DNA of 62,176 nucleotides. Source: Hellea sp. (GTDB taxonomy: Bacteria > Pseudomonadota > Alphaproteobacteria > Caulobacterales > Maricaulaceae). Shown piece after piece: positions 1-62,176 of the stretch. The position numbers and the translations under genes are program-made. The stretch covers positions 1-62,176 of the forward strand of contig JABDKG010000073.1 of assembly GCA_013002305.1 (NCBI GenBank), in the 5' to 3' direction. Position 1 is the stretch's first letter. Each line of letters starts with the position of its first letter. The notes under the pieces are model-generated. The model was not told the DNA's origin, ran no database searches, and saw only the letters and a list, made by a program, of their open reading frames with translations.

Positions 1-281
1 TCATGCTTTTTCCAAAGCCGTCTTAATTCTTCCTGGTAGGAGTTTTCAATCTTGGAGGCGATGAAGCGTGTTGGTGCGGACAGGGTGACAGCGAAGGCGT
101 CAGCGGCGGCAATATGAAGCCGTCCCGTCCATGACCTATGCACGTTCGGACCGAGTGCATATGACAAATCTGTTTGAACCTTGGCCCACGTCTTGTGGGC
201 ACTCTCGACAGGGGTTTCCCCTGTGAATAGATCCGGTTTATCTTGCGCCAAATCCCCCGAATGCGCAGAACTACGTTTCAC
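1..281 (-). CDS. dnaA: Chromosomal replication initiator DnaA, N-terminal part (cut by window edge)
   Basis: Reading leftwards from a GTG at 281, about 93 codons stay open to the window edge. The translation has the DnaA domain I pattern: a tryptophan-led helix (KTWAKVQTDLSYALGPNVHRSW), a strand ending in VTLSAPTRFIASKIENSY, then QEELRRLWKKH. Domain I of DnaA mediates self-oligomerisation and contacts with DnaB and other partners at the replication origin. The ATPase and DNA-binding domains lie outside the window. The roughly 25 residues before the first tryptophan are polar and look like the variable N-terminal leader. The GTG start follows a weak GAG-containing sequence, so a slightly different start is possible. 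No other family fits this pattern, although only the N-terminus can be seen. Confidence 0.85.
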   Translation of the reverse strand, partial: MKRSSAHSGDLAQDKPDLFTGETPVESAHKTWAKVQTDLSYALGPNVHRSWTGRLHIAAADAFAVTLSAPTRFIASKIENSYQEELRRLWKKH

Positions 282-689
282 GCTCTAACACTCCAAATCT
301 AGATAGAAGAGTTGCCACCAACCCTTTGTATTATTTATATTTATTGTTGTTTAGGCAATTTGAAAGAACTTCAAACTGTCTTTTCCCTATTCGAGACCCT
401 TAGCCGTCAACAACCCCAACTTCGGCCCCTTTAAAGCGTTGATTTTTTCCCGCGTCAACGGCAAAAATTTGCAATATCGACCTGTTTTTTAATTGACAAA
501 AAAAAACCTAATGAGTCAGGGCATTTAGCAGATGTAAAAAATTAATTTTTTTTTCGACGGCGGTTTTTTGCCCCTTATTTTTGCGGGAGAATCGCAAGAG
601 ATTTCAACATAAAAAACGCGAAGGCCTTTCTTTCACCGCCAGATTGGGTAAGCCGGAGGTTAGGCGCGAAAAAATAGATAAGGAAAATT
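282..689. other. AT-rich intergenic region between divergent dnaA and the S9 peptidase
   Basis: 408 bases without a credible gene. It must hold the dnaA promoter on the minus strand and the peptidase promoter on the plus strand. There is a TTGACG-like -35 on the minus strand (complement of 405-410) and a TTGACA on the plus strand (493-498), but I find no convincing -10 for either. Poly-A/T runs occur at 499-506 and 540-554. GANTC methylation sites lie at 513-517 and 589-593. I found no good DnaA 9-mers (consensus TTATNCACA), so I do not call an origin here. An AAGGA ribosome-binding site precedes the peptidase ATG. Confidence 0.5.
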
Positions 690-2963
690 ATGGCCCGCTT
701 AAAAATATCACTACTTGCCGCTACTCTGATAATAGCGGCCTGCGCCCCGTCTCCTAAAGATCAATCCAAAAATAATTCCGGCCAGTCTTATGTGACCGGA
801 TCTGTTGGAAGCGGATTGCTCTCGCCGGAAGTTCTCGTCAGCAGGCCATCGATCAGCGGTACATTTCTGGCCGCGACAAAAATTTCGCCGGACGGTGCTT
901 ACATTTCCTATCTGGCTTCGGCCGGAAAAAACCCGGCTCAGAATCTTTGGGCGCTCGATCTGGAGAGCGGTGAAAACATTCTGTTGGTCGCCGCGGAAGA
1001 TGTGCTCGGCGCGCCGGAACAATTATCAGAAGAAGAAAAGAACCGGCGCGAGCGCGCGCGGATTTATGCCAGCGGAATCATTGCCTATAGCTGGGTCGAC
1101 GCTTCGACTTTAATGTTCCCGCTCGGCGGCGACATATATTTATATGACCTTGGGTTCAAGACAACCAGACGCGTGACCGAGACCGAGGGGTTTGAAACCG
1201 ACCCGAAACTCAGCGGCGATAATTCCAAAGTCGCTTATGTTCGCGATAATGATCTTTACGTCACCGACATTGCTTCGGGCGCCGAAACCCGATTGACTGA
1301 TGACGCGACCGATGTGATCCGAAACGCGACGGCAAGCTTCGTCGTCCAAGAAGAGCTCGGCCGCTATACGGGCTATTGGTGGTCACCGGAAAATGACAAG
1401 ATCGTCTATACACAAATTGATGAAAGCCCGATCGCGATTGAAAACCGGATCGACTTCGGCCCGGACGGCGTCTCCAATATCGCCCAGCGTTATCCCTTTG
1501 CCGGAACCGACAATGCCACGATCAAGCTCGGTGTTAAATCTCTTAGCGGCGGCGAGACGATCTGGGCCGACATTGGCGATGATCCGGATATCTATCTGAC
1601 CCGGCTTGTCTGGGCGCCGGACGGCAGCGCATTCTTTGCCGGCATCTTATCGCGCGATCACAAGACCCACCGCTTTTATAAAGTGGATCCGGTGACCGGA
1701 AGCTCATCAGTCCACTATGAAGAGACCAGTAAGACCTGGCTGAACATTGGCGCCAGCCCCGAGATGCTCGAGAGCGGCTCTATGCTTTGGACCTCGGAAA
1801 GCTCCGGCAAGCGCCAAATTTACGAGATTGGCGCAGACGGTCAGGCGCGGCAAATCACGCCTGATAATGTGCTGGTTAAATCGCTAAGCTGTATTGATGA
1901 GCCGGGTCAAAAACTCTATTTCACCGGCTGGCAGGATACGCCGCTCAATAACCATGCTTTCTCAATTGATATGTCCGGCGAAAATCTAACCCAAATCACA
2001 GAAAAAGACGGCAGCCATATTGCCCGTTTTTCCGAAAATTGTGAGCGTTATATCGGCACCCATCATGACCAGGATACGCCGCCGCAAACCCGGGCCTATA
2101 ATAATGAGGGAGAACCGCTTTTTTGGCTGACTGAAAACAAGCTGGATGGGACCCATCCCTATGCGCCTTATCTGGAGCATCATGCCAAAGCCGAATTTGG
2201 CCAGATCGACGCTAAGGACGGCACCAAACTCGATTATATCCTGATAAAGCCCTATGATCTTAAACCCGGCGAGAAACGGCCTTCGATTACGATCGTTTAC
2301 GGCGGACCGGGCGTTCAGCGGGTCGCCAATAGCTGGGGGCGTTCACTTTACGGCCGAATGCTGGCCCATCACGGCTTTGTCGTGTTTCAGATCGACGGGC
2401 GCGGCGCGGCGGGTCGCGGCAAGGCCTTTGAAGACCATCTTTACCGCGCGATGGGCCGGGCCGAAGTGATTGACCAATCCGCCGGGGCCAAATGGCTCAA
2501 GCAGCAGGATTTCATCGATCCTGACCGGATGGGCGTCTATGGCTGGTCTTATGACGGCTATATGTCTTTACATATGCTGGCCCAGACCGATCATTACCGG
2601 TCCGGCGTCTCCGGCGCGCCGGTGACCGACTGGGCGCTCTATGATACGGCCTATACGGAGCGCTATCTCGGAAGTCCCAACCCGGATGACGTAAATTATA
2701 CGCAAGGGGCCTATGAAAAAGGCTCTGTCTTTCCATATCTCGACGGTCTGACCGAGGAATTTTTGCTCATTCACGGCATGGCTGATGATAATGTCGTCTT
2801 TCGCCATTCGGTGAAGCTGATCGACGCCATGCAGGATCGCGTCGCGCAAAACATGCGGGTCATGACCTATCCGGGCGAAAAACACGGCTTTCGCCGCGAC
2901 AGCAACCGCCTCCACCGCGATCACCAGATCATCGACTTCTTTGTGGAGACGTTGGGGGAGTAG
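690..2963 (+). CDS. S9 family dipeptidyl-peptidase IV-type lipoprotein
   Basis: A 757-aa serine peptidase predicted to cleave N-terminal dipeptides from peptides in the periplasm or at the outer membrane. A lipobox-type signal (LIIAAC, Cys18) predicts a lipoprotein. The N-terminal two thirds is a beta-propeller. It contains the double glutamate of DPP IV (E221-E222 in VVQEELGRYTGYWW), which binds the substrate amino terminus. The C-terminal alpha/beta-hydrolase domain has Ser620, Asp699 (HGMADDNV) and His732 (GEKHGF). One oddity is that the nucleophile motif reads GWSYDGYM, with Asp622 where the family usually has Gly. The start is supported by AAGGA eight bases upstream. Its stop abuts the convergent acyltransferase stop with no spacer. 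DPP IV specificity rests on the EE motif and overall layout. Confidence 0.9.
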   Translation: MARLKISLLAATLIIAACAPSPKDQSKNNSGQSYVTGSVGSGLLSPEVLVSRPSISGTFLAATKISPDGAYISYLASAGKNPAQNLWALDLESGENILLVAAEDVLGAPEQLSEEEKNRRERARIYASGIIAYSWVDASTLMFPLGGDIYLYDLGFKTTRRVTETEGFETDPKLSGDNSKVAYVRDNDLYVTDIASGAETRLTDDATDVIRNATASFVVQEELGRYTGYWWSPENDKIVYTQIDESPIAIENRIDFGPDGVSNIAQRYPFAGTDNATIKLGVKSLSGGETIWADIGDDPDIYLTRLVWAPDGSAFFAGILSRDHKTHRFYKVDPVTGSSSVHYEETSKTWLNIGASPEMLESGSMLWTSESSGKRQIYEIGADGQARQITPDNVLVKSLSCIDEPGQKLYFTGWQDTPLNNHAFSIDMSGENLTQITEKDGSHIARFSENCERYIGTHHDQDTPPQTRAYNNEGEPLFWLTENKLDGTHPYAPYLEHHAKAEFGQIDAKDGTKLDYILIKPYDLKPGEKRPSITIVYGGPGVQRVANSWGRSLYGRMLAHHGFVVFQIDGRGAAGRGKAFEDHLYRAMGRAEVIDQSAGAKWLKQQDFIDPDRMGVYGWSYDGYMSLHMLAQTDHYRSGVSGAPVTDWALYDTAYTERYLGSPNPDDVNYTQGAYEKGSVFPYLDGLTEEFLLIHGMADDNVVFRHSVKLIDAMQDRVAQNMRVMTYPGEKHGFRRDSNRLHRDHQIIDFFVETLGE

Positions 2964-4118
2964 CTACTCCGCAGGGGCCGGGATAGCGCTGCCGGCTGAC
3001 TTCTCGGCTTCGATTTTCTTGCCGTCTTCGCGGGTGTGTGACCCGAACCGTTTGCGCAGTTTCACCACGGGTTGTTCGATCCAGTAATAAGACGCGCAGG
3101 TCATGGCGAAAGTTCCGATCAATACAAAGGCGACAAATGGCAGGCTGGCTTTGGCAATGCCGAGATGATCGGCGGCCAGAAACGTGAACGGCACATGCCA
3201 GAGATAGAGACCATAGCTGATCTGGCCCATCCAGCGCATTGGTTTTAGCTCTAAGAATTTGACGAAGATCGACATCGGACGGAAGAACATCAGATTAAAG
3301 ACCAGCACAAACAGGCTCATGCCTTGAATAGTGTAGCGCAGCGTCTCACGGTACCATTCTTCGCGAATGAGAAATGTTGACATCAGGGCGGCGCCGGCCA
3401 GCGCGACCGGCGCAATGCCTTTGATCCAGCCCCAGAACCGGTGGCTCGGCGCAACATGCAGCCCGAGCGAAAGCAGACAGCCATAGAGAATATTATCGAG
3501 CCGGGTCTCGGTCGCGGCGTAAGTATATTGCCACGGAAACTTAAGCCCGAAAATCGCGATGAAACGCCAGGCCAGCGCGGCAGCACAGATACCGAGTCCG
3601 ATCTTAAGTGCCTTAGCATAATCGGCCTTGGCGAAAATCAGCAAAAGCGGGAACAGAAGATAGAAATGTTCTTCGACCGCCAGCGACCAGAGATGGTCCC
3701 AAGGCGTCCCCGGCCCCGCGCCGGTAAATCCAAGATAGGCGAATTGATAATTCATTGTATAGGTAAAGGCGCTGACAGCCTCCCAGAGCGGGATAGCCTT
3801 GCCCAGTGCGAGCATGGCTGCGCCGGATATGATCAGCATTACAAACAAAGCCGGTATCAGGCGCAAAAACCGCCTGATATAAAAGTCGCCGAGCTTGATC
3901 CGGCCCTTTTTCTCACGCTCCGCCAATAAAAGCCGCGTGATCAAAAATCCTGAAATAAAGAAGAAAACGGTGACACCAAATCCGCCCGGAATGATATGCG
4001 ACCATCCCAGATGGGCAAACAGCACAATCCAGACCGCGACAGCGCGCAGCCCGTCCAGCCCCGGAATATAACCATATTCCGATCGCGGCGTTATATTATG
4101 TGTATCCAGGGCGTTCAT
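2964..4118 (-). CDS. Acyltransferase 3 family membrane protein (OafA/YrhL-like)
   Basis: An integral membrane acyltransferase of about 384 aa with roughly ten hydrophobic segments. The N-terminal signature YIPGLDGLRAVAVWIVLFAH includes the conserved early Arg and His of the family. The RLIPALFVML and SLAVEEHFYLLFPLLL segments are also typical. Family members transfer acyl groups, often O-acetyl, onto sugars of lipopolysaccharide, exopolysaccharide or other surface glycans; the acceptor here is unknown. I chose the ATG at 4118 over an upstream in-frame GTG at 4130 because AGGTGGGG sits at ribosome-binding distance from 4118. The C-terminal 30 residues are charged and Ala-rich and probably cytosolic. 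No other glycan genes are adjacent, so context does not indicate a substrate. Confidence 0.88.
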   Translation of the reverse strand: MNALDTHNITPRSEYGYIPGLDGLRAVAVWIVLFAHLGWSHIIPGGFGVTVFFFISGFLITRLLLAEREKKGRIKLGDFYIRRFLRLIPALFVMLIISGAAMLALGKAIPLWEAVSAFTYTMNYQFAYLGFTGAGPGTPWDHLWSLAVEEHFYLLFPLLLIFAKADYAKALKIGLGICAAALAWRFIAIFGLKFPWQYTYAATETRLDNILYGCLLSLGLHVAPSHRFWGWIKGIAPVALAGAALMSTFLIREEWYRETLRYTIQGMSLFVLVFNLMFFRPMSIFVKFLELKPMRWMGQISYGLYLWHVPFTFLAADHLGIAKASLPFVAFVLIGTFAMTCASYYWIEQPVVKLRKRFGSHTREDGKKIEAEKSAGSAIPAPAE

Positions 4119-4255
4119 AAAGAACCCCACCTTTCACCAAAATTGCCTTAACGGCTTATGCAAGTTTTAAGCCGCAAGGGTTAAATTTCGGTTTGGCAGC
4201 AATTAACGAAGTCTAAGTTATTAGGGCGTCAAAGCCCGAACAAACCAGACAAAAA

Positions 4256-4987
4256 TTACAATGGATAGTCGGGCAGGCCGTTAAGGGCTCGTTGAAGAGC
4301 ATCCCTCCAACCGGATGATATTTGACGGAAATACGGATCTGTCGCTTGAATTCTGCGGCTCTCGCCCAATTGCAAACTGTCCGTTTCATAAATCTGCACA
4401 TCGATCGGCAACCCCACGGATAAATTGGCTTTGATGGTCGAGTCAAAGGATACCAGCAGCAGCTTGATCGCTTGTGCAAAGCTCAGACTTGGAGCATAGG
4501 CGCGGACCAATATCGGGCGGCCATATTTGGTTTCGCCGATTTGAAAAAACGGTGTGTCGTCACCGGCTTCTATGAAATTACCTTCTGGATAAATCAAAAA
4601 TAATCGCGGGCCCATACCCTTGATCTGGCCTCCGAAAATCATCGTTGCGTTAAACGTGGATTCGGCCTCTTGTCCGGTATCGGAATTCGCCTGGATGACT
4701 TCCTTAAGCGTATCGCCAATGAGCCGCGCCGCTTGAAACAAGGTTGGAACCTGAAGTAGTGACGGCGATCTGTTTTCCGGTTTCTTGGTCCGCTCATCAA
4801 GCAAACTGACAACCGATTGCGTGGTGGCCAGATTGCCGGCACACATGAGTGTAAAAACCCGCTCTCCGGGCAATGACCAAGTATGAAGCTTTTTGACGGT
4901 TGCAATATCATCGACACCCGCATTCGTGCGGGTATCGGACATAAAAACGATCCCTTTTTCAAGTTTTAATCCGACGCAATATGTCAT
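4256..4987 (-). CDS. anbu: Anbu (proteasome-related Ntn-hydrolase peptidase)
   Basis: A 243-aa Ntn hydrolase of the bacterial proteasome-homologue class, related to HslV and 20S beta subunits. The protein starts MTYCVG. Removal of Met1 would expose Thr2 as nucleophile, with Asp18 (SDTRTNAG) and Lys33 (VKKLH) in the positions of the proteasome Thr-Asp-Lys triad. Known Anbu proteins form large open-ring oligomers, and a physiological substrate is not established. This is the last gene of a minus-strand operon with transglutaminase-like, alpha-E and ATP-grasp genes, the standard Anbu neighbourhood. The gap to the preceding gene is 13 bases. Length and motifs match the family, and no truncation is seen. 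Downstream there is only a weak GGGC/GCCC stem at about 4224-4238. Confidence 0.93.
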   Translation of the reverse strand: MTYCVGLKLEKGIVFMSDTRTNAGVDDIATVKKLHTWSLPGERVFTLMCAGNLATTQSVVSLLDERTKKPENRSPSLLQVPTLFQAARLIGDTLKEVIQANSDTGQEAESTFNATMIFGGQIKGMGPRLFLIYPEGNFIEAGDDTPFFQIGETKYGRPILVRAYAPSLSFAQAIKLLLVSFDSTIKANLSVGLPIDVQIYETDSLQLGESRRIQATDPYFRQISSGWRDALQRALNGLPDYPL

Positions 4988-5000
4988 GGCTTGCCAACCT

Positions 5001-5804
5001 TTACTGTTGTTGAACCCGCAGCTCTACTTTGACCGTTTCACCGGTGTCACCGTAAGTGACTCCGGAAATAGGCGCGGCTTCGCTATAGTCAAGCCCTGAT
5101 GCAATTCGGACATATTTTTCGTTGGGAGAAATCTGATTCGACACGTCAAATCCAACCCAGCCTAACCCCTCGACCCAGGCCTCCGCCCAGGCATGGGTAG
5201 CGTCCTGTTCCTCACGATCATCCATCATCAAATAGCCGCTGACATAGCGGGCCGGAAATCCGAGCTCGCGGGCGCAACTGATAAAGATATGGGCATGGTC
5301 TTGGCATACGCCTTGCGATAAACCCGCCGCCATATCAGCGGTCGTATCCGGACCGGTCGACCCCAGTCTATACGCGACACGGGCAACAATATGAGCCGAC
5401 AATTTATGTAAACTATCAAGGGGGTTATCAGGGTCGGTACTAAAGGGTTTGAGCAGGTTTTGAATATGGGGCCCCGGCATAGTTAATTCAGTTGATCGGC
5501 TGAAATACCATAATGGCGTGAAGCCTTCATGCGCTCCCAACACGCCATCATTGGCAGTTATGTCAAGATTGCCCTGGCAGGTTATTTTTAGACTGTAAAC
5601 GCCTTCATGCAATCGAACCAGTTGGGTGAAATTATTGTTGAAGTCTGTAAACTCGGCTTCAACCTTACCGCCGTCAATATCAACAATCCAATCTTCTACA
5701 GTGTGGCCTAATCTTGATTTCGGCGTCAACCGAAGCTGTTGCAGGCCGTAATGCGGCGCAATAGCAAAATCATATTGGGTCTTATGGGAAACAAACAGGC
5801 GCAT
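5001..5804 (-). CDS. Transglutaminase-like cysteine protease/transferase (COG1305), Anbu-linked
   Basis: A 267-aa protein with an N-terminal beta domain (residues 1-100) followed by a transglutaminase-like core. The catalytic triad is visible as Cys167 (GVCQDHAH), His204 (DATHAWAEAW) and Asp220 (WVGFDVSN). Members of this family can hydrolyse or form amide bonds. In the Anbu context they are predicted to act on the same peptide product as the ATP-grasp and alpha-E proteins, but the reaction is not proven. Its ATG overlaps the stop of the alpha-E gene (ATGA at 5804-5807 region), implying translational coupling. No signal peptide is seen, so it should be cytosolic. Confidence 0.92.
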   Translation of the reverse strand: MRLFVSHKTQYDFAIAPHYGLQQLRLTPKSRLGHTVEDWIVDIDGGKVEAEFTDFNNNFTQLVRLHEGVYSLKITCQGNLDITANDGVLGAHEGFTPLWYFSRSTELTMPGPHIQNLLKPFSTDPDNPLDSLHKLSAHIVARVAYRLGSTGPDTTADMAAGLSQGVCQDHAHIFISCARELGFPARYVSGYLMMDDREEQDATHAWAEAWVEGLGWVGFDVSNQISPNEKYVRIASGLDYSEAAPISGVTYGDTGETVKVELRVQQQ

Positions 5805-6745
5805 CAGACTGTAAACCTGTAATCGGTTGCAATCTGGCCAGCAAGCGCAGCGGTTGCGCTTAGAAAATTCGTCACAAATTCATGCAGGCCAATATTGAAA
5901 ATCTGGTTTATATTGATTTGCTCTACCAGCGCCCGTAGGTCATAGGCCATCTCGTAAGACGGTGGCGATGTCTTATAGGCGCCCCTGATATAATCGAGCG
6001 AATGAGTCACTTCGCGCGCGCAAAATGCCAGGGATCGCGGCATACGCCTGTCCAAAATGAGAAATTCCGCAATATCCGGAGCCTTGATATTTCCAGGGTA
6101 CAGCCAGTGAAAAGCGCGTTCGGCCGACACTGACCGCAATATCGTTTCCCACTGGGCATTATCGATTGAACTCCCAACCAGATTAACCGACGGCAGCAGT
6201 ATATAATATTTCACGTCAAGCAGCCGGGCCGTGCAATCCGCCCGTTCAATAAAAATTCCGAGCTGGGCAAAATCATAGCAATCATTGCGCAGCATAGTGC
6301 CTTGCATGGCGCCGCGCACGAGCGAACATTGCTGCCGGACGAGACTGAGTACGGCCGGCAGGTCTTTGGTCGAGACGGGGTTTTTCAGATCGACATCGAG
6401 GCGCATCCAGCCCTCATTGACAGCCTCCCACATTTCCCGGGTCAAAGCGGTCCGGGCGTTCCGGCCGTTTTCGCGCGCCGCCTTGAAACAGGAATAGACA
6501 CTGGACGCATTTTTTGGAGATCGCAGCAAAAAATCGACAACATTTTTGGTGTCAATCACGTCATGACATTGGGTGTAACTCTGCGCCGCCGCGGTAGCTT
6601 TTAGAACTGATTCCCATTCATCCGCAGCATCCTCGGAACGAGTCAGGGCAATCCTGAACCCGGCATCAATCAGGCGGGATATGTTTTCCGCCCGTTCCAG
6701 ATAGCGTAGCATCCAGAACAAACTGCCTGCGGTTTTTCCTAACAT
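5804..6745 (-). CDS. Alpha-E domain protein (COG2307)
   Basis: A 313-aa, almost entirely alpha-helical protein of the alpha-E superfamily. The recognisable N-terminus is MLGKTAGSLFWMLRYLERAENISRLIDAGFR, with the paired Glu-Arg of the family (YLERAENISR). The domain is defined by comparative genomics and is found almost only beside circularly permuted ATP-grasp and transglutaminase-like genes. It is predicted to cooperate in peptide synthesis or modification, and no enzymatic activity has been demonstrated for it to my knowledge. It lies four bases after the ATP-grasp stop and overlaps the transglutaminase start, so the three are likely co-translated. Full length for the family. Confidence 0.9.
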   Translation of the reverse strand: MLGKTAGSLFWMLRYLERAENISRLIDAGFRIALTRSEDAADEWESVLKATAAAQSYTQCHDVIDTKNVVDFLLRSPKNASSVYSCFKAARENGRNARTALTREMWEAVNEGWMRLDVDLKNPVSTKDLPAVLSLVRQQCSLVRGAMQGTMLRNDCYDFAQLGIFIERADCTARLLDVKYYILLPSVNLVGSSIDNAQWETILRSVSAERAFHWLYPGNIKAPDIAEFLILDRRMPRSLAFCAREVTHSLDYIRGAYKTSPPSYEMAYDLRALVEQININQIFNIGLHEFVTNFLSATAALAGQIATDYRFTV

Positions 6746-6749
6746 CGCA

Positions 6750-8180
6750 TCATTCCGTCAGTACCCAGGTATCTTTTGTGCCGCCACCCTGACTGGAATT
6801 CACCACTAGCGAATCTTTTTTCATCGCCACCCGCGTCAATCCGCCGGGCGTGATATCGATCCGGTCGGGACTGACCAGAACAAATGGCCGTAAGTCCAGG
6901 TGACGCGGGGCCAGGCCTGATTTACTGAATATCGGCGTTGTTGACAGCGCCAGCGTCGGTTGCGCGATATAATTGCCAGGATCGGCCAAAAGTTTGGATT
7001 TGAATTTAGCAATTTCATTACGGCTGGCCGCCGGACCCACCAACATACCATAACCTCCGGAGCCGTGGACCTCTTTCACAACCAGCTCTGACAGATTTTC
7101 AGTCACATAAGATAAAGATTCGCGCTCCGAACACCGCCATGTTGGAACGTTTTTCAAAAGCGCAGGTTTCCCAGTATAGAACTTAATAATATCCGGCATG
7201 TAGGAATAAATTGCCTTGTCGTCAGCGATCCCTGTCCCTGGCGCATTCGCAATTGTAACGCCGCCGGCACGGTAAATATCCATAATCCCGGCAACACCAA
7301 GGGTCGATTCAGGTTTGAAGTTCAGCGGATCAAGATAATCATCATCAACCCGCCGGTAGATCACATCAACCGGCGTATATCCGCGGGTAGTTCGCATACA
7401 AACACGGCCATTATAAATTCTCAAATCATGGCCCTCGACAATCTCGCAGCCCATTTCATCCGCCAGAAAAGCATGCTCGAAATAAGCTGAATTGTGGATA
7501 CCCGGGGTTAGGACAGCGATGACAGGTTTAGAGCCTTTAAAGGCCTCGGGCGCCGAGGCTGCCAAAGAGTTCCAAAGCTTACGCGGGTAATCATTGACCG
7601 GCTGCACTCTATTGTCCGCAAACAGCTCCGGAAACATTTTCAGCATGGTTTCGCGGTTCTCCAGCATATAAGAGACGCCGGACGGCGTGCGGGCATTATC
7701 TTCCAATACGAAAAATTCATCCGGCCCTGTTCGCACCAGATCAATGCCGACAATATGGGTATAGATATTTCCGGGCGGCTTGACGCCAATCATATGCGGC
7801 AGAAAAGCCTGATTTCGGGCGATCAGTTTTTCCGGAACAATCCCGGCCTTCAGGATTTCCTGATTGTGGTAGATATCCGCGATAAAGGCATTAATGGCCT
7901 GAACCCGTTGGGTAATGCCCTTTGACAGTTTCTGCCACTCCGCGGCCGCAATAATTCTAGGCACAATATCGAAAGGGATAAGACGCTCGGCCGCTTCTTT
8001 TTTTCCGTACACATTAAACGTGATACCGGTCCGGCGAAAAACAGCCTCTGCCTCACCCATTTTACGGCGCAGCGATTTGTGATCCTGTCGGCAAAACCAG
8101 TCATAATAAGCCTGATAGGCTGGACGTGCTGTCCCGTTCTGGTCCAGCATCTCGTTAAAAAAACTTACATCCTTACGCAC
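6750..8180 (-). CDS. Circularly permuted ATP-grasp protein (COG2308)
   Basis: A 476-aa circularly permuted type 2 ATP-grasp protein, first gene of the Anbu operon. Diagnostic stretches include IPFDIVPRIIAAAEW, HMIGVKPPGNIYTHIVGIDLVR, VLEDNARTPSGVSYMLENR, VIYRRVDDDYLDP, ELVVKEVHGSGGYGMLVGP and the C-terminal LDLRPFVLVS. ATP-grasp ligases join a carboxylate to an amine through an acyl phosphate, so this protein is predicted to make a peptide-like product. The start is a GTG at 8180; an ATG just upstream is out of frame and hits a stop. The promoter must lie in the 155-bp divergent region shared with the MFS gene, which carries three GANTC sites. Confidence 0.92.
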   Translation of the reverse strand: MRKDVSFFNEMLDQNGTARPAYQAYYDWFCRQDHKSLRRKMGEAEAVFRRTGITFNVYGKKEAAERLIPFDIVPRIIAAAEWQKLSKGITQRVQAINAFIADIYHNQEILKAGIVPEKLIARNQAFLPHMIGVKPPGNIYTHIVGIDLVRTGPDEFFVLEDNARTPSGVSYMLENRETMLKMFPELFADNRVQPVNDYPRKLWNSLAASAPEAFKGSKPVIAVLTPGIHNSAYFEHAFLADEMGCEIVEGHDLRIYNGRVCMRTTRGYTPVDVIYRRVDDDYLDPLNFKPESTLGVAGIMDIYRAGGVTIANAPGTGIADDKAIYSYMPDIIKFYTGKPALLKNVPTWRCSERESLSYVTENLSELVVKEVHGSGGYGMLVGPAASRNEIAKFKSKLLADPGNYIAQPTLALSTTPIFSKSGLAPRHLDLRPFVLVSPDRIDITPGGLTRVAMKKDSLVVNSSQGGGTKDTWVLTE

Positions 8181-8193
8181 ACATCGTTATGGC

Positions 8194-8307
8194 GAGTCGA
8201 TAGGCCCGGCGCAAGGATTCAAATGGTGCCAAACAATAGATTTAATAAACGCCTAAAAAATGTGCTCCGCCGGATATTTTTACCTTTCCCAAGCTATCGA
8301 TTGATTC
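8194..8307. promoter_or_regulatory. GANTC (CcrM-type) site cluster in the divergent Anbu/MFS promoter region
   Basis: Three GANTC pentamers at 8194-8198, 8216-8220 and 8303-8307 fall inside the 155-base intergenic region between the ATP-grasp GTG and the MFS ATG. Random expectation is about one per 256 bases. In alphaproteobacteria GANTC is methylated by CcrM, and hemimethylation can time transcription. Any role here is inference. Confidence 0.4.
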
Positions 8308-8335
8308 AGAACCTGTTACAGGCCACTAGCAATGT

Positions 8336-9559
8336 ATGACCCCGCAGACGGACCAATATGCTGCTTTTCGGCACACAAGCTATCAGCGATATTTTACGTC
8401 CCGGTTTTTGACGGGGTTTTCGACCCATATTTTGACCACGACCATTGCGTTTCATCTTTATGATGTGACGGGCAGCGCATTATGGCTTGGCATGATTGGG
8501 GTCGTTCTGTTCCTGCCGTCCTTATTTCTCGTCGTTGTGACCGGCATGGCGGCCGACCGGCTTGACCGAAGAAAAGTCATGGCCGGCGCGACTGTGATGT
8601 TGGCGATCAGCGCCGCCATCGTTGCGGTTCTGTCGGCCATCGGGAAATTTGAGCCGCTCTGGGTTATGGCGGCCATGGCTTTGGTCGGCATTGGCCGAGC
8701 CTTTCACTCGCCGGCGTCCTCCTCTCTGGTGGTTAATCTGGTGCCCAAAGAAGATTTCGGCAATGCCATCGGCTGGATAACGTCATCCTGGCAACTCGCC
8801 AGCATTGTCGGCCCGGCCGTGGCCGGGATATCTTTTGCGATCATCGGCGGCTGGACCTATCTCGTATCCACGCTGTTTTTCCTGATCGCCGCTCTGTCGA
8901 TTTTATCAATTCCGAAACCGGCGCAGCTCATATCCAAAGAAGCCGTGACCATACGAACGCTACTCGGCGGTTTTGAATATGTCTGGAAAACCAAAATTGT
9001 GCTCGGCGCAATCACGCTGGACCTGTTCGCGGTGTTCCTTGGCTCGGCTTTTTGGTTGATGCCGTTATTTGCCAAAGATATTCTGGAGATTGGCGCGGTC
9101 GGTAATGGTTTCCTGCGCGCTGCTCCCGGCATTGGCGCGATATTGATGGCGGTCTATTTGATCCGGTTTCCGGTGCGCGATCATGCCGGAAAAATATTGC
9201 TGGTCTCGGTTTTCCTGTTCGGAGTTGCAACGATCGTCTTTGGATATTCCGAGCTGGCCTGGCTGTCGATTATTGCTCTGATGTTTGTCGGCGCCTTTGA
9301 TATGATCAGCGTCTATATCCGTGAGATATTATTGCAGGTCTGGACGCCGGATCATGTCCGCGGCCGGGTCAACGCCGTCAACTCGATCTTTCTGGGCGCG
9401 TCCAACGAGCTAGGCGATGCCCGCGCCGGATTTGTTGCCGCAAAATGGGGCGCGGTGCTGACCGTCATCCTTGGCGGGTTTGCCGCCATTGGCGTTGTCG
9501 GAATTGTCAGCGTCATTTTCCCGGATCTTCGAAAGGTCCGGACGCTGGACCAGGATTAG
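8336..9559 (+). CDS. MFS exporter (EntS/MFS_3-like)
   Basis: A 407-aa major facilitator with about twelve membrane segments. The loop after helix 2 carries the MFS motif (GMAADRLDRRKVMAGA), and a related basic loop (TPDHVRGRVNAVNSIF) appears in the second half. Both resemble the MFS_3 group that includes enterobactin exporter EntS. Transport is expected to be proton-driven export, and the substrate cannot be read from the sequence. The ATG at 8336 is preferred; an ATG at 8332 is in another frame. It is divergent from the Anbu operon and ends eight bases before the convergent VOC gene. The adjacency to Anbu could be functional (product export) but may be chance. Confidence 0.88.
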   Translation: MTPQTDQYAAFRHTSYQRYFTSRFLTGFSTHILTTTIAFHLYDVTGSALWLGMIGVVLFLPSLFLVVVTGMAADRLDRRKVMAGATVMLAISAAIVAVLSAIGKFEPLWVMAAMALVGIGRAFHSPASSSLVVNLVPKEDFGNAIGWITSSWQLASIVGPAVAGISFAIIGGWTYLVSTLFFLIAALSILSIPKPAQLISKEAVTIRTLLGGFEYVWKTKIVLGAITLDLFAVFLGSAFWLMPLFAKDILEIGAVGNGFLRAAPGIGAILMAVYLIRFPVRDHAGKILLVSVFLFGVATIVFGYSELAWLSIIALMFVGAFDMISVYIREILLQVWTPDHVRGRVNAVNSIFLGASNELGDARAGFVAAKWGAVLTVILGGFAAIGVVGIVSVIFPDLRKVRTLDQD

Positions 9560-9567
9560 CGGAGAAG

Positions 9568-9951
9568 TTAGGCGTCTGGCTTGACCATGGCAAAGGCGTT
9601 TATCTTATTGCCGTCCGGGTCGCGAAAATATCCGCAGTAAAATCCGCTCTCGCCGCGCGGCCCAGCCGGGCCTTCGCACTGGGCGCCAAGCTCAATCGCT
9701 TTGTCATAGATTTTATGAACCGTTTCTTTGTTCGGGCAGGCCAGCGCAATCATCGTGCCATTGCCAGCGCTCGCAGCTTCGCCATTATGCGGCTTGCAAA
9801 CTCCAAACATCGGGACATCCATATTTGGCGCATAGCCGATAAAATTATCGGTTCCCCAAAGCCGGCCAACACCAATTTCGCCGAATAGAGCATCGTAGAA
9901 CGCGCCAGACTTTTCCAAATTATTTGTGCCAACCGTTGTGTAAGAAATCAT
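9568..9951 (-). CDS. VOC family (glyoxalase/bleomycin-resistance fold) protein
   Basis: A 127-aa protein starting MISYTTVGTNNLEKSGAFYDALF, the usual opening of single-domain vicinal-oxygen-chelate proteins. It closes with FYCGYFRDPDGNKINAFAMV, the C-terminal beta strand with the family DPDGN turn. These proteins use a metal or a bound cofactor to handle small molecules such as methylglyoxal adducts or antibiotics; this subgroup has no assigned substrate. I place the start at 9951 because GGAG sits five to eight bases upstream, rather than at the longer in-frame upstream codon. The iterated TCC-CGTGGA motifs at 10063-10110 lie upstream and could be its operator. Confidence 0.85.
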   Translation of the reverse strand: MISYTTVGTNNLEKSGAFYDALFGEIGVGRLWGTDNFIGYAPNMDVPMFGVCKPHNGEAASAGNGTMIALACPNKETVHKIYDKAIELGAQCEGPAGPRGESGFYCGYFRDPDGNKINAFAMVKPDA

Positions 9952-10062
9952 GTTTTTCTCCAATTCTTCGAAATCCAACATAACACAAAAATAAACCGGG
10001 TCACCGGGCAATCATGTTGTGTCTCTATTCACGCCTAATCGGGGTGAAAAATTTCCGGCTGT

Positions 10063-10110
10063 TTCCGCGTGGAACACATGACATTCCGTGGACACTCCAC
10101 GTGGATACAC
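10063..10110. promoter_or_regulatory. Three iterated CGTGGA-type motifs, including a perfect palindrome
   Basis: Between the VOC start and the TPR stop, a motif occurs three times: TTCCGCGTGGAACAC (10063-10077), ATTCCGTGGACAC (10083-10095) and CTCCACGTGGATACAC (10095-10110). The third contains the perfect 10-bp palindrome TCCACGTGGA at 10096-10105. The arrangement suggests multiple binding sites for one dimeric regulator upstream of the VOC gene on the minus strand. No known operator is recognised. Confidence 0.4.
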
Positions 10111-10187
10111 CGGGAAAATTTTAAATCCGGCAAAATCCGGCCGGTTTATTTTCAGATTATGGATTTGAATTTCGTGTCTGACAAGTG

Positions 10188-10889
10188 TCACTCGGCCGTC
10201 TCTTCTGTGGTCAGCTTGCCCATTGCGCGCAGCCGCAGGGCCTCATTAATCTGACCTCTAATCAAAGCCGTTTCGACGCTGTTCGGATCAATCCTAAGCG
10301 ATGTCTCTATATCGGTTTTGGCGTCGTCAAGCTTGCCCAGACGGCGGCGCGTATCGGCTCTATAGCGAAGGGCCGCCGCGTTTTTACTGTCAAAGTTTAA
10401 GACCGATGTCAGGTCGGTCTCGCTGTCCTGATAACGGTCCAGCAGCGCATAAACCCGCGCTCTGGCAATGCGAAGATCGGAATCGCCCTCGTCAATTTCC
10501 AGCCCTGCCGTCGCCGAGTCGTAGGCCTGATTAACCTCATTGGCCATCAGCCAGAAATTGGCCGCTTCGAGATAGTAATTTTTGCGGTGCTCAGGCGCGA
10601 TTGACTCGCGCATATCGCCGAGCTGATCGAGCCGGTAAGCGGCCTGTTCTTTATGGCCCAGCGCAAACAAGGCCATAGCCTCGCAGTGGCGGGCCCGCCG
10701 ACCGCCGCCATCACCGCGCCAGATCATGGCTTCTTCATAGGCCAGGTCGGCATCATCGGCGATTTGCTCGAGGCAGCTCTTATGTTTTTCGTCAAATTCG
10801 GTTGTGCGGTCATCGGCGAGCGCATGGCCCGAAAAGGCGAAAATCATTGCCAGCGATGTGAATCCGGTTAGGAGTATGGGGCGTTTCAT
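10188..10889 (-). CDS. Exported tetratricopeptide-repeat protein
   Basis: A 233-aa protein with an N-terminal signal peptide (MKRPILLTGFTSLAMIFAFSGHALA, cleavage after ALA). Several TPR-like helical pairs follow, for example SDLRIARARVYALLDRYQDSETDLTSVLNFD and AALRYRADTRRRLGKLDDAKTDIETSLRIDP. TPR domains are protein-protein interaction scaffolds, and this one should act in the periplasm. The partner is unknown. I use the ATG at 10889 because the upstream in-frame start is a TTG that would bury the signal peptide behind a basic stretch. It is divergent from the epimerase-ABM gene with a 35-base gap, so their promoters may overlap. Confidence 0.8.
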   Translation of the reverse strand: MKRPILLTGFTSLAMIFAFSGHALADDRTTEFDEKHKSCLEQIADDADLAYEEAMIWRGDGGGRRARHCEAMALFALGHKEQAAYRLDQLGDMRESIAPEHRKNYYLEAANFWLMANEVNQAYDSATAGLEIDEGDSDLRIARARVYALLDRYQDSETDLTSVLNFDSKNAAALRYRADTRRRLGKLDDAKTDIETSLRIDPNSVETALIRGQINEALRLRAMGKLTTEETAE

Positions 10890-10924
10890 GTTGGCGCTTT
10901 TACGCGCACGGAGGTTAGGCCGCA

Positions 10925-12115
10925 ATGGGCAGAACTGTTAAAAGTCGGACAGAAAACAGCACGGCTCTGCTGCTGGGTCTGGGCTATACGGCGCGCGCGC
11001 TGGTCCCGGTTTTAAAGGCCCGCGGCTACGATATTATCGGCACATCCCGCAGCGCAGAAAAGGCCAGGGCTCTGTCGGCGGCGCTGGGTATAAAAATCAT
11101 TGAATTTAGCGGATTTGCCTCGGCCGCGCTGAAAACCGCAATTGCCAAGGCTGATATCATTATATCGTCTGCGCCGCCAGCAGATGACGGCCGCGATCCG
11201 GTCATCACAGCCCTGCCCGATATCGCCAAAATAGCACGCCATTGTCATTGGGCAGGTTACCTGTCAGCGACCAGTGTTTACGGCGACCGCGAAGGCCGCT
11301 GGGCGTTTGAAGATGAGCTGTTGTTCCCGACTACCCAGCGCGGCCGCAACCGGATTAGCGCTGAACTTGCCTGGCTTGAAAGCGGCCTGCCCGTGCATGT
11401 TTTTCGTCTCGCCGGAATTTACGGCCCCGAGATATTGGGCCAATCGCGCAATGCGTTTCAGCGCCTAAAAACCGGCCGCGTCAAAGCCGTGATCAAGCCC
11501 GGCCATCTGGTCAACCGCATTCATGTCGAGGATATAGCGACGGCGCTTACCGCCTCTATAGATCGTCCGGACCCGGTACAGGTCTATAATATCGCCGACG
11601 GTAACCCGGCCCCGCCGCAAGATGTGCTCGAGTTTGCGGCCGACCTGATCGGCGAGGCCCGGCCCAAACGGGTTGATTATAAAACCGCAAATCTGTCAGC
11701 CATGGCGCGCAGCTTTTATTCCGAAACCAAGCGTATAGATATTTCCCGCGCGCGCTCCGAGCTCGGCTGGACGCCGCAATATCCGACCTATCGCGACGGG
11801 CTTTGCGACATTTACCGGCGCGAAACTTACGGGCCGAAATCTTTTCTTTTGGCCGGTCATATCATCGTCCCGGATGAGGATCTTGAGGACATACGCCGCC
11901 TGCTCTCGGAGCATAAAAAAGCGACCCTTGCCGAGCCCGGCTGCCTGCGCTTTGATGTGTTTCAGGACCTTGGCGACAAACATAAATTTCATGTCTTTGA
12001 GGCCTTCAAATCTGAAAAAGCTTTTCAGGATCACAAGGCGCGTACGGCCGGGACGGACTGGGTCAAGGTCTCCGCCAATATTGAGCGGTTTTATACGGTG
12101 TCAAAAGCGCGATAG
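10925..12115 (+). CDS. NAD-dependent epimerase/SDR (YeeZ-like) fused to an ABM (YgiN-like) domain
   Basis: A 396-aa two-domain protein. Residues 14-300 are an extended short-chain dehydrogenase/epimerase with a Rossmann start (LLLGLGYTARALVPVLKARGYDIIGTSRS). It contains LSATSVYGDREGRW and VHVFRLAGIYGPE, as in the YeeZ branch, but the classical YxxxK appears replaced (NRISAELAWL). Residues 305-395 match the antibiotic-biosynthesis-monooxygenase/YgiN fold: HIIVPDEDLEDIRRLL, EPGCLRFDVFQD and FHVFEAFKSEKAFQDH. The reading frame is continuous with no stop between domains. The joint reaction is unknown; a quinone-linked or electrophile-detoxifying role is inference only. Confidence 0.82.
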   Translation: MGRTVKSRTENSTALLLGLGYTARALVPVLKARGYDIIGTSRSAEKARALSAALGIKIIEFSGFASAALKTAIAKADIIISSAPPADDGRDPVITALPDIAKIARHCHWAGYLSATSVYGDREGRWAFEDELLFPTTQRGRNRISAELAWLESGLPVHVFRLAGIYGPEILGQSRNAFQRLKTGRVKAVIKPGHLVNRIHVEDIATALTASIDRPDPVQVYNIADGNPAPPQDVLEFAADLIGEARPKRVDYKTANLSAMARSFYSETKRIDISRARSELGWTPQYPTYRDGLCDIYRRETYGPKSFLLAGHIIVPDEDLEDIRRLLSEHKKATLAEPGCLRFDVFQDLGDKHKFHVFEAFKSEKAFQDHKARTAGTDWVKVSANIERFYTVSKAR

Positions 12116-12153
12116 GGCTTGGTTTTAGATATGATCCTGTCTAAAATCAGGGC

Positions 12154-12627
12154 ATGACGATGACGCGCAAACACATTCCCTCCCTGATATCATTGACTGT
12201 GCTTGCCGCGTGTAGCGCCAGTCATGATGAGGTCATATTGTGTACCAATACCGTCGAGAATTATGCGGCTTTGCGGGATAATCCGGAGACAGCGGAAAGC
12301 TACGCTGACCTGTTCACGGACCAGGGAACTTTCACGCTCGGCGGATCGCAAACGGCCGGACGCGAGGCGCTGATTGCCCGTCACAAAGCCTCTCATGAGA
12401 GCGCCAAATGGCAACATGAGATGGGCAAAATCAGCGTTCATAAACAGGGTCCTGATAAAATTACCGGCTCCAGTCAGGTCACGGTCAAGACCGGACCAAA
12501 GGGCGTGGCTGAATATGAGCGCACCATCGCCGCGACCTATGACGACACTTTCGTGATGGAGAACGGGTCCTGCCGGATTAAATCCCGGCTTGTGACTGTA
12601 ATTTCGGACGAGACTGTCAACAATTAA
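12154..12627 (+). CDS. SnoaL-like (NTF2-fold) lipoprotein
   Basis: A 157-aa protein with a lipoprotein signal (SLTVLAAC, Cys20 of the longer form). A SnoaL/NTF2-like alpha+beta cone follows: VENYAALRDNPETAESYADLFTDQGTFTLGGSQTAGREALIARHKA. That fold serves as a small-molecule binding pocket or enzyme, and the activity here cannot be predicted. Two in-frame ATGs (12154 and 12160) are equally plausible starts. The stop shares a TTAA with the convergent PBP gene, giving a four-base 3' overlap. It lies 38 bases after the epimerase-ABM fusion on the same strand and is probably co-transcribed with it. Confidence 0.72.
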   Translation: MTMTRKHIPSLISLTVLAACSASHDEVILCTNTVENYAALRDNPETAESYADLFTDQGTFTLGGSQTAGREALIARHKASHESAKWQHEMGKISVHKQGPDKITGSSQVTVKTGPKGVAEYERTIAATYDDTFVMENGSCRIKSRLVTVISDETVNN

Positions 12628-14504
12628 GGAAGAGCGGACGCAGCCGAATCCAGCAGCACATTCATAATATCATCAACATCGGCGCGAATTGGCCGTTCAG
12701 AGACTGGCAAGCGTTTGGCGGGCATAGCTTTGACAATATCGCCCATCATATCCTGCCAGATTTGCGCTGGAATTGAGCCGCCGGTGACGCGCGACATGGC
12801 GCTATTATCATCGGCCCCGACCCAGACCCCGGTCACCAGATCCGGCACATAGCCGACAAACCAGGCATCGCGATAATTATTTGTCGTCCCGGTTTTGCCT
12901 GCAACATCCCGGCCGGCAATTCGCGCGCGGCGACCTGTGCCGTGCTCGACGGTTGTTTTCAAAACCCGGTTGATGTGGCGCAGCCCGGCGGAACTGACGA
13001 CCCGTTCGCGTTCAGGGCGCTCGGAATAATAAAGCGGCGTCCCGTCAGCGGTTGAGATTGAAATAATTCCGTAAGGCTCGACCCGGTCACCCCAATTGGC
13101 AAAGGGCAGATAGGCGGCGGTCAGTTTAAGCGGTGTCGTGGTCTGCGCGCCCAGCGGCAAACTGCGCAGGGGTTCAAGGTCTTTCAGGCCATGCGCGGCA
13201 GCGGTTTCGATGACGCGGTCGCGCCCAACTTCTTCCGAAATTGCAACAGCAATCGTATTAATAGACAGCGCGAGGGCGGCCTCTATTGTCATCTCGCCTT
13301 TGAAATCTTTTTTGAAATTACGCGGCTCCCAATCCCCGATCTTTATTGGCTCATCGATGCGCGTATCCCATGGGTCAAGCCCGGCATTAAATGCCGCCAG
13401 ATAGACAAATGGTTTGAAAGCTGAACCCGGTTGACGCTGGGCATCAACGGCGCGGTTAAATTCGCTGCCATTATATGACGAGCCTCCGACCATCGCCCGA
13501 ATGCCGCCATCTCCGGCGATTGAAACGATCGCGACTTCGGTGGCGTTGCGGTCTGGATCAAGGTTTTTCTGCGCCGACCACTGCGCCATATCCTGCATAT
13601 TTTTATCGAGCGTGGTCCGCACAACAATATCGGTTGTCGGCGTCCCAATCTGGCGCTCGACCTCCGGCCATACCCAGTCAGCGAAATAATGGGCGCTGCT
13701 GCGATCGACCGGTTTGTAGACTGTAACCGGACTGTGAGTTTCGCGGTTCAGCCTTGTCTGGTCCATATAGCCCTGATCGCGCATCAGGCCCAGAACGGTC
13801 TGCGTACGGCCCCGTGACGCCTCAGAATCCAGCACCGGATTATATCGCCCCGGAGCCTTGAGGATACCTGTCAACATAGCCGCTTCGGCCATCGTCAGCT
13901 CGGCTGCGGGTTTCCTGAAATAATATTCGCTCGCCGCTTGCAGGCCCCAATTGCCGCCGCCGAAATAGACCCGGCTAAGATATTTTTCGAGAATTTCTTC
14001 TTTGGAAAATGACCGCTCAATCCACAGCGCCAACAGCATTTCTTGGCACTTTCGCTTGATGGTTTTTTCGCGCGTTAAAAAGACATTTTTGGCGAGCTGT
14101 TGCGGCAAGGTCGAGCCGCCTTCGACTACGCCCCCGGCCCGCCAGTTTTTATACATCGCCCGGGTCAGGCCAATGGGGTCAAGGCCCGGATGATGACGAT
14201 AGCGTTTATCCTCTGTCGCAACGACCGCGACTGAAACATAGCCCGGAAGCTCCGAGAGTTTGACCGGCGCCGCATCGACCGCGCCTTTAATGACCAAATG
14301 TTTGCCGTGACGGTCAATGATCTGAACACTGGGCGGACGGCTTGTCTCCCAAAAGGTTTGCACCGATGGCAAGTCTTGCGCCGATTTGGCGAATAGAGTC
14401 ATAACGCCCATAGCGGCCCAATAACCAGCGATAACTCCGACGCCGGTTAATATCTTCGCGCCTGTTAAAAGGCGGGATTTATAGGTCGTTTTAGTTGGTG
14501 ACAT
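12624..14504 (-). CDS. Penicillin-binding protein 1A family (bifunctional transglycosylase/transpeptidase)
   Basis: A class A PBP of about 626 aa that polymerises and crosslinks peptidoglycan in the periplasm. There is one N-terminal membrane anchor (LTGAKILTGVGVIAGYWAAMGVMTLF). A GT51 glycosyltransferase domain follows with VATEDKRYRHHPG (catalytic Glu), GGSTLPQQLAKN and YLSRVYFGGGNWG. The transpeptidase domain has the SxxK motif in PGSAFKP, SIN as SxN, and KTGTTNNYRDAWFVGY as the KTG box. It is shorter than E. coli PBP1A and lacks the OB-like insert, as in many alphaproteobacterial paralogues. The ATG at 14504 is preferred to an upstream TTG at 14510. Confidence 0.93.
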   Translation of the reverse strand: MSPTKTTYKSRLLTGAKILTGVGVIAGYWAAMGVMTLFAKSAQDLPSVQTFWETSRPPSVQIIDRHGKHLVIKGAVDAAPVKLSELPGYVSVAVVATEDKRYRHHPGLDPIGLTRAMYKNWRAGGVVEGGSTLPQQLAKNVFLTREKTIKRKCQEMLLALWIERSFSKEEILEKYLSRVYFGGGNWGLQAASEYYFRKPAAELTMAEAAMLTGILKAPGRYNPVLDSEASRGRTQTVLGLMRDQGYMDQTRLNRETHSPVTVYKPVDRSSAHYFADWVWPEVERQIGTPTTDIVVRTTLDKNMQDMAQWSAQKNLDPDRNATEVAIVSIAGDGGIRAMVGGSSYNGSEFNRAVDAQRQPGSAFKPFVYLAAFNAGLDPWDTRIDEPIKIGDWEPRNFKKDFKGEMTIEAALALSINTIAVAISEEVGRDRVIETAAAHGLKDLEPLRSLPLGAQTTTPLKLTAAYLPFANWGDRVEPYGIISISTADGTPLYYSERPERERVVSSAGLRHINRVLKTTVEHGTGRRARIAGRDVAGKTGTTNNYRDAWFVGYVPDLVTGVWVGADDNSAMSRVTGGSIPAQIWQDMMGDIVKAMPAKRLPVSERPIRADVDDIMNVLLDSAASALP

Positions 14505-14569
14505 GGCCAAGCAGAGTTAACGCGAAATTAACCCTGCTTGTGCGCGAAATTGATTAAAGCCGGGTAAAG

Positions 14570-16501
14570 TTATTTCCCGTCAGCTGCTCTTTCCTTGACC
14601 GGCCCAAAAGTCAGAACTGTACCTTTTATGGCCTTAATTGAAATGCCCGGCTGGACAAATTCCAGTCCTGTTTCGCGTTTGACCAGAATAATGTCAACGT
14701 TTTCACCGCGCTCATCCAGAAGCGCTTTAAGCGGATATTCTTCGGAAATATTGGTCGCTTTAAAGCGCCAACCATTCCACCAATCGGCTGTGAAGGCATC
14801 AAAACTACGCCCGCGCGATGATAAGGTTCGTCCGCGAGATGTGAAGGCAATCATATCGCCATCCTTATCGCTCTTGTCCTGACCGGAGACTTGAAAAACC
14901 CGGTGGCGTCCCAGCTCCGGCGCAAATTCAACGCATACGAGCGCATTATAAGCGTCATTCGGCGTGGCCGTAATAAGGTGATTAAAGGCCGAATGGTCGA
15001 GGCGGTAATCGGCATTCTCGGACAAAACTTCACCGTAAAATGTCGAAAATCCTTCCAGACGGGCATCGCGCAGCCGTCGCCAATTCGTGTCGGCTATCAA
15101 AACGCCTATCCCCATATCCTTTAACGCTTTTGCCAGACCCAGAGACCAGGGATTTGCGCCAACAATTAAAACGCCGTCGCCGGATTCCGACGACAGACCT
15201 AGCGCTTTAGACATAGGTCCGATTGCAAATCCGGCAAACAAAACGGTCGCAAATACGAGCGCGAAAGCCAGAGGTACGAACAGTTCGCCTTGCTGAAGGG
15301 CGGCTTGCTGAGCTGCTGTTAAACCCGGCGTCTGCGCCAGAACCGTCAGCTCGGCAGCAAAAAGACCCGCAACTGCAACAGCTACAACACCGCGCGGCGC
15401 GATCAATGACAGGAGCAAGCTTTCTCGCCAGCTAATGCCGGACCACAGGGTCGAAATCCCGACGGCGATCGGGCGGACGATAAACATCATCGCCAAGACA
15501 AAGCCTAGGATTTTAAACGAGAAGAATTGTATCAAGACTTCCGGTGTCAATGTCGCGGTCAAAATGACAAATACGCCGGAGACGAGCATGATGGCGATAG
15601 TTTCTTTGAATCGCCGCATTTCAACCATGGCGGCAAATTTGGTATTGGCCATCGTCATGCCCATAGCCGTAACTGCCAGCAGGCCCGTCTCATCAGCCAT
15701 TGCGTTGGCGAGCACAAATATTGCTAACACCCAGACGAGAACGACAGGCGCCTTCAAATATTCAGGGATGTGACCTTTGCGAAAGGCCAAGGCCAAGCCA
15801 TAGCCGGAAACAATTCCGACCACGGTCCCGAACACGGCGGCAAAAATAAGCTTGCCAAAGACCAGTGTCATACTGGCGCCTTCAAGGGTAAAACGAATAA
15901 ACTCGAAACCACCAACGGCAAACAATGCGCCGACCGGGTCATTCACAATCCCTTCCCATTTCAAAATATTAGCAGGGCGGGACTTGAGGTGAGCCTGACG
16001 CAATAGGGGCATAATGACGGTTGGACCTGTTACAACAAACAAACCGCCAACCATGACAGAAATATCTGAAGGGAGTCCGGCAATATAACGCGCGGCGTAC
16101 CAGCCTAGTGCCCAGGCGATCGGGGCAGCAATGAACACCATTCGCCCTACGGCATGGGCCGAATTTCCAAGGTCTTTAAACCGGAGGGTCATACCGCCTT
16201 CAAACAGTATGATTGCAACCGCCAAGCCGATCATTGGGCGGTACACATCCCCGAAATCATTGACCGGATCGAGGTGAAACATCGACACGACATTATCAAT
16301 AGGTTCCCAAATACCGAACCCCAGAACAGCGCCTAATAACGGACCGAAAATCAAACCGGCTATAGCCATTAGGACAATCGCAGGGCGTTGTAATTTCCAT
16401 GCCAACCATTGCGCGCCAATACCCAAGGCCCCGATCAAAGCGATCTTGAACGGAAGCATATTGACCGCGTGGTGGGCAATTTCTACAGACGATTCAGCCA
16501 T
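14570..16501 (-). CDS. CPA1-type cation:proton antiporter with TrkA-N-like domain
   Basis: A 643-aa inner-membrane antiporter. Residues 15-430 form about thirteen hydrophobic segments of the Na+/H+ exchanger fold, including GPTVIMPLLRQ and NDPVGALFAVGGFE, the conserved acid-containing segment of CPA1 members. Residues 445-640 form a Rossmann-like TrkA-N region (GVLIVGANPWSLGLAKALKDMGIGVLIADTNW) that could sense NAD(H) or nucleotides. K+/H+ or Na+/H+ exchange for pH and ion homeostasis is the family function, and the cation is not determined by sequence. The start at 16501 has an AAAAGGA ribosome-binding site. A perfect hairpin (16520-16541) lies just upstream and overlaps the stop of the previous gene. 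Confidence 0.9.
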   Translation of the reverse strand: MAESSVEIAHHAVNMLPFKIALIGALGIGAQWLAWKLQRPAIVLMAIAGLIFGPLLGAVLGFGIWEPIDNVVSMFHLDPVNDFGDVYRPMIGLAVAIILFEGGMTLRFKDLGNSAHAVGRMVFIAAPIAWALGWYAARYIAGLPSDISVMVGGLFVVTGPTVIMPLLRQAHLKSRPANILKWEGIVNDPVGALFAVGGFEFIRFTLEGASMTLVFGKLIFAAVFGTVVGIVSGYGLALAFRKGHIPEYLKAPVVLVWVLAIFVLANAMADETGLLAVTAMGMTMANTKFAAMVEMRRFKETIAIMLVSGVFVILTATLTPEVLIQFFSFKILGFVLAMMFIVRPIAVGISTLWSGISWRESLLLSLIAPRGVVAVAVAGLFAAELTVLAQTPGLTAAQQAALQQGELFVPLAFALVFATVLFAGFAIGPMSKALGLSSESGDGVLIVGANPWSLGLAKALKDMGIGVLIADTNWRRLRDARLEGFSTFYGEVLSENADYRLDHSAFNHLITATPNDAYNALVCVEFAPELGRHRVFQVSGQDKSDKDGDMIAFTSRGRTLSSRGRSFDAFTADWWNGWRFKATNISEEYPLKALLDERGENVDIILVKRETGLEFVQPGISIKAIKGTVLTFGPVKERAADGK

Positions 16502-16519
16502 GTTTAATCCTTTTACTCT

Positions 16520-16541
16520 TAGACCAAAGTCTATTGGTCTA
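16520..16541 (-). promoter_or_regulatory. Eight-bp-arm hairpin in the leader of the antiporter gene
   Basis: Perfect arms TAGACCAA (16520-16527) and TTGGTCTA (16534-16541) enclose a six-base loop that contains the upstream gene's stop codon. On the transcript the hairpin ends just before the AAGGA of the antiporter. There is no U-tract, so it is unlikely to be an intrinsic terminator. It could influence coupling or mRNA stability. Confidence 0.4.
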
Positions 16542-17046
16542 TGCGCATGATGTCGAAACCAATATCAGATGAACCATATTCGCCTTCATCATATTGACGC
16601 ACCCGGTCGGTAAACCAATGCAAGACATGCAGATAAATTTTCTCGTTAAAACGCTTCAAGGCCGTGTTTTCGACGGGTAGGCCGATTTCGAAACTTGTCG
16701 AATCTTCAATTTGAATAAACATTTTCTCGCCCTCTTTACGGCAGGTCAGAACCAGACGCATATAATCGCCCTCGCCGGAAATATTAATTGCCAGACCAAA
16801 GCTGATCGGCTCTAGAGGTAAGAACCCTTTTCCGGAAACGGAATAGGCCATGGAGCGATAATTTTGGGCCTGAAACGGGCCTTGCGGCGGAACCAAAAAC
16901 ACACATTGTTTATCACTATCGAGATAGGCGCAAAGTGAATCGCGGATTTTCTCCGCAACCGAGCGGATTTGAGCATAATTATCAAAGCTGCTGGTGCCGT
17001 AAAGCTCAGCGGCCTTTGAAAGTTGGCTTAATCGACTATCGGACAT
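16531..17046 (-). CDS. Conserved hypothetical cytosolic protein, 171 aa
   Basis: A 171-aa protein with no signal peptide or membrane segment. It starts with a helical stretch (SRLSQLSKAAELYGTSSFDNYAQIRSVAEKIRDSLCAYL) and continues with alternating beta-rich segments (QCVFLVPPQGPFQAQNYRSMAYSVSGKGFLPLEPISFGLAI) to a final helix and acidic tail. I do not recognise a family, and nothing suggests an enzyme motif. It sits directly upstream of the antiporter on the same strand with a 29-base gap and is probably co-transcribed with it, so a role in ion homeostasis or regulation is possible but unproven. It is divergent from the hybrid kinase gene. Confidence 0.75.
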   Translation of the reverse strand: MSDSRLSQLSKAAELYGTSSFDNYAQIRSVAEKIRDSLCAYLDSDKQCVFLVPPQGPFQAQNYRSMAYSVSGKGFLPLEPISFGLAINISGEGDYMRLVLTCRKEGEKMFIQIEDSTSFEIGLPVENTALKRFNEKIYLHVLHWFTDRVRQYDEGEYGSSDIGFDIMRIDQ

Positions 17047-17222
17047 TCATATACCTTATTTCAGGCGTCGTTATAGCACCGGGTTTTATTCAACCAAGCG
17101 TTATTTGTCCAATAATTGCGGGAAATGCACGGCCCGTTTGATGACCACGCTTGGCATTGACCGCCAATTATAAACTCTTAAGACTTTAAGACAGGTCTGA
17201 GGGCCTGATTCGGAAATGTTTT

Positions 17223-18641
17223 ATGATTATTGGGCTAGCGATATCTAAGACTATACAAGCCGATATTTTGTCGGTTTGGGATCAATGGCCGCCTATGGCT
17301 CAAATAGCATTACCGATCAGTCTCGGCCTGTTCGCTCTCATTATTATTGCCCTGATCATTCGGCGCAAGAGACGTCGCGAAGAGGATCGCTCTGTGGCAA
17401 ATCTGATTGTCGATCAAAATCAGAATTCACTGCCGGACGCGGATCTTACCGATCCTATTCAAACGGCGAAGAAAGCGGAAGAAATCCAGCCTGATCAATC
17501 TTCCCGCGCAACACCCAAAGCCGTTCAAGCTATATTACCTGAAATGGCAGCCATCAGCCGCGCCGCCGAACTCATAAAGAAAACTGCGCCATCTGATGAG
17601 ATGCGTCAACTCGGAAGCACAATCTCGCTGAAGACACAGAAAGTGCAGCGCGTTTTAAACACAATTCAATTCATCACGGCGCCGGATAATTCTCAGACCG
17701 ACAGCAAAGCCGAAACGCTGAATTTTCGAGCCTTATTGACCAAACTTATCCATAAGTGGAAAAGCGAATTTCAATCGCCCGGCTTAACCTTCACCGCCCA
17801 TATTGATGAGCAACTACCCAAGCGCTTATTTTTGCATCGCCAGTCTCTGATCGCTATTTTGGACAATCTGTTACATGCGGCATCCGAGAGTACGAAAACC
17901 GGTCGAGTCCATTTGCATGTCACAGGCACGCCGGGCGAGAATTTTGACTGGACCCTGTCCCTCATCATCGCTGATACAGGCACCGGTTTTACAGACATTT
18001 TTCTCGATTCACTGGAGGAAGGTTTTGCAAATCCGGAAAATTATTCGGCAAGTGAAGTGTTAATTGCCGGATCTCGAAAAATTGCGAATCTTCACAATTA
18101 TCTCATGACTACGCAATCTAAACTGGGACGCGGAACCGAGGTCCGGATCACCCTACCGACACGCGCCGCCATGGTAATGCGCGACGACAAGCAAGAACAA
18201 CGCCCAGCCGTCCGCAGTAGCGCCCCTTTGAGCCCCTTATCGAACAAGCGGGTTCTAATCATCGAGGATGATATTTCCAGCCAGGAAGTTCTCCAAACAT
18301 TTCTTGAGCCCGAAGGCTGTGACATTGATTGTATTGCCGATGGTCAGCACGCGTTGAAAACGCTGCGCCAGTCTCATTATGATCTTATATTGATGGATAT
18401 TCGGATGCCGGTTCTGGACGGAATCGAGACGACGAAATCGATCCGGAGTTCCGGCGAAAAATTCAGTAATATACCCATCATCGCGATCACTGCCGACACG
18501 GCACCGGAAACCAATGCCAAATGTATGATGGCCGGGATAGATCTGTTTTTGACTAAACCTGTTAGCGCAAAAGGCCTATTTGACGGGACTCGATTTGTTA
18601 TGGAACTTTCAGCCGATCTGCGGAAGCAGAAATCAAGCTAA
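17223..18641 (+). CDS. Hybrid sensor histidine kinase-like protein with C-terminal receiver, DHp degenerate
   Basis: A 472-aa protein: one N-terminal membrane helix (residues 20-45), a polar linker, a helical region (residues 105-150), an HATPase_c domain (residues 165-320) and a receiver domain (residues 344-465). The ATPase has an N-box-like DNLLHAASE and a G1 box (IADTGTGF). The receiver has the acidic pair (IIEDD), phospho-acceptor Asp392 in LILMDIRMPVLDG, and a late Thr/Lys (ITADTAPE, FLTKPVSA). In the helical region where the phospho-acceptor histidine should be, I see no H followed by E/D. It may therefore signal without autophosphorylation or be phosphorylated by another kinase. It resembles Caulobacterales hybrid kinases but no specific pathway is named. 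Confidence 0.82.
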   Translation: MIIGLAISKTIQADILSVWDQWPPMAQIALPISLGLFALIIIALIIRRKRRREEDRSVANLIVDQNQNSLPDADLTDPIQTAKKAEEIQPDQSSRATPKAVQAILPEMAAISRAAELIKKTAPSDEMRQLGSTISLKTQKVQRVLNTIQFITAPDNSQTDSKAETLNFRALLTKLIHKWKSEFQSPGLTFTAHIDEQLPKRLFLHRQSLIAILDNLLHAASESTKTGRVHLHVTGTPGENFDWTLSLIIADTGTGFTDIFLDSLEEGFANPENYSASEVLIAGSRKIANLHNYLMTTQSKLGRGTEVRITLPTRAAMVMRDDKQEQRPAVRSSAPLSPLSNKRVLIIEDDISSQEVLQTFLEPEGCDIDCIADGQHALKTLRQSHYDLILMDIRMPVLDGIETTKSIRSSGEKFSNIPIIAITADTAPETNAKCMMAGIDLFLTKPVSAKGLFDGTRFVMELSADLRKQKSS

Positions 18642-18645
18642 GCGG

Positions 18646-21600
18646 CTAAGGAGTTGCAAAACTTTTCGGGTTAACATTTTGCGTTCCCACAATTTCTTGG
18701 GTCGGCGAAATTCTTTTGAGTAGACCTCTAGCCGTATCTTGATCAAATTTGATACGAAGTTTGAAGTAAAGACCATCGCGCTTATACTCGGCCGCTTCAA
18801 AGTCGTCGTCTTTGAACCCTTCGACATTGTAACCTGCACTGATCCAAACATCGTCAATCGGCGAAAATCCGACGGACGGACCGAAACTATATTCAAAACT
18901 ATCGCCATTAGTTAAAATAGAGCCGTGCAAACCCAGATCAATTCTTTCGGTCACATCAAAGCGGGTCTCGGCTCCAACCAAATGAGTGAAATCACTGAAG
19001 GATTGACCGGCGATTTCTTCGCTAACATATTTTGCGCCATAGTGGGCAGAAAGCTGCCAATTATCATCGATCATTGTGTTGGCGGCCAAATTATTGACAA
19101 TTTTGGTCCGGGTTTGTCCCAGCTCATTTGTCTCATGGCTGACGTCGAGTCGATCAAAGACGACAGTCTCTTCACCGCGCGGGCGCCAAGCTAGGCCAAC
19201 GCGTCCGTCTATCCGTTCATGATCGCCGCGTACGACATTATTTGGGTCTGTCCATACTGAGCGGACAGATGCAGCAAGAGAAATTTCCTCCGATAGTTCG
19301 CGGGCGGCGCCGACGCTGGCGATCCAAGTGTCAGACGCGCTCGACATACGGGTTTCAAGCCGACCGGAAACAGTCGTATTATCATTATTATAGGCCATGC
19401 CGACATAGGCGGCATTGAAGTTCTGATTAGTTTCCAGCGGAGAAATTGGGCCGTCGGCAGCAACATCGATATACTCAATATCTTCATCCAATACCTTGCG
19501 GCTGGTTACCCCGATCGAAGCGCTGACATTTTTGTCCAGACGTACTTGCTGATCCAGTCCAAAGGTTCCGCCAAGGCGCCGTCCACTATCATTGGTAACG
19601 AGATCAGAGCTGGCATTGATGCTGGTTCCGTCCCACGGCGCAAGATTAACACCGATCACCGTATTTTGAGATTCGTTCAAAGCACCATCGAGAATCTCAT
19701 GACGCAAGGTCACAGACGCTTTTGAACCGATGGTTTTGTTGACGCCCACAATGGTGCGCTGCGGATAATTTGTAACTTCGTCTTTTCCGTTTAGCGGTTG
19801 TTCATGGCTAATCTGGAATGTCGCGCCCAGATCCGGCACGCGCAGGCTTGCGCTCGCTACGGCTAGAAGTGACTCGCGCTCTGTCCCATTACTAAGGTCA
19901 TCGCGGCTGGCCCGTAGACCGCCGCCAAAGGTCAGTTTGGAACCATTGTGATTAAACATCACTTCGGCCGTTTCCCGAGAATCGCCTGTGTTCAGATTGT
20001 CCTGATGATAAGCGGCGGCATCAACGGTTTGGCTACCGCGTTTCCCGGTTTCTTCATTTTCGAACTGATTGACCCGGACTTTGGCTTCGACACCGTAGCG
20101 GCGGAAACCAGCCGTATTTGAGTTTATCTGGCCAACACCATAGCCGGCTTCTTCTTCGCGGTAATAGGCATGAGCGCTGACTTTTTCTGATGTGTGAATA
20201 ATTTCTGCGAGTTTGGCATCTGAGGTCGTTGATCCCTGCCCGGCAATTTTATTCTCTGTGATCGCATATTCGGCGCGCGCTTCAATATTATCATTGATCT
20301 GCGCAACCACATCAATACCGACCATATTCGATTCAGCGCCCGCCGTTGAGCCTGACCCCTCTTGGTGGACAAAGCTGGATCCGACGCGAATATCGCCATG
20401 CGTAACCTGAACCCGGCCACCGGCTGTTATGTTGCGCTCAGCGTCTTCGGCTGTTTCATAATCAACCACGATAACGTTGGGATTAAACTGGGCGTCGCTA
20501 ACATCAACCGGCAGACGGAAAATGATCTGACCCGTCAGATAATCAAGCGTATAGTCCAGATAGCGAATGAGCTCTTTACGCTCCAGGATCACATCCGGGC
20601 GATTGCGATCGCGGGTTTCGATCACGATGGTTTCGGACTGCGCCAGAATATTGCGGTGGCTTAGCTGGTAAGTCCCGCTGGTCCCATCAGCCGGAATTTC
20701 ATCTTTGCCAAAACCTTGATTGGTTTCAGCGACGAAACCTTGAGCTTGGATTGTTTCATCAACATATTCCGCCTTTAGGCCGGAAAAATGACGGTTATAA
20801 GAGGTTAAGCGGCCTTCTGTGATATCCGTATTAAAATCACCAAACAGCGCATAAGCTGACTTTTTCTCAAGCTTAACGTAGAGCGGATAGCGGCTCGACG
20901 TTTCAAGATATTGATGCGAGCGATCGCCATATAGCGAATAGTAGGCGTTGGGATCAATTTCAGCGGCAAAGTCGCCATCACGGCCACCGCGGCGTTTATC
21001 GGTGTCGACCTGCAGAGTCAGAAGCCAATTGCCTTTGATCAGGCCTTTAGCGAAAAAGGCAACGCGGCCGTCATTGAATACATCCGAATCTTTGTTGGAC
21101 AGGCTGATGGCTTTGTCGCGAACCGTTTCATATCCAAGCGATCCCTCAGCCAAACCGACAACAATCCAGTCGCGCTGCTCAGGCTCGAGATAGAGATAAA
21201 GCGGAACCTGACGACCCGTGTCCAAGGTCACAGTCACGGTAACTTTACCGGTCTGCAGCGTTGGCTCAAGCCGTACAATCGCAATTCCGTTATCTCCGAC
21301 TTTAATGTCGTCGCGTGCAGATAGTGGCGCGATCAGATCATTGGCTTGCTCGGTCAATTCGCGTTCACCGGTCTGATCGTAAAGACTGTAAGGCGCGCTG
21401 ACATCGATCGTGACAATGCGGCCTTTGTGAACCGAGCGTCCGGCCTCATCTTCAAGGCGGATCGCCAGCTCCGGCACGGTGCGTCCGTCAGCAACAAGTT
21501 TTGATTTACCCGGCACGGCCCCGGCGCGCGCGACATTGGTCGCAAAGTAGATTTCTTCACTGAGTGTAGCCAGGGTTTGTCCGTTGGCACCTGTGACTAT

Positions 21601-23754
21601 GGCGTCAAAGACGTTCTTACCGTCGCGAATATCAACCCCTTTGAACCGGGTAAGACCAGTCATCCGGTCAGCACTCATCAGGCCTTGATCGCGATTGGTT
21701 TTTGGAACGGGTCGGCCATTTAGCAAAAGTTCAACTGAACCGCCAGCAGGGTGTTTAATACCGATATTGACAGATGAACGATCCGGCGTTCTATCAGACA
21801 GCGGGTATACCCACGCCGGGTCGCTGGATTGCGTATCCAGCCATGTCTGGTCGAAATTCTTATAGTCCGTGGCTTCGACAAATTCTTGAACCTCAGCTTC
21901 GACGACGGCTTCGCCGGTCTGTTTGAGATAGAAATTCGCGCGCCAGATACCGCCGCCTTGAATGTCGACAAATTTCGAATGCGCGCTGCCTGCATAGCGG
22001 CTGTTTTCTTCGCAGACCATGACTTCATAACCGGCCGGCAGAGTTTCTTCATCAACTTGCACGACATGCGTGCCTTCATTGATGCCTTCAAAGTGATAAA
22101 GACCGTCGGGATCACTGACAGCATAAGCGCCGGTTTCCATATATAGACGAACGCCTTCAACACCGGTTCCGCGCTCAATTTTACGAACCCAATCTTCATC
22201 ACCATCACAGGAATTTTCTGAGATACGGCCAATGATAGTGCTGTGTGAGCGTAGTAGATCTTCGCGAAGCGTAATACCGGCGCGGGCAATATTTGATAGA
22301 GGGGCGCCTGCATCAGTTCTAACGATGGCCTCATTAATAGCCTCGCCGAGATGGGCGCCTGGGCCAATTTGAAGGGCATAGTTAAGTGAAACCGATTGGC
22401 CGGGTTCAACCGAACTGATTGGATAGGTTAACAGGCGGGAATCATCTGAAACGACCGGGTCTTCGATGTGAAGTCCATCCAGTACAGACGTGCCTTCGAG
22501 GTAACGAAATCCAACTGGCAATGTATCCTGTAAATTAATCGGAGCTGTAGCAATTCCCTGATTTTGGATCGTCACCGTATAATTTATATAGTCGCCAATG
22601 TCGCCATAAGAACGGTCAGCTGTTTTTTGCAAGACCAGTTCTGCATCCGGATCCAGCGGAATATCAAAACGGATATATCCGATATCCGTCATTTCAAATG
22701 GCAAACCATAAGATCCATCAATGATGAAATAGCCCGCGCCTGTATTGGCGTTGATGACGTCTGGCTGCAATGCGGATGCGAAGTCAAAGCCTTCCGGCGG
22801 AACCACTTCGACAACATAATTACCAGCGCTTACATGCGGGAAAGAAAACCCGCCATCATCCTGAATATAGGTCAGGCCAGCTTCATCTGTCGTAAATTCA
22901 CCGCTCGTAACGATAGATGGAAAATCAGAAAATCCGTCAATGCCATACACGTCGGCAAAGTCGAGCGTATTAGCATCGAGCAGTGACACTGTCGCGCCGT
23001 TAACTGGCTCACCTGTTATGGAATTAAAGACCATATTATTTGGGTTAACGGCGGCCGTATCAACGACAACCCGGATTTCTGCACCGCTTGTCGACGAGTT
23101 TGGATCATCGATTACATCTTCATAGGTCGCCGTTAATTCGTCATTATTAAACGCGGTCATAACCGCGTCGTGATGGGCCGTCGTCTTGTCTGTTGACTGC
23201 ATATAAGCCCAAAATTCGCCCGTATCCGGTCCGGATTCGTAAAGGCGCATGGCAATTAGATCACCGTTTTCGGCTTCGACCGTAATAATGACTGTCTCAA
23301 TGGCGCTGGAGTCCCTATTGGCACCGCTATTGGTCACCCGGACAAACATCAGCTCACCGGACAGGTAAGACATGGTCGGTATCAGGGGTACTTCACCCGT
23401 CAGATTTAGCAATGTGCCCGTGTTTAGAGGTTCGCCAGTTGAGATAAACGGGCCGTCTATATTTCCTGTTGGACTATACTCAGAGCCATTGAGCGTGACC
23501 AGATTTGGGTTCGGCGCATTTGGCGAGTATCTAAAGAATTCGATTGTGGGATTTGGATCGACAGGTGAAACAATCGTAAAGACAACTTCATTGGTTTGAA
23601 CTGTCGTTTCGACTTCCCCTACCCGGTAGCTGACTTCCGCAATATTGAGAACTTCAACACCGAAATTGTCGGCATGCGCAACCCCGGAGCTCAGGGCAAG
23701 CAGGCCCGTTGCTATCGCAAGATGCGAATATTTATGTTTCGAATCCAAACTCAT
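18646..23754 (-). CDS. Giant surface/outer-membrane protein with DUF11, SdrD-B-like and beta-barrel regions
   Basis: A 1702-aa exported protein with signal peptide SHLAIATGLLALSSGVAHA. Approximate order: an N-terminal DUF11-associated beta region (30-360), a DUF11 domain (about 370-495, LVLQKTADRSYGDIGDYINYT), an SdrD-B-like Ig domain (about 500-590, VEGVRLYMETGAYAVSDPDGLYHFEG), and further Ig-like modules (to about 870). Next is a conserved segment (about 890-1105) with SETIVIETRDRNRPDV and LDYLTGQIIFRLPVDV, then a long alternating beta region (about 1110-1680) that looks like an outer-membrane barrel. It is likely anchored in the outer membrane and exposes the Ig modules. The last 20 residues extend past the final strand. 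It is encoded 79 bases after the small DUF11 gene on the same strand. The function is unknown. Confidence 0.8.
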   Translation of the reverse strand: MSLDSKHKYSHLAIATGLLALSSGVAHADNFGVEVLNIAEVSYRVGEVETTVQTNEVVFTIVSPVDPNPTIEFFRYSPNAPNPNLVTLNGSEYSPTGNIDGPFISTGEPLNTGTLLNLTGEVPLIPTMSYLSGELMFVRVTNSGANRDSSAIETVIITVEAENGDLIAMRLYESGPDTGEFWAYMQSTDKTTAHHDAVMTAFNNDELTATYEDVIDDPNSSTSGAEIRVVVDTAAVNPNNMVFNSITGEPVNGATVSLLDANTLDFADVYGIDGFSDFPSIVTSGEFTTDEAGLTYIQDDGGFSFPHVSAGNYVVEVVPPEGFDFASALQPDVINANTGAGYFIIDGSYGLPFEMTDIGYIRFDIPLDPDAELVLQKTADRSYGDIGDYINYTVTIQNQGIATAPINLQDTLPVGFRYLEGTSVLDGLHIEDPVVSDDSRLLTYPISSVEPGQSVSLNYALQIGPGAHLGEAINEAIVRTDAGAPLSNIARAGITLREDLLRSHSTIIGRISENSCDGDEDWVRKIERGTGVEGVRLYMETGAYAVSDPDGLYHFEGINEGTHVVQVDEETLPAGYEVMVCEENSRYAGSAHSKFVDIQGGGIWRANFYLKQTGEAVVEAEVQEFVEATDYKNFDQTWLDTQSSDPAWVYPLSDRTPDRSSVNIGIKHPAGGSVELLLNGRPVPKTNRDQGLMSADRMTGLTRFKGVDIRDGKNVFDAIVTGANGQTLATLSEEIYFATNVARAGAVPGKSKLVADGRTVPELAIRLEDEAGRSVHKGRIVTIDVSAPYSLYDQTGERELTEQANDLIAPLSARDDIKVGDNGIAIVRLEPTLQTGKVTVTVTLDTGRQVPLYLYLEPEQRDWIVVGLAEGSLGYETVRDKAISLSNKDSDVFNDGRVAFFAKGLIKGNWLLTLQVDTDKRRGGRDGDFAAEIDPNAYYSLYGDRSHQYLETSSRYPLYVKLEKKSAYALFGDFNTDITEGRLTSYNRHFSGLKAEYVDETIQAQGFVAETNQGFGKDEIPADGTSGTYQLSHRNILAQSETIVIETRDRNRPDVILERKELIRYLDYTLDYLTGQIIFRLPVDVSDAQFNPNVIVVDYETAEDAERNITAGGRVQVTHGDIRVGSSFVHQEGSGSTAGAESNMVGIDVVAQINDNIEARAEYAITENKIAGQGSTTSDAKLAEIIHTSEKVSAHAYYREEEAGYGVGQINSNTAGFRRYGVEAKVRVNQFENEETGKRGSQTVDAAAYHQDNLNTGDSRETAEVMFNHNGSKLTFGGGLRASRDDLSNGTERESLLAVASASLRVPDLGATFQISHEQPLNGKDEVTNYPQRTIVGVNKTIGSKASVTLRHEILDGALNESQNTVIGVNLAPWDGTSINASSDLVTNDSGRRLGGTFGLDQQVRLDKNVSASIGVTSRKVLDEDIEYIDVAADGPISPLETNQNFNAAYVGMAYNNDNTTVSGRLETRMSSASDTWIASVGAARELSEEISLAASVRSVWTDPNNVVRGDHERIDGRVGLAWRPRGEETVVFDRLDVSHETNELGQTRTKIVNNLAANTMIDDNWQLSAHYGAKYVSEEIAGQSFSDFTHLVGAETRFDVTERIDLGLHGSILTNGDSFEYSFGPSVGFSPIDDVWISAGYNVEGFKDDDFEAAEYKRDGLYFKLRIKFDQDTARGLLKRISPTQEIVGTQNVNPKSFATP

Positions 23755-23789
23755 TCACCCAGCCCAGGCGATCCCATACCGCCCTAGAA

Positions 23790-23811
23790 TCCCGCGGGCT
23801 AGCCCGCGGGA
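23790..23811. repeat. Perfect 22-bp GC-rich palindrome between the two DUF11 genes
   Basis: The core CCCGCGGGCTAGCCCGCGGG (23791-23810) is flanked by T and A, which extends the symmetry to 22 bp. It lies between the small DUF11 gene stop and the giant gene start on the minus strand. There is no U-tract on that strand after the stem. It could act as a partial terminator or an mRNA stabiliser that sets the ratio of the two proteins, or as a protein-binding palindrome. Confidence 0.6.
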
Positions 23812-23833
23812 AAATCATCTATTTTTTGTATTT

Positions 23834-24925
23834 TTATTTGACCAGTGCACGAATTGTGATGGTACCAACTGTTGGCGTGGAAGGTGTCCCGCTGGCCAAA
23901 GTGGCTGTATCAAAGACGATGTCACAAGGTGTACCGATTGTCGCGCAATCATGGTTTGCAGCTGGCTCAGAACTGAATGTTCCGCCAGTAAAACCAGAAC
24001 TGGTAACAGCAATAAAGGTGAGATCTGTTGCCAACGTATCGCTTATAACGATATCGGTTGCATCTTCACTACCCGTGTTTTCAGCTGTAATGACATATTC
24101 GACACAGGCGCCTGGAATAGCGTAACCGCTAGTTGGTGTGCCTGGAATAGTCGCACAGCCCGCACCGTCTTGAGAGAATACATCCACGGCTTTAACGGCT
24201 GTAAGTTCGGCCGTTGAAACAACGTAGAACGCTGTCGCAGATTCGTTACCGTCAGAAACAGTACCGCTATCGCCTGTTGACGCTTCAGCAGACGCTGGAT
24301 CATCAGCAAATACGTTTTCGGCGGCGCCTAGGATAGCGTTTCCGTCTGTATCTTCAGTAACAACATTGCCGCTTGTATCAAGCGTCGTTGCAACGAGAGA
24401 CAGGATCTCACGCTCATCATCATTGGCAGAAGTCGGAATATCTGCACGAATTTGAACGGTGATACTTTGATCGGCCGTCAGTTCAGGATAGTTAGATCCT
24501 GTAAATTCAATATAGACACCGGCATTGAGCGGATCTTCATACCAGACTACATATGGGCTGGCATCGAAACCAACCAGCGGAGCGTTAACGGCTTCGTCAA
24601 CAATATTGAAATCATATTGCTGAGCGTCATTACCTTCATTGGTTAGTGTATATGTCAAAATACGCTGATTTTCACCGGGTGTAACGCTCGTATCGACAGT
24701 CGAATCGACACTCAAGTCAATTTTACGGTCAACAGTGAACTCGGTTTCGTTACCGACATTATTGATGACCGGTTGCGGTGTGTCGTTCACGTCATAGTTC
24801 AGTGTGAATGTGTTTTGGACATTTGTCCCGGCCGAAGTCCCACCTGCGTGGGCACTTAGGGCCGTGAAAGCAGTTAAGGCAGAAGCGCCCAGAAGTGCTT
24901 TCAAGTAAGTAGTAGTGCTTTTCAT
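23834..24925 (-). CDS. Exported DUF11-domain surface protein
   Basis: A 363-aa protein with a clear signal peptide (MKSTTTYLKALLGASALTAFTALSAHA, mature start GGTSAG). The mature part is all beta-sandwich-like: an N-terminal domain with NTFTLNYDVNDTPQPVINNVGNETEFTVDRKIDLSV and a C-terminal DUF11 domain with VEYVITAENTGSEDATDIVISDTL. It is acidic, Thr/Ser-rich and low in Lys, as expected for a secreted or surface protein. It has only three cysteine pairs' worth of Cys near the C-terminus (ACVEY, DCATIGTPCDIV). I use the ATG at 24925, which has GGGAA upstream, instead of an upstream in-frame start. It is first in a likely two-gene unit with the giant protein. Confidence 0.8.
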   Translation of the reverse strand: MKSTTTYLKALLGASALTAFTALSAHAGGTSAGTNVQNTFTLNYDVNDTPQPVINNVGNETEFTVDRKIDLSVDSTVDTSVTPGENQRILTYTLTNEGNDAQQYDFNIVDEAVNAPLVGFDASPYVVWYEDPLNAGVYIEFTGSNYPELTADQSITVQIRADIPTSANDDEREILSLVATTLDTSGNVVTEDTDGNAILGAAENVFADDPASAEASTGDSGTVSDGNESATAFYVVSTAELTAVKAVDVFSQDGAGCATIPGTPTSGYAIPGACVEYVITAENTGSEDATDIVISDTLATDLTFIAVTSSGFTGGTFSSEPAANHDCATIGTPCDIVFDTATLASGTPSTPTVGTITIRALVK

Positions 24926-25140
24926 TTCCCATTCCCTTTGTATTTTTAGGAAACGGGAAGTTAAAAGATAATAATTAAATTTATTCTGAGAAAGACGGTT
25001 AACAAAGCCTCTTTTATCTATTAACAAAACCTAACGGGACAGCGATGTTTTTCAATGTTTTCAATAGGATAATCGGTTGTATTTTTTGAAAAATTTACGC
25101 ATGATAAAGGTTTTCAGTAGACCGTAATTTCAGATAGTTT

Positions 25141-25171
25141 TAGGAAGCTCGGCAAGTCCGGCGAATTCCTA
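25141..25171 (-). terminator. Possible weak terminator hairpin at the infB stop
   Basis: Outer arms TAGGAA (25141-25146) and TTCCTA (25166-25171) pair, with a short inner CGG/CCG stem. The distal arm overlaps the infB stop codon. No good U-tract follows on the minus strand, so this is a weak call. Confidence 0.25.
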
Positions 25172-27685
25172 ATCGAGTTTGCGATCAACATACTCGACCG
25201 TGAAGCACTCTATTTGATCGCCTTTTCGTAGGTCTTCATATTTCTCAAAAGCCATACCACATTCCATGCCGGCCTGAACCTTCTCGACTTCGTCCTTAAA
25301 GCGCTTGAGCGTTGATAACATGCCTTCATGAATGACAACATTTTCGCGCAATAGGCGGACACCGCAAGCCCGTTCAACCCGGCCTTCCGTGACCCGGCAA
25401 CCGGCAACTTTACCGACTTTGGAAATATTAAAGACTTCGAGAATTTCGGCGTATCCGATAAAGGTTTCGCGGCGTTCCGGCTCGAGCATACCTTGCAGCA
25501 CACCTTTAACATCGTCGAGCAGATCATAAATGATCGAATAATAACGAATTTCAACACCTTCGCGCTCGGCCAAATCTTTGGCTTGACGGTTCGGGCGGAC
25601 ATTAAATGCTAAAATCGGCGCTTCTGATGATTTGGCCAAAAGAACGTCGGATTCGCTGATCGCCCCGACGGCGCCGTGGATAACTCGGGCTTTAACCTCG
25701 TCATTACCGGCCCCTTCAACGGAGGACTTGATCGCTTCAACAGAGCCCTGAACGTCGGCTTTGACCAAAACAGGCATTTCATTGACGACCTTGCCTTTAA
25801 GCTTGGCCATCATATGCTCCATCGAAGCAATAGCGGTCGGTTTGCTGGACGCATCGTCCTTGGCCTTCTGGGCACGATATTCTGTAATTTCACGCGCTTT
25901 GGCTTCGCTTTCGACAACCGCAAATGGCTCGCCCGGTGACGGTGCGCCGTCAAACCCCATGACAGCGACGGGAACAGACGGCCCGGCCGCTTTTAGCTGA
26001 GCATTGCGCTCATCCATCATGGCTTTGACTTTGCCCCAATACTGGCCTGCGACGATAATGTCTCCGCGCTTTAAGGTCCCGCGTTTGACCAATAGCGTTG
26101 CAACCGGTCCCCGGCCTTTTTCGACTTTAGACTCAATTACCAATCCTTCGGCATTGCGATCTGGATTGGATTTAAGATCCATCAATTCTGCCTGAAGTGA
26201 AATGGCATCCGCCAAATCATCCAGACCGGTTTTTTTAAGGGCCGACACTGGAACTGATTGAGTTTCACCGGACATAGATTCAGTGATCACTTCATATTGT
26301 AACAGTTCAGTTTCAATTTTACGCGCATCCGCTTCATAAGTGTCCATCTTGTTGACGGCGACAATGATAGGCGCGTTCGCAGCTCTGGCGTGCGAAATCG
26401 ATTCGATGGTTTGCGGTTTGACGCCATCATCGGCGGCCACGACCAGTACAACAATGTCAACAGCTTCGGCGCCGCGGGAGCGCATGGCTGAAAACGCCGC
26501 ATGGCCTGGCGTATCCAGAACGGTAATTTTATCGCCGGATTTTAGCTTAAGCTGATAGGCGCCAATGTGCTGGGTAATTCCGCCCGCTTCATCGGCCGCA
26601 ACATCTGCTGAGCGCAGCGCGTCCAAAAGTGACGTCTTGCCGTGATCAACATGGCCCATAATCGCGATAACAGGTGCCCGCGGTTTTAGATTGCCCTCAT
26701 CTTCCGGTTCGGTGTCGAGGAAATCATCTTCAACATCGGCATCGGCAACGCGTTTGACATTGTGACCAAAATCTTCGGCGATCAGCTGGGCTGTATCAGC
26801 GTCGAGAACATCGTTGACCGTTGCCATTGAGCCTTGTTTCATCAAATATTTGACGACGTCAGTGGTTCTCTCGGCCATCCGGTTGGCAAGATCACCAACC
26901 GTAATCGCTTCGGGGATGGTTACCTCACGGGCGACTTTGACTTTTTCGCCGCCCTGGCCTTTTTGTCTTTCTTTTTCGCGTTCGCGTGCCCGGCGCATTG
27001 AGGCCAGAGAGCGTTGACGTTCATCATCACCGGATAAAGCACTTACAATCGTGAGCTTGCCTTTACGGCGGCGATCTGTGCTCTTGGACGGACTGCTTTT
27101 TGACTTAGGTCCGCCGCCGCTACGCTGTTTCTTAATTCGGCCCCCGGCACGTTCCAGAGCCGTCTGATCATCAACTTGCTCCCCTTCCGACAAGATTTTC
27201 TGCGCTGCGGTTGGCGCTCTGCGGGCGGCGTCGGCTTCTTGACGCTTTCGCTCTTCTTCCTCTTCGGCGAGGCGGCGTTTTTCGGTTTCCTCTTCCGCTT
27301 TTCTTTTGGCGTCCAAGGCTTTGCGCTCTTCATCCATCCGGCGCTGACGCTCATCCTCTTCAGCTTTGCGAACAGCATCGCGTTTGGATTGCTCAGCCGC
27401 AGCCGAATTCAAAGCTTCTTGGCGCTTCAAATATTCCGATTTGGACAATCCAAGTTTACGGGCCTGCTCAGCAACCTCATCGACTGGGGCTTCTGGCTTG
27501 GGTTTGATTGACGGGGACGCCGTCGGTTTGTCCGACTTACCCGGAACGCCAATAACCCTGCGTTTCTTCTTCTCAACCACCACGGATTTCGACCGCCCAC
27601 CCGAAAAATTCTGCCGGACGGTACCCGAACCGGATTTCAAGGAAAGCGGCTTACGGGCCGGTTTTTTATCGTTTGTATCGCTCAT
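25169..27685 (-). CDS. infB: Translation initiation factor IF-2
   Basis: An 838-aa GTPase that brings initiator tRNA to the 30S subunit and promotes subunit joining. The N-terminal 250 residues are highly charged, with a long Arg/Glu/Lys coiled-coil (residues about 95-150, [19 protein letters not shown]). The IF2-N domain follows ([31 protein letters not shown]). The G domain starts near residue 345 with [15 protein letters not shown]3 is [12 protein letters not shown] and G4 is NKMD. Domains II-IV run to the end (VEYVDRKLD). It is the last gene of the rimP-nusA-ylxR-infB operon, 44 bases after ylxR. rbfA and truB, often downstream, are not present here. Confidence 0.97.
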
Positions 27686-27729
27686 CTCGTCTCACTTATC
27701 GCAGTCTTCTAACGGCAAACCTATGACTT

Positions 27730-28446
27730 TCAACCTTTATCGCCAGTCTGGTGCAAAGAATTATTGCCGCTCTCATGGGGTTTGTCTTCCCAGCTATCAG
27801 GGATCAGCGCGCAAAAACCGGCAAGCCGGCCGATCGCCTGATCAAAATTTTTCGCCATCCGGCCTTTTTTTATGGCCGCATGAACAATGTCTTCGCGGTT
27901 TAGAGCCGCGCCGAGTTCAGCCGATGTAAAACATCCCAAAACCGGCGTTTCTTTAAATCCAAGCTCCCGCGACACAGCTTTGGTCAGAACCCGGATTTTA
28001 CCGCGGCCACCGGCGGCGCCATTTGACGCTTCAATCCGCCAAGCCAGGGGTTCTGCTTGGCTGGCCGATTTAACTTGATCAAATCCCATATGTATATGAC
28101 CGGCCTTAAGCGCCATAGTCATTAAGGACAGCACGCGCCGTTTCAGCAATTGTTCCGTTTGGTCGACCAATGTGTCATCAACAGAAATATTGGCTTTAAA
28201 ACCGCGCTTAAATCCGCCGGATTTAATGGCCGTTTCAAGCGACGATCGATCCGCTTTCACCCAGACGCCGCGTCCGGGCAGTTTTTCCGCTATGTCCGGC
28301 ACGACCTGTCCGTCAGGCGCTTCTACAAAACGGATCATCTGGCTTTTCAGATGGACCTGTCCAGAAGACACGCACTGACGCTCAGGGCCTTTATGACCCC
28401 TTTTATCGACGAATGTCTCGGATGATATTGCGGTGTCAGTTACCAA
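27730..28446 (-). CDS. ylxR: YlxR-family RNA-binding protein with L7Ae-like domain
   Basis: A 238-aa protein with an N-terminal YlxR (DUF448) domain (residues 15-90: RQCVSSGQVHLKSQMIRFVEAPDGQVVPDIAEKLPGRGVWVKADRSSL). A C-terminal L7Ae-like ribosomal fold follows (residues about 115-215: KRRVLSLMTMALKAGHIHMGFDQVKSA). YlxR proteins bind RNA and have been linked to RNase P and to transcription in some bacteria. The alphaproteobacterial form with the extra L7Ae-like part is standard at this locus. The canonical GR(G/S)W is present as GRGVWV. It lies three bases after nusA, so translation is probably coupled. Confidence 0.92.
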   Translation of the reverse strand: MVTDTAISSETFVDKRGHKGPERQCVSSGQVHLKSQMIRFVEAPDGQVVPDIAEKLPGRGVWVKADRSSLETAIKSGGFKRGFKANISVDDTLVDQTEQLLKRRVLSLMTMALKAGHIHMGFDQVKSASQAEPLAWRIEASNGAAGGRGKIRVLTKAVSRELGFKETPVLGCFTSAELGAALNREDIVHAAIKKGRMAKNFDQAIGRLAGFCALIPDSWEDKPHESGNNSLHQTGDKG

Positions 28447-28449
28447 ATC

Positions 28450-30093
28450 TTAGCTCTCAAACACGCTGGCAGCTGTATATTCTTCTTCGGCTGGCGTTTC
28501 GGTGGTTACTTCGACTTCTTCTTCCTCAAGCTCGGCTTCGTCGATCCATCCCGCTTTGACGCGGGCTTTCATGATCATATCGGTCGCGGCTGTCACAGAA
28601 AGACCAAAGCCTTCCAGAATGCCGTCCTCATGGACCTTTTCACCGGCCTTATTGACTTCAGTGTAGCCGCGAAGATCATCCGGGATCAGACCCGCGACAT
28701 CTTCAACGGTTTTCACGTCGTTTTCACCAAAGGCAACCGCCATAGGCAGCGTCACACCTTCGATCTCAAGCACGTCGTCTTTGACGCCGGCCGCTTTACG
28801 TTTCTCGTCTTGCTCTTGCGCTTGGCGCTCGAGGAATTCACGGGCACGAGTCTGAAGCTCAACCGCTGTATCTTCGTCAAATCCTTCTATCGCGGTGATT
28901 TCGTCTTGAGCGACATAACCCACTTCTTCGAGGGTTTGGAAACCTTCAGAAACCAAGAGCTGAGCAATCATTTCGTCCACATCCAGCGCTTCCATAAACA
29001 GGGCTGAGCGTTCCTGGAATTCTTTCTGGCGACGCTCGGATTCCTGATCTTCCGTCATAATATCGATTGCCCAGCCGGAAAGCTGTGACGCGAGGCGAAC
29101 ATTTTGCCCGCGTCGGCCAATCGCCAGTGATAGCTGCTCATCAGGGACAACAACCTCAATACGGTTATCATCTTCGTCGATCACGACCTTGGTTACTTCG
29201 GCAGGCTGCAGGGCATTGACAATGAACGCCGCCGCATCATCGGTCCACGGAATAATATCGATCCGCTCGCCTTGCAGCTCGTTTACAACCGCCTGTACGC
29301 GCGAACCGCGCATACCGACACAAGCGCCGACAGGGTCGATAGACCCGTCATTAGAATAGACGGCGATCTTGGCGCGGCTCCCAGGGTCACGGGCAACAGA
29401 AACAATCTGGATGACACCCTCATAAACTTCCGGCACTTCTTGGGCAAAGAGCTGGGCCATAAATTGCGGATGGGCGCGTGATAGGAAAATCTGGCTTCCG
29501 CGCGGTTCTTGGCGAACCTCGAGTATATAGGCGCGAATACGATCGCCGCCCTTGACATTTTCGCGCGGGAGCGCTTCTTCACGGCGAATAACCCCTTCGG
29601 CGCGGCCTAGATCGACAATGATATGGCCATATTCAACGCGCTTAACAATACCGTTGATGATCTCGCCGACCCGATCTTTATATTCTTCATACTGACGTTC
29701 GCGTTCGGCTTCGCGGACTTTTTGGACGATCACTTGTTTTGCCATTTGGCTTTGAACCCGGCCAAACTCAATCGGCGGCAACTGGGTGACGAATTCATAT
29801 CCGATTTCGGCATCAGGATTATCAAGCTTGGCGGATCCAAGGTCAATTTCAGTGGACTCATTCTCGACTTCTTCCACAACGGTCACAACCCGGGTCAAAT
29901 CCATTTCGCCGGTCACCGGATCAAGCTTGGCCCGGATATCCAGTTCACTGCCATAACGCAGACGCGCTGCCTTCTGGATGGCTTCTTCAATCGCCCCCAA
30001 AACAATGGATTTATCAATCGATTTTTCCTGTGCGACCGCATTGGCGATTTGCAAAAGTTCCAGCTTATTGGCACTGATTCCCGCTGTAGACAT
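28450..30093 (-). CDS. nusA: Transcription termination/antitermination factor NusA
   Basis: A 547-aa NusA. It has the N-terminal RNA-polymerase-binding domain (residues 1-135), an S1 domain (about 137-200, GEIINGIVKRVEYGHIIVDLGRAEGVIRREE), KH1 and KH2 (about 230-350, including GACVGMRGSRVQAVVNELQGERIDIIPW and LAIGRRGQNVRLASQL), and two C-terminal acidic helix-hairpin-helix repeats (about 365-500). NusA modulates pausing, termination and rRNA antitermination. The very acidic C-terminal tail (ELEEEEVEVTTETPAEEE) is usual in alphaproteobacteria. It follows rimP by 17 bases and is in the same operon. Confidence 0.97.
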   Translation of the reverse strand: MSTAGISANKLELLQIANAVAQEKSIDKSIVLGAIEEAIQKAARLRYGSELDIRAKLDPVTGEMDLTRVVTVVEEVENESTEIDLGSAKLDNPDAEIGYEFVTQLPPIEFGRVQSQMAKQVIVQKVREAERERQYEEYKDRVGEIINGIVKRVEYGHIIVDLGRAEGVIRREEALPRENVKGGDRIRAYILEVRQEPRGSQIFLSRAHPQFMAQLFAQEVPEVYEGVIQIVSVARDPGSRAKIAVYSNDGSIDPVGACVGMRGSRVQAVVNELQGERIDIIPWTDDAAAFIVNALQPAEVTKVVIDEDDNRIEVVVPDEQLSLAIGRRGQNVRLASQLSGWAIDIMTEDQESERRQKEFQERSALFMEALDVDEMIAQLLVSEGFQTLEEVGYVAQDEITAIEGFDEDTAVELQTRAREFLERQAQEQDEKRKAAGVKDDVLEIEGVTLPMAVAFGENDVKTVEDVAGLIPDDLRGYTEVNKAGEKVHEDGILEGFGLSVTAATDMIMKARVKAGWIDEAELEEEEVEVTTETPAEEEYTAASVFES

Positions 30094-30110
30094 TATGTTC
30101 TCCCTGACAG

Positions 30111-30635
30111 CTATTCTTTAAGTTTTGCGGCGGACTTTTTATCTTGCCCTGCCGCGATGAGTTCATCGGTAATGAGGAGTTTGGCTTCACTGATCCATGC
30201 AAATGGAATCTCGGCCCGCTCTTCTTCACCGTCCAAATCTATTTCGATATTATTGCCATCATATCCGGCTAAAATACCGCGGAAACGTTTTCGCCCTTCA
30301 ACGAAACGATCCAGTTCAATCCGGGCCAAATGTCCCGCATATTCTTTATAATCCTCTATCGCCGTCAGGGGTCTATCAAGACCTGGAGACGACACTTCCA
30401 GCACATAGGCATCATGAATTGGATCTTCGACTTCCAGTGCCGAAGATAAAGCTCTCGAGAGATCAGCGCAATTCCCGACGCCCATTTGGCCATCTGAAAT
30501 CCGCTCAGCCATAATCTGGACAGTCGCGCGTTTACCGCCCATCACCCGAACGCGCACGATCCTTAAACCAAGGTCCGCAGCAACCGGGTCGGCAATGGCG
30601 AGTATCCTCGCATCCATATCAGTTTTCGTCTTCAT
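30111..30635 (-). CDS. rimP: Ribosome maturation factor RimP
   Basis: A 174-aa protein needed for 30S subunit maturation. It has the N-terminal RimP domain (DARILAIADPVAADLGLRIVRVRVMGGKRATVQIMAER, then YVLEVSSPGLDRPLTAIEDY) and the C-terminal Sm-like domain (KRFRGILAGYDGNNIEIDLDGEEERAEIPFAWISEAKLL). Two ATGs are possible (30635 and 30617), and I keep the longer form. It is the first gene of the nusA-infB operon. Its leader contains a terminator hairpin 30 bases upstream of the ATG and a promoter upstream of that, so expression could be attenuated. Confidence 0.95.
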   Translation of the reverse strand: MKTKTDMDARILAIADPVAADLGLRIVRVRVMGGKRATVQIMAERISDGQMGVGNCADLSRALSSALEVEDPIHDAYVLEVSSPGLDRPLTAIEDYKEYAGHLARIELDRFVEGRKRFRGILAGYDGNNIEIDLDGEEERAEIPFAWISEAKLLITDELIAAGQDKKSAAKLKE

Positions 30636-30664
30636 CCGTTCCTATCACGGTTAAATTTAGCCAT

Positions 30665-30689
30665 AAAAAAAACGGCCCCGCTGGGGCCG
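30665..30689 (-). terminator. Intrinsic terminator between trmB and rimP
   Basis: On the minus strand CGGCCCC/GGGGCCG form a perfect seven-bp GC stem (30673-30679 with 30683-30689) with a three-base loop. Eight U residues follow directly (30665-30672). It is well placed to end the trmB transcript. Because a promoter-like element sits between it and trmB (30732-30760), it could also end a short RNA or attenuate rimP. Confidence 0.88.
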
Positions 30690-30731
30690 CCATCTTAGCG
30701 TTTGGTACGCTTTGGCGTGTATGTGCTGCTG

Positions 30732-30760
30732 CATATAGGGATAAATTAATAATTTGTCCA
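30732..30760 (-). promoter_or_regulatory. Sigma-70-type promoter upstream of the rimP leader
   Basis: On the minus strand, TGGACA (30755-30760) and TATATG (30732-30737) are separated by exactly 17 bases. This is a strong fit to the alphaproteobacterial housekeeping consensus. Initiation would be near 30725, giving a 35-60 nt RNA before the terminator at 30665-30689. That segment also has a small stem AGCGT/ACGCT (30697-30701 with 30707-30711). Confidence 0.5.
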
Positions 30761-30780
30761 GCTAAAAGCGCTGATAATTT

Positions 30781-31446
30781 TTATGCCTTTTCAAAGGTCA
30801 AATAATGACACGGACTATCAGCTTTGAAGGCCTTGGCCTCATATCGTGTGCCCGGCCATCCTTTATACGGAGTTCGCCATGAGCTTGGGGCGGGTGGATC
30901 AAATTTGAAATGCCCGTTAGATTTAAGCCGGGTCAAAGTCCAATCTACATAGTCAATAATATCGCTCGCGAAAAACAATTGCCCCTGATCTTTTAAGACT
31001 CGCACGAGGTCTGTCAAAAAGACCTCATTGATCAGGCGTCGTTTATTATGGCGTGTTTTCGGCCAGGGGTCCGGGAATAATATGTAAATCCGGGACAGCG
31101 CTTTTTCCGGCAGTTGATCAAGTACATCACGCGCATCCCCATGATATAGAAATAGATTGGTTAGCCCAAATTCATGAGCGCCAGCAACTGCTTTAGCGAC
31201 GCCGTTCAAAAATGGCTCGGCACCAATTATTGCAATTTTCGGGTTTTTGCGGGCCAGATCAATAAGGTGATCGGCACCGCCAAATCCTATCTCAATCCAC
31301 AGCTCATCAAATTTGGAAAAATCCGAATCCGCTTGAAGCTGAATTTTGGGAAAAAATTCATCCATCAGGCCTTGTTGTTGGGCCCGTAGTGGGCGTCCTT
31401 TCGAACGCCCATAAAGTCTCGGTCTATCAGAAAAATCCGATGACAT
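30781..31446 (-). CDS. trmB: tRNA (guanine-N7-)-methyltransferase
   Basis: A 221-aa SAM-dependent enzyme that makes m7G46 in tRNA. The SAM-binding strand is ELWIEIGFGGADHLIDLARKNP, and the family signature FPDPWPKTRHNKRR is intact. IGAEPFLNGVAKAV and the C-terminal GWPGTRYEAKAF also match. It begins six bases after the upstream regulator's stop and is therefore probably in one transcript with lnt and the regulator. Transcription should end at the hairpin at 30665-30689. In many alphaproteobacteria metK lies between the regulator and trmB; here it does not. Confidence 0.96.
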   Translation of the reverse strand: MSSDFSDRPRLYGRSKGRPLRAQQQGLMDEFFPKIQLQADSDFSKFDELWIEIGFGGADHLIDLARKNPKIAIIGAEPFLNGVAKAVAGAHEFGLTNLFLYHGDARDVLDQLPEKALSRIYILFPDPWPKTRHNKRRLINEVFLTDLVRVLKDQGQLFFASDIIDYVDWTLTRLKSNGHFKFDPPAPSSWRTPYKGWPGTRYEAKAFKADSPCHYLTFEKA

Positions 31447-31451
31447 GTATT

Positions 31452-31865
31452 TTAGTGAACGCTTTCCTGCTCTGCCAATGATCTTGCTAGCTCAAGGATC
31501 TGACGCCGCACGGCGCGGTTTTTGATCTGTGTAACGGCGGCGGCCAAAGCCACACCATCAGAGCTATTTATAAATTGGTAGATGGCCGGAGGCTGCGGAT
31601 TGTCACCACCATCTACGGCGTCTGGCAATCCATCATAAAAGAACTGAACCGGGACCTGAAGGACCTTTGAAATAGCCCAAAGGCGGCTAGCTCCGACACG
31701 GTTTGTCCCGCGTTCATATTTTTGAACCTGCTGAAACGTTATTCCTAACTGTTCCCCCAGCTGTTCTTGACTCATTTTAAGTGTTTTCCGGCGCAACCTG
31801 ATACGCGTGCCAACATGCACGTCGACCTCACTGGCAGCACGCGGAGCGTGTTTAGAAGTGGGCAT
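31452..31865 (-). CDS. XRE-family regulator, PraR/PhrR-like
   Basis: A 137-aa transcription factor with an N-terminal helix-turn-helix (residues 15-72: DVHVGTRIRLRRKTLKMSQEQLGEQLGITFQQVQKYERGTNRVGASRLWAISKVLQVPVQFFYDGLP). This closely matches the PraR/PhrR group of rhizobia, where the gene also neighbours lnt (actA) and affects attachment, quorum sensing or pH responses. The C-terminal part is a short helical domain (RRQILELARSLAEQE). Its regulon here is unknown. It lies 81 bases downstream of lnt and six bases upstream of trmB. No autoregulatory operator is obvious in 31866-31946. Confidence 0.85.
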   Translation of the reverse strand: MPTSKHAPRAASEVDVHVGTRIRLRRKTLKMSQEQLGEQLGITFQQVQKYERGTNRVGASRLWAISKVLQVPVQFFYDGLPDAVDGGDNPQPPAIYQFINSSDGVALAAAVTQIKNRAVRRQILELARSLAEQESVH

Positions 31866-31946
31866 TTGATAAACCTTTTCTCTATTACCGATTGTACCAC
31901 ATCAATCGATTTATCATTATTTTTATGTTCTCGCGGTTGTCCCCTC

Positions 31947-33518
31947 TTATTTATTATCTCTCCGCCTGACGGGTATAGGCACTAAAACTAGGCATATCAA
32001 GGCAATTAGCCAACTTATCCAACTTAAGGGTAAGCTTTCCCTTAAGGATTGCGGCAGTCGTGAATCAATCGCCTGCCGGGCGTGCGGCTTTGCGTAAGTG
32101 ACATAGCGTCCATAGGGGTCAATCACGCCTGAATAGCCATTTGACGCGGATCGAATTAGCGGTACGCGCTCCTCGATCGCCCGGTAACGCGCAATATTGG
32201 CATGTTGCTCCGGGCCGACCGCTGCGCCAAACCAAGCATCATTGGATTGATTTAGAATCCATTTCACGTCTTCGGTTTTCGATCTCGGTGTCAGACCTGA
32301 AAATATCACCTCATAGCATATCTGGACGCTACCGGTTGGCAGGCCGGGAATTCGAGAAAGGGTTTTCTCCGGCGCCGGTGTGAATGACCCGATATCCGCT
32401 GAAACCACCTTGGCCCCGAACCGCTCGACAAATTTTCCGCCTGGAATGATCTCGCCAAACGGGACAAGGCGTTTTTTATCCGATGTCGCGACGACGGTTC
32501 CCAATGGATCCTTGTCAAATGTCAGCGCAAATGACGTGTTATAATGCGAGTCCGAGCCCGCCGGATTAATTTCAACCCGCGAACTATTGACCAACCAAAT
32601 TGGCGGAGATTGATCAGCACTTTTAAGAGTAGCGCCCATGGCCGCCCTGAGCTGGGCAAAGCGATTGCGCATTAAATAGCCATCAATCGCGCCTTCAGGC
32701 CATATGACATGGGTGATGTTTTCCAGACCGGGCGCGGAGCTTAAATTGATAAAGTCCTGAACGATCTGCATATCCAGCTCGGGGTTTTCCGGGTCGAGCC
32801 GGTCTTTTTGACTGAAAGGAACATTGACGATCCGCAGATTAACGCCGTCGACATATTGAAGCTCGACGCTGCTCAGCCGCCAAGCGCCATATCCAAGATT
32901 GGCGAAAATCAGACCCGCCGCGAGCGCGCCAGGCAGGAGACTTTTCTCCCAGACAGACCGCGCCAATAGGGCTGACACCAGCAAGACCAATAGTGACAGA
33001 CCATAAATACCAAAGATCGCGGCGGATTGGGATAATGTGTTCCCGGCCTTGAAAATATAACCAGGAAGATTCCAAGGAAAGCCGCCAAATAAGTGCCCGC
33101 GAACAAATTCCGCCAAATATAATAGCAATGCCAAGGTCACATAGGGGTAGGCGGTTTTTGATTTAAAGCGCCGAAACACCCATCCGGCCACGCCCCAGAC
33201 ACTCGCCAATAATAGAGCCAGCCCGCCAACCAAAATCGGCATAATCCAGATAAAGCCCTCGCCTCTCGCAAGAAAGGCCGAAGCGACCCAGTAAATTTGT
33301 CCGAAAAAATAGCCCGTGCCTGCGATTTGGCCCGTCCAAAAAGCACGTTTTAAAGTCGGCGCAATCGCGATTAGGCGAAAAATAATCGCAAAGACAAATA
33401 TCGTGATCGGCCAAATATGATAAGGCGCGTGTCCGGCAATCCCAACTAAGCCTATGAGCGCGCATATCAGATAATAGCGCCAACCCCGCAGCGCCGCCAG
33501 TTTATCGATGAGCTTCAT
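31947..33518 (-). CDS. lnt: Apolipoprotein N-acyltransferase
   Basis: A 523-aa inner-membrane enzyme that adds the third acyl chain to lipoproteins. The N-terminal half has about six membrane helices. The C-terminal half is a periplasmic nitrilase domain with the catalytic Glu-Lys-Cys set visible in VIWPEGAIDG, KKRLVPFGE and VQICYEVIFSG. NDAWFGAAVGPEQHANIARYRAIEE is the family's substrate-loop signature. The ATG overlaps the corC-like stop (ATGA), so they are translationally coupled. The neighbouring peptidase genes (690, 35877) encode lipoproteins that this enzyme would acylate. Confidence 0.95.
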   Translation of the reverse strand: MKLIDKLAALRGWRYYLICALIGLVGIAGHAPYHIWPITIFVFAIIFRLIAIAPTLKRAFWTGQIAGTGYFFGQIYWVASAFLARGEGFIWIMPILVGGLALLLASVWGVAGWVFRRFKSKTAYPYVTLALLLYLAEFVRGHLFGGFPWNLPGYIFKAGNTLSQSAAIFGIYGLSLLVLLVSALLARSVWEKSLLPGALAAGLIFANLGYGAWRLSSVELQYVDGVNLRIVNVPFSQKDRLDPENPELDMQIVQDFINLSSAPGLENITHVIWPEGAIDGYLMRNRFAQLRAAMGATLKSADQSPPIWLVNSSRVEINPAGSDSHYNTSFALTFDKDPLGTVVATSDKKRLVPFGEIIPGGKFVERFGAKVVSADIGSFTPAPEKTLSRIPGLPTGSVQICYEVIFSGLTPRSKTEDVKWILNQSNDAWFGAAVGPEQHANIARYRAIEERVPLIRSASNGYSGVIDPYGRYVTYAKPHARQAIDSRLPQSLRESLPLSWISWLIALICLVLVPIPVRRRDNK

Positions 33519-34390
33519 TCGGCGGCGAGGTTATTCTTGGCTTTTTCGAGGGCGGATTTGGTAAGCGTGCGAACCTTGATAACTTTCACGCGGCGCGGGT
33601 CGGCATCTATAATTTCAAATTCTATCCCGTCCGGGTGATAAATAATCTCGCCGCGCTCCGGAACTCTACCAGCCAAAGTAAAAATCAATCCGCCAAGCGT
33701 ATCGACTTCACCTTCTTCGTCAGCAGATGCGAACTCCCGGCCAATGGCTTCTTCTAATTCATCTATACTTATTCGTGCGTCTGCCATCCAGTGCGTGCTA
33801 TTTTCGTTTCTCACAGTTTTGACCTGAAGGTCGACATCATCATGCTCGTCTTCAATTTCGCCAACAATTTCTTCAATAATATCTTCGATCGTCAATATGC
33901 CGTCGGTCCCGCCATATTCATCGACGACAATTGCCATATGCGTGCGTCGGGCCTGCATACGGCTTAGAAGATCTTGAGCCAGCATAGATGGCGGAACAAA
34001 CAGAACCGGGCGCTTAATAGTATTGAGAACCTTGCGATCCTTATACGTCTTAGCCGAGCGGCCCCGGGCATTAAGCATCAGATAAGGCAGCACATCTTTG
34101 ATGTGAACCATGCCAATAGGTTCGTCGAGGCTCTCTTTGTAAATCGGCAATCGCGAATGGCCAGCATCCTGAAAGGCTTTAGAAAGATCATGCAGTCCCG
34201 TATCTATATCGACCGCGATAATATCGGCGCGCGGCACCATCACGTCGACAACACGCAGCAGGTGAAACTGCTCCGCCGCATTCATCATGCGTTTTTGGTC
34301 CGGGGTTTCCTGGCTGTCCGAGCCGGGCGCTTTTCCGCGTCCGAGTACCCGCTCCAGCCAGTTCGTCGATGAAGGGTCTTCGCTCATCAA
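33515..34390 (-). CDS. CorC/HlyC-type CBS-domain protein (YbeX-like)
   Basis: A 291-aa cytosolic protein with two CBS domains (residues about 55-180: [37 protein letters not shown]... and [51 protein letters not shown]). A C-terminal CorC_HlyC domain follows (about 195-275). It lacks the membrane DUF21 domain, as in the YbeX/CorC group. CBS pairs bind adenine nucleotides; family members are linked to Mg2+/Co2+ efflux and to ribosome metabolism. It sits between ybeY and lnt in the conserved phoH-ybeY-ybeX-lnt order, with a two-base gap to ybeY. Confidence 0.92.
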
Positions 34391-34392
34391 TC

Positions 34393-34857
34393 CTACTTAC
34401 GTTTAATCATGGAAGGTTCGTTAATCTGATAGGGGTTGTCAATACCCAACTGCGCAAGCGCCTTTTTCTCGAGCGATTCCATCTCGGCGGCCTGCTCATC
34501 GTCCTGATGGTCAAAGCCGAGCAAATGTAAAAACCCATGCACAATGAGATGAGTCACATGGTCTGCGAGCGATTTATTCTGCTGTGCGGTTTCAGCTAAG
34601 ATTGTCTCGCGGGCCAGTACAATATCGCCCATCATTGGCCCTTTCATCGGAAAAGACAGAACATTGGTCGGCTTGTTCTGGCCGCGATATTGGGCGTTGA
34701 GTTTTTGAATGGCCCTATCATCGACAAAAGCGATGGATAGCTCACCTTCGGCTTTTTGGTCGGCTGATTGGACAGCGCGCGCACAGAGATGTTCCAGATC
34801 TAAGGCAAGCTTGTTCCAATTTTGGTCTTCAATGGCAATGTCGATTTGAATGGGCAT
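34393..34857 (-). CDS. ybeY: Endoribonuclease YbeY
   Basis: A 154-aa metal-dependent endoribonuclease involved in 16S rRNA 3'-end maturation and ribosome quality control. The zinc-binding motif HGFLHLLGFDH is complete (three His), preceded by GDIVLARETI. YRGQNKPTNVLSFPM is the other family block. It follows phoH by eight bases. The protein is of standard length with no oddities. Confidence 0.96.
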   Translation of the reverse strand: MPIQIDIAIEDQNWNKLALDLEHLCARAVQSADQKAEGELSIAFVDDRAIQKLNAQYRGQNKPTNVLSFPMKGPMMGDIVLARETILAETAQQNKSLADHVTHLIVHGFLHLLGFDHQDDEQAAEMESLEKKALAQLGIDNPYQINEPSMIKRK

Positions 34858-34865
34858 TTGCCGAT

Positions 34866-35831
34866 CTACAAAATCCCGTCAGATTTGGACGCGTCAGTTT
34901 CGTAAGCATCGATGATCTTCCCAACCAGTGGATGTCGAACCACATCGCTGACTTGAAACTCGGTCGCGGCGATGCCTTTAATTCCCTTAAGGATTTTAAG
35001 GGCATGCGCCAAACCAGATAACTGACCTCTTGGTAGGTCCGATTGGGTTATGTCGCCGGTGACGGCATATTTTGCGCGCTCGCCAAGGCGGGTCAGTAAC
35101 ATTTTCATTTGAGATACAGTCGCATTTTGGGCTTCGTCGATCACAACAAACGCATCGCCAAGCGTGCGCCCGCGCATGAAGGCAAGCGGCGCAACTTCAA
35201 TTTCGCCCGACGCCTTGCGGCGCTCGGTTTCGTCGCGGCCTAGCACCATATTGAGTGCGTCCCAAATCGGCTGCATGTAGGGATCGACTTTCTCGTTCAT
35301 ATCGCCGGGCAAAAAGCCGAGCCGTTCGCCGGCCTCAACGGCAGGGCGACAAGCAATAAGCCGCTGCACTTCGCCGCGTGCCAGAAGCGATGCGCCATAA
35401 GCGGTCGCCAGAAATGTTTTACCCGTACCGGCAGGACCGACGCCGAAAATAATGGTCTCGTCTTGCAATTGGCGAATGAATGTCTCTTGGCGCGGGGTCT
35501 TGGGAACGATCGGCGCGCGGCGCGGAAACGGAATGATCGCGTCAACAGCAGCGGCTTTAACTTTGCCTTTGCCGATAGCTTTGATCAGGGTGCGGACATC
35601 GCTAACCCCGCACGGCCAGCCGCGCTCAAGGCGCTGATAAATTTCGCGCACGAGTTCACCCGCGCGTGTTCTGGCCCCCGCGTCACCATTAATATGAACG
35701 CTAGCGCCCGGAGCCTCAATATAGACATCAAACGCCTCTTCGATCAGCGCCAGGATGGCATGGTTTGGCCCGCACAATTTTTTGACAAGATCCGGATCAT
35801 CAAATTCCAATATATCTGTTTGTTTGCTCAA
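34866..35831 (-). CDS. PhoH-like ATPase (YbeZ)
   Basis: A 321-aa P-loop ATPase of the PhoH family, predicted to partner YbeY in RNA metabolism. Walker A is GPAGTGKTFLA, Walker B is FVVIDEAQN, and TGDITQSDLPRGQ is a downstream family motif. An N-terminal region of about 100 residues contains a KH-like segment (ASVHINGDAGARTRAGELVREIYQRL). The start codon is TTG at 35831, because no ATG or GTG is available in the right place. It is the first gene of the phoH-ybeY-corC-lnt run, with the M16 peptidase gene upstream (45-base gap). Confidence 0.93.
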   Translation of the reverse strand: MSKQTDILEFDDPDLVKKLCGPNHAILALIEEAFDVYIEAPGASVHINGDAGARTRAGELVREIYQRLERGWPCGVSDVRTLIKAIGKGKVKAAAVDAIIPFPRRAPIVPKTPRQETFIRQLQDETIIFGVGPAGTGKTFLATAYGASLLARGEVQRLIACRPAVEAGERLGFLPGDMNEKVDPYMQPIWDALNMVLGRDETERRKASGEIEVAPLAFMRGRTLGDAFVVIDEAQNATVSQMKMLLTRLGERAKYAVTGDITQSDLPRGQLSGLAHALKILKGIKGIAATEFQVSDVVRHPLVGKIIDAYETDASKSDGIL

Positions 35832-35876
35832 TTTTATAACTTTCTAACGTCGGCGCAATTTTACGCGTTCACGCCA

Positions 35877-38720
35877 TTATTTGGGATTGCCGTAAATGTC
35901 CAGCTCTACAATTTTACCATCGGCAAATTCACTGACGGCTTCCCACTGCGTGGCTTTATCGCCAACGACCACATAAATCATGTCCGGTTCCGCCAAATAT
36001 GTCGCCGCGATATTTTTGAAATCAGCCACGCTCATATCCACAAGTTCCTGCTGTTCGGTTTCAACGAAGTTTTTGCTTTTGCCATATTTGCTGATGTCAA
36101 TGAGGGTTCCGAGTTTAGCATTCAAACTTTCGAACGCCCGGGTGTTTTCCTTGATCAGTTTCTTTTTGATCATTTCCGCATGGTCATCTGTGAAATCAGG
36201 ACCGTAATTAATTACCATGTCGCGGATGATTTCCAGCGAGGGTCCCGTGACATTGGCCCGGACGCTCGTGCTGATTTTAAAGGGCTGCACCTCTTTTCCC
36301 GTCGTCACCCAGGAATAGGCGCCATAAGTATACCCTTTTCCAATCCGGAGCGTTTGGGCCAGATCACCGCTAATGCCGCCGCCGAGTTTTTCATTGGTAA
36401 AATTGATCTTATTGGCATCAGCGTGCGTCGACGAAACGGTCAGTTTGCCGATGTTCAACACGCTTTGCTTGGAACCGGGAACATCTATGAAATAAACATT
36501 GCCGCCAAGCGTTTGCGCCGGGATATCGTAGCTTGGCATGTCGTCGCGGTCTGCAGCAAACTTTTTTGCAATCGGTTGAAACGCTTCTGCCGCGCGGTCG
36601 GCAGAGATATCACCGGCGACATGAATGCGCATATGGCCGCGAATAGCGGTATTATAAGCGGCTTTCATATCTTCGAGGCTAAGCGCTTCAACGGTCGCAA
36701 TACTGCCGCTGCCGGGCAAGCCCAGAGGATGGTCATCGCCATACAGCAATTTTGAAAATGCCAGCGACGCGATTGAATTCGGATTGGCTTCGCGGCCCTT
36801 GATCGCGGTTATTGCGGCGGATTTAACTTTATCAAATTCGGCCTCGGTGAGACGCGGCTCGGCCATGATTTCCTCAACCAGCGCAATCGTCTCTTCCATG
36901 TTCCGCGACAAAGTCGCCCCGGAAATGTTGAGCTGATCCGAGCTCATGGATACAGAAATATTCGAGCCTAATAGTCCGATGGCCTGTTCAAGCTCGGCCG
37001 GCGTTTTGTTGGCCGTGCCTTCATTCATCAGGCGCGCCAATAGGCTAAACATGCCGTTTTTCTCCGGGCTTTCGAGCCAGCGGCCACCATCGATCGCGAT
37101 ACTAAAGGCGACCAACGGCGTTTCCGAGTTTTCAATGCCGTACAGGACCGCGTGCTCTCCCAGACTTTTGTCCCAGATTTCCGGCATTTTCACCAGCGGC
37201 AGCTCCCCAAAATCAGGTTCAGAGCGATCAAATTTGGTCGGTGTTTTTTCATACTCCGCCACCTCGCCTTCTGACACGTCCTCATTGGCAACGCCCGATT
37301 TAACGTCTTCAATCCAGACACTAGCCAGCTCAGCGCCTTGCAAGGCAAGATCGGCCTGACCTTTGGGGACAAAGCTGGTGTAGATAGCCGGCTTGTCTTT
37401 GACGTAACGATTATAAACACGGACAACATCATCAGGAGTTATGGACTGGATTTTCTTGGCGTATTCGGTCGTATAGCTCGGGTCACCGGCAAATTCATTG
37501 TCAGTCGCGAGCTGATTGGATTTTCCCAAAATGGTCGACACGCGCCCATAAAGACTGGTTTCTTGCTCCGCGATAATGCGTTTCAAATCCAGTGGATCGA
37601 CCCCTTTGTCTTCAAAATCCGCAAACGCCTGTTCGATCGCCGATTTGACATCGTCCAGATCAACCCCGGCATTGGCCCGCACCCGAACCACAAATTCACC
37701 GGCCAGTTCCATACTATTATTATAGCTTGAGACATTTGGTGCCAATTTTTGCTGTTCAACAATGACGGTATAAAGCGGTGATTTTTTGGTACCGCCCATT
37801 ATCTGCCCTAAAATTTCAAGGGCCAGCTCATCGCCATGATAGCTCTCGACAGAGGGATATGTGATCCTCAGCTCCGGGAGTTTGGCAAAATTATCTTCGA
37901 AATAAAGAGATTTTGAGGCATCCAGATTGACCGGCATGGGTGCCATTTTCATCACGTCTTCGCCTCGGCGTATCTCACCGAACCACTGCTTTACTTTTGC
38001 TTTAGTCTCGGCGATATCGATATCGCCGGCAATCGCGAGGGTTGCGTTAGCGGCGCCGTAATACTGGTCGTAAAACTCCCGCAGATCCTCGAGCGTTGCG
38101 GCTTGTAGGTCCGGCAAGGCCCCGATCACCGTCCAGCTATAGGGATGACCTTCGGGATAGAGCGCTTTGCGGATCACTTCTTGAGTATAACCGTAAGCCG
38201 CGTTGTCGACGCGCTGGCGCTTTTCGTTTTTGACAACCTGCTTTTCTTTGTCGAGCGCAGACTGCGTGACCGTGTTAATCATGTAACCCAGTCGATCAGA
38301 ATCGATCCAGAGTATTTTATCAAAAGCGTCTTTGGGTACGACTTCATAATAGATCGTTCCGTCGCTCCAGGTCCCGCCATTGCGAGATCCGCCCCAATCC
38401 GGAATGGCTTTTCTATTCCAGCCGCGCGGGACATTCTCGCTATCGTTAAAGGCCATATGCTCAAAAAAGTGCGCAAAACCCGTACGCCCGGTTTTTTCGC
38501 GGTTACTCCCGACATGCACCACCGTTGTCAGTGCCACAATCGGGTCAGATTTATCGACATGAAGCACGACTTCAAGCCCGTTATCGAGCGTAAATTTTTC
38601 ATAATCGAGCGTGAAGGATTTTTCAGTTTGCGCCGGACTCAGTGTGTCTGTCGCCGAAGGATTACAGGCGGCAATACCGATACAAATTGTGCTGATCAAC
38701 AGCCATTTTTTAAAACCCAA
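35877..38720 (-). CDS. M16 family zinc metallopeptidase lipoprotein (two-unit, insulinase-like)
   Basis: A 947-aa periplasmic or outer-membrane peptidase. The signal is LLISTICIGIAACN (lipobox IAAC). The active unit has the inverted zinc motif HFFEH (FAHFFEHMAFND) and a downstream Glu region (ALDKEKQVVKNEKRQ). A second, inactive M16 unit follows (residues about 500-930, starting LYGIENSETPLVAFSIAIDGG). Such enzymes degrade small peptides or process envelope proteins. It lies ten bases before the miaB stop side (miaB upstream) and splits the common miaB-phoH adjacency. No regulatory site is evident. Confidence 0.92.
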   Translation of the reverse strand: MGFKKWLLISTICIGIAACNPSATDTLSPAQTEKSFTLDYEKFTLDNGLEVVLHVDKSDPIVALTTVVHVGSNREKTGRTGFAHFFEHMAFNDSENVPRGWNRKAIPDWGGSRNGGTWSDGTIYYEVVPKDAFDKILWIDSDRLGYMINTVTQSALDKEKQVVKNEKRQRVDNAAYGYTQEVIRKALYPEGHPYSWTVIGALPDLQAATLEDLREFYDQYYGAANATLAIAGDIDIAETKAKVKQWFGEIRRGEDVMKMAPMPVNLDASKSLYFEDNFAKLPELRITYPSVESYHGDELALEILGQIMGGTKKSPLYTVIVEQQKLAPNVSSYNNSMELAGEFVVRVRANAGVDLDDVKSAIEQAFADFEDKGVDPLDLKRIIAEQETSLYGRVSTILGKSNQLATDNEFAGDPSYTTEYAKKIQSITPDDVVRVYNRYVKDKPAIYTSFVPKGQADLALQGAELASVWIEDVKSGVANEDVSEGEVAEYEKTPTKFDRSEPDFGELPLVKMPEIWDKSLGEHAVLYGIENSETPLVAFSIAIDGGRWLESPEKNGMFSLLARLMNEGTANKTPAELEQAIGLLGSNISVSMSSDQLNISGATLSRNMEETIALVEEIMAEPRLTEAEFDKVKSAAITAIKGREANPNSIASLAFSKLLYGDDHPLGLPGSGSIATVEALSLEDMKAAYNTAIRGHMRIHVAGDISADRAAEAFQPIAKKFAADRDDMPSYDIPAQTLGGNVYFIDVPGSKQSVLNIGKLTVSSTHADANKINFTNEKLGGGISGDLAQTLRIGKGYTYGAYSWVTTGKEVQPFKISTSVRANVTGPSLEIIRDMVINYGPDFTDDHAEMIKKKLIKENTRAFESLNAKLGTLIDISKYGKSKNFVETEQQELVDMSVADFKNIAATYLAEPDMIYVVVGDKATQWEAVSEFADGKIVELDIYGNPK

Positions 38721-38729
38721 AACGCTCTC

Positions 38730-40181
38730 CTATTTGGTCGTTGCCAATTCGCCTGTCAGCGAATTCCGGCCAGCGCCGGTAATGGTGACAGGAACAATCT
38801 GCCCAATCAAGTCTTCGCCGCCATCAAAATGCGTACCCTGCAAATAAGGCGACCGGCCAAAAAGCTGTCCACCGTCACGGCCAACGCCCTCGACGAGAAC
38901 ATCAAGCGTTCTTCCGATCAGGCTGTGATTAAACTCTTTTTGCTGCGTATAGAGAAGATCCTGCAAGCGCTTGAGGCGCGCGGATTTAACCTCCTCAGGC
39001 ACTTGCCGCGGCATAGACGCGCCGGGCGTGCCGGGGCGGATAGAATATTTAAACGAAAATGAGCTGCCATAGCCGATCTCTTCGACGCATTTCATCGTGT
39101 CTTCAAAATCAAGATCAGTCTCGCCCGGGAAACCGACAATGAAATCGCCAGAGAGCGCAATATCCGGACGCGCCGCGCGGATTTTCGCGATCAGCTGTTT
39201 ATAGTGATCATAGGTGTGATCACGGTTCATCGCCCGCAATATTTTGTTTGACCCGGCCTGAATCGGCAGGTGCAGATAAGGCATCAGCTTGGGCTCGGCC
39301 CCGATGGTCTCGATCAGATCATCATCCATATCGCGCGGGTGGGAGGTGGTAAAACGGATACGGTCAATCCCGCCGATCTTGGCGACATGGCGGATCAGCG
39401 CGCCAAGGCTCCACATTTCGCCCGAGCCGTCAGGGGCCTCGGCCGCGTAAGCATTGACGTTTTGCCCGATGAGCGTGATTTCGCGCACGCCTTTCTTAGC
39501 AAGGTCGCGCGCTTCGGCCACGATCTGCGAAACCGGACGTGAGACCTCTGCGCCGCGCGTATAGGGCACAACGCAGAACGTACAAAATTTATCGCAGCCC
39601 TCTTGTATGGTCAGAAACGCAGAAAACCCTTTCGGGTCGCGCGTGGTTGGAAGCTCATCAAATTTCTCAAGTGTATCAAATTCGGTTTCCAGAACATCTC
39701 CCTGCGCGCGGGCCACCCGGGCAATCATTTCCGGAAGCTTATGATAGGTCTGCGGGCCCAGCACCATATCAACCACCGGCGCGCGGCGCATAATTTCCTG
39801 GCCTTCGGCCTGTGCCACGCAACCCGCGACGGCGACGGTCATGTCCCCTCGCCCTTCGGCTTCCTTCGTCTCTTTCATCTTCCGGACACGGCCAAGTTCG
39901 GAATAGACCTTCTCGGCGGCCTTCTCGCGAATGTGACAGGTGTTGAGCACCACAAGATCGGCGTCATCCGGCGTATCAACAGCGGCATAACCAATCGGCG
40001 CCAGCACATCGGCCATGCGCTCACTGTCATAGACATTCATCTGACAGCCATAGGTCTTGATAAAGAGTTTCTTTGAGTTTTTGGCGTTCGTGTTATCTAA
40101 CGCCGCGGGATCACCTTTAGCAATCACCGGAGCCTCGATATCACGGGACGCGTTTATATCGCGCGGTGACTGGGAGCTCAT
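38730..40181 (-). CDS. miaB: tRNA-2-methylthio-N6-dimethylallyladenosine synthase MiaB
   Basis: A 483-aa radical SAM methylthiotransferase that adds the 2-methylthio group to i6A37 of tRNA. The UPF0004 domain starts [24 protein letters not shown] and contributes a cluster of three cysteines ([23 protein letters not shown]). The radical SAM motif CxxxCxxC is in [15 protein letters not shown]-terminal TRAM domain ([29 protein letters not shown]) completes it. I set the start at 40181, which has AGGA upstream, instead of an in-frame start at 40253 that would add a basic, non-conserved leader. Confidence 0.95.
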
Positions 40182-40280
40182 ATTGTATTCCTGTTTTCGT
40201 GAGCGGGGCTTTAGAGCGGATTTTTTACCTTGTAAAGAAGACTTGTATCGCACTCAAAGTAACGTCAGGGTTTTGTAGCT

Positions 40281-40693
40281 ATGTTACTCATCAGTAAAAT
40301 CATTCTTATCCTGTTTGCGCTTTGGCTGATCGGGTTGAGCATTGGGGGGTGATTTATCCGCGCAAAGCGCTGGTGGTTTTGTCGAAAATGGCGAGCACGC
40401 GCTTGATCCACTTCACCGAGCTGAGTTGGCGTTTAATCGGTGGCTTGGGGTTTATCGGCGGGGCGCAAATTTTCGCGCAGCCCAGCTGGGCACGCCTATT
40501 AGGGAATTTTCTCGTCGGTACTTCGCTGATTTTAATGGCGCTGCCGCATAGATGGCACGCGGCCTATGCCATTTTTTGGGCCCAACGAATCTCGCCTCTT
40601 GCCGTCCGGCTGATGAAGCCTATTTCCCTGATTATCGGTATGTGGCTACTCGGGCATGTTGTGATTAGTAACATTCTGGATTCCAGCTACTGA
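40281..40693 (+). CDS. Small four-helix membrane protein, apparently frameshifted in a G6 run
   Basis: An ATG at 40281 opens a 23-codon hydrophobic segment (LLISKIILILFALWLIGLSIGG) that ends at TGA (40350). The next frame continues from an overlapping GTG (GTGA at 40349) with VIYPRKALVVLSKMASTRLIHFTELSWRLIGGLGFIGG to 40693. The two parts read as one membrane protein of about 137 aa if one base is added to the G6 run at 40344-40349. It may be a real mutation, a sequencing error, a slippery site, or two coupled cistrons. The product is an unknown small membrane protein with conserved-looking charged loops. It is divergent from miaB. Confidence 0.6.
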
Positions 40694-40758
40694 TTACATT
40701 TCATCATCAGCGCAAATTCGTTTTTTAATATGCAGCCATGTGTTGACCGCAGTCCCAG

Positions 40759-41697
40759 TTAATCAAACAAAGGCGTGCTGAGATACCGTTCTGCAAAACT
40801 TGGTATGATCGCAACGATGCGTTTGCCTTTCATCTCTGGACGCGCTGCTAACTGCAAACTGGCCCAGATCGCGGCGCCGGAGGATATACCGACGGGAACA
40901 CCGTCCGTAGCGGCGACTTTCTTGGCTGTGCCAAAGGCGTTCTCATTTGAGACTTTGATCACTTCGTCGATCAAATCGGTTTCCAGCACGTCGGGAATGA
41001 AGCCCGCGCCGATGCCTTGAATTTTGTGCGGGCCTTTTGTACCTTCAGAAATCACCGGGCTGCCTTCGGGCTCGAGCGCGATAATTTTGATGTCCGGGTT
41101 TTTGCCTTTGAGGAAACTGCCGGCGCCGGTCAGCGTTCCGCCTGTACCAACACCCGAAATAAAATAGTCAATCTTGCCATCGCAGTCATTCCAAATTTCC
41201 GGCCCTGTTGTACGGGCATGAACCGCCGGATTAGCCGGGCTGGTGAACTGACCCGCCTGCACTGCGCCGGGCGTAGCGGACACAATTTCTTCAGCCTCGG
41301 CGATGGCCGCCGGAATGCCGCCGGCGGCTTCGGTCAGAACCAGCTCTGCGCCCATATGTTTCATCATCTTGCGGCGCTCTATCGACATTTGTTCGGGCAT
41401 GACGAGGACGCATTTATAGCCCTTGGCCGCTGCTGCAAAGGCCAGGCCAATCCCGGTGTTGCCCGACGTTGGCTCAACAATCGTGCCCCCGGGTTTAAGA
41501 TCGCCCGAAGCTTCCAACGCTTCGATCATCGATATGGCGATCCGGTCTTTGACCGAAGCGATTGGATTGAAAAATTCAAGCTTGTAAACAAGATCAGCGT
41601 CAAAGCCCTGGGTTAAATTGGGCAAACGGATCATCGGCGTATTGCCCATGGTTTCGAGAATAGAGTCGTAGATTTTGCCGCGAATTAGGTCTGTCAT
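40759..41697 (-). CDS. cysK: Cysteine synthase A (O-acetylserine sulfhydrylase)
   Basis: A 312-aa PLP enzyme that makes cysteine from O-acetylserine and sulfide in the cytosol. The PLP lysine is in FNPIASVKDRIA. The phosphate/substrate loop is VEPTSGNTGIGLAFAAAAKG, and the PLP phosphate loop is ISGVGTGGTLTG. The C-terminal serine of the pyridine-nitrogen pocket is in VGISSGAAIWA. Length and motifs are normal for CysK. It stands alone between the small membrane gene and the hairpin repeat at 41721-41802, with no serine acetyltransferase nearby. Confidence 0.95.
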   Translation of the reverse strand: MTDLIRGKIYDSILETMGNTPMIRLPNLTQGFDADLVYKLEFFNPIASVKDRIAISMIEALEASGDLKPGGTIVEPTSGNTGIGLAFAAAAKGYKCVLVMPEQMSIERRKMMKHMGAELVLTEAAGGIPAAIAEAEEIVSATPGAVQAGQFTSPANPAVHARTTGPEIWNDCDGKIDYFISGVGTGGTLTGAGSFLKGKNPDIKIIALEPEGSPVISEGTKGPHKIQGIGAGFIPDVLETDLIDEVIKVSNENAFGTAKKVAATDGVPVGISSGAAIWASLQLAARPEMKGKRIVAIIPSFAERYLSTPLFD

Positions 41698-41720
41698 GTT
41701 AAGGTCTCTCTCTTCTCAAC

Positions 41721-41802
41721 GCCCGTCATTGCCGGATTAATTCCGGCAATATAGGAAAATTTTTGAATATCTGGATTACCGGGACAAGCCCGGTAATGAC
41801 GG
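41721..41802. repeat. Paired-hairpin intergenic repeat
   Basis: Two nine-bp-arm hairpins lie between cysK and dut: ATTGCCGGA...TCCGGCAAT (41728-41736 with 41742-41750) and ATTACCGGG...CCCGGTAAT (41776-41784 with 41790-41798), each with a five-base loop. The outer ends CCGTCATT (41723-41730) and AATGACGG (41795-41802) are inverted copies. This is the architecture of a REP/BIME-type element. It differs from the family at 44021 and 59723. Confidence 0.7.
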
Positions 41803-41813
41803 TTCTAAGGAGT

Positions 41814-42269
41814 TTACTTAACCCCCGTACTCCCAAATCCGCCAGCGCCTCGCGCGGTTTCGGACAATTCGTCAACCACTTCAAAGGCCGGCTGCGTAAT
41901 CGGGGCGATCACCATTTGGGCAATACGTTCACCGCGATTGATTATGAAAGCTGCATCGCCGTGATTAATCAACAGCACTTTTACCTCGCCGCGATAATCG
42001 GCGTCGATTGTGCCGGGCGTATTTAGGACTGTGACGCCGAACTTATAGGCCAGACCGGAACGCGGCCTGATTTGGGCTTCATAACCGGCCGGCAGGGCCA
42101 TAGAGAGCCCGGTCGGCACCAATGCCCATTCGCCGGGAGAAAGCTCCATCGGCTGTTCTTCAGGAACGGCTGCACGAAGATCAGCCCCGGCGGCCAGATC
42201 GGATTCATAGGCGGGAAGCTGCAATTCTCCGAAATGGGGAAGTTTTTTAAATTCAACTGTGAGAGACAT
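41814..42269 (-). CDS. dut: dUTP diphosphatase
   Basis: A 151-aa trimeric dUTPase that hydrolyses dUTP to dUMP, protecting DNA from uracil. The five conserved motifs are present, including ADLRAA (motif 1), RPRSGLAYK (motif 2), [15 protein letters not shown] (motif 3, catalytic Asp), RIAQMVIAP (motif 4) and the C-terminal [12 protein letters not shown]-loop-like motif 5. It lies six bases after an unknown exported gene, which overlaps coaBC, so coaBC-unknown-dut probably form an operon. Confidence 0.96.
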
Positions 42270-42275
42270 TGACGA

Positions 42276-42743
42276 TTACTTTCCCAGTCCATGAGGCTGG
42301 AGATTGAAAATGTTCATCGCGTCGTCAAGCTTGGCCTGATCTTTTTTGGATAATTCCGGCCCCTTATAGACCTGATGAAATTTTCCTTCTTTATAATAGA
42401 TCGTCACGATTTTAGATTCGGCCGCGTCAAAATCGGTCGAGACCACAAAAGGAATACCGGTCGCTACCAATGGAAAATCGCGCAGCGTAGGCATGACACT
42501 TTGACGGGTACAGAAAAGAGCCTTGATCGGCTGATCCTCAATATCCGTGATATAACCATCTTCCTCATCATAAATCGAGGCGATGAAATCAGTCGCCGGG
42601 ACATAAGTATCCATGAAAGCCCCGGTTTCTTCACCGTCCAGCATCACAGGCTGACGCAGGAAAACTTCGCAATCGGCAACATTATCGGCCATTGCCGTCT
42701 GCCCGATCATCAATGCTGCCAATCCTATTAATAATCGTCTCAT
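42276..42743 (-). CDS. Exported hypothetical protein between coaBC and dut
   Basis: A 155-aa protein with a signal peptide (MRRLLIGLAALMIGQTAMA). The mature part has two or three cysteines (ADCEVFLRQ, ALFCTRQ) that could form a disulfide, and mixed alpha/beta character. I do not recognise the family. Its ATG overlaps the coaBC stop (ATGA) and it precedes dut by six bases, so it is translated within the coaBC-dut operon although its product leaves the cytosol. A periplasmic role is the only inference I can support. Confidence 0.75.
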   Translation of the reverse strand: MRRLLIGLAALMIGQTAMADNVADCEVFLRQPVMLDGEETGAFMDTYVPATDFIASIYDEEDGYITDIEDQPIKALFCTRQSVMPTLRDFPLVATGIPFVVSTDFDAAESKIVTIYYKEGKFHQVYKGPELSKKDQAKLDDAMNIFNLQPHGLGK

Positions 42744-43948
42744 GAATAATGCTCCGCAATTTTATCGGCCAGTCGTCGCGCCGCATCTGCTTTGGTGAGA
42801 TGGGGAAAATAATCTTCCCCGTTCTCTGTTACAATAATCAAACTATTATGATCTCCGCCCATAACATCTCCCGAGACATCATTGGCGACAATCCAGTCAC
42901 AGTTCTTTTTCGCCAGCTTGGCTTTGGCATGTTCTACCACATCACAGGTCTCGGCGGCAAAGCCGATGACCAGCCCGGGCCGGTTTTTAGCAGCTGAAAT
43001 CGTGGCGAGGACATCCGGATTTTCGGTCAGGACCATGGCGGGTATTCCGTCCTTACCTTTTTTAATTTTCTTGGCCGCACTTTGCTTGGGCCTCCAATCG
43101 GCCACCGCTGCGACAGCGATAAATATATCGGCCGGTAGACCCTTCTCGCATACGTCCAGCATCTCTCGCGCGGTCTCAACTTGCACAGTCTTGGCGCAGG
43201 CGGGCGGATCTATCGATACGGGACCGGAGACGAGGGTCACGTCTGCGCCGAGCCGCCCGAGTGCCGCGGCAATCGCATAGCCTTGCTTGCCTGATGAATG
43301 GTTGGACAGATAGCGCACCGGATCAATCGGCTCACGCGTCGGGCCAGCCGTGATCAAAGCGCGTTTGCCTTTTAGTGGTTTCGGGCCATTGAGACCGTCG
43401 AGCGTCGTGTCGCCCTTGAGGAGTTTATCGATCGCATCGGCCATAGCCTCCGGCTCTGCCATCCGGCCTTCGCCAAATTCTCCGCAGGCCATTTCGCCAG
43501 CGTCCGGCCCAATGAAATACTGCCCGTCCGCTTTAAGGGTTTTGACATTGCGCTGGGTCGGCGCGCTTTCCCACATGCGTACATTCATGGCCGGGGCATA
43601 GAGCACGCGCTTATCCGTGGCTTGTAGCGTTGTGGTGGCCAGATCATTGGCGATCCCGTGCGCGGCTTTGGCGATGATATCAGCTGTGGCCGGCGCCACG
43701 ACCACAAGGTCGGCGCTGCGCGAGAGTTCGATATGGCCCATCTCGGATTCGTCCGTCAGGTCAAACAAATCGGTGAAGACTTTTTCACCGGTTAAGCCGC
43801 CGGCCGAGAGCGCAGTGACAAATTCGCTGCCGCCTTTGGTCAGGATCACGCGGGTCGCAATCCCGCGCCGCGCCAATACCCGGATCAGGAACAGCGATTT
43901 ATAAGCAGCAATTCCGCCGCCAATTATGAGAAGTATTTTTTTATTCAT
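42740..43948 (-). CDS. coaBC: Bifunctional phosphopantothenoylcysteine decarboxylase/phosphopantothenate-cysteine ligase
   Basis: A 402-aa bifunctional enzyme for two steps of coenzyme A synthesis. The N-terminal flavoprotein CoaC domain (residues 1-185) has GGGIAAYKSLFLIRVL, PAMNVRMWESAPTQRN and the Cys-containing GEMACGEFGEGRMAEP. The C-terminal CoaB domain (about 190-400) starts KGKRALITAGPTREPIDPVRYLSNHSSGKQGYAIAAAL, with AAVADWRPKQ downstream. The order coaBC followed by dut is common. The upstream 248-bp gap to ubiB carries two inverted repeat copies. Confidence 0.96.
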   Translation of the reverse strand: MNKKILLIIGGGIAAYKSLFLIRVLARRGIATRVILTKGGSEFVTALSAGGLTGEKVFTDLFDLTDESEMGHIELSRSADLVVVAPATADIIAKAAHGIANDLATTTLQATDKRVLYAPAMNVRMWESAPTQRNVKTLKADGQYFIGPDAGEMACGEFGEGRMAEPEAMADAIDKLLKGDTTLDGLNGPKPLKGKRALITAGPTREPIDPVRYLSNHSSGKQGYAIAAALGRLGADVTLVSGPVSIDPPACAKTVQVETAREMLDVCEKGLPADIFIAVAAVADWRPKQSAAKKIKKGKDGIPAMVLTENPDVLATISAAKNRPGLVIGFAAETCDVVEHAKAKLAKKNCDWIVANDVSGDVMGGDHNSLIIVTENGEDYFPHLTKADAARRLADKIAEHYS

Positions 43949-44020
43949 CGGGCGTACTTATCGCGTTTAGATAGGATTGTGCAATGACTTAGGTGTGTAG
44001 AATTTCCTCCTATATACTTT

Positions 44021-44052
44021 CCGCTCATCCCTGCGAAGGCAGGGATCCAGTT
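44021..44052 (-). repeat. REP-like intergenic repeat, copy A
   Basis: A 32-bp unit that begins CCGCTCATCCCTGCG and ends GGGATCCAGTT. It is the reverse complement (with a few differences) of copy B at 44143-44174. It contains an imperfect internal hairpin around CCCTGCGAAGGCAGGG. The same unit occurs at 59723-59754 and 59799-59830. Confidence 0.75.
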
Positions 44053-44142
44053 GCAGGTATATGGTTGCAGTTAAATTTCCGCTTCAACCACGCGAGACGA
44101 TGAGTTGTTGAATAGGCCCGTACATTCAAAAACTATCACTTT

Positions 44143-44174
44143 AACTGGATTCCAGCCTGCGCTGGGATGAGCGG
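44143..44174 (+). repeat. REP-like intergenic repeat, copy B
   Basis: A 32-bp unit that begins AACTGGATTCCAGCC and ends GGGATGAGCGG, inverted relative to copy A, with 90 bp between them. It is almost identical to copy C at 59723. It lies just after the ubiB stop and could fold into a hairpin at the transcript end. Confidence 0.75.
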
Positions 44175-44196
44175 GGGTGATAGAGGTATTGATAAT

Positions 44197-45759
44197 TTAA
44201 AAATTAGACACGGCCCATATACCGCCCAATGTCACTAGCGCGCCAACGCCTGCCCATGCAATGCCTTTTGGCACGCCGCTTTTGGGTTGGGTGGCGGCCA
44301 GTCCCGCATTTTTGGTCAGGTCGACCTCGCCTTCGGCCCAGGCCTTGGCCAGAGCCGCAATGTTCTCGGTCGCGTCCGGGAGTTTCTCGAGCGTGCGTCG
44401 GGCGCGGTCCATATTGTCCAGGAAGTCGCCAAGCCGGCCTTCAATGCCCAGCTCGCGCCGCATCGAGTTTGACACGATCGGTTCGGCCGTGCTCCACATA
44501 TCAAATTCCGGATCAAGCCGGCGGCAGACGCCTTCGGTCTGCATCATGGTCTTTTGCAACATGATGAGCTGCGGCTGCATCGCCATGTCGAAAATCTCGG
44601 TGATCTCAAACAACTGCACGAGAACTTTGCTCATCGATACATCAGAGGCGACCCTGCCAAAAATCGGTTCCCCAACAGAGCGCAGCGCGGAGGCGAAATC
44701 CTCAATCGTGTGATGGGCCGGAACATAGCCGGCCTCGAAATGAACTTCAGCGATGCGCAAATAATCGCGTTTGATAAAGCCGTAAAGAATTTCGGCATGA
44801 AAGCGCTGCTCCTTCGGCGACAGGCGTCCGAGAATTCCAAAATCGACGAGAACCAGAGCACCGTCTTCTTTGATGATCATATTGCCTTCATGCATGTCGG
44901 CGTGAAAAACGCCATAGTCAAACGAGGTCGCCAGAAAAGTCTGCATCACTTTGCGGGCAATATCCTTACAATCATAGTTTTTGTCGGTCAGGATAGCGTC
45001 ATCGGATACGGCCATACCGTCTACCCATTCAGTGACCAGAACATCCTTGTCGCCGAGCTCCCAGTGAATTTCCGGTACTTCGAAAAAACCGGTCTCGGTT
45101 GCGGCCTCGGTTAATTCTGATTGCGCGGCAGCTTCGAGGCGAAGATCAAGCTCGAGCATGACGGCGCGGTCAGCCGTATTCACGAACGCTTTAGGGCCAA
45201 GGCGTTTGGTATCGGGCACAAAAAATTCCGCCAGACCCGCAACCATATGCAGCACATCCATATCCCGGCGCATCGCATTTCGAATATTCGGCCTGAGTAT
45301 TTTCACCGCGACTTCGGTGCCGTCTTTTAGCGTTCCTTTATGGACCTGCGCCACAGACGCGGCGGCGATCGGCTCGGATAGGCCTGCCAGTTTTTCCTGC
45401 CACGGACTGCCCCAGGCTACTGCCAGCATTTTCTCGGCCTCTTTCATGGCAAAGGGCGGGACTTTATCTTTGAGACGCGACAGGCCTTTGACAAATACAG
45501 GGTCGAGCATATCGCCGCGCGTCGATAATATCTGCCCGAATTTAATATAGGCCGGCCCAAGCTTTTCAAGCGCATTGGCAAATCGCTCGCCCGGATTTTG
45601 CGCCCGGCCACGAATGGCAAATATCCGCGAGAGCGCGCCGAACATCCGTACAAACCACGGCACGGCTCCGGCATATTCGCTTGGGACCAAAGCGTCATGA
45701 CGTACGAGGACCCATCCGGTCTTCAGCATACGGAAAAATGTGCCGATTGTTCTAAACAT
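44197..45759 (-). CDS. ubiB: UbiB/ABC1-type ubiquinone biosynthesis kinase-like protein
   Basis: A 520-aa atypical kinase-like protein required for ubiquinone biosynthesis. The family KxGQ motif is in LGPAYIKFGQILSTRGDML. The nucleotide-binding Ala/Lys region is in VAQVHKGTLKDGTEVAVKILRPN, the catalytic-loop HxD is in FHADMHEGNMI, and the metal-binding DFG is VDFGILG. A single C-terminal membrane helix (GIAWAGVGALVTLGGIWAVSNF) anchors it, as in other bacterial UbiB. ubiE is not beside it in this window. A divergent lipoprotein gene lies 74 bases upstream. Confidence 0.94.
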   Translation of the reverse strand: MFRTIGTFFRMLKTGWVLVRHDALVPSEYAGAVPWFVRMFGALSRIFAIRGRAQNPGERFANALEKLGPAYIKFGQILSTRGDMLDPVFVKGLSRLKDKVPPFAMKEAEKMLAVAWGSPWQEKLAGLSEPIAAASVAQVHKGTLKDGTEVAVKILRPNIRNAMRRDMDVLHMVAGLAEFFVPDTKRLGPKAFVNTADRAVMLELDLRLEAAAQSELTEAATETGFFEVPEIHWELGDKDVLVTEWVDGMAVSDDAILTDKNYDCKDIARKVMQTFLATSFDYGVFHADMHEGNMIIKEDGALVLVDFGILGRLSPKEQRFHAEILYGFIKRDYLRIAEVHFEAGYVPAHHTIEDFASALRSVGEPIFGRVASDVSMSKVLVQLFEITEIFDMAMQPQLIMLQKTMMQTEGVCRRLDPEFDMWSTAEPIVSNSMRRELGIEGRLGDFLDNMDRARRTLEKLPDATENIAALAKAWAEGEVDLTKNAGLAATQPKSGVPKGIAWAGVGALVTLGGIWAVSNF

Positions 45760-45833
45760 CGACCATCCTATAACCCGCCAACCCTTAAAAATATATGGTG
45801 TTTTTGACGCGGCAAAACTGTTAGACTGCCTTT

Positions 45834-46313
45834 ATGAGAAAGGCCGTTTTTCCATGTATGGCGCTTATATTGCTCGGTTGTTCACAACCGGCGCCGTCCG
45901 AATCCGAGCAAACAATTAAGCCGGCAACTGAAACTCTACACCCGTTGGCGGCGATGATCGGGTGCTGGGAAAGTGAAGATGGATTATCACGCGAGGTCTG
46001 GTCAAAAGATCCGTCCGGCTGGATGTTCGGATATGCGCTCGACCGTGACGGTGATAATCGCGTTAAATTCTTTGAACAAATGCGGATCGAGATTATTGAA
46101 GGCCAAAGCCAATTGATCGTATCAGCTCGGAGCAATGATCCGGTAACATTTATCGCCGGTGAACAAATATCGGGCGGGATAGGCTTTGAGAATGCCGATC
46201 ATGATTTCCCGCAGCGTATTGTCTATAGGCCGTCGCCGGGACGGCTTGACGCTTACATTTCGCTGATAGACGGCAGCCAAAAAGTCGAGTTTAAAAAGCA
46301 AAGCTGTGATTAG
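45834..46313 (+). CDS. Lipoprotein with DUF6265-like domain
   Basis: A 159-aa protein with a lipoprotein signal (FPCMALILLGCSQ). The mature domain shows the DUF6265-type pattern: AAMIGCWESEDGLSREVWSKDPSGWMFGYALDRD, then FFEQMRIEIIEGQSQLIVSAR and FENADHDFPQRIVYRPSPGRLDAYI. The fold is probably a small lipocalin-like beta barrel, and no function is established. It begins a possible three-gene plus-strand run with the next two membrane proteins (nine bases to the next gene). Confidence 0.75.
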   Translation: MRKAVFPCMALILLGCSQPAPSESEQTIKPATETLHPLAAMIGCWESEDGLSREVWSKDPSGWMFGYALDRDGDNRVKFFEQMRIEIIEGQSQLIVSARSNDPVTFIAGEQISGGIGFENADHDFPQRIVYRPSPGRLDAYISLIDGSQKVEFKKQSCD

Positions 46314-46322
46314 GAGACCGAC

Positions 46323-46754
46323 ATGAGCAATTTAGCCGAAGAATTTCATGCTTTAAATGCGATGATGGAGGCCGAGACCTCTCAGGCAGTCAAATATTGG
46401 ATGAACTGGATGATGCTCGTCTTTGTCGCCTCCATCCTGTTTGTCTGGAAGTATAAGCCGGCGCGCACCGTGCTTCTGGTTTTAGTCGGCACCATGATCG
46501 GCGCCATGATTGCTTGGATGGCGTTTAAAAATGTGCACCTCTTTGGCATCGTTCATTTGGTTCTGTGGCTACCTCTGGCAATATATCTTTGGAAAAATGT
46601 GCTGTCCAAATCCGCTAAAATCACAGTCAGTGAAAACCCGTCCGCCTATGACCGCGCGTTTTACTTCTGGGTCTGTCTGGTATTTCTAACCATTTTGATT
46701 TCGCTCGTCTTTGATGTCCGCGATATTTTTCTGGTTCTAACCGGCGGGAAGTAA
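46323..46754 (+). CDS. Hypothetical four-helix membrane protein
   Basis: A 143-aa protein with four predicted membrane segments (WMMLVFVASILFVW, TVLLVLVGTMIGAMIAWMAF, GIVHLVLWLPLAIYLW, FYFWVCLVFLTILISLVF). I do not recognise the family. It starts with GAGACCGACATG context (GGAG-like ribosome-binding site), nine bases after the lipoprotein gene. No motif suggests a transported substrate. Its translation is clean and codon use resembles the neighbours. Confidence 0.72.
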   Translation: MSNLAEEFHALNAMMEAETSQAVKYWMNWMMLVFVASILFVWKYKPARTVLLVLVGTMIGAMIAWMAFKNVHLFGIVHLVLWLPLAIYLWKNVLSKSAKITVSENPSAYDRAFYFWVCLVFLTILISLVFDVRDIFLVLTGGK

Positions 46755-46855
46755 TCGGTTTCCTATTCCGTTCTGCCTGTCACGGTTCACAAATATTTGA
46801 CTAGGCGCTGCCGCGTTTGCCGTTAAGATAGGCCATCTTTTAGAGGGAGAGAATC

Positions 46856-47260
46856 ATGAATATATTATTGTGTGCTATCGTCTGGAGCGTGGCTATATTA
46901 TTTGTTTTAATCGCTGTGCAAGCCACATCGGGGATTTCCAATAATGGTATGAAATGGGGCTTTGGCGCTCGTGACAGTTCCAAAGACGATACGATGTTTC
47001 AGGCGCGAACCAAGCGCACCGTTGCCAATCATATTGAAGGCATGTTGTTATTTGTCCCGCTGGCACTGGTGGCCTACGCTTTGAAACTGGACGGCGACAT
47101 GATCGTCAAGGGGGCCTGGCTCTATCTGATCGCACGGGCACTTTACCCTTTAACCTATTGGACAGGTTTGCCTTATGCCCGCACATTGGTCTGGTTTGTC
47201 AGCATTGTCGGTACGGCTATGATTTTTTTCCAGATCGTGACCTCCGGAACGGCCGCCTGA
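46856..47260 (+). CDS. MAPEG-family membrane protein
   Basis: A 134-aa protein with four membrane helices of the MAPEG group. The signature region is MFQARTKRTVANHIEGMLLFVPLALVAYAL, with the conserved N/E pair (NHIEG), followed by RALYPLTYWTGLPYARTLVWFVS. Eukaryotic MAPEG proteins are glutathione-dependent; bacterial members are largely uncharacterised. A strong GAGGGAGAG ribosome-binding site precedes the ATG. It is separated by 101 bases from the gene upstream. A second, unrelated MAPEG gene lies at 58645-59166. Confidence 0.85.
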   Translation: MNILLCAIVWSVAILFVLIAVQATSGISNNGMKWGFGARDSSKDDTMFQARTKRTVANHIEGMLLFVPLALVAYALKLDGDMIVKGAWLYLIARALYPLTYWTGLPYARTLVWFVSIVGTAMIFFQIVTSGTAA

Positions 47261-47322
47261 TTAATCCCGCGTCAGAGAGAAATGCATGAAATCTGTATGT
47301 CGGCTTTCGTACGATAATCAGG

Positions 47323-48051
47323 CTAAGCCGTAATGCGTTTTTCATAGAGCTGCTCATAAGCTGGCTGGCACTCTGATAGGATATTTTGGTATTTTTGAGG
47401 TACAGCAGGTTTTTCTCTTTTGGGCGGCGCAAACCCGGTCGAGGCCTCTACCGATTTGTACCACCAGGGCGCCCAGGCCCCGTCCGTGTCGCGCGGTCCG
47501 GCGGGCCAGCTCAGCATGGCAGCATCAAACGGAATGTCCAGCGCGCGGCAGAGGCTAGACAGGATGCCTTTTGGATTGTCGAGAATATCATCACTATCCA
47601 CAACCGGGATGTCATGTCCCTCGCCGATCAAATATTCATACATCCGGATTTGCGGCCAAAAGCCGATATCGTTCATATCGAACTCCGCCCTGCCTTTGGC
47701 ATAGGAGGCGATCACCGCGTCAGGTCTTCGGATCAGAAAAAAATGCCAGCAGGTCTTGGTCCATGCCAGCGGAAAATCCGCCTCCATGTGATGAGGCATG
47801 TGTTTTTGAAAATACAGCGTTTCGCCATCTGGCGGCGCTTGTTGACATTGCTCTGCGACTTTAGCTGGGTCAGTTTCGTGGGCGTCAAGGCTCTCAGCTC
47901 TTCCCGGGTGGTCTTTACCCGTTGCGGCAAGCCAAGGCGCGAAAAAAGGTTCATCCCAGACATGCGTATCGGCGCGGTTTTCGAAGGACCGCATCATCGC
48001 GGTTGAGAGATTACGCGGCCCCGACCACATGCAAATAATATTGTGGTTCAT
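47323..48051 (-). CDS. Sulfotransferase-like P-loop protein, aminotransferase-linked
   Basis: A 242-aa protein starting MNHNIICMWSGPRNLSTAMMRSFENRADTHVWDEPFFAPWL. It contains a sulfotransferase-type 5'-phosphosulfate loop (WSGPRNLSTAMM, equivalent to the PAPS loop) and a later PAPS-binding-like RRPDAVIASYAKG. Family members resemble PAPS-dependent sulfotransferases, but no substrate is assigned to this group. Its ATG overlaps the stop of the class IV aminotransferase gene (ATGA at 48048-48051), so they are coupled. The pairing of these two genes recurs in proteobacteria, suggesting a shared pathway. Confidence 0.8.
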   Translation of the reverse strand: MNHNIICMWSGPRNLSTAMMRSFENRADTHVWDEPFFAPWLAATGKDHPGRAESLDAHETDPAKVAEQCQQAPPDGETLYFQKHMPHHMEADFPLAWTKTCWHFFLIRRPDAVIASYAKGRAEFDMNDIGFWPQIRMYEYLIGEGHDIPVVDSDDILDNPKGILSSLCRALDIPFDAAMLSWPAGPRDTDGAWAPWWYKSVEASTGFAPPKREKPAVPQKYQNILSECQPAYEQLYEKRITA

Positions 48052-48953
48052 GATGCCTTGATTAAATCCAGATAGAAGCCCTGCAGCCGCTTCGTCACGG
48101 GGCCTCGTTTTCCGGTGCCGATTGTGCGGCCATCAATTTCGCCGACCGGCGCAAGACCCGCAAAAGTACCCGTTGTGAAACTCTCATCAGCGCTATAGCA
48201 ATCCATCAGCCGGAAGTTTTTCTGGAACACCGGAATGTCATTCGCGGTGCATAGCTCGATCACTTTAGAGCGTGTGATGCCGCCAAGGCAGTAATCCCCG
48301 GTTGACGTCCAGACCTCGCCGTTTCGGACGATGAAAAAATGCGTCGAATTACAGGTCGACACAAAGCCCTGCGGATCCAGCATAAGCCCCTCATCAGCCC
48401 CGGCTTTGATGGCCTGAATACAGGCCGTGATACAGTTGATTTTGGAATGGGAGTTGAGCCCGGGGTCCTGCACATCGGGACGCCCTCGCCGAACATGGAC
48501 CGTGAACAGTTTGGACGCGTTTTCCGCCGTTTTGGGGTCAGCCTTTTTGTACTCGGCCGCGATGACAATGGTTGGGGGCCCGACCGCAACGCGCGGATCC
48601 TGATAGGGCGTGGATTTAAGACCGCGCGTCACCATTAGGCGAATATGCACGCCGTCTTGCATATTATTGGCCGCGAGCGTTTCCATAATGCGCGCGCGTA
48701 AAGTCTCAAATGTAATTTCGAGATCCATGTCGAGCGCCATCAATCCGGTTTTAAGGCGCGCCGCATGATCGTCCCAAAAGGCGATTTTGCCGTGGTGAAC
48801 CCGAAGGCCCTCCCAAACGCCGTCGCCCATCATAAAACCGGCATCAAACACAGAGACGACCGCGTTCTCGCGCGGTATGAGCGCGCCGTTAATATTAATC
48901 AGCACATCTTTATTGCGCGGATCCGGGACGTAGGAATGGGTTCCGAATGACAT
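48048..48953 (-). CDS. Class IV (branched-chain/D-amino acid type) aminotransferase
   Basis: A 301-aa PLP-dependent aminotransferase of fold type IV. It begins with INGALIPRENAVVSVFDAGFMMGDGVWEGLRVHHGKIAFWDDHAARL, the family N-terminus. The PLP lysine is in NSHSKINCITACIQA, and EGLRV is the substrate/PLP region. C-terminal CNSTHFFIVRNGEVWTSTGDYCLGGITRSKVIEL is typical of IlvE/DAAT proteins. The substrate (branched-chain, D-amino acid or aminodeoxychorismate) cannot be assigned from sequence alone. It is the first gene of a two-gene unit with the sulfotransferase-like gene. Confidence 0.87.
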   Translation of the reverse strand: MSFGTHSYVPDPRNKDVLININGALIPRENAVVSVFDAGFMMGDGVWEGLRVHHGKIAFWDDHAARLKTGLMALDMDLEITFETLRARIMETLAANNMQDGVHIRLMVTRGLKSTPYQDPRVAVGPPTIVIAAEYKKADPKTAENASKLFTVHVRRGRPDVQDPGLNSHSKINCITACIQAIKAGADEGLMLDPQGFVSTCNSTHFFIVRNGEVWTSTGDYCLGGITRSKVIELCTANDIPVFQKNFRLMDCYSADESFTTGTFAGLAPVGEIDGRTIGTGKRGPVTKRLQGFYLDLIKAS

Positions 48954-49010
48954 AGTTTTCTTCCTTATTATTTTCGATTTATAAGGAGAAAAACCGGCAG
49001 CGCCTAGCCG

Positions 49011-50756
49011 CTAAAGGTGGAATTCCATTTCCACGTCAAAGGGATTTTCACAGAGCGCCTCAATGGCCTCATGATGAGAGAGGTAAACTTTCCCGGTAAG
49101 ATCCTCGAGAAAGTGCACGCGCTTTAGCTTGTCCAGAACCGGGCCTTTGACCTCGGAAAGATGAAAGCTGATTTTAGCAGATTTGAGGCGCGCATTGATG
49201 GCCTCCAAACTTTCGAGCGCCGAAAGGTCAATATCATTGACGGCCGAGCACATCAAAATCACATGCTCGATTTTGTCGGAGCCCAGCGCCTTTTCGTAAA
49301 TCACATCTTCAAGGAAACGGGCATTGGCAAAATAGAGGCTCTCATCGACACGCAGCGATAATATGCGCGGCAGTGTGATAACATCGTGACGGTCAACATT
49401 ACGGAAATGTTCCGTGTCTCTGACCTGACCGATAACCGCATAATGCGGGCGCGAAGAGCGCAGCAAATAGAGCAAGATAGAGAGCGCGACCCCGGCCATC
49501 ACGCCAAGCTCAACGCCGTAAATCAGGGTCACCAGAATAGTCGCAGCCATCGCGGCGAAATCGCTTTTGGAATACTGCCAAGCATGGCGGATAGACTTGA
49601 TATCGACCAGCGACAGCACGGCGACGATGATGGTTGCCGCCAGAACCGCTATCGGCAGATAATATAGCGCGGGGGTCAAAAACAGCGTTGCCAGCGCAAT
49701 CCCGATCGCCGTGAAACCACCGGCTGCGGGCGTCTCTGCGCCGGCGTCAAAATTGACCGCCGAGCGCGCAAACCCGCCCGTCACCGGATAGCCGCCTGAA
49801 AACCCGGCGGCTATATTGGCCATCCCAAGCCCGATCAGTTCCTGATCCGGATCGATCCGCTCCCGTTTCTTGGCCGCCAATGTTTGCGCGACAGAAATAG
49901 ATTCGACAAATCCGATAATAGCAATGATCAAGGATGAAGCCAAAAGGCTGCGCCATAGCGGCCAATCAAATTCCGGCACTTCAAGGCTTGGCAATCCTTG
50001 GGGGATATCGCCGACAATTTTGACGCCTTTATCAGCAAGCCCCAACATTGCGACAATAACAATGCCTGCGATCACCGCCAGCACAGGACCGACCCGCGCG
50101 CCGATTGTGGCTATGCGCTCTTTTAGCCCTAATCTCATGAGAAGCGGCTTAAGCCCGCCTCGGACCCAGAACAAAAATATCGTAGCAATAAGGCCGATGA
50201 TGACCGTCGGCTGGTTAAATCCTGAAAGGCCCGACCACAGGCTTTCGCCCATTTCGATCAGATTTTGCCCCGAAGCCTTAATGCCGAGAATATGTTTGAG
50301 CTGGCTAACCGCGATTAAAATCCCCGAAGCCGTGATAAAACCTGATATTACAGGGTGGCTTAAGAAATTGGCGATGAAGCCAAGCCGAAACAACCCCATA
50401 ATGAGCAGCATCCCGCCCGATATTAACGCCAGCAAAAGCGCCGCCATGATATAAGCGTCACTGCCCTGCGCCGCAATATTACCCGCGGCCGCGGCCGTCA
50501 TCAAAGAGATCACCGCGACAGGCCCGACTGCCAGGGCCCGGCTGGTCCCGAAAAAGGCATAGGCGGCGAGCGGCAGGATACTGGCATAGAGCCCGATGAT
50601 CGGCGGCAATCCGGCAAGAAGCGCATAGGCCATGGATTGCGGGATCAACATGATCGTGACGATAATCGCCGCTATGCCGTCATTGGCAAAGGCTGAACCA
50701 TTATAGGACCGACCCCATTGGAGGATGGGAAGATATCGGGACAGGCGGAACCCCAT
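49011..50756 (-). CDS. SulP-family anion (sulfate) transporter with STAS domain
   Basis: A 581-aa inner-membrane protein with about fourteen membrane segments of the SulP/SLC26 fold (NDGIAAIIVTIMLIPQSMAYALLAGLPPIIGLYASILP is the signature) and a C-terminal STAS domain (residues about 440-560: LRVDESLYFANARFLEDVIYEKALGS). It exchanges or cotransports sulfate or related anions. It is the last gene of the BigR-like/persulfide dioxygenase/DUF442 operon with a nine-base gap, so in context it probably moves sulfur oxyanions such as sulfite or sulfate produced by persulfide oxidation. Confidence 0.9.
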   Translation of the reverse strand: MGFRLSRYLPILQWGRSYNGSAFANDGIAAIIVTIMLIPQSMAYALLAGLPPIIGLYASILPLAAYAFFGTSRALAVGPVAVISLMTAAAAGNIAAQGSDAYIMAALLLALISGGMLLIMGLFRLGFIANFLSHPVISGFITASGILIAVSQLKHILGIKASGQNLIEMGESLWSGLSGFNQPTVIIGLIATIFLFWVRGGLKPLLMRLGLKERIATIGARVGPVLAVIAGIVIVAMLGLADKGVKIVGDIPQGLPSLEVPEFDWPLWRSLLASSLIIAIIGFVESISVAQTLAAKKRERIDPDQELIGLGMANIAAGFSGGYPVTGGFARSAVNFDAGAETPAAGGFTAIGIALATLFLTPALYYLPIAVLAATIIVAVLSLVDIKSIRHAWQYSKSDFAAMAATILVTLIYGVELGVMAGVALSILLYLLRSSRPHYAVIGQVRDTEHFRNVDRHDVITLPRILSLRVDESLYFANARFLEDVIYEKALGSDKIEHVILMCSAVNDIDLSALESLEAINARLKSAKISFHLSEVKGPVLDKLKRVHFLEDLTGKVYLSHHEAIEALCENPFDVEMEFHL

Positions 50757-50765
50757 GATCAGGGA

Positions 50766-51188
50766 TTACCCCTGTTCGCGAATGGCATTGAGCATCGGGG
50801 CATAGCCAGCAAAATCATATCCGGCATTCTGGGTCGTATGCATGATTTCTTCGGTTGAGAGATTGTAAACCTGGGACATCGCCCACAACATAGAAGAGCG
50901 CGTGCCCGTCCGGCAAAACGCCAAAACAGGTCCTTGAGCGTTTTCCAGGATTTCGCCAAATTCGTCCTTTTGACCGGGCGCAACCTGCCCGCCGGAAACC
51001 GGAATATCGTAATAGGCGATATCACACTTAGCGGCCTTTGCCGCGAGATCAGCGGATTTGGGCTGACACATAGTCTCACCGTCCGGCCGGTTATTAATGA
51101 TGGTCGTGATTCCGGCTTTCATGATGGCGTCGAAATCATCTTCTTTAATCTGTCCGGAGACAAAAAGCTTATCTGTGAGCTGTTTCAT
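50766..51188 (-). CDS. DUF442/TIGR01244 phosphatase-like sulfur-transferase domain protein
   Basis: A 140-aa protein with the DUF442 fold (dual-specificity-phosphatase-like). It starts MKQLTDKLFVSGQIKEDDFDAIMKAGITTIINNRPDGE, and the active loop is LAFCRTGTRSSMLWA (C-x5-R). In many bacteria this domain is fused to the beta-lactamase-like persulfide dioxygenase (Blh) and acts as a sulfur transferase; here it is a separate gene. It follows the MBL gene by nine bases in the sulfide operon. The Cys and Arg of the loop are intact. Confidence 0.9.
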   Translation of the reverse strand: MKQLTDKLFVSGQIKEDDFDAIMKAGITTIINNRPDGETMCQPKSADLAAKAAKCDIAYYDIPVSGGQVAPGQKDEFGEILENAQGPVLAFCRTGTRSSMLWAMSQVYNLSTEEIMHTTQNAGYDFAGYAPMLNAIREQG

Positions 51189-51197
51189 AATTTCCCC

Positions 51198-52064
51198 TTA
51201 GACCGCATTGAGCGGAATTTTCAAATAGCGTGTGCCATTATCTTCCGGCTCTGGCAATTCACCCGCGCGAATATTGACCTGAATAGACGGCAGGATCAGA
51301 CGCGGCATTTCAAGCTTGGCGTCACGGGCATTTCGCATGGCGACAAATTCAGCCTTGGTGATTTTTTCGTTGATGTGAATATTGGAGCTTTTTTGCTGGC
51401 CGACAATTGTCTCCCAAATATATATATCCCGGCCTTCCGGTAAATAATCGTGACATAAAAACATTCGGGTATCATCGGGCAGCGCAAATAATCTTTGCAC
51501 GGAATTATAAAGCGTGGCCGCATCACCACCCGGGAAATCACACCGCGCGGTTCCGTAATCCGGCATGAACAGCGTATCGCCGACAAATACAGCATCGCCA
51601 ATGTGGTAGCTGATACAGGCCGGTGTATGACCCGGCGTAAAAATGATCGTACCCTCGAGAGTACCAATTTTGAACTCATCGCCATCGGCGAACAAATGAT
51701 CAAACTGGCTGCCGTCACGTTTTAGGCTGCCGTCAAAATTGAACAGCTTGCTAAAGACGTTCTGGATATCCGGAATATGTTCGCCGATCGCGATTTTGCC
51801 GCCGAGCTGCGCCCGTAAATATGTCGCCGCCGAGAGGTGGTCCGCATGCGCATGCGTTTCCAATATCCAGTCAATAGCCAATTCGTTTTCCCGAACATGG
51901 TCAATAATCTCATCGGCGGAACTTGTCGACGTCCGGCCCGCGGCGGCATCATAGTTGAGCACTGAGTCAATAATAGCGGCGCGGCGCGTTTCCGGGTCGC
52001 TGACCACATATGAGACCGTCGAAGTCTCCGGGTCAAAGAAACTATTTACAATAGGGTTAGGCAT
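51198..52064 (-). CDS. MBL-fold persulfide dioxygenase-like protein (Blh/ETHE1-type)
   Basis: A 288-aa metallo-beta-lactamase-fold protein. It starts MPNPIVNSFFDPETSTVSYVVSDPETRRAAIIDSVLNYD. The metal motif is ETHAHADHLSAATYL, with later TPGHTPACISYHIGDAVFVGDTLF (His and Asp ligands) and LCHDYLP. Members of the ETHE1/Blh group oxidise glutathione persulfide to sulfite with a single iron. Its start overlaps the end of the regulator gene by eight bases. The operon layout (BigR-like repressor, Blh-like, DUF442, SulP) matches known sulfide-detoxification operons. Confidence 0.92.
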   Translation of the reverse strand: MPNPIVNSFFDPETSTVSYVVSDPETRRAAIIDSVLNYDAAAGRTSTSSADEIIDHVRENELAIDWILETHAHADHLSAATYLRAQLGGKIAIGEHIPDIQNVFSKLFNFDGSLKRDGSQFDHLFADGDEFKIGTLEGTIIFTPGHTPACISYHIGDAVFVGDTLFMPDYGTARCDFPGGDAATLYNSVQRLFALPDDTRMFLCHDYLPEGRDIYIWETIVGQQKSSNIHINEKITKAEFVAMRNARDAKLEMPRLILPSIQVNIRAGELPEPEDNGTRYLKIPLNAV

Positions 52065-52395
52065 TTTCAGTCTCCTTCATATGGCTGGTACCGACGGTTT
52101 CATCGTCAAAATGTTCACATAAAACATCCAGCAATCGCCGAATGGTCTCGTCGGCGAGCCGGTAGAACATAACGCGGGATTGGCGGCGGGTCGAAACGGC
52201 GCCGGCCTCTCGCAAATGTCCGAGCTCTCGGGACAATGTCGGTTGGCGGATTTGCAATTGCGCTTCCATATCACCGACCGCCATTTCCGCCTCTGACAGC
52301 GCACATAAGATCCGCATCCGGTTAGGATTGCTGATCAATTTCAGGGTCCGGCACGCCCGTTCTGAACGTTCAAGCAATGTGGTTTTATCATTCAT
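52057..52395 (-). CDS. bigR: ArsR-family sulfide-responsive repressor (BigR/SqrR-like)
   Basis: A 112-aa winged-helix repressor. It begins MNDKTTLLERSERACRTLKLISNPNRMRILCALSEAEMAVGDMEAQLQIRQPTLSRELGHLREAGAV, an ArsR fold. Cysteines at 31 and 93 (numbered from this start) are in the regions where BigR and SqrR have the pair that forms a polysulfide link. In those systems the repressor releases DNA when oxidised by persulfides. The open frame extends to ATGs at 52404 and 52413, but the perfect operator palindrome at 52405-52424 covers these, and a GAG precedes the ATG at 52395, so I prefer the shorter form. Confidence 0.87.
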   Translation of the reverse strand: MNDKTTLLERSERACRTLKLISNPNRMRILCALSEAEMAVGDMEAQLQIRQPTLSRELGHLREAGAVSTRRQSRVMFYRLADETIRRLLDVLCEHFDDETVGTSHMKETENA

Positions 52396-52404
52396 AAGTC
52401 TCAT

Positions 52405-52424
52405 ATAATACATTTTTGTATTAT
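52405..52424. promoter_or_regulatory. Operator for the BigR-like repressor (perfect AT-rich inverted repeat)
   Basis: ATAATACATTTTTGTATTAT has eight-bp perfect arms (52405-52412 and 52417-52424) with a four-base centre. It sits immediately upstream of the regulator's preferred start and inside the likely promoter. BigR-type repressors bind AT-rich palindromes of this type in their own promoters. It is 65 bases from the divergent glycosyltransferase start (52489), which it could also affect. Confidence 0.75.
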
Positions 52425-52488
52425 TTCAATACTTTTTTGTAAACTATATAAAACTTGAAAATCCGGCACAGCAAGGCAAACACAATTC

Positions 52489-53910
52489 ATGAGCTCAAAA
52501 TTAGATCTGAAATCATTTGCAATCGCGACGCTCGTGCCTATTGTCATGATGCTGGTCGCGATGTGGATCAAGCCGCTATGGCGCGACGAATTTTTCAGTC
52601 TTTATTATTCCGAGCCCGGCCTCTCGCTACCCGATCTGGCGGAAAATCGCTGGGTCATCGACGCGCACCCGCCGCTTCACAATATATTCCTTTGGGTCTG
52701 GAGCCATATTTCCGAACATGTGTTCTGGCAAAAAGCGCTTTCGCTGGTATTTTTGGGCATAGGAGCGTTTGCGTGTTTTCAGCTCTCCCCCACAAGCCGC
52801 CGGCGTACGCTTTATATTTTTGGACTGACCTGTCTGGGATCCTATTGGGTGATCTATTTCGCCACAGAAATCCGGCCCTATATTTTAAACTTCACCCTCA
52901 GCACGGTTTTGACTCTGGCGGCCGTCCGGCTGATCGAAGACGAACAAGCGAATTGGCCACTATGGACGATTTGGATCGTAACCGGCGCGCTCTTGTCCCT
53001 GACCCATTATTTTGGCGCGCTCTGGTTTGCCTGTCTTGGGTTGATGGTCGGTATTCACCATCTGACGCGCGGCCAAAATAGTCGATTTTTTCGCATCGGG
53101 AGCCTGACCGTGTTGGGTCTGGTGCCTGCCCTGCTTTGGATTAAATTTGCTTTGACGCAAATCGATCTGTCAAACGTCACCTCGGATCTGACGGCGCTGC
53201 AGAAACTTCAAGGTGGTCTCCATCAATTTTTGCGCGGGCTTCTGGTCAAAACGTTTGGCTCCAACCCTCTAATTACGATCCTCGGCTTTGGCGGCATATT
53301 GGCGGCTATATTCGGGAGAAATTATCGCAATCGGGTCCTGTTAGGGGCCGCCGGTCTGATGCTGCTGATTGCGCTGGTTCTGCATATAGCTCTGGCGGAT
53401 ATGATCAAGGAGCGTGCATTTATCTCGATGATGCCAGCGGTGCTTTATATTTTCGCGGACCATATCGCAGATAAGGAGTCTTCATGGATGAAATATATCC
53501 CGCTCGCAGCTGTGATCATGCCGTTTCTGTTCATCCCGGAATATTTCAAAAACAAGGAACGGATCGATGAGTTTCAAGCCGCGCTCAACAGCTATGGGCC
53601 GGCTTGCGAAACCGCGGCGATCCCGGTCTTGCTAAGACCTGATCCGCCGCGCGCATTTTACGAGTTTGCCGCGCAGAAAATTGTCAGCCCGGACGGAAAA
53701 CGGCAATTAGCCCCATTGGATATTTCACAAACTTTTGAGCTGGCGTCCGACTGTCCGGTGGTGGCGGTCAGCGTCTTACTTCCCAAAAACAGCGCAGCGA
53801 TTATTGACCTGGGCAATACACATCTCATGAGGCTCGGTCAGGATCCGTCCAAACTGGAGGTCCGCCGATTTGGCAAAGGCCGAAATATTTTCTGGGTGCG
53901 CCGTCCTTAA
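52489..53910 (+). CDS. GT-C fold glycosyltransferase (ArnT/PMT-like membrane protein)
   Basis: A 473-aa multi-pass membrane protein with about ten to eleven helices. The first large loop contains the acidic motif PLWRDEFFSLYYSEPG and then DAHPPLHNIFLW, the D-E and HPPL pattern of GT39/ArnT-type polyprenyl-phosphate sugar transferases. Such proteins transfer a sugar from a lipid carrier to protein or lipid on the periplasmic side. The C-terminal 150 residues form a soluble periplasmic domain (EYFKNKERIDEFQAALNSYGPACETAAIPVLLRPDPPRAFYEF). The substrate and acceptor are not defined by sequence. It is divergent from the sulfide operon and shares its intergenic region. Confidence 0.82.
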   Translation: MSSKLDLKSFAIATLVPIVMMLVAMWIKPLWRDEFFSLYYSEPGLSLPDLAENRWVIDAHPPLHNIFLWVWSHISEHVFWQKALSLVFLGIGAFACFQLSPTSRRRTLYIFGLTCLGSYWVIYFATEIRPYILNFTLSTVLTLAAVRLIEDEQANWPLWTIWIVTGALLSLTHYFGALWFACLGLMVGIHHLTRGQNSRFFRIGSLTVLGLVPALLWIKFALTQIDLSNVTSDLTALQKLQGGLHQFLRGLLVKTFGSNPLITILGFGGILAAIFGRNYRNRVLLGAAGLMLLIALVLHIALADMIKERAFISMMPAVLYIFADHIADKESSWMKYIPLAAVIMPFLFIPEYFKNKERIDEFQAALNSYGPACETAAIPVLLRPDPPRAFYEFAAQKIVSPDGKRQLAPLDISQTFELASDCPVVAVSVLLPKNSAAIIDLGNTHLMRLGQDPSKLEVRRFGKGRNIFWVRRP

Positions 53911-54048
53911 TGGACCCGTAAACCCTCGTCCTCATGACTCCGGCGGGCGGGATTATACGATTAAATCATGCGGCCTTGACGATCTACAAGGACGAATATT
54001 TGCCGGAATAGTGACACCCCGCATTAGCGAGGCGAAAGGAATTTTGCT

Positions 54049-54387
54049 TTACTTCCGGTCTTGGCGATCGCGGCGGTTTTCGCGGCGATCCCACCGACTT
54101 TCACGCCGGTCAATCCGGTCTTCGAACCGGTCGCGCGGGCCGTGATCAACGGCTCGGTCGCGGCGATCTTCACGCCGGTCAATGCGGTCTTCAAAACGAT
54201 CAATCCGGTCTTCGAAATGGTCGAGCCGGGAGCCTTGTTTGATGACACCGCGATGCTCTAAGCGGTCCAGTCGGTAGTCTAGCTTGCTGAGCCGGTTACC
54301 GGGACCTCCGTCTTTAGGTCCGGCCAAAGCCGGGGCGGCAAATGCGGCACTGATAATGGCCGACGCAAAAAGTGATTTCATAAACAT
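54049..54387 (-). CDS. Exported Asp/Arg-repeat protein
   Basis: A 112-aa protein with signal peptide MFMKSLFASAIISAAFAAPALA (mature start GPKDGG). The rest is almost entirely Asp, Arg and Glu in short repeats of the form DRxEDRIDR or DRREDRRDR, interrupted by a few hydrophobic residues. It is expected to form charged helices or stay disordered and to be close to charge-balanced. A strong AGGAGGA ribosome-binding site at 54392-54400 sets the start. It has no recognised family name, although similar short DR-rich exported proteins occur in proteobacteria. No neighbour suggests a partner. Confidence 0.75.
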   Translation of the reverse strand: MFMKSLFASAIISAAFAAPALAGPKDGGPGNRLSKLDYRLDRLEHRGVIKQGSRLDHFEDRIDRFEDRIDRREDRRDRAVDHGPRDRFEDRIDRRESRWDRRENRRDRQDRK

Positions 54388-54657
54388 GCCGGTTCCTCCT
54401 ATATGTTTTTGGCATGTCCTTAAAACGGCTCGGCGCCGCGAAATCCGTCGCAAATCATCTGTTAAAAAAATGTCATGGTTAATGACGCGGGAAAATCGAC
54501 CGGTTAGGTCAGTCCAATTTTGTCTGTCAATTTACTCGAGAACACGAACCGCGCTTCATCCGTCGGCAAGAGCCGTTCGCGCGCATCCTGCCAGCGATCA
54601 ATACGCATTTAAAACTTCTGCGGTTCGGGTTCATCTGAGCAATAGTGAATAAAGAAT
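54388..54657. other. Intergenic region without a supported gene
   Basis: Holds the ribosome-binding site and presumably the promoter of the Asp/Arg-repeat gene on the minus strand. A 65-aa frame reads across it (54527-54724) but has no signal, ribosome-binding site or domain pattern, so I do not call it. No tRNA, repeat or terminator is seen. Confidence 0.4.
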
Positions 54658-54762
54658 TTATTGAAGTTTTCGGCCGCTGAACAGTCGCATACCGGTCGAG
54701 ACTATCATTAATCCGGCGACCCATACGATCGCGCGTAACTTTATCAGTTTCAAACCTAACAT
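54658..54762 (-). CDS. Possible 34-aa single-helix membrane peptide
   Basis: An ATG at 54762 opens a 34-codon frame to TAA at 54658: MLGLKLIKLRAIVWVAGLMIVSTGMRLFSGRKLQ. The positive N-terminus, one hydrophobic helix (AIVWVAGLMIVSTGMRLF) and a basic end fit a small inner-membrane protein. The ribosome-binding site is only GGGG-like and its position is imperfect. It lies between the zinc-ribbon gene and the Asp/Arg-repeat gene. It is too short to prove from sequence. Confidence 0.35.
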   Translation of the reverse strand: MLGLKLIKLRAIVWVAGLMIVSTGMRLFSGRKLQ

Positions 54763-54840
54763 ATTGCGCCCCACTAAAGACTTAGCACTGCTTTATACCA
54801 TATTTGCAGCCAAGCTTACAGCAAAAGTCCTTAAAACGGG

Positions 54841-55305
54841 TTAAGCGCCCCGAAGGCTCCCCCAGAGCCGCGTGATTAATCCGCCAAGCCCTTTGTCCTC
54901 TGCCTCCATCGCCTCCATGATCTTGTCGATATCCTGCTCATCTTCATAGAACATTTCCAGGCGGGCAAGTTCGTCCCGATCCAGCCACATGCCATGACCT
55001 TTGGGGCATTGATCAATCATCACCTGCGAGGCAAAGGCATATTCTTTTTTCTCAAGACTTTCGCTGCAAACAACGCAGCCGCGCGGGCCTTCGCTCTTGG
55101 CTTCGGCCATGCCCTCGGCGGCGTTGACATGGTCCATGACAGAGTTGGTCGGCACGTCGCGAAAATCACTGGCCTGCACGTTTTGCACAGCCTCGAGCTC
55201 TCCAGCGTCGAGCCACACGCCGTTGCAATGCGGGCAAATATCAATTGTGACGCCTTCATAGGTCTCCTGCTTAAGGGTAAAATCATCAACGGGACATTTA
55301 CGCAT
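54841..55305 (-). CDS. Zinc-ribbon (zf-TFIIB-like) protein with two fingers
   Basis: A 154-aa protein with two TFIIB-type zinc ribbons. The first starts MRKCPVDDFTLKQETYEGVTIDICPHCNGVWLDAGELEAV, and the second is GCVVCSESLEKKEYAFASQVMIDQCPKGHGMWLDRDELARLEMF. The C-terminal part is acidic (MEAMEAEDKGLGGL). Proteins of this type are common in bacteria, with no assigned function. It is the last gene before the S9 peptidase gene on the same strand, with a 60-base gap. Confidence 0.87.
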   Translation of the reverse strand: MRKCPVDDFTLKQETYEGVTIDICPHCNGVWLDAGELEAVQNVQASDFRDVPTNSVMDHVNAAEGMAEAKSEGPRGCVVCSESLEKKEYAFASQVMIDQCPKGHGMWLDRDELARLEMFYEDEQDIDKIMEAMEAEDKGLGGLITRLWGSLRGA

Positions 55306-55365
55306 AGCGGCGTTCCTTTAGTTTCGTGGAATTATAGAAGCTCGCACCAAGAGAGCAACCGGGAA

Positions 55366-57423
55366 TTATGGCTCTATATGTTTCGCAAGAAACGCCTCGA
55401 TCGTTTCGAGATATAGGATTTGGTTATCCAGAGTCCATCGTCCGTGACCAGCTTCTTCAAGCTCGACATAGGTCACATCCTTGCCCAGGTCGTCGAGTGC
55501 GTCTTCCATCCTGCGGCTGTGAAGCGGCGGCACAGTCCAGTCTCTCTCGCCGTGTATTAACAGCACAGGCGCCCGGAATTTTTCGGCCATCCGGGTCGGC
55601 GACCTGTCCTTGAGCGAATCTTTGTCGCGCAGATCGCCCATCGATTGCTGTAAGAAAGAGTAGGTTTGGTTGCCGAGCCGAACACGATCATCCTTCATTG
55701 AGCGCACCAGATCGGACACGCCGCCGCCGCTGACGATACAGGCATAAAGTTCTGGCGTAGTTGCACCGCCATAAAGCGCGGCGAAACCGCCATAGCTGTA
55801 CCCAACAATGCAGGTTTTTTCTGGCGTCGCATATCCGTTATTCTGGAAAAACTTAACGGTGTCTGTGACGTCATCCTGCATCAGGCCGCCCCACTCTCCA
55901 TAACCCGCGACCTCGTGATCGACGCCGTAACCGCTCGAACCGCGAAAGTTCATCTGCACAACTTGATAGCCGCGAGAGACATAAAACTGCACAGAACTAC
56001 TATATCTAAAATAATCGCGCACATGCGGGCCGCCATGTGGCATGATCAGCAAAGGCGCACCTTTTTCCTTTCCTTTGGGAAAGTAATGATACGCGTCAAT
56101 CATGGCACCATCGCGCATTTTAATTTGAAGGACCTGTGAATCAGAATTCATCTTGTTCGCGAGTTGACTATTCCGATCCAGTGCAAATCCCAATGTCTGC
56201 GCTGACGGGTTATAAATATAATATTTGCCAGGTTTATTCGGCGAGGCCGCATAGACGACGGCCCGCTCGCCGCCTATATTATTACCGACGATACGGAAGC
56301 TCTGCTCCGGGCCCAGCTGCGACGCGATAAAGTCATAATGTTTTTTGATCTCGGGATCGTTGATTAGATACTCAACTTTATTGCCCTGCACCACCGCGCC
56401 GAATATTTCCCCGCTATGGAGGTCAAACATCAAGTTGCTAATATCAAATCGCGGATGTTCATAGATTGTTTCGGTATATTGTTGGGATAAGGGATCAAAC
56501 ATTTTGAGTGAAGCCCGCTGATCGCCACTGTCGCGGGTCACGACAAATAGTTGACCACTGTCGCGGTCAATAGCGGCGGGGAAAAACAGGCCGGGAATAT
56601 AGCCGAGCTCTTTGTCCTTTCGCATCTCTTTGACCATGACCCAATCACTGTCTTCATCTTCGCGGTAAAATGTCTGGACGGCATCGCATTTGTCTTTGCG
56701 ATTACAGGCAACCCGCACCAACGGAACATCGTCGGCATCAACCAAAAAATGCAGTGTGTGGCGCGTGAGATCAAATATTTCGTCTTCATCATCCTCGTAA
56801 ACATTGGTCCACTGCAAAATGCTCGAGCCACTCCGCACAATAATGCGCTCCTCATCAGGATGGCTGGAAATATAGGGTGTTCCGAATGCGCCGCCGCTGA
56901 CATAGGATCCGACAAATTTCAAATCAGCGCGCGGATATTTATTCTTATCTTCCCCGACCGATATGGTTATCGCATTACTCTTGATTTCGGCGTGGGCGTT
57001 AATATAGGCCCGGCCTTGCCCTTTAAGTGTCGACAAACAGATTAAGAGTCGCGTGTTTTTGACGAATTGCAAACAGCTCAAATCCGTGCCGATCGGAAGA
57101 TCGAATTGCCGATCAATCTCGCCGCTTATCAGGTTGAACACAAGCAGGCCCGATGTGGTTCGAAACACTTTGTTTTTCTCATCACAGATTTGCGATTTCG
57201 CGATCGCAACTTTGAAACGGTCCAGACAGAATTTCTGCGTGTTGACTTTGGCAACAGCCGCAAATCGCCCGTCCGGCGATATGGTCATTCGGCCATACTC
57301 ATCGATCTTCTTGAATTCCAGCGCACTGGGCGGTTGCGGCGGCGTTTGCGGCGCCGCGAGGCCCGCGCCCGCAAATATCAAACCTGCCCATACAAATATT
57401 CGTAAAACCCACACTGGTATCAT
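55366..57423 (-). CDS. S9 prolyl-oligopeptidase family, exported
   Basis: A 685-aa protein with an N-terminal signal (RIFVWAGLIFAGAGLAA). A beta-propeller-like region (30-440) is followed by an alpha/beta-hydrolase domain with catalytic Ser543 in VGYSYGGFAAL. The acid is in LIHGERDWTVPP and the His is in LEEAGHGRW. Two segments (YHYFPKGKEKGAPLLIMPHGGPHVRDYFRYSS and YQVVQMNFRGSSGYG) mark the S9 C/acylaminoacyl-peptidase type. It probably degrades peptides in the periplasm. It is distinct from the DPP IV at 690 because it lacks the EE motif. The next gene upstream on the same strand is the RelA/SpoT-type gene (99-base gap). Confidence 0.88.
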   Translation of the reverse strand: MIPVWVLRIFVWAGLIFAGAGLAAPQTPPQPPSALEFKKIDEYGRMTISPDGRFAAVAKVNTQKFCLDRFKVAIAKSQICDEKNKVFRTTSGLLVFNLISGEIDRQFDLPIGTDLSCLQFVKNTRLLICLSTLKGQGRAYINAHAEIKSNAITISVGEDKNKYPRADLKFVGSYVSGGAFGTPYISSHPDEERIIVRSGSSILQWTNVYEDDEDEIFDLTRHTLHFLVDADDVPLVRVACNRKDKCDAVQTFYREDEDSDWVMVKEMRKDKELGYIPGLFFPAAIDRDSGQLFVVTRDSGDQRASLKMFDPLSQQYTETIYEHPRFDISNLMFDLHSGEIFGAVVQGNKVEYLINDPEIKKHYDFIASQLGPEQSFRIVGNNIGGERAVVYAASPNKPGKYYIYNPSAQTLGFALDRNSQLANKMNSDSQVLQIKMRDGAMIDAYHYFPKGKEKGAPLLIMPHGGPHVRDYFRYSSSVQFYVSRGYQVVQMNFRGSSGYGVDHEVAGYGEWGGLMQDDVTDTVKFFQNNGYATPEKTCIVGYSYGGFAALYGGATTPELYACIVSGGGVSDLVRSMKDDRVRLGNQTYSFLQQSMGDLRDKDSLKDRSPTRMAEKFRAPVLLIHGERDWTVPPLHSRRMEDALDDLGKDVTYVELEEAGHGRWTLDNQILYLETIEAFLAKHIEP

Positions 57424-57522
57424 CCCCCTTTTTCAATGGCTGAATTTAGCAAAGCCGATTGGAATGACAAGTCTTGTGTGCAGAGCCGTTTAAAGTTTGA
57501 ACGGCATCACCCCGGGCCTCAT

Positions 57523-58557
57523 TCATTCAGCCCAATGAAGGCCATATTGGGAGACAATGTCACTGACTTGTTCCCGGCCATATTTCTGCGTCAGCATTTT
57601 AACCGTGCCGCGCCTTAGCGTCCGAAATCCCCCTTGCCAGGCGCGCGAAAAATAGCGTTCCAGATCGGCATACATCATGGCCGATCGCAGCACACCCCAA
57701 CTGTTTGACCGGTCATTATTCCCGCCAAAATGTGTGAAAAATTCCTCGGACATTAATTTTTGCAATTCGCCGACATTGTGCACCCCAAATCGGAGCAATT
57801 CGGTCTCAACTTTGGTTCCAATAATTTCCTTAGGCACAATCACAACATCCAGCTTCCCCCGGGCCGCTAATAGTTGCTGCACTGAACGCGACGTGATCCT
57901 GTCCGTTTTATCTGGAAGCGTGTCGGCCGCGCTCTGGGATTTGCTGAAAACTTCCAGCGCGCCGACAACGTTGGAAAACTCGCGGTCGATAAGCTCTAAC
58001 GTGCCGGCGATCAAATTTAGTCGTCGTCGATATTCCGCCGGAATGTCCCCGGGGAATTTATAATTTCGATCATGTTCGATCTCCGCCCAGGCATGTTGCA
58101 ATATTGTTCGAATCTGAATTTCGAATTTCAAATTCTCGAATTCCTCACGCTCGGTTAAAGCGATCTGAGCCTCGCCGAGCGAGCAGATATGATGGACAGA
58201 CCGGTAACCGATTTGGTCGACGGATAATTCATCGGACTTATCGACGCTTTCTTCCGGGTGAGCCTGAAAAATCCGGGTCAGAATATTCGCGGCCTTATCG
58301 ATATCGGACTCAAGAAAAAGTATAACCCGAATGCCGACGACATCTGTCAGCTCGGATAGTGATCTGTAACTTTTGCGTTCGATTTTTTCCAGAATAGCGG
58401 TCAGGGTTTTGACCCGAGAATTAACAGAGTCAAATTCGATATTTTCAGCGCCCAACGCCTGCTCGATCAACTGTTCCAGACGATGGCTGAACCGATCGAA
58501 CACGGTTTCATATTGCGCGTACCATTGTGTAATTTCTTCGGAATTCAAATCCGTCAT
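57523..58557 (-). CDS. Stand-alone RelA/SpoT-type (p)ppGpp synthetase with C-terminal extension
   Basis: A protein of about 344 aa. Residues 20-210 are a RelA/SpoT synthetase domain with SRVKTLTAILEKIERKS, DVVGIRVILF (the Asp of the GTP/ATP-site motif), GYRSVHHIC and the ExQxR motif in FEIQIRTILQHAWAEIEHDRNY. No HD hydrolase domain and no TGS/ACT domains are present. About 130 extra residues follow, with an unfamiliar helical segment (LLAARGKLDVVIVPKEIIGTKVETELLRFGVHNVGELQKLMSEEFFTHFGG). It is longer than typical small alarmone synthetases. I prefer the ATG at 58557 over 58569. It could make alarmones or be a tRNA- or pyrophosphate-targeting toxin-like enzyme. Confidence 0.85.
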   Translation of the reverse strand: MTDLNSEEITQWYAQYETVFDRFSHRLEQLIEQALGAENIEFDSVNSRVKTLTAILEKIERKSYRSLSELTDVVGIRVILFLESDIDKAANILTRIFQAHPEESVDKSDELSVDQIGYRSVHHICSLGEAQIALTEREEFENLKFEIQIRTILQHAWAEIEHDRNYKFPGDIPAEYRRRLNLIAGTLELIDREFSNVVGALEVFSKSQSAADTLPDKTDRITSRSVQQLLAARGKLDVVIVPKEIIGTKVETELLRFGVHNVGELQKLMSEEFFTHFGGNNDRSNSWGVLRSAMMYADLERYFSRAWQGGFRTLRRGTVKMLTQKYGREQVSDIVSQYGLHWAE

Positions 58558-58644
58558 TATCAACCCCATATCGGCATAGTGCCCCGAAGCCTATTCAGTG
58601 AAGGCCGGATTGGCGAGTCCAAAACATGCATTGAATTTTCATCT

Positions 58645-59166
58645 TTAGCCATGGCTTGCAATCAACGACCCAAGCGCCGCGAAGAACAGCAATAAGGTCG
58701 GATGAAATGTGCCGGCAAACCCGAAAGCGCGCAAGGTGGGGCTCTTTTTATAGCCGAGATAAAACGCCAAACGCATCACCCCGAACCAGAGCGACATGCC
58801 GGGCAAAAGACGCGCTGCCGTCTCCGGCATTAACGCCAGCGCCAGCGCCGCCGCACCGGCGAAAATCACCAGCTGCTCCATCGTGTTCTGATTATACCGC
58901 AGAATAATATCAAGCGGATCGCCTTTGTCAGGAGCGGAGCCGTCCATGCGGCTGTCAAAAAAACGGTGCCGCGCCGCCAGTCCAATACCGATGATCAGAG
59001 ATAAAAGCGGTACGGCCAGAGACGCCGCCCAGCTCTTAAAGACCGGCAGGCCCGCCGGGCTCGGCACATGATGATAATAGGCCCCGATAAACAGCGCGCT
59101 CGCGACCCAGCTGGCGAGGATGCCAAGGGCAACGGACATTTGGGCGCTTTTATCTGGCTTGAGCAT
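58645..59166 (-). CDS. MAPEG-family membrane protein
   Basis: A 173-aa integral membrane protein with four helices. The MAPEG signature is in DIILRYNQNTMEQLVIFAGAAALALAL, and the following LLPGMSLWFGVMRLAFYLGYKKSPTLRAFGFAGTFHP also matches. It has an extra N-terminal pair of hydrophobic segments compared with the 134-aa MAPEG protein at 46856. Bacterial members have no firm function. The gene is on the minus strand, upstream of the RelA/SpoT-type gene (87-base gap). Start ATG at 59166; alternatives within ten residues are possible. Confidence 0.82.
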   Translation of the reverse strand: MLKPDKSAQMSVALGILASWVASALFIGAYYHHVPSPAGLPVFKSWAASLAVPLLSLIIGIGLAARHRFFDSRMDGSAPDKGDPLDIILRYNQNTMEQLVIFAGAAALALALMPETAARLLPGMSLWFGVMRLAFYLGYKKSPTLRAFGFAGTFHPTLLLFFAALGSLIASHG

Positions 59167-59257
59167 GACCGGATGTTAGCAGTTTGATTGACTTGGAACC
59201 AGATTTAAACCGCGAACGCCGCGCATCCCAAATTGTTCGGTCGCCGCGCGATGGCTT

Positions 59258-59301
59258 CCAGTAAGAGTGGGGTGATGCAAAATAATGAACCATTCCAACC
59301 C
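59258..59301 (+). repeat. Direct repeat, copy 1, upstream of the GIY-YIG gene
   Basis: A 44-bp segment beginning CCAGTAAGAGTGGGGTGATG and ending ACCATTCCAACCC. It is nearly the same as copy 2 at 59825-59867. The two copies are in the same orientation and bracket the GIY-YIG gene and the repeat pair C/D. Confidence 0.7.
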
Positions 59302-59351
59302 GCACTCAATACGCCATTGCAGCATGATCCAAAAATCTTTATGTTCGTCTT

Positions 59352-59663
59352 ATGTTCTTCACCTACATGATCACGAGCCAGCATAATGGCACGCTCTATA
59401 TTGGCCACACCGATGACCTGGGTCGGCGCATATTTGAGCACAAGCACAAAATCTTCAAAGGATTTGCGACCAAGCACGGCGTGGATAAACTCGTCTGGTT
59501 TGAGGAATTTGAGACACGCGATGCAGCCTTTCGCCGGGAGCGGCAGCTCAAAACTTGGAAGCGGCAATGGAAAATCCGATTGATTGAGATCGAGAACCCG
59601 GATTGGGTCGATATTTATGAATTGAATGTTTTGCCAGTGAACCGAGATTGGGGGTCTGTTTGA
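59352..59663 (+). CDS. GIY-YIG nuclease-family protein (UPF0213/YhbQ-like)
   Basis: A 103-aa single-domain GIY-YIG protein. The motif region is FFTYMITSQHNGTLYIGHTDDLGRRIFEHKHKIFKGF, with the GIY part changed to TYM and YIG kept. The catalytic Arg is in LGRRIFEH and the metal-binding Glu is in RRERQLKTWKR. Members of this group are short, and in many alphaproteobacteria occur in several copies; their cellular role is not settled. It sits in a 570-bp segment bracketed by two copies of a 43-44-bp direct repeat and followed by inverted repeats C and D. It has no close ribosome-binding site beyond weak AT-rich context. Confidence 0.82.
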   Translation: MFFTYMITSQHNGTLYIGHTDDLGRRIFEHKHKIFKGFATKHGVDKLVWFEEFETRDAAFRRERQLKTWKRQWKIRLIEIENPDWVDIYELNVLPVNRDWGSV

Positions 59664-59722
59664 ATTCTTGCTCCGGTCAGGTGATTGTTGGAACGCACGC
59701 TAACTTTCACCTTTTTTACTTC

Positions 59723-59754
59723 AACTGGATCCCAGCCTGCGCTGGGATGAGCGG
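59723..59754 (+). repeat. REP-like intergenic repeat, copy C
   Basis: A 32-bp unit beginning AACTGGATCCCAGCC and ending GGGATGAGCGG, nearly identical to copy B at 44143. It forms an inverted pair with copy D, 45 bp away, giving a structure that could fold into a long hairpin after the GIY-YIG gene. Confidence 0.78.
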
Positions 59755-59798
59755 GTGGTGAGTTGGCAGACAAGTATTCAATTTTTTGCATATTTACT

Positions 59799-59830
59799 CC
59801 GCTCATTCCTGCGCAGGCAGGAAACCAGTT
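59799..59830 (-). repeat. REP-like intergenic repeat, copy D
   Basis: A 32-bp unit beginning CCGCTCATTCCTGCG and ending GGAAACCAGTT, inverted relative to copy C. Its right end runs directly into copy 2 of the 43-bp direct repeat (59825-59867). Confidence 0.75.
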
Positions 59831-59867
59831 AGAGTGGGGTGATGCAAAATGAGAAGCCATTCCAACC
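59825..59867 (+). repeat. Direct repeat, copy 2, upstream of the LLM gene
   Basis: A 43-bp segment beginning CCAGTTAGAGTGGGGTGATG, near-identical to copy 1 at 59258-59301. It lies 53 bases upstream of the LLM oxidoreductase start, so the duplicated sequence may carry its promoter region. The duplication spacing is 567 bp. Confidence 0.7.
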
Positions 59868-59919
59868 TCCCAACATATCCGCAGGTGACAGAGGTTTTAA
59901 AAATTGCCACAACGGCCCC

Positions 59920-60921
59920 ATGACCATCCCCTATTCTATCCTTGATCTGGCCCATGTCGTCGAAGGCTCGACCGCCGCTGAAAGCTTCGCCAAATGTGTC
60001 GAGACGGCGCAGCGCGCGGAAAGACTTGGCTTTAAACGCGTCTGGTATGCCGAGCATCATAATATCGCCTCTGTGGCCAGCTCGGCAACATCGGTGCTGA
60101 TCGCGCATATTGGCGCGCACACCAAAACCATCCGGCTCGGCGCGGGCGGGATTATGCTGCCCAACCACAGCCCGCTGACCATTGCCGAGCAGTTCGGGAC
60201 GTTGGCGACGCTCCACCCCGGGCGCATTGACCTAGGCCTTGGCCGCGCTCCGGGCGGGGACCGGGGCGTGATCCGCGCACTGCGTAAGGATTATGAAAAA
60301 GCCGGCAACCGCTTCCCGGCGGATGTCGAGGAGCTGATCGATTATATGGCGCCCGCCGGGGAACATAAGCTCACCGACGTCACCGCCATCCCCGGAGAAG
60401 GCACGCAGGTGCCGGTCTATATTCTCGGTTCCAGCCTGTTCGGGGCGCAGCTCGCGGCAAAGCTCGGCCTGCCCTACGCCTTTGCCTCCCACTTCGCGCC
60501 GCAATATCTGTTGCAGGCAGCAGAGATTTACCGACGGGAATTCAAGCCATCCAAGCACCTCGAGGAACCCTATTTCATCATGGCCTGCAACGTCTTCGCC
60601 GCCGAGACCGAAGACGAGGCACGCTTTCATTTCTCCACGCTGATACAGGCCTTTATCGGCATCATTTCGGGTCGCCGCGGGCTCACGCCCAAGCCAACCG
60701 AGACGCTCGACATCCCCGCCGCGATCAAACCTCACCTCGAGGCCATGCTGCAATGCAGCGCCGTTGGCACGGGGGAGCAAGTGGCGGAAACATTGGCGCA
60801 TTTTCAAGAACTGACCGCCCCAGATGAGTTCATCATGTCCATGCCGTTTCATGATCACGGGGCGAGGCTCAGGTCGATGGAAATCGTGATGGGGAGCACA
60901 ACACCAAGCCAAGACCTATGA
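59920..60921 (+). CDS. LLM-class flavin-dependent oxidoreductase (luciferase-like)
   Basis: A 333-aa protein of the bacterial luciferase-like monooxygenase group, starting MTIPYSILDLAHVVEGSTAAESFAKCVETAQRAERLGFKRVWYAEHHNIASVASSATSVLIAHIGAHTKTIRLGAGGIMLPNHSPL. FGTLATLHPGRIDLGLGRAPGGD and the C-terminal NVFAAETEDEARFHFSTLIQAF block also match. These enzymes use reduced FMN or F420 to oxidise small substrates; the substrate is unknown. An ATG at 59839 would add 27 residues copied from the repeat region, so I take 59920 as the start. Confidence 0.9.
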   Translation: MTIPYSILDLAHVVEGSTAAESFAKCVETAQRAERLGFKRVWYAEHHNIASVASSATSVLIAHIGAHTKTIRLGAGGIMLPNHSPLTIAEQFGTLATLHPGRIDLGLGRAPGGDRGVIRALRKDYEKAGNRFPADVEELIDYMAPAGEHKLTDVTAIPGEGTQVPVYILGSSLFGAQLAAKLGLPYAFASHFAPQYLLQAAEIYRREFKPSKHLEEPYFIMACNVFAAETEDEARFHFSTLIQAFIGIISGRRGLTPKPTETLDIPAAIKPHLEAMLQCSAVGTGEQVAETLAHFQELTAPDEFIMSMPFHDHGARLRSMEIVMGSTTPSQDL

Positions 60922-60959
60922 ACATGGTCATAGGGTTCCTTTTGCTGTAAGGCATTAGG

Positions 60960-62176
60960 ATGAAACGAAAAAAGCTTATACTTAGAATTTTCATCGGTTT
61001 TGCGGCGATCATAATCGTTGCGCTTCTGGGTATCGCTTTCTTTCCAGCCTCTCCTTATCAGCCACCTGATCGTGATTTGAAAGACGAGTCTGCTTTGTCT
61101 CTGGACGCAAAAACCGGTTGGTATCTTTTGCCAGACGAGAGTGAACGCCTGCTGACGTGGGGCCCGGAGAACGGCATGATCATGTATGGGTTTGGTGAAA
61201 GCCGGGACGACCTCAAGCGAATTTCATTCTCGGCAAGCACTGCCGATAAGTTTGTGTCTCGGAGTTCAACGGCTCCGAAGCGATTGGAATTTATAGACGA
61301 TTTTGAAGCTTTGTTGATAGACCCACAAAAAGAAACTCAGTTGATCCTTCGCTCGGAGACCCCGCCATACGAAACTCGGGAAGTTACATTTAACAATGGT
61401 AATATTCAGTTAAGCGGCCTGCACTTTGTCCCTAGCGGACCAGGGCCTCATCCTGCAGTTACATTTATCCATGGATCCGGGGTGAGTGACCGCGATGGCT
61501 TCTGGTATCTCTCACCAGCCGACTATCTCGCCAAGCACGGAATTATGGTTTTGTTGCCTGACAAGCGCGGCGCGGGGAAATCGCAGGGTGAGTGGCACAC
61601 AGCCTCATTTGAAGATTTTGCTGAGGACGCGTTGGCGGGTGTTGAGCTTCTGCGTCAACAGGATAGTGTAGATTCCAGCCGAATTGGCTTGATGGGATTT
61701 AGTCAAGGCGGCTGGATTGCACCCCTTGCGGCGAGCAAGTCTGAGAGCGTCGCCTTTGCCATTTCTGTCTCTGCAAGCGCCGCCAAACCAAACGAGCAGC
61801 TTAACTATGAAGTTCGAAATGAGATCGCAGGCTCAGGGGCTCCAGGATTCGTAGCCAGCGCGCTCGCGCCGCTGTTCGCCCGCCGGGCTAAAATGCCACG
61901 CAAATTTTGGTGGGAGCTCAATGGCCAATTTAATCCAATTTCATATTGGTCGAACCTGAATATCCCAGTCTTGATGATTTATGGCGAACGAGATGCAAAT
62001 GTTAATGTGCAGCGATCTCTCGCGCGATTAAACGCCGTCGGTGTGTTAGATCGGCCCGGTATCGAGATTAAATTATTTCCAAATCTCGCCCATGGATTGA
62101 TCAGAGAAGATTCCGGATGGCTCGATCCTGAATATCTTGAATGCGTCGAAGCTTTCATCAATCAAGGCGATGGATG
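60960..62176 (+). CDS. Alpha/beta hydrolase with N-terminal membrane helix (cut by window edge)
   Basis: A continuous open frame of 405 codons from the ATG at 60960 to the right edge, where no stop has appeared. Residues 5-28 are a signal anchor (LILRIFIGFAAIIIVALLGIAFF). An alpha/beta-hydrolase fold follows: HPAVTFIHGSGVSDRDGF (oxyanion region), the nucleophile in GLMGFSQGGWIAPLA, the acid in LMIYGERDANVN and the His in PNLAHGL. All three catalytic residues are present. It resembles dienelactone hydrolase or acetyl-xylan-esterase-like exported hydrolases. Only a few residues are likely missing. It lies 38 bases after the LLM gene on the same strand. Confidence 0.85.
   Translation, partial: MKRKKLILRIFIGFAAIIIVALLGIAFFPASPYQPPDRDLKDESALSLDAKTGWYLLPDESERLLTWGPENGMIMYGFGESRDDLKRISFSASTADKFVSRSSTAPKRLEFIDDFEALLIDPQKETQLILRSETPPYETREVTFNNGNIQLSGLHFVPSGPGPHPAVTFIHGSGVSDRDGFWYLSPADYLAKHGIMVLLPDKRGAGKSQGEWHTASFEDFAEDALAGVELLRQQDSVDSSRIGLMGFSQGGWIAPLAASKSESVAFAISVSASAAKPNEQLNYEVRNEIAGSGAPGFVASALAPLFARRAKMPRKFWWELNGQFNPISYWSNLNIPVLMIYGERDANVNVQRSLARLNAVGVLDRPGIEIKLFPNLAHGLIREDSGWLDPEYLECVEAFINQGDG

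Follow-up and report, generated by a model that had tools for sequence, protein, structure and literature searches.

A conserved DUF11 locus of Hellea and related genera that may encode the shaft and base of a donor-strand surface fibre

The P0002 and P0001 genes of Hellea sp. probably code for the shaft (P0002) and the base (P0001) of a surface fibre of the donor-strand type that is built from DUF11 (CLIPPER) domains, a reading to which we assign a probability of roughly 0.6. More tentatively, the fibre may represent a separate class of Gram-negative pilus that polymerizes by itself with no dedicated chaperone or classical usher, contains split-isopeptide junctions, stands on a base with a barrel of ~38 strands and displays interchangeable adhesins. 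The locus itself is a real and conserved multi-gene surface system, and its parts fit a donor-strand fibre. The argument starts from features read in the sequences, namely the truncation of the acceptor domains, the hairpin relation (clearest for P0001 and the distant relatives), residue conservation, gene linkage, gene co-occurrence and a stem-loop; from these we infer polymerization, cross-linking, passage through the barrel as the export route and the roles of the tip and small proteins. The first-pass annotation had described a two-gene system, a view that is not borne out, as at least four kinds of component with a common donor/acceptor logic are found.

In the window (the whole 62,176-nucleotide stretch of DNA that was analysed), the P0001 and P0002 genes are adjacent on the minus strand. 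The features of the locus are as follows.

18646-23754, minus strand: P0001 open reading frame, 1702 aa, putative base subunit with an outer-membrane barrel
23671..23754, minus strand: P0001 signal peptide, residues 1-28, assigned by eye
23557..23670, minus strand: P0001 N-terminal donor hairpin, residues 29-66, containing Asn37; matches the closing hairpin of DUF11 repeats in profile alignment
22261..22647, minus strand: P0001 complete DUF11/CLIPPER domain with Lys377-Asp410-Asn474, from Pfam and the 9IFR match
18742..21081, minus strand: P0001 predicted barrel region, residues 892-1671, from AlphaFold2 and Foldseek
23790..23811, minus strand: perfect 22-nt palindrome, RNA stem-loop ~21-22 nt after the P0002 stop codon
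23834..24925, minus strand: P0002 open reading frame, putative major fibre subunit, 363 aa from the ATG at 24925
24845..24925, minus strand: P0002 signal peptide, residues 1-27, assigned by eye with cleavage between AHA and GG; AlphaFold2 helix at residues 5-19
24722..24844, minus strand: P0002 N-terminal donor hairpin, residues 28-68, GTxVxNTFTLxY ... TxFTVDR, with Asn38
24221..24721, minus strand: P0002 first Ig-like domain, residues 69-235, from AlphaFold2 strands
23837..24220, minus strand: P0002 C-terminal acceptor DUF11 domain, residues 236-363, from Pfam DUF11; Lys245 and Asp296 invariant

The longest P0002 frame (23834-25027, minus strand, 397 aa) opens with a TTG, the start used by the first-pass annotation. 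Because the position equivalent to the ATG at 24925 opens the close orthologues, this ATG is probably the true start (363 aa), and the TTG at 25027 lies too early. Pfam detects DUF11 in both proteins (35.1 bits in P0001 and 31.4 bits in P0002, against a cut-off of 24.6), and signal peptides are read by eye in both. The adjacent same-strand DUF11 pair claimed earlier is confirmed, the smaller protein being predicted to be exported. The P0002 signal region (AHA followed by GG, by eye) lacks a lipobox cysteine. In P0001, SpaA scores slightly above its Pfam cut-off, and SdrD_B and CarboxypepD_reg score below theirs; the Pfam scan of P0001 and P0002 contains no S-layer domain. PHROGs gave no match, and sequence searches of the PDB returned none for P0001 alone at E 1 or for the P0002 profile at E 10. 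Upstream of P0002 lie infB, a YlxR-type gene and nusA. A hybrid histidine kinase gene (17223-18641) is located downstream of P0001 and convergent with it; it was rejected as a fixed partner and is not considered part of the core because similar genes occur within 3.5 kb downstream in only 14 of 69 loci with room. Elsewhere in the window (52489-53910), a 473-aa open reading frame has no Pfam match at E 0.001.

The pair is conserved well beyond the window. P0001 is matched in 18 of 61 genomes (its own and relatives), with 16 orthologues at E 0, one match confined to the barrel region (G006) and one divergent relative (G017). P0002 is present in 15 of the 16 genomes with a P0001 orthologue; the one exception, G008, has a P0001 gene truncated at the contig end. 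For comparison of gene order, 76 loci from named genomes were drawn from the best 80 of 88 matches, and they represent Hellea, Robiginitomaculum, Algimonas, Litorimonas, Henriciella, Hirschia, Marinicaulis, Ponticaulis, Parvularculaceae and others. The named relatives put the window with Hellea and its kin in the Caulobacterales. In all 67 of these loci that have room for it, a same-strand P0002 gene precedes P0001; the remaining nine have at most about 250 nt upstream. One locus (L110) has two open reading frames between P0002 and P0001. The co-conservation of the two genes, which the first-pass annotation had left to be checked, is thus found wherever there is room, and both the P0002–P0001 linkage and the conservation of the stem-loop between the genes are far above chance. 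In a class-wide draw, the barrel region is matched in 10 of 289 genomes, the own genome included, and mostly in part. A scan of all open reading frames also found four distant modules in alphaproteobacterial genomes (one in G117, two in G302 and one in G228), each of which groups a small gene, a P0002-like gene and a P0001-like gene on one strand.

The DUF11 fold ends in a hairpin as its final element (tNtAtvt...sNtv). The C-terminal domain of P0002 ends one strand earlier, and the chain stops at the last acceptor strand, GTITIRALVK, which forms the chain end in the AlphaFold2 model (strand 352-362). The N-termini of P0002 and P0001 each contain a hairpin of the kind that is missing from the open C-terminal domains. 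When the profile of the P0001 N-terminus is compared with independent DUF11 repeats, it aligns to their positions 74-106 out of 119 (none of 100 column shuffles as good; hhalign probability 48%), and it also aligns to the N-terminus of P0002 (again none of 100; hhalign probability 74%). Direct comparison of the Hellea-group P0002 hairpin with DUF11 repeats was not significant, with 30 of 100 shuffles as good. At the distant loci, all nine N-termini tested (five P0002-like and four P0001-like) align to the final hairpin with a profile start at 75-79, seven of them with at most 1 of 100 shuffles as good; these N-termini were picked by a motif pattern, which favours a match, and a tenth that lacked the motif was dropped. 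An incomplete Ig-like fold whose missing element is carried at an N-terminus is supported through P0001 and the distant relatives, but not by the Hellea-group P0002 hairpin taken alone.

Completion of the open domains by a donor hairpin was tested on sequence profiles by appending one to the other. Addition of the P0001 hairpin raised the DUF11-repeat match of the P0002 C-terminal domain from 36.4 to 45.3 and that of the small protein (described below) from 20.2 to 25.8, each with 0 of 60 shuffles as good. Appending the P0002 hairpin to the C-terminal domain brought no improvement in the profile comparison (59 of 60 shuffles as good). The complete-domain positive control also gave no gain (56 of 60), so the appended-hairpin test has low power and only its positive results count. 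An HMM of DUF11 repeats taken from the giant relatives failed to reveal the circular permutation in Hellea-group P0002, with 3 of 55 sequences scoring above all 20 shuffles. Pfam chimeras were compared with a single shuffle each and are indicative only: the P0002 hairpin on P0002 changed DUF7619 from 22.1 to 28.4 bits (shuffle 21.9) and DUF11 from 32.7 to 31.0 bits (shuffle 29.3), and the DUF11 score of the small protein rose from 16.1 to 17.9 with the P0002 hairpin or 18.4 with the P0001 hairpin (shuffle 13.0). A donor score of at least 5 is reached by 16 of 55 P0002 sequences with the P0001 profile and by 12 of 67 P0001 sequences with the P0002 profile, compared with 5 and 1, respectively, of 1334 background open reading frames. 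Small proteins reach it in 2 of 51 cases with the P0001 profile.

These parts suggest an assembly mechanism, which the first-pass annotation had found undescribed for the locus. P0002 would be the repeating unit. Because its C-terminal domain lacks the last hairpin and its mature N-terminus is such a hairpin, P0002 molecules may clip together head to tail, the N-terminal hairpin of one filling the C-terminal DUF11 domain of its neighbour and recreating a tandem DUF11 array. P0001 would form the base: its N-terminal hairpin would plug the first P0002 subunit, its Ig-like modules would serve as a stem, and its C-terminal barrel would anchor the structure in the outer membrane. The tips would be separately encoded adhesins with variable N-terminal domains, an open C-terminal domain and no recognizable donor. 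The fibre-like surface system proposed at first pass is supported by this donor/acceptor logic together with the conserved pair.

The split of the fold coincides with a split of its potential chemistry. The solved DUF11 structure is the isopeptide domain CLIPPER, with a Lys715-Asp748-Asn806 triad (9IFR); the portion of the report consulted gives the bond as intramolecular and notes that some DUF11 domains have no bond (PMC12617251). The P0001 family profile matches the 9IFR chain through its DUF11 region (E 1.3e-5). In P0001, the triad residues K377, D410 and N474 are kept in 70, 71 and 72 of 73 sequences, respectively, and the donor residue N37 in 68 of 70. In P0002, for which residue counts cover 55 of 68 sequences, the acceptor residues K245 and D296 are invariant (55/55), and the donor hairpin conserves N38 (54/55) and F40, L42 and Y44 (55/55 each). 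A complete Lys-Asp-Asn fold in one segment is found in P0001 only, as the P0002 C-terminal domain ends before the Asn strand. Since DUF11 can form Lys-Asn isopeptides with a catalytic Asp and P0002 divides this triad between acceptor and donor, the P0002 junctions are predicted to become covalent Lys245-Asn38 cross-links between neighbouring subunits. Each shaft junction would then pair a tag at the N-terminus with a catcher at the C-terminus, and the chain would be covalent from end to end and stapled to the base barrel. Conservation of the Lys, Asp and Asn residues could instead serve folding.

Candidate tip proteins are encoded near the locus in other genomes. These accessory genes combine P_proprotein, GEVED, CshA_NR2 or weak F5/8C domains with a C-terminal DUF11-like domain that ends in ...FRARIK. 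By a profile of the C-terminal domain (each hit at E 7.3e-36 or better), a tip gene is present in 16 of 61 genomes, comprising 15 of the 16 with a P0001 orthologue and 1 of the 45 others (Fisher p 3.6e-12, relatedness not corrected). The acceptor domain ends within 3 aa of the C-terminus in all 33 tip proteins compared, seven of which built the profile. Lys is kept in 30 and Asp in 32 of the 33. None of the 33 tips, 29 of which have an uncut and four a cut N-terminus, reaches a donor score of 5, and the donor motif pattern is present in one; a donor in the tips may have been missed because the donor profiles recognize the other family weakly. The tip candidate of the own genome is a 1321-aa protein with GEVED and DUF11 (L209:4257-8222). 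One genome rated 100% complete (G044) has a tip-like gene (L214:6372-7520), and P0001 was not detected in it.

A third gene, which encodes an exported protein of ~158 aa, accompanies 50 of the 76 loci; it faces the opposite direction in nine and is not upstream of P0001 in four. Some Henriciella and Hyphomonas loci have no small gene nearby. The small protein and the P0002 C-terminal domain align over their full lengths and stop at the same strand. It has no equivalent of the catalytic Asp, and its Lys position is variable. As an open domain devoid of the reactive residues, it may cap non-covalently or else shield the donor hairpin reversibly. In the own genome, this gene lies on another contig (G000:C92:114744-115211), where it adjoins rbfA, truB and pnp. 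The usual gene order is nusA-infB-rbfA-truB-pnp. Here, the order is broken after infB (window 25169-30093; G000:C92, L177:6745-11251), with the fibre genes behind infB and rbfA-truB-pnp behind the small gene, and the neighbourhoods in the window and in G000:C92 look end-swapped. The genes on either side are consistent with a rearrangement that parted the small gene from P0002 and infB from rbfA. The small gene, P0002 and P0001 are all retained despite the split.

The C-terminal region of P0001 is predicted to form a very large outer-membrane barrel. Residues 640-1702 were modelled using AlphaFold2 with an alignment of 60 of 71 sequences, and the model has a mean pLDDT of 75.9 and a pTM of 0.64, with low confidence around residues 878-945, before the first strands. 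By our count from the printed secondary structure, the barrel region consists of ~6 strands, an inserted all-beta stretch (1014-1079) and then ~32 strands, about 38 predicted strands in total. Foldseek returned 154 PDB matches at E 0.001, of which 50 are listed; 47 of the 50 are outer-membrane barrels or complexes containing them, including SlpA, SprA, MtrB, TonB receptors, FimD and LptD, and the exceptions are ApoB100 (twice) and ROS1. The best match is SlpA (8ae1, E 6.4e-9), at 10% identity and a TM-score of about 0.2. As the TM-scores do not exceed 0.29 among the 50 matches listed, the strand number and the closure of the barrel are predictions. The outer-membrane anchor suggested at first pass is supported by the long run of C-terminal strands and by PDB matches that, among those listed, are nearly all such barrels (TM at most 0.29); the structure prediction that had been proposed as a check did not return the alternative outcome of no outer-membrane barrel, since strands are predicted, again with TM-scores of at most 0.29. 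The barrel may also act as the export channel suggested there.

The same parts can be read in other ways. The P0001 barrel could belong to a secretion route resembling the type IX secretion system (T9SS), in which the barrel recognizes the open C-terminal DUF11 domain as a sorting signal, with P0002, the small protein and the adhesins each a cargo in its own right instead of a part of one fibre. T9SS cargo proteins carry C-terminal Ig-like domains; the tips combine variable N-termini with one conserved C-terminal Ig-like domain, their genes co-occur with P0001, and SprA is among the best listed PDB matches of the barrel. However, Pfam gives P0001 no SprA match at E 1, and a sorting signal leaves unexplained both the N-terminal hairpins of P0002 and P0001 and the division of Lys and Asp from Asn. 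We regard this route as unlikely, although it is the strongest of the competing explanations.

Closure of the P0002 C-terminal domain by the hairpin of the same chain, which would yield a circularly permuted monomer carried by P0001 and no fibre, is less probable still. One P0002 chain does hold every part of a complete domain, but the first Ig-like domain sits between hairpin and acceptor, and the AlphaFold2 model does not place the hairpin (pLDDT 69-83) and contains no confident docking in cis, as judged from the printed strands and pLDDT values. Moreover, P0001 has a donor without a terminal open domain, and the tips and small proteins have acceptors without a recognizable donor, an arrangement that cis closure does not account for. 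A layer-like coat, also raised in the first-pass annotation, would be a two-dimensional P0002 lattice for which P0001 is the tether, comparable to the SlpA barrel of Deinococcus. SlpA is indeed the top Foldseek match of the barrel, but given its low identity and TM-score, the lack of an S-layer domain in the Pfam scan and donor/acceptor parts that predict a linear chain, we consider a coat very improbable. The best PDB matches of the P0002 model are integrins and other Ig-like proteins, and they include a streptococcal adhesin domain (2wza) with isopeptide bonds in its title; the 50 matches listed contain neither 9IFR nor any assembled fibre.

Under the preferred fibre reading, the intergenic stem-loop may provide for an excess of shaft subunits over the base. 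The perfect palindrome reported at first pass is confirmed as 22 nt at 23790-23811. Across the loci, the helix has a median of 12 bp. The folding z-score is -2 or lower in 60 of 63 P0002–P0001 intergenic stretches (the window and 62 of the 67 loci, five having been left out because of their spacing or length), compared with 40 of 202 control intergenic stretches (Mann-Whitney p 5e-27, without correction for relatedness). Of 62 loci, 40 have a perfect stem of at least 7; the folding-energy comparison is the more sensitive of the two. The sequences and loops of the stem-loops vary among loci, so it is the RNA form that is conserved. A role as an operator or plain terminator is disfavoured as the main one, given that loops and sequence vary while the position and the stem are retained, and that 10 of 63 have a following T run. 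The stem-loop probably contributes to differential expression within the operon, by which P0002 would be set in excess over P0001.

The proposed fibre resembles several known systems in part. Chaperone-usher pili (type 1 and P) likewise have an acceptor-only tip adhesin, shaft subunits with both donor and acceptor and an outer-membrane barrel, but in the Hellea locus the donor is a hairpin and the base donor is fused to the barrel. The own draft genome (97% complete) contains no match to PapD_N (PF00345) or to the usher family (PF00577), for both of which the Escherichia coli control was positive, and Pfam detects no usher in P0001 at E 1. Relative to DUF11/CLIPPER itself, the fold family and triad are the same and intact in P0001, whereas in P0002 the triad is split between the chain ends. 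SpyTag/SpyCatcher, engineered from a CnaB-type domain, is an isopeptide domain divided between a strand and its partner, which react once docked; the P0002 junction would be a natural, polymerizing version with the DUF11 fold.

Donor-strand fibres outside the chaperone-usher family offer further parallels. As described in the part of PMC9715654 consulted, the archaeal threads of Saci_0406 are donor-strand fibres assembled head to tail, for which an isopeptide between subunits is proposed and a putative cap protein is described, and the authors suspect an assembly distinct from that of chaperone-usher pili (PMC9715654). The threads differ in that their bond joins Asn57 to the N-terminal Asp24 amine two subunits on, in their pilin-like fold and in the lack of an outer membrane (PMC9715654). 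PDB sequence searches with the locus proteins listed no thread, an entry that the searched copy may lack. Type V pili of Bacteroidota are also donor-strand pili outside the chaperone-usher family; their pilins are described in the same excerpt as lipidated precursors that are trimmed by a protease (PMC9715654), unlike P0002 with its lipobox-free signal region. T9SS SprA is a very large single-chain barrel like the one predicted for P0001, which has no SprA match in Pfam at E 1. In the open-access library searched, the literature on DUF11, donor strands and isopeptides in Gram-negative bacteria yielded no account of such a system, and the consulted part of a T11SS paper mentions DUF11 in passing only (PMC12282271).

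If the proposal is true, Gram-negative bacteria, for which few kinds of adhesive fibre are known, would gain one more, and the system would suggest how marine Caulobacterales may attach to surfaces. DUF11, reported as an intramolecular cross-link in the consulted part of PMC12617251, would gain a chain-joining role, and the junction would be a natural template for covalent protein polymers. The building of a fibre across the outer membrane without a chaperone and usher also becomes testable in cultured species such as Hellea balneolensis. Hellea balneolensis DSM 19091 and Litorimonas cladophorae each have the P0002–P0001 pair.

A giant relative is encoded in the same genome. Its open frame of 5443 aa contains tandem DUF11 domains and ends in VGKF (L066:2184-18458, L178, G000:C63); a terminal Phe is typical of outer-membrane barrel proteins. 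It has the start of the barrel region in common with P0001, and we therefore propose that the genome carries two adhesin forms, one with its length set by a single chain and one assembled from subunits. Comparable DUF11-repeat giants, with open frames of about 3900-6900 aa, occur in related genomes. In some species, P0001 extends by ~200 aa on the C-terminal side of the barrel (L055:6583-12375, L058:3770-9532).
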